NCBI GenBank assembly: GCA_027314845.1
Contig: DAHVAA010000089.1
Coordinates: 1-6,672 of the forward strand
Origin: Thermoplasmata archaeon
GTDB taxonomy: Archaea > Thermoplasmatota > Thermoplasmata > UBA184
Length of the DNA: 6,672 nucleotides
Reading direction: 5' to 3'
Positions within the stretch are counted from its first letter, which is position 1. Every line of letters starts with the position of its first letter. The notes beneath the pieces are model-generated. The model did no database searches, was not told the origin of the DNA, and was given only the letters and a program-made list of their open reading frames with translations. The position numbers and the translations under genes were made by a program. Positions 1-6,672 of the stretch are shown here, in pieces.

Positions 1-1732
1 AGTGGCCCGAGAACCCCTCGATCGTCGCGAGCTCGAGCTTGACCGAGACCGTGATCTGACGCGAGCCGTCGAGGAACGTCGCCTCGCTCATCCCGCGCTG
101 GAGCCGACGGCCGAACGTCCCCTGGGCCTGGTAGCCAACGAAAAGGAGCCCGTTCTTCTCTTCGGACGCCCAGGCCCGGAAGTACTCCATCACCGGCCCG
201 CCGCTCATCATGCCCGACGTCGCGAGGACGATGCACGGCTCCTTGGAATCGACGATGCCCATCCGCATCTGGGAGGAATCGACCCGATGGAAGACGTCCG
301 AGAGGAACGGGTTGTCCCCCTGCTGGAAGATCTGGGTGCGCAGCTGACTGTTGAGATACTCGGGGTAGGCGGTATGGATCGCGGTGGCCTCGAAGATCAT
401 CCCGTCGAGGTAGATCGGAACGCGGGGGATCTTCCCCTCCCGCATCTTCTCTTCCAGGACCAGCATGACCTCCTGGGAGCGCCCGACCGCGAAGACGGGG
501 ACGATCAGCTTGCCGCCGCGGGCGAGGATGCGGGTCGCCAGCTCACTGAACTGGTCCGTCGCTTGCTGGCGGCTCGGCTGGACATCGCGGTATCCGCCGT
601 AGGTCGACTCCATCACGAGCGTCTCGAGGCGCGGGAAGCGGTTCGTCGCGGGGTTGAACAGCCAGCTCCGCTCGAACTTGATGTCCCCGGAGTAGGCGAG
701 ATTGTGGTCCCCCTCGCCCAGGTGGAAGTGGCAGATGGACGAGCCGAGGATGTGGCCGGCGTTGTGGAGCGTGAGCCGCATGTCCGGGGCGATGTCGGTC
801 GTCTCCCCCCAGCGCAGCGGGATGGTCCGGGTCACGAGCTCGCGCACGTGCGAGGAGTCGTAGAGCCCGCGCCGCGCCTCCTGATTGACGACCTTGATCG
901 CATCGAGAAGCATGAGGGTCATCAGGTCCCGGGTCGGTGCGGTGGAGTAGATCGGTCCCTTGTAGCCGTACTTGAGCAGTACCGGGACGAGCCCGCAGTG
1001 GTCGAGGTGCGCATGGGTGACGACGACCGCGTCGAGCGAGTCGAGCGGAAGGAGCTCGGGGGCGTTGAAGTACGGCGTGCCGTCGGAGCCCGGGTCGATC
1101 CCGCAGTCGATCAGGACCTTCGAGTTCTGCGTGGTGAGGAGGTGCGCGCTCCGTCCGACCTCCCGGTAGCCGCCGAGGGCGGTGTTCCGCGCCCAGAGTT
1201 TCTCGGGTAGCGGGTCTCGGGCGATGCGGATCCCGACCTTCTTCAAGAACGACCGGCGGTCGTCGAAGGAGTTCCTCAGGTGGATGCGGACCTCTTCGAC
1301 GGTCTTCGAGGGGATCGGAGGGGTGCGGACGACCGTCGGCACCCAGCCGATCTTGCGTTTGAGGTCGTTCAGGATCGCTCCGCCCCGGCCGATGGCGGCG
1401 CCCGGGTTGGCCGCTTCGATCGTCACCTCGCCGGTTTCGGGCTCGAAGAACAGCTGGTTGATCTCGGCCTCCGGGGGGATCACCTCACGGATCGACTTCT
1501 CCGCCTCTTTCGGTTCGATGAGCGTGGCGGGGTCGGACCGGACGACGACCCGTCGGTGGAGGCGCTGGGCCACCTGCCGCAGGTAGTCGCCCCCCGACAG
1601 GAACGTGTCGAGCTGCTTCGTGTAGAGAACGATGTGCGGGCCTTCCAGCTCGATGTCGGTGACCTCGATCGTTTCCGGCAGCACTTCTTTCAGCGCTTGC
1701 CGGGTTTGGTCTAGTAACGAGTCGAAACTCAT
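1..1732 (-). CDS. fttA: FttA/aCPSF1: KH-domain beta-CASP ribonuclease, transcription termination factor (3' end outside window)
   Basis: I translated 577 residues from the ATG at 1732-1730 down to the left edge; there is no stop in the window. The N-terminus has two KH-like RNA-binding regions (about residues 1-70 and 70-145), the second with a G115-R-G-G118 loop. The metallo-beta-lactamase domain follows, with the zinc motif H240-A-H242-L-D244-H245, then GH327ILGSS and YSGD350. A beta-CASP domain follows, including TSGMMSGGP and GYQAQGTFGRRL. The last visible residues are FSGH, the start of the conserved SGHSD C-terminal motif, so about 60 residues are probably missing compared with family members of about 635. 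In archaea this family (aCPSF1, FttA) cuts nascent RNA at U-rich sites and releases RNA polymerase. No clear ribosome-binding site precedes the ATG. The gene lies 61 nt after psmB on the same strand and is probably cotranscribed with it, a neighbourhood I recall from other euryarchaea. The family assignment is near certain. Confidence 0.95.
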   Translation of the reverse strand, partial: MSFDSLLDQTRQALKEVLPETIEVTDIELEGPHIVLYTKQLDTFLSGGDYLRQVAQRLHRRVVVRSDPATLIEPKEAEKSIREVIPPEAEINQLFFEPETGEVTIEAANPGAAIGRGGAILNDLKRKIGWVPTVVRTPPIPSKTVEEVRIHLRNSFDDRRSFLKKVGIRIARDPLPEKLWARNTALGGYREVGRSAHLLTTQNSKVLIDCGIDPGSDGTPYFNAPELLPLDSLDAVVVTHAHLDHCGLVPVLLKYGYKGPIYSTAPTRDLMTLMLLDAIKVVNQEARRGLYDSSHVRELVTRTIPLRWGETTDIAPDMRLTLHNAGHILGSSICHFHLGEGDHNLAYSGDIKFERSWLFNPATNRFPRLETLVMESTYGGYRDVQPSRQQATDQFSELATRILARGGKLIVPVFAVGRSQEVMLVLEEKMREGKIPRVPIYLDGMIFEATAIHTAYPEYLNSQLRTQIFQQGDNPFLSDVFHRVDSSQMRMGIVDSKEPCIVLATSGMMSGGPVMEYFRAWASEEKNGLLFVGYQAQGTFGRRLQRGMSEATFLDGSRQITVSVKLELATIEGFSGH

Positions 1733-1793
1733 TCCACATTGGAAAAGGTTCGCGGGAAGAGGTTGGGAACGGGTGCCCGGACCCGCAGGACGG

Positions 1794-2468
1794 CTAAGGG
1801 AGGGCGGGAGGCAACGGAATCTTAAGGGCCTTCAGGCGTTTATTAATTTCGTCCTCGGTGAGTTCGCGATACTCCTTCGGGGAGATGATGTGGACGAGGT
1901 AGCCGTCGCCGCTCGCGCTGTCGCGCTTCATCGCCGCGGTCAGGCCCCGAAGGGCGAGGTCGACCCCGTCGGCGGTTGACATGTCCCGGGAGTAGCCTTC
2001 CTCGAGGAGACCGTAGGCGAAGTACGACCCGGAGCCGACCGACACGAACCGGTCCTCGATACAGCCGCCGGCCGGGTCGACCGAGAAGACATGGCTGCCC
2101 TTCCCGTCCACTCCGCCCAGGATCAACCAGGCGTAGTAGGGGTAGAACCGGTTCCCGTTCAGGATGTTCGCGAGCAGCGTCGCGGCGCCCTCGGCCGTGA
2201 GCGGCGCGCTCCGGCGGAGCCGGTAGAGCGAAACTTCGGCCTTGAGGTACCGGGCGAGCACCTGGGCGTCACCGACCAGCCCCGCGATCGTGATACCGAT
2301 GTTCTGGTCGATCTTGAACAGCTTCTGGGTCTGCTTGTTCGAAATGACATTGCCCGCGGTCGCACGACGCTCGGTGGCGAGGACGACCCCGTCCTTGCAG
2401 ACCATCCCGATCGTCGTCGTGCCCTTCAGAAGGCGCTCCTCGTCGGACGCGCTGATGACGCTCTGCAT
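1794..2468 (-). CDS. psmB: Archaeal 20S proteasome beta subunit
   Basis: This 224-residue protein forms the proteolytic inner rings of the 20S proteasome. It starts with a short 16-residue propeptide ([16 protein letters not shown]). Autocleavage at G16/T17 would expose the catalytic N-terminal threonine (mature sequence TTTIG). Other active-site positions are visible: E33 (mature 17), K49 (mature 33) and the RD183SASG motif. The core [12 protein letters not shown] and the GSGS turn are typical of the family and close to the Thermoplasma protein. The start is fixed by the ATG at 2468-2466, with a GGAGG ribosome-binding site 7 nt upstream. A longer reading frame upstream is open, but it would run through the promoter. 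The stop is TAG (1796-1794). Reading through it would continue to a TGA at 1487-1485, inside fttA, so here TAG looks like a true stop. The alpha subunit and the regulatory ATPase are not in the window. Confidence 0.97.
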
Positions 2469-2475
2469 CGCTCCC

Positions 2476-2480
2476 CCTCC
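2476..2480 (-). promoter_or_regulatory. Ribosome-binding site of psmB
   Basis: On the minus strand GGAGG lies 7 nt before the ATG at 2468 (GGAGGGGGAGCG then ATG). It decides the psmB start, because the same frame is open further upstream without a comparable site. Confidence 0.8.
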
Positions 2481-2516
2481 GGCAACCCGGAAAGCGAGAG
2501 GCCGACCCGGGGTCGC

Positions 2517-2524
2517 TATATAAG
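2517..2524 (-). promoter_or_regulatory. TATA box of the psmB-fttA transcription unit
   Basis: Read on the minus strand the site is CTTATATA, a near-ideal archaeal TATA element in an otherwise very GC-rich region. Initiation about 25 nt downstream would fall near 2495, leaving a leader of roughly 27 nt that contains the psmB ribosome-binding site. No convincing purine-rich BRE is visible next to it. The start position is inferred from spacing rules, not seen. Confidence 0.65.
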
Positions 2525-2627
2525 CGCTCACGCGGCGATTACCGAGGGACCACTCGGGAACCCAAAGGCACCTCCCCGCCCCCGCGGAGCGCGCGGCCCC
2601 CTGAGGAACCGCGTCGCGGCGCACAAC

Positions 2628-2637
2628 CGATTAAAGC
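2628..2637 (+). promoter_or_regulatory. Candidate TATA-like element of the sdh operon
   Basis: The AT-rich block CGATTAAAGC is the only plausible TATA-like element between the psmB promoter and sdhA on the plus strand. Its centre is about 33 nt before the sdhA ATG. Initiation at the usual distance would therefore leave a leader of only a few nucleotides. That fits the lack of a ribosome-binding site before sdhA, so a leaderless or nearly leaderless mRNA is likely. The match to the archaeal consensus is weak. Confidence 0.35.
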
Positions 2638-2665
2638 AGCGCTCGTTTCGGGCGGCCCGGTTCGG

Positions 2666-3865
2666 ATGCGGAAACACGATGTTGTCGTGGTCGGAGCCGG
2701 TCTCGCCGGACAGCGCGCCGCCCTCGCGGCCATTGAGGCGGGGTCCGACGTGGCGATCGTGTCGAAGTTGCATCCGTTGCGCTCGCACTCGGGGGCCGCG
2801 CAGGGCGGGATCAACGCCGCGGTCGGCGCGGAGGACTCGGTCGACACGCACATCTACGATACGGTGAAGGGCTCCGACTATCTCGGAGACCAGGACGCGA
2901 TCGAGTTCTTCTGCCGGGAAGCCGGCCCGACCGTCGTCGAGATGGAACACTTCGGCACGATCTTCAGTCGCGCGCCGGACGGAGCGCTCGCGCGCCGCGC
3001 GTTCGGAGGCGCCGGATTCCCGCGAACGATCTACGCCGCCGACCGCACGGGGCTCGCGCTGCTGCAGGGCCTGTGGGAGCGCCTCGGGACGGAGCGTTTC
3101 ACGCTCTACGAGGAGTGGGAGTTGACCGGCCTCGTGGTCCGGGACAATCGGGTCCAGGGCATCGTGGCCCTCGACCGCAAGCGCGGTGAGTTCGAGGGGA
3201 TCGCCGCGAAGGCGGTCGTCCTGGCGACGGGACCGGCCGGTCGCGTCTACGGCCGAACCACGAACGCCCACAGCTGCACGGGCGACGGTCTCGCGGCCGC
3301 GTACTCGGCCGGAGCGTTCCTCAAGGACATGGAGTTCGTCCAGTTCCATCCGACCGCGCTCCTCGAGTCGAGCATTCTCATCACCGAGGGCGCCCGCGGT
3401 GAGGGCGGCTTCCTCCGGAACGCGACCGGCGACCGGTTCATGTCGAAGTATGCGCCGCACGTCCTCGAGCTCGCCTCGCGCGATGTGGTGTCTCGGGCGA
3501 TCGTGACGGAGGTGAACGAGGGGCGAGGGTTCACGGGGCCGTACGGCGGCTTCGTCCACCTCGAGCTGATGCACCTCGGGCGGGAGAAGGTCGAGAGCCG
3601 GCTCCAGGAGATCTGCGACTACTGCCGGCACTTCGCCGGGATCGACCCGGTCACGGAAGCGATCCCGGTCTATCCGGCCCAGCACTACATGATGGGGGGC
3701 ATCGGCACGAACATCGAAGGCGCAACGAGCCTTCCGGGGCTCTTCGCGGCCGGCGAGGCCGCGTGCGTCTCCATCCACGGCGCGAACCGCCTCGGCGGGA
3801 ATTCCCTGCTCGAGACCCTCGTCTTTGGCAAGCAGGCCGGGATCGCGGCGGCCGCCGCCGCGTAG
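2666..3865 (+). CDS. sdhA: Succinate dehydrogenase/fumarate reductase flavoprotein subunit, FAD and catalytic part (up to an in-frame TAG)
   Basis: The 399 residues up to the TAG carry the dinucleotide-binding motif G10-A-G12-L-A-G15, the SH41SGAAQGGI segment with the histidine expected to bind FAD covalently, and the capping domain. By comparison with E. coli SdhA, the catalytic residues are all present: H228 in QFHPTAL, R244 in EGARGEGG, H340 in QHYMMGGI and R375 in [12 protein letters not shown]. The enzyme oxidises succinate to fumarate, or does the reverse, and passes electrons to SdhB. The ATG at 2666 is two codons before the conserved start of the FAD fold and has no ribosome-binding site. 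The protein stops at TAG (3863-3865) in an alanine-rich linker, about 160 residues short of the family. The missing C-terminal domain follows in the same frame, so the natural gene is probably 2666-4348. Alone, this part lacks the C-terminal helical domain that normally completes the flavoprotein. The family is certain; the gene boundary is the open question. Confidence 0.93.
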
Positions 3866-3874
3866 TCGGCGGCC
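3850..3874 (+). repeat. Inverted repeat around the in-frame TAG of sdhA
   Basis: GGCCGCCG (3850-3857) and CGGCGGCC (3867-3874) are perfect inverted copies. They could form an 8-bp all-G:C stem with a 9-nt loop (CCGCGTAGT) that contains the TAG. An alternative register pairs 3854-3860 with 3867-3873 and leaves a 6-nt loop. The left arm is part of a GCC/GCG run encoding alanines, so the repeat may be only a by-product of composition. Any role in stop-codon decoding is speculative. Confidence 0.5.
3863..3865 (+). other. In-frame TAG at codon 400 of sdhA
   Basis: The frame that begins at 2666 meets TAG here and then continues without shift to TGA at 4346-4348. The first codons after it read SAASPELRPIDLDAAT, a plausible linker, and the conserved C-terminal SdhA domain follows. 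The whole frame has 560 codons before the TGA, the usual SdhA length. No ATG, GTG or TTG occurs between the TAG and the ATG at 3977. Possible readings are programmed readthrough or pyrrolysine, a nonsense mutation, a split gene, or a single-base sequence error (for example from GAG, AAG, CAG or TCG). Confidence 0.85.
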
Positions 3875-3976
3875 TCGCCCGAGCTGCGTCCGATCGACCT
3901 CGACGCGGCGACGTCGCCGTACCGCGCCTGGGCGAGCCGGTCGGACGGCGAGGACCCCTCAACGCTTCGGACCGAG

Positions 3977-4348
3977 ATGCAGCAGACGATGGACCGGTAC
4001 GTGGGGATCTACCGCACGGAAGCCGACCTGCTCGAGGGCCTGCGGCGGGTCCGCGCGCTCCAGAAGCGCTTCGCCAACGTGCGCGTGGTCGACCGAGCGA
4101 AGGTGTACAACCTCAACCTTACCGACGCGATCGAGACCGGCTACATGCTCGACCTCGCCGAAGTGATCGTGGTCGGCGCCTACGCACGCCTCGAAAGCCG
4201 GGGTGCCCACTCCCGCATCGACTACCCGAAGCGGGAAGATGCCCACTGGATGCGGCACACCCTCGCCAAGAAGGGTCCGGAAGGACCGGTCCTCTCCTAT
4301 TCCGGGGTCGCCTACACCCGCTGGGAACCGAAGGAGCGTGTCTACTGA
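3977..4348 (+). CDS. sdhA: SdhA C-terminal domain (same frame as sdhA, after the in-frame TAG)
   Basis: From the ATG at 3977 this frame encodes 123 residues of the SdhA/FrdA C-terminal domain. These include the helical part (DRYVGIYRTEADLLEGL) and the very conserved ESRGAHSRIDYPKRED segment followed by W-M-R-H. The similarity starts before this ATG: codons 3866-3976 encode the linker and the TLRTEMQ start of the first helix. A start at 3977 would therefore trim a conserved helix. There is no clear ribosome-binding site before it. I think it is normally the end of the SdhA polypeptide (2666-4348) and not a separate gene. A genuinely split subunit made from this ATG cannot be excluded. The TGA stop overlaps the ATG of sdhB by one base. 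Confidence 0.75.
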   Translation: MQQTMDRYVGIYRTEADLLEGLRRVRALQKRFANVRVVDRAKVYNLNLTDAIETGYMLDLAEVIVVGAYARLESRGAHSRIDYPKREDAHWMRHTLAKKGPEGPVLSYSGVAYTRWEPKERVY

Positions 4349-5319
4349 TGAGCGAAGAGATGGTCTCCGCTACGTTCGAGGTCTACCGACACGACCCGGC
4401 GGCCGGGGCGAAGCCCCGCTACCAGCGGTACACCCTCGACCTCGCCCCGCACACCCCGGTGCTGACCGCCCTCCTGCGGATCCGCGCGGAGGTCGACCCA
4501 TCGCTCACCCTGCGCTACTCCTGTCGGAGCGCGATCTGCGGCTCGTGCGCGATGCAGATCAACTCCAAGAGCCGGCTCGCGTGCGAGACCCACATCGGGC
4601 CCGAGATCGCTCGCCACGGTCGCATCGTGGTCGAGCCGATGCGCAACCAGCCGGTCCTGCGCGACCTGGTGGTCGACCAGGCGCCGTTCTGGCGCCAGTA
4701 CTCGCTCATCGAGCCTCACCTGAAGCTCGACCCCGCGCACCCGATGCCGGCGGACCGGCCGACCTCGATGAGCCCGGAGCAGGTCGATCGTTTCAAGGAG
4801 ACGCCGAGGTGCATCGCCTGCGCGGCCTGCTATTCGGCGTGCCCGGCGGTCGAGGCGGACGCCGGCTTCCCGGGCCCCATGGCGCTCGCGAAGCTCTACC
4901 GGTTCGTGGTCGACCCCCGCGACCAGGCCCATCAGGACCGCCTCGTCCGGATCCAGCCGAACGGTCTGTGGCTCTGCCTGCGCTGCCACCTCTGCACCGA
5001 GTCCTGCCCGAAGGACGTGCGGCCGAGCGAACGGATCCGCGACCTGAAGGAGATGGCGATCGCGGCGCAGGGCGCGACGGAGAACGGCTCTCGCCATGCC
5101 GTCGGCTTCAAGGACAACATCTCGGACGCCGGCCTGTTGAACGAGATGCGGCTCGTCCGACAGACGTACGGCCTGCTCGGCATGCTCGGGCAGGTGCGCC
5201 AGGGTCTGCGGATCGTCCGGAAGAAGCGCGAGGTCATGCGCAAGCCGCACCGGATCCAGAACGTGGAGGAGGTCCGGAAGATCTACGAGGCCCTGGAGGA
5301 GAAGGAGGCGCCTCCGTGA
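4348..5319 (+). CDS. sdhB: Succinate dehydrogenase iron-sulfur subunit with an extra cluster cysteine
   Basis: This 323-residue protein carries electrons from SdhA. An N-terminal plant-ferredoxin-like domain binds [2Fe-2S] through C59, C64, C67 and C79. The alpha-helical ferredoxin domain has C155-C158-C161-C165P and a second set C210-C213-C216-C220P. In E. coli SdhB the second set has no cysteine at the place of C213, and one centre is a [3Fe-4S]. The fourth cysteine predicts a second [4Fe-4S], as described for Sulfolobus SdhB. The protein is about 85 residues longer than E. coli SdhB (238 aa). Its basic, helical C-terminal tail (about residues 250-323) resembles those of HdrC-like and archaeal SdhB proteins. 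The start is the ATG overlapping the sdhA stop (TGATG), with AAGGAG 11 nt upstream (4331-4336). The stop overlaps the sdhE start, so translation is probably coupled along the operon. Confidence 0.95.
   Translation: MSEEMVSATFEVYRHDPAAGAKPRYQRYTLDLAPHTPVLTALLRIRAEVDPSLTLRYSCRSAICGSCAMQINSKSRLACETHIGPEIARHGRIVVEPMRNQPVLRDLVVDQAPFWRQYSLIEPHLKLDPAHPMPADRPTSMSPEQVDRFKETPRCIACAACYSACPAVEADAGFPGPMALAKLYRFVVDPRDQAHQDRLVRIQPNGLWLCLRCHLCTESCPKDVRPSERIRDLKEMAIAAQGATENGSRHAVGFKDNISDAGLLNEMRLVRQTYGLLGMLGQVRQGLRIVRKKREVMRKPHRIQNVEEVRKIYEALEEKEAPP
5302..5315 (+). promoter_or_regulatory. Ribosome-binding site of sdhE inside a palindrome
   Basis: AAGGAGG (5302-5308) is a strong ribosome-binding site 7 nt before the GTG at 5316 and decides this start. 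The bases 5304-5315 (GGAGGCGCCTCC) are a perfect 12-bp palindrome. Folded RNA could hide the site in a short 4-bp stem until ribosomes finishing sdhB open it. Confidence 0.6.
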
Positions 5320-6191
5320 AGCTCGCGTACTACCCCGGCTGCGTCGCCCAGGAGTCGGGGAAGGAGCTCGACATGGCGACCCGCTACGTCGCGAAGTCCC
5401 TCGGGATCGAGCTCGTCGAGTTCCCGAACTTCTCCTGCTGCGGCTCGGGCTTTGTCGACGAGGCGAACGAAGTCCTGAACGTGGCGATCAACGCCCGCAA
5501 CCTCGCGATCGCCGAGCGGGCCGGGCTAAACATCCTCACGATCTGTTCGACGTGCCAGGGGATGCTCTCGCTCGCGAACCTGCGACTGAAGGACCCGGCG
5601 GTGCGCACCCGCGTGGAGACGGCGCTCCGGCCTCTCGGGATGGCCTACACCGGTCGCGTGCAGGTCAAGCACCTCCTTCGGGTCCTCACGGAGGACGTCG
5701 GGCTCGACGCGATCCGGGCGAAGGTCCGCCGTCGCCTCAACGGACTCAAGGTGGGGGCGTTCTACGGTTGCCACCTCCTCCGCCCGGCCGATGAGCTCGG
5801 GTGGGAGAGCGGCGAGGAGCCGCACGCCTTCGAGGACCTCCTCACCGTCCTCGGCGCGACGCCGGTCGAGTACCGCGGCCGCGTCATGTGCTGCGGCTTT
5901 CCGATCCAGTTCGTGAAGGGGGAGACCGCGAGCCGGATCGCCGGCCGCCAGATCCTGGACGCCCGGGCGCACGGCGCGGACGCGATGGCGACCCCGTGCC
6001 CGCTCTGCCACATCTCGCTCGACGCCTACCAAAACCAGGCGGCGAAGGCGGTCGGGCAGCCGCTCGACATGCCGGTCTTCCACCTTCCGCAGGTCGTGGG
6101 CCTCGCCTTCGGTGCCTCGCCGGAGGAGCTCGGGCTGCCGCGCCACCTGGTTCCGACCGATGCCGCGCTCGAGAAGATCGCCGTCCGCTGA
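5316..6191 (+). CDS. sdhE: SdhE: HdrB-like CCG-domain subunit of a non-classical succinate dehydrogenase
   Basis: This 291-residue protein starts at GTG, overlapping the sdhB stop by 4 nt (GTGA). It has two full CCG motifs of the CX(n)CCGX(m)CXXC type: C9...C41-C42-G43...C77-S-T-C80 and C152...C192-C193-G194...C228-P-L-C231. Such motifs bind iron-sulfur clusters in HdrB of heterodisulfide reductase, in TfrB of thiol:fumarate reductase and in SdhE of Sulfolobus. No transmembrane segment is visible. In the Sulfolobus-type enzyme this subunit replaces the haem-binding membrane anchors and is thought to attach the complex to the membrane peripherally and serve the quinone. Its place directly after sdhA and sdhB supports that role here over a true HdrB. 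The name is not related to the bacterial FAD-assembly factor also called SdhE. The electron acceptor (quinone or thiol) cannot be read from the sequence. No SdhF-like small gene follows. Confidence 0.92.
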   Translation: MKLAYYPGCVAQESGKELDMATRYVAKSLGIELVEFPNFSCCGSGFVDEANEVLNVAINARNLAIAERAGLNILTICSTCQGMLSLANLRLKDPAVRTRVETALRPLGMAYTGRVQVKHLLRVLTEDVGLDAIRAKVRRRLNGLKVGAFYGCHLLRPADELGWESGEEPHAFEDLLTVLGATPVEYRGRVMCCGFPIQFVKGETASRIAGRQILDARAHGADAMATPCPLCHISLDAYQNQAAKAVGQPLDMPVFHLPQVVGLAFGASPEELGLPRHLVPTDAALEKIAVR

Positions 6192-6672
6192 TCCGGGGTC
6201 TTCCCCGGACCGCCGCCGCTACGCGAGCGGGACGCCGTGGGAGCCGAAGGTCGGCTACAGCCGGGCGGTGCGGGTCGGCGACCGGGTCCTCGTCTCGGGG
6301 ACGACCGCGACCGGGCCGGACGGACTCCTGATCGGCCGCGACGACCCGTATCGCCAAGCCGTCCAGGCGCTCGACAACATCGAGCGGGCCCTCCGGGCCC
6401 TCGGAAGCGCCCTCGAGGAGGTCGTTCGGCTCCGGGTCTACATCACGGACTTCGCCGACTTTGAGCAGTTCGCGCGTGCGTTCGGCGAGCGGTTCGGAGC
6501 CGTCCGTCCGACCAACACGATGGTCCGGGTCGCGGGCCTGGTCGACCCGGCGATGCGGATCGAGGTCGAGGCGGAAGCGGTCGTCCCTCCGCGCCGCCCG
6601 CGCGCTCGGCTCAGCGCGCGTCGTCCGGCGGCGCGCCGCCCGACTTCAGGGCGCGCCCTCCGGCGCCAGCCG
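6160..6672 (+). CDS. RidA (YjgF/UK114) family protein, no stop inside the window
   Basis: The frame encodes a RidA-fold protein. The conserved part begins at RRRYASGTPWEPKVGYSR and runs through VSGTTATGPDG to VRPTNTMVRVAGLVDP and IEVEAEAVV. This pattern fits the subgroup that starts SG-PWEP-VGYSRAVRVG, not classical RidA. Classical members hydrolyse reactive enamines and imines, using an arginine (R105 in E. coli RidA) to bind the substrate carboxylate. By my alignment that position is N119 here, so the substrate is unknown. The only ATG near the domain is at 6160; it overlaps sdhE by 32 nt, lacks a good ribosome-binding site and adds about 17 arginine- and serine-rich residues. The true start is uncertain. 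The domain should end near 6590, but the frame stays open with an arginine/proline-rich tail to the right edge. That tail may be antisense to a converging gene. A link to the sdh operon is not shown. Confidence 0.75.
   Translation, partial: MPRSRRSPSADPGSSPDRRRYASGTPWEPKVGYSRAVRVGDRVLVSGTTATGPDGLLIGRDDPYRQAVQALDNIERALRALGSALEEVVRLRVYITDFADFEQFARAFGERFGAVRPTNTMVRVAGLVDPAMRIEVEAEAVVPPRRPRARLSARRPAARRPTSGRALRRQP
6192..6209 (+). terminator. Perfect hairpin directly after the sdhE stop
   Basis: TCCGGGG (6192-6198), a TCTT loop and CCCCGGA (6203-6209) form a 7-bp perfect stem that begins at the base after the sdhE TGA. No U-rich tract follows, so it is not a standard intrinsic terminator. It could mark or protect the 3' end of the sdh message. 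It also lies within the RidA frame if that starts at 6160. Its function is unproven. Confidence 0.35.
6611..6672 (-). CDS. Possible C-terminal end of a converging unknown gene
   Basis: On the minus strand a frame enters from the right edge and stops at TGA (6613-6611). Its 19 visible residues end in ALKSGGAPPDDAR, with mostly G/C third positions as in the other genes here. The plus-strand RidA frame over the same bases gives an arginine/proline-rich tail that looks non-natural. This makes a converging gene plausible, but 19 residues are too few to recognise a family. Confidence 0.2.
   Translation of the reverse strand, partial: AGAGGRALKSGGAPPDDAR

Follow-up and report, generated by a model that had tools for sequence, protein, structure and literature searches.

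Does the TAG inside the sdhA gene of this window (the whole 6,672-nucleotide stretch analysed) specify a residue, is it passed over in some other way, or does it simply stop translation in an otherwise ordinary gene? The sdhA frame at 2666..4348 on the plus strand is open except for one internal stop, the TAG at 3863-3865 (codon 400 of 560), and runs on without any other stop to its terminator TGA at 4346-4348, as stated in the preliminary description. The first part (2666..3865; 399 codons, then TAG) encodes the FAD-binding domain, with PF00890 covering residues 5-381 of the product (E 8.5e-103, profile search). The continuation (3866..4348, plus strand) adds 160 residues in the same frame, made up of the linker and the complete Succ_DH_flav_C domain (PF02910, residues 435-560, profile positions 1-130 of 130, E 9.3e-42), so the claim that the C-terminal domain carries on beyond the TAG holds. 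Read through, the product would have the proposed normal length of 560 residues, as do 111 of the 120 listed SdhA proteins; the other nine range from 553 to 588 aa.

In comparison with the SdhA/FrdA flavoprotein family (TIGR01812; PF00890 plus PF02910), the window gene has both domains in a single frame of 560 residues, with sdhB and an sdhE-type gene downstream, but it differs by its single in-frame TAG in the linker between the domains. The N-terminal 399 aa by itself scores 576.4 against the TIGR01812 cut-off of 567.3; as written, sdhA is a broken or interrupted member of this family. Downstream on the same strand, the open sdhB gene for the iron-sulphur subunit (4348..5319; PF13085 and PF13183, TIGR00384 over the cut-off) shares one base with the sdhA stop, and the likewise open sdhE-type gene for a CCG subunit (5316..6191; PF02754, best NCBIfam match NF042965, below its cut-off) overlaps the sdhB stop with its GTG start. 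On the minus strand lies a gene which we take to be psmB (proteasome beta; 1794..2468), ending in a TAG at a stop position common to its relatives; a second gene on the strand opposite to sdhA is presumably a KH/beta-CASP gene (KHbCASP), and the open frame downstream of sdhE (6192-6672) presumably encodes a RidA-type protein. On inspection, no sdhC/D/F-like gene was recognised in the window. A scan of the window for RNA families gave zero matches at the gathering threshold, and tRNA scans found no tRNA gene in the window or in 22 loci around sdhA.

The nearest loci come from metagenome-assembled genomes: first L001 and L043 (the latter recorded as Thermoplasmata), whose SdhA is 91% identical to that of the window, followed by UBA184 (L057) with 78% and Candidatus Lutacidiplasma silvani (L033) with 77%. 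The window genes have a GC content of 65-70%, and the Lutacidiplasma description gives a value of ~69% (PMC9287336). The source is best explained as a GC-rich, Lutacidiplasmatales-like Thermoplasmata archaeon. The L001 entry is titled "bacterium", yet its sdhA, sdhB, sdhE, psmB and KHbCASP are 86-97% identical to those of the window, and it is probably a mislabelled archaeon.

Codon 400 is variable among the relatives. At this position the 120 listed proteins carry Ala (53), Glu (39) or one of nine other residues (the remaining 28), which places the TAG, as judged from the alignment, in a variable linker between the domains and not in a conserved element. In all 63 Thermoplasmata loci compared, codon 400 is an ordinary sense codon, of 17 kinds altogether, including Lys and Arg codons in the two nearest loci, L043 and L001, respectively. 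A TAG conserved at this site, as a pyrrolysine system would lead one to look for, is thus found in none of them. No stop occurs anywhere in the compared sdhA stretch of these 63 loci, three of which run off their contig past codon 400. Among the matches listed for 106 genomes of the order of the nearest relative (G001), none of those close to SdhA contains an internal stop; in this comparison some genomes show a paralogue only, and partial matches may be contig ends. Stops seen among the matches listed in three genomes, all in a paralogue of 38-39% identity, turned out to be terminal stops once read.

The part of the gene behind the TAG still evolves much as in the intact copies. Between the window and L043, dN/dS is 0.058 for residues 1-392 and 0.110 for residues 435-560; for L043 against L001, both intact, the values are 0.055 and 0.112. 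Measured against the more distant L003, the values for residues 1-392 are 0.087 for the window, 0.062 for L043 and 0.059 for L001, and those for residues 435-560 are 0.196, 0.170 and 0.156 in the same order. When the window, L043, L001 and L003 are compared, private amino-acid changes number 8 in the window, 5 in L043 and 7 in L001 for residues 1-392, and 2, 4 and 3, respectively, for residues 435-560. At five columns conserved to at least 95% the window departs from the consensus (332, 478, 493, 509 and 524), and four of these lie behind the TAG; since one to four of the 120 relatives show the same departure at each of the first four columns, leaving 524 as the only one private to the window, we do not count them as decay. 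As far as such small numbers go, the substitution pattern gives no clear sign that the part behind the TAG alone is decaying. The frame, domain and dN/dS data together agree with the preliminary description, according to which there is neither a frameshift nor clear decay on either side and sdhB and sdhE are intact. If there is no clear decay, the TAG should be very recent, or absent from the organism, or bypassed.

How TAG is used elsewhere in this lineage bears on the choice between these possibilities. The psmB gene of the window terminates with TAG; in L001 and L043 the stop sits at the same residue and is TAA. Over the 63 loci, psmB is present in 54, and its 50 visible stops comprise 31 TAG, 11 TAA and 8 TGA codons, 46 of them at one position plus or minus one residue. 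KHbCASP is present in 49 loci; 19 of its 41 visible stops are TAG, and all 41 fall at one position plus or minus one residue. For sdhE, present in 57 loci, TAG ends 27 of 55 visible genes, with varying lengths. As TAG is swapped with other stops at the fixed ends of psmB and KHbCASP, it appears to be an ordinary terminator here, and on this comparative basis TAG would be read as a stop in the lineage of the window too. Six psmB alignments seemed to contain internal stops because they had overrun the terminal stop; the counts given here are corrected for this. The sdhB terminator is TGA in 57 of 57 visible cases; in the window this TGA overlaps the start of sdhE.

Decoding of the TAG as a residue, by pyrrolysine or another amber suppressor, would yield a 560-residue SdhA, and it would be in keeping with the intact downstream frame, which is still under purifying selection. 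A pyrrolysine system is found in the Thermoplasmata-related seventh order of methanogens, according to a report on them (PMC3941956). The window shares with these pyrrolysine-encoding Methanomassiliicoccales the affiliation to Thermoplasmata-related archaea and an in-frame TAG; it differs in that the window and its relatives routinely use TAG as a stop, and in that neither PylS nor PylB exceeds its cut-off in any of the 106 genomes from the order to which G001 belongs, the completeness of these genomes being unstated. The PylS search was positive for its one control, Methanosarcina acetivorans. In the PylB search 4 of 14 controls gave a match and 1 of 14 passed the cut-off. With a looser threshold, weak PylS-like matches appeared in five near genomes (at most 26 bits, compared with a cut-off of 178), and also in 13 of the 14 controls; presumably these are other class II synthetases. 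The genome-wide searches for pyl genes and tRNAs covered relatives of the source species. No CTA anticodon occurs in the tRNAs called for G001 and G002, the two nearest genomes, which argues only weakly against a suppressor, as the called sets are incomplete and about half full. ARAGORN made calls for 25 of 29 tRNA loci in G001 and for 26 of the 30 examined (out of 32) in G002, corresponding to 24 and 25 distinct tRNA genes, one tRNA-Met spanning two overlapping loci in each genome. Several amino acids have no called tRNA in these genomes, with Tyr, Trp and His missing in both, perhaps due to introns. The usual pyrrolysine protein is a methylamine methyltransferase, and SdhA is not one. If UAG were decoded here, natural code expansion would reach a further archaeal order and a core respiratory enzyme; with TAG at codon 400 in none of the 63 loci, we regard such decoding as extremely unlikely. 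The proposal of UAG decoding by pyrrolysine therefore finds no support in the relatives, for which the orthologue alignment and pyl search suggested in the preliminary description returned the very results named there as speaking against it. Programmed readthrough promoted by the local RNA context, put forward alongside pyrrolysine, agrees with the way the same frame carries on past the TAG, but the RNA 3' of it (3860-3975) folds no better than shuffled sequences (z 0.55; of 200 shuffled versions, 145 were equally or more stable), and no stop occurs at codon 400 in any of the 63 loci. We consider it scarcely credible.

A functional split would not need the TAG to be read at all: SdhA would be made as two chains, an FAD part of 399 residues and a C-terminal part of 123 residues started at ATG 3977. 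The TAG lies in the variable linker, where such a break is conceivable, and the downstream ORF (3977..4348, plus strand; 123 codons, no Shine-Dalgarno) starts at the first codon that could serve, since, as had been described, there is no in-frame ATG, GTG or TTG between the TAG and 3977. The ATG had also been said to begin inside a conserved helix. It encodes residue 438, only three residues into the PF02910 domain, so a protein started there would keep nearly all of it. Short C-terminal SdhA proteins are also known from other public contigs, among them a 123-aa protein from a contig of 796 kb. Against a split stand the restart 111 bases beyond the stop, the absence of stop-split copies from the 63 loci, and an anti-Shine-Dalgarno duplex of -3.2 kcal/mol at ATG 3977, compared with -10.1 for sdhB, -10.0 for sdhE and -10.0 for psmB; the value for 3977 is mid-range among 54 internal in-frame ATG/GTG codons. 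The starts of sdhA (-5.5) and KHbCASP (-2.5) form weak duplexes as well, so that the missing Shine-Dalgarno at 3977 is not decisive in this group. Taken together, two functional chains seem very unlikely.

Most probably, and with high confidence on our part, the TAG reflects a nonsense change of one base, isolated to codon 400, in an sdhA that is ordinary in all other respects. The evidence thus favours what the preliminary description named as the simpler alternative, a single-base error or a recent nonsense mutation. As to the origin of the change, we infer one of two things: the mutation arose very recently in the population sampled, or the 6.7-kb metagenomic contig carries a base error or a minority variant. 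With TAG read as a stop in this lineage, the DNA as written would give a truncated 399-residue flavoprotein, and most cells of the species would be expected to carry an intact sdhA copy. Some points weigh against an isolated change. The linker holds only 12 of the 154 one-substitution nonsense routes, so that finding the TAG there is mildly surprising if the change was random; the argument relies on relatives with about 91% identical SdhA and genomes of unstated completeness; and an intact copy of near-identical sequence did not turn up, the closest protein showing 92% identity in a database that consists of 90% cluster representatives only. A slim chance is left to a two-chain SdhA, reached or emerging in this one species, or to an amber suppressor specific to the strain. 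The break would then fall exactly in the tolerant linker, though beyond that position there is little positive support for either. The best reading is an isolated nonsense change of either natural or technical origin, which explains the data except for the mild coincidence of the linker. For practical purposes, the TAG should not be counted as recoding, and the sdhA call deserves a flag for a probable error or a recent lesion.

The search for short C-terminal SdhA proteins admitted only candidates of ~68-215 aa, making all 22 proteins found short by construction; one of them (P0122) is the 123-residue ORF of the window itself, whose longest contig is given as 6672 bases, which suggests that the window is a short contig in its entirety. 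For 13 of the other 21 (P0123-P0143), the longest contig is below 3 kb and contig ends could explain their length; the remaining eight are on longer contigs of 4 to 796 kb, among them P0130 (796 kb), P0135 (53 kb) and P0140 (54 kb), and may reflect contig ends, frameshifts, stops or genuine splits. P0130, found in none of the compared loci, was compared with the SdhA of G049 (799-kb contig), which proved to be a different protein and has no internal stop. P0143 combines PF01638 with the SdhA C-terminal domain PF02910 and is probably a chimera.
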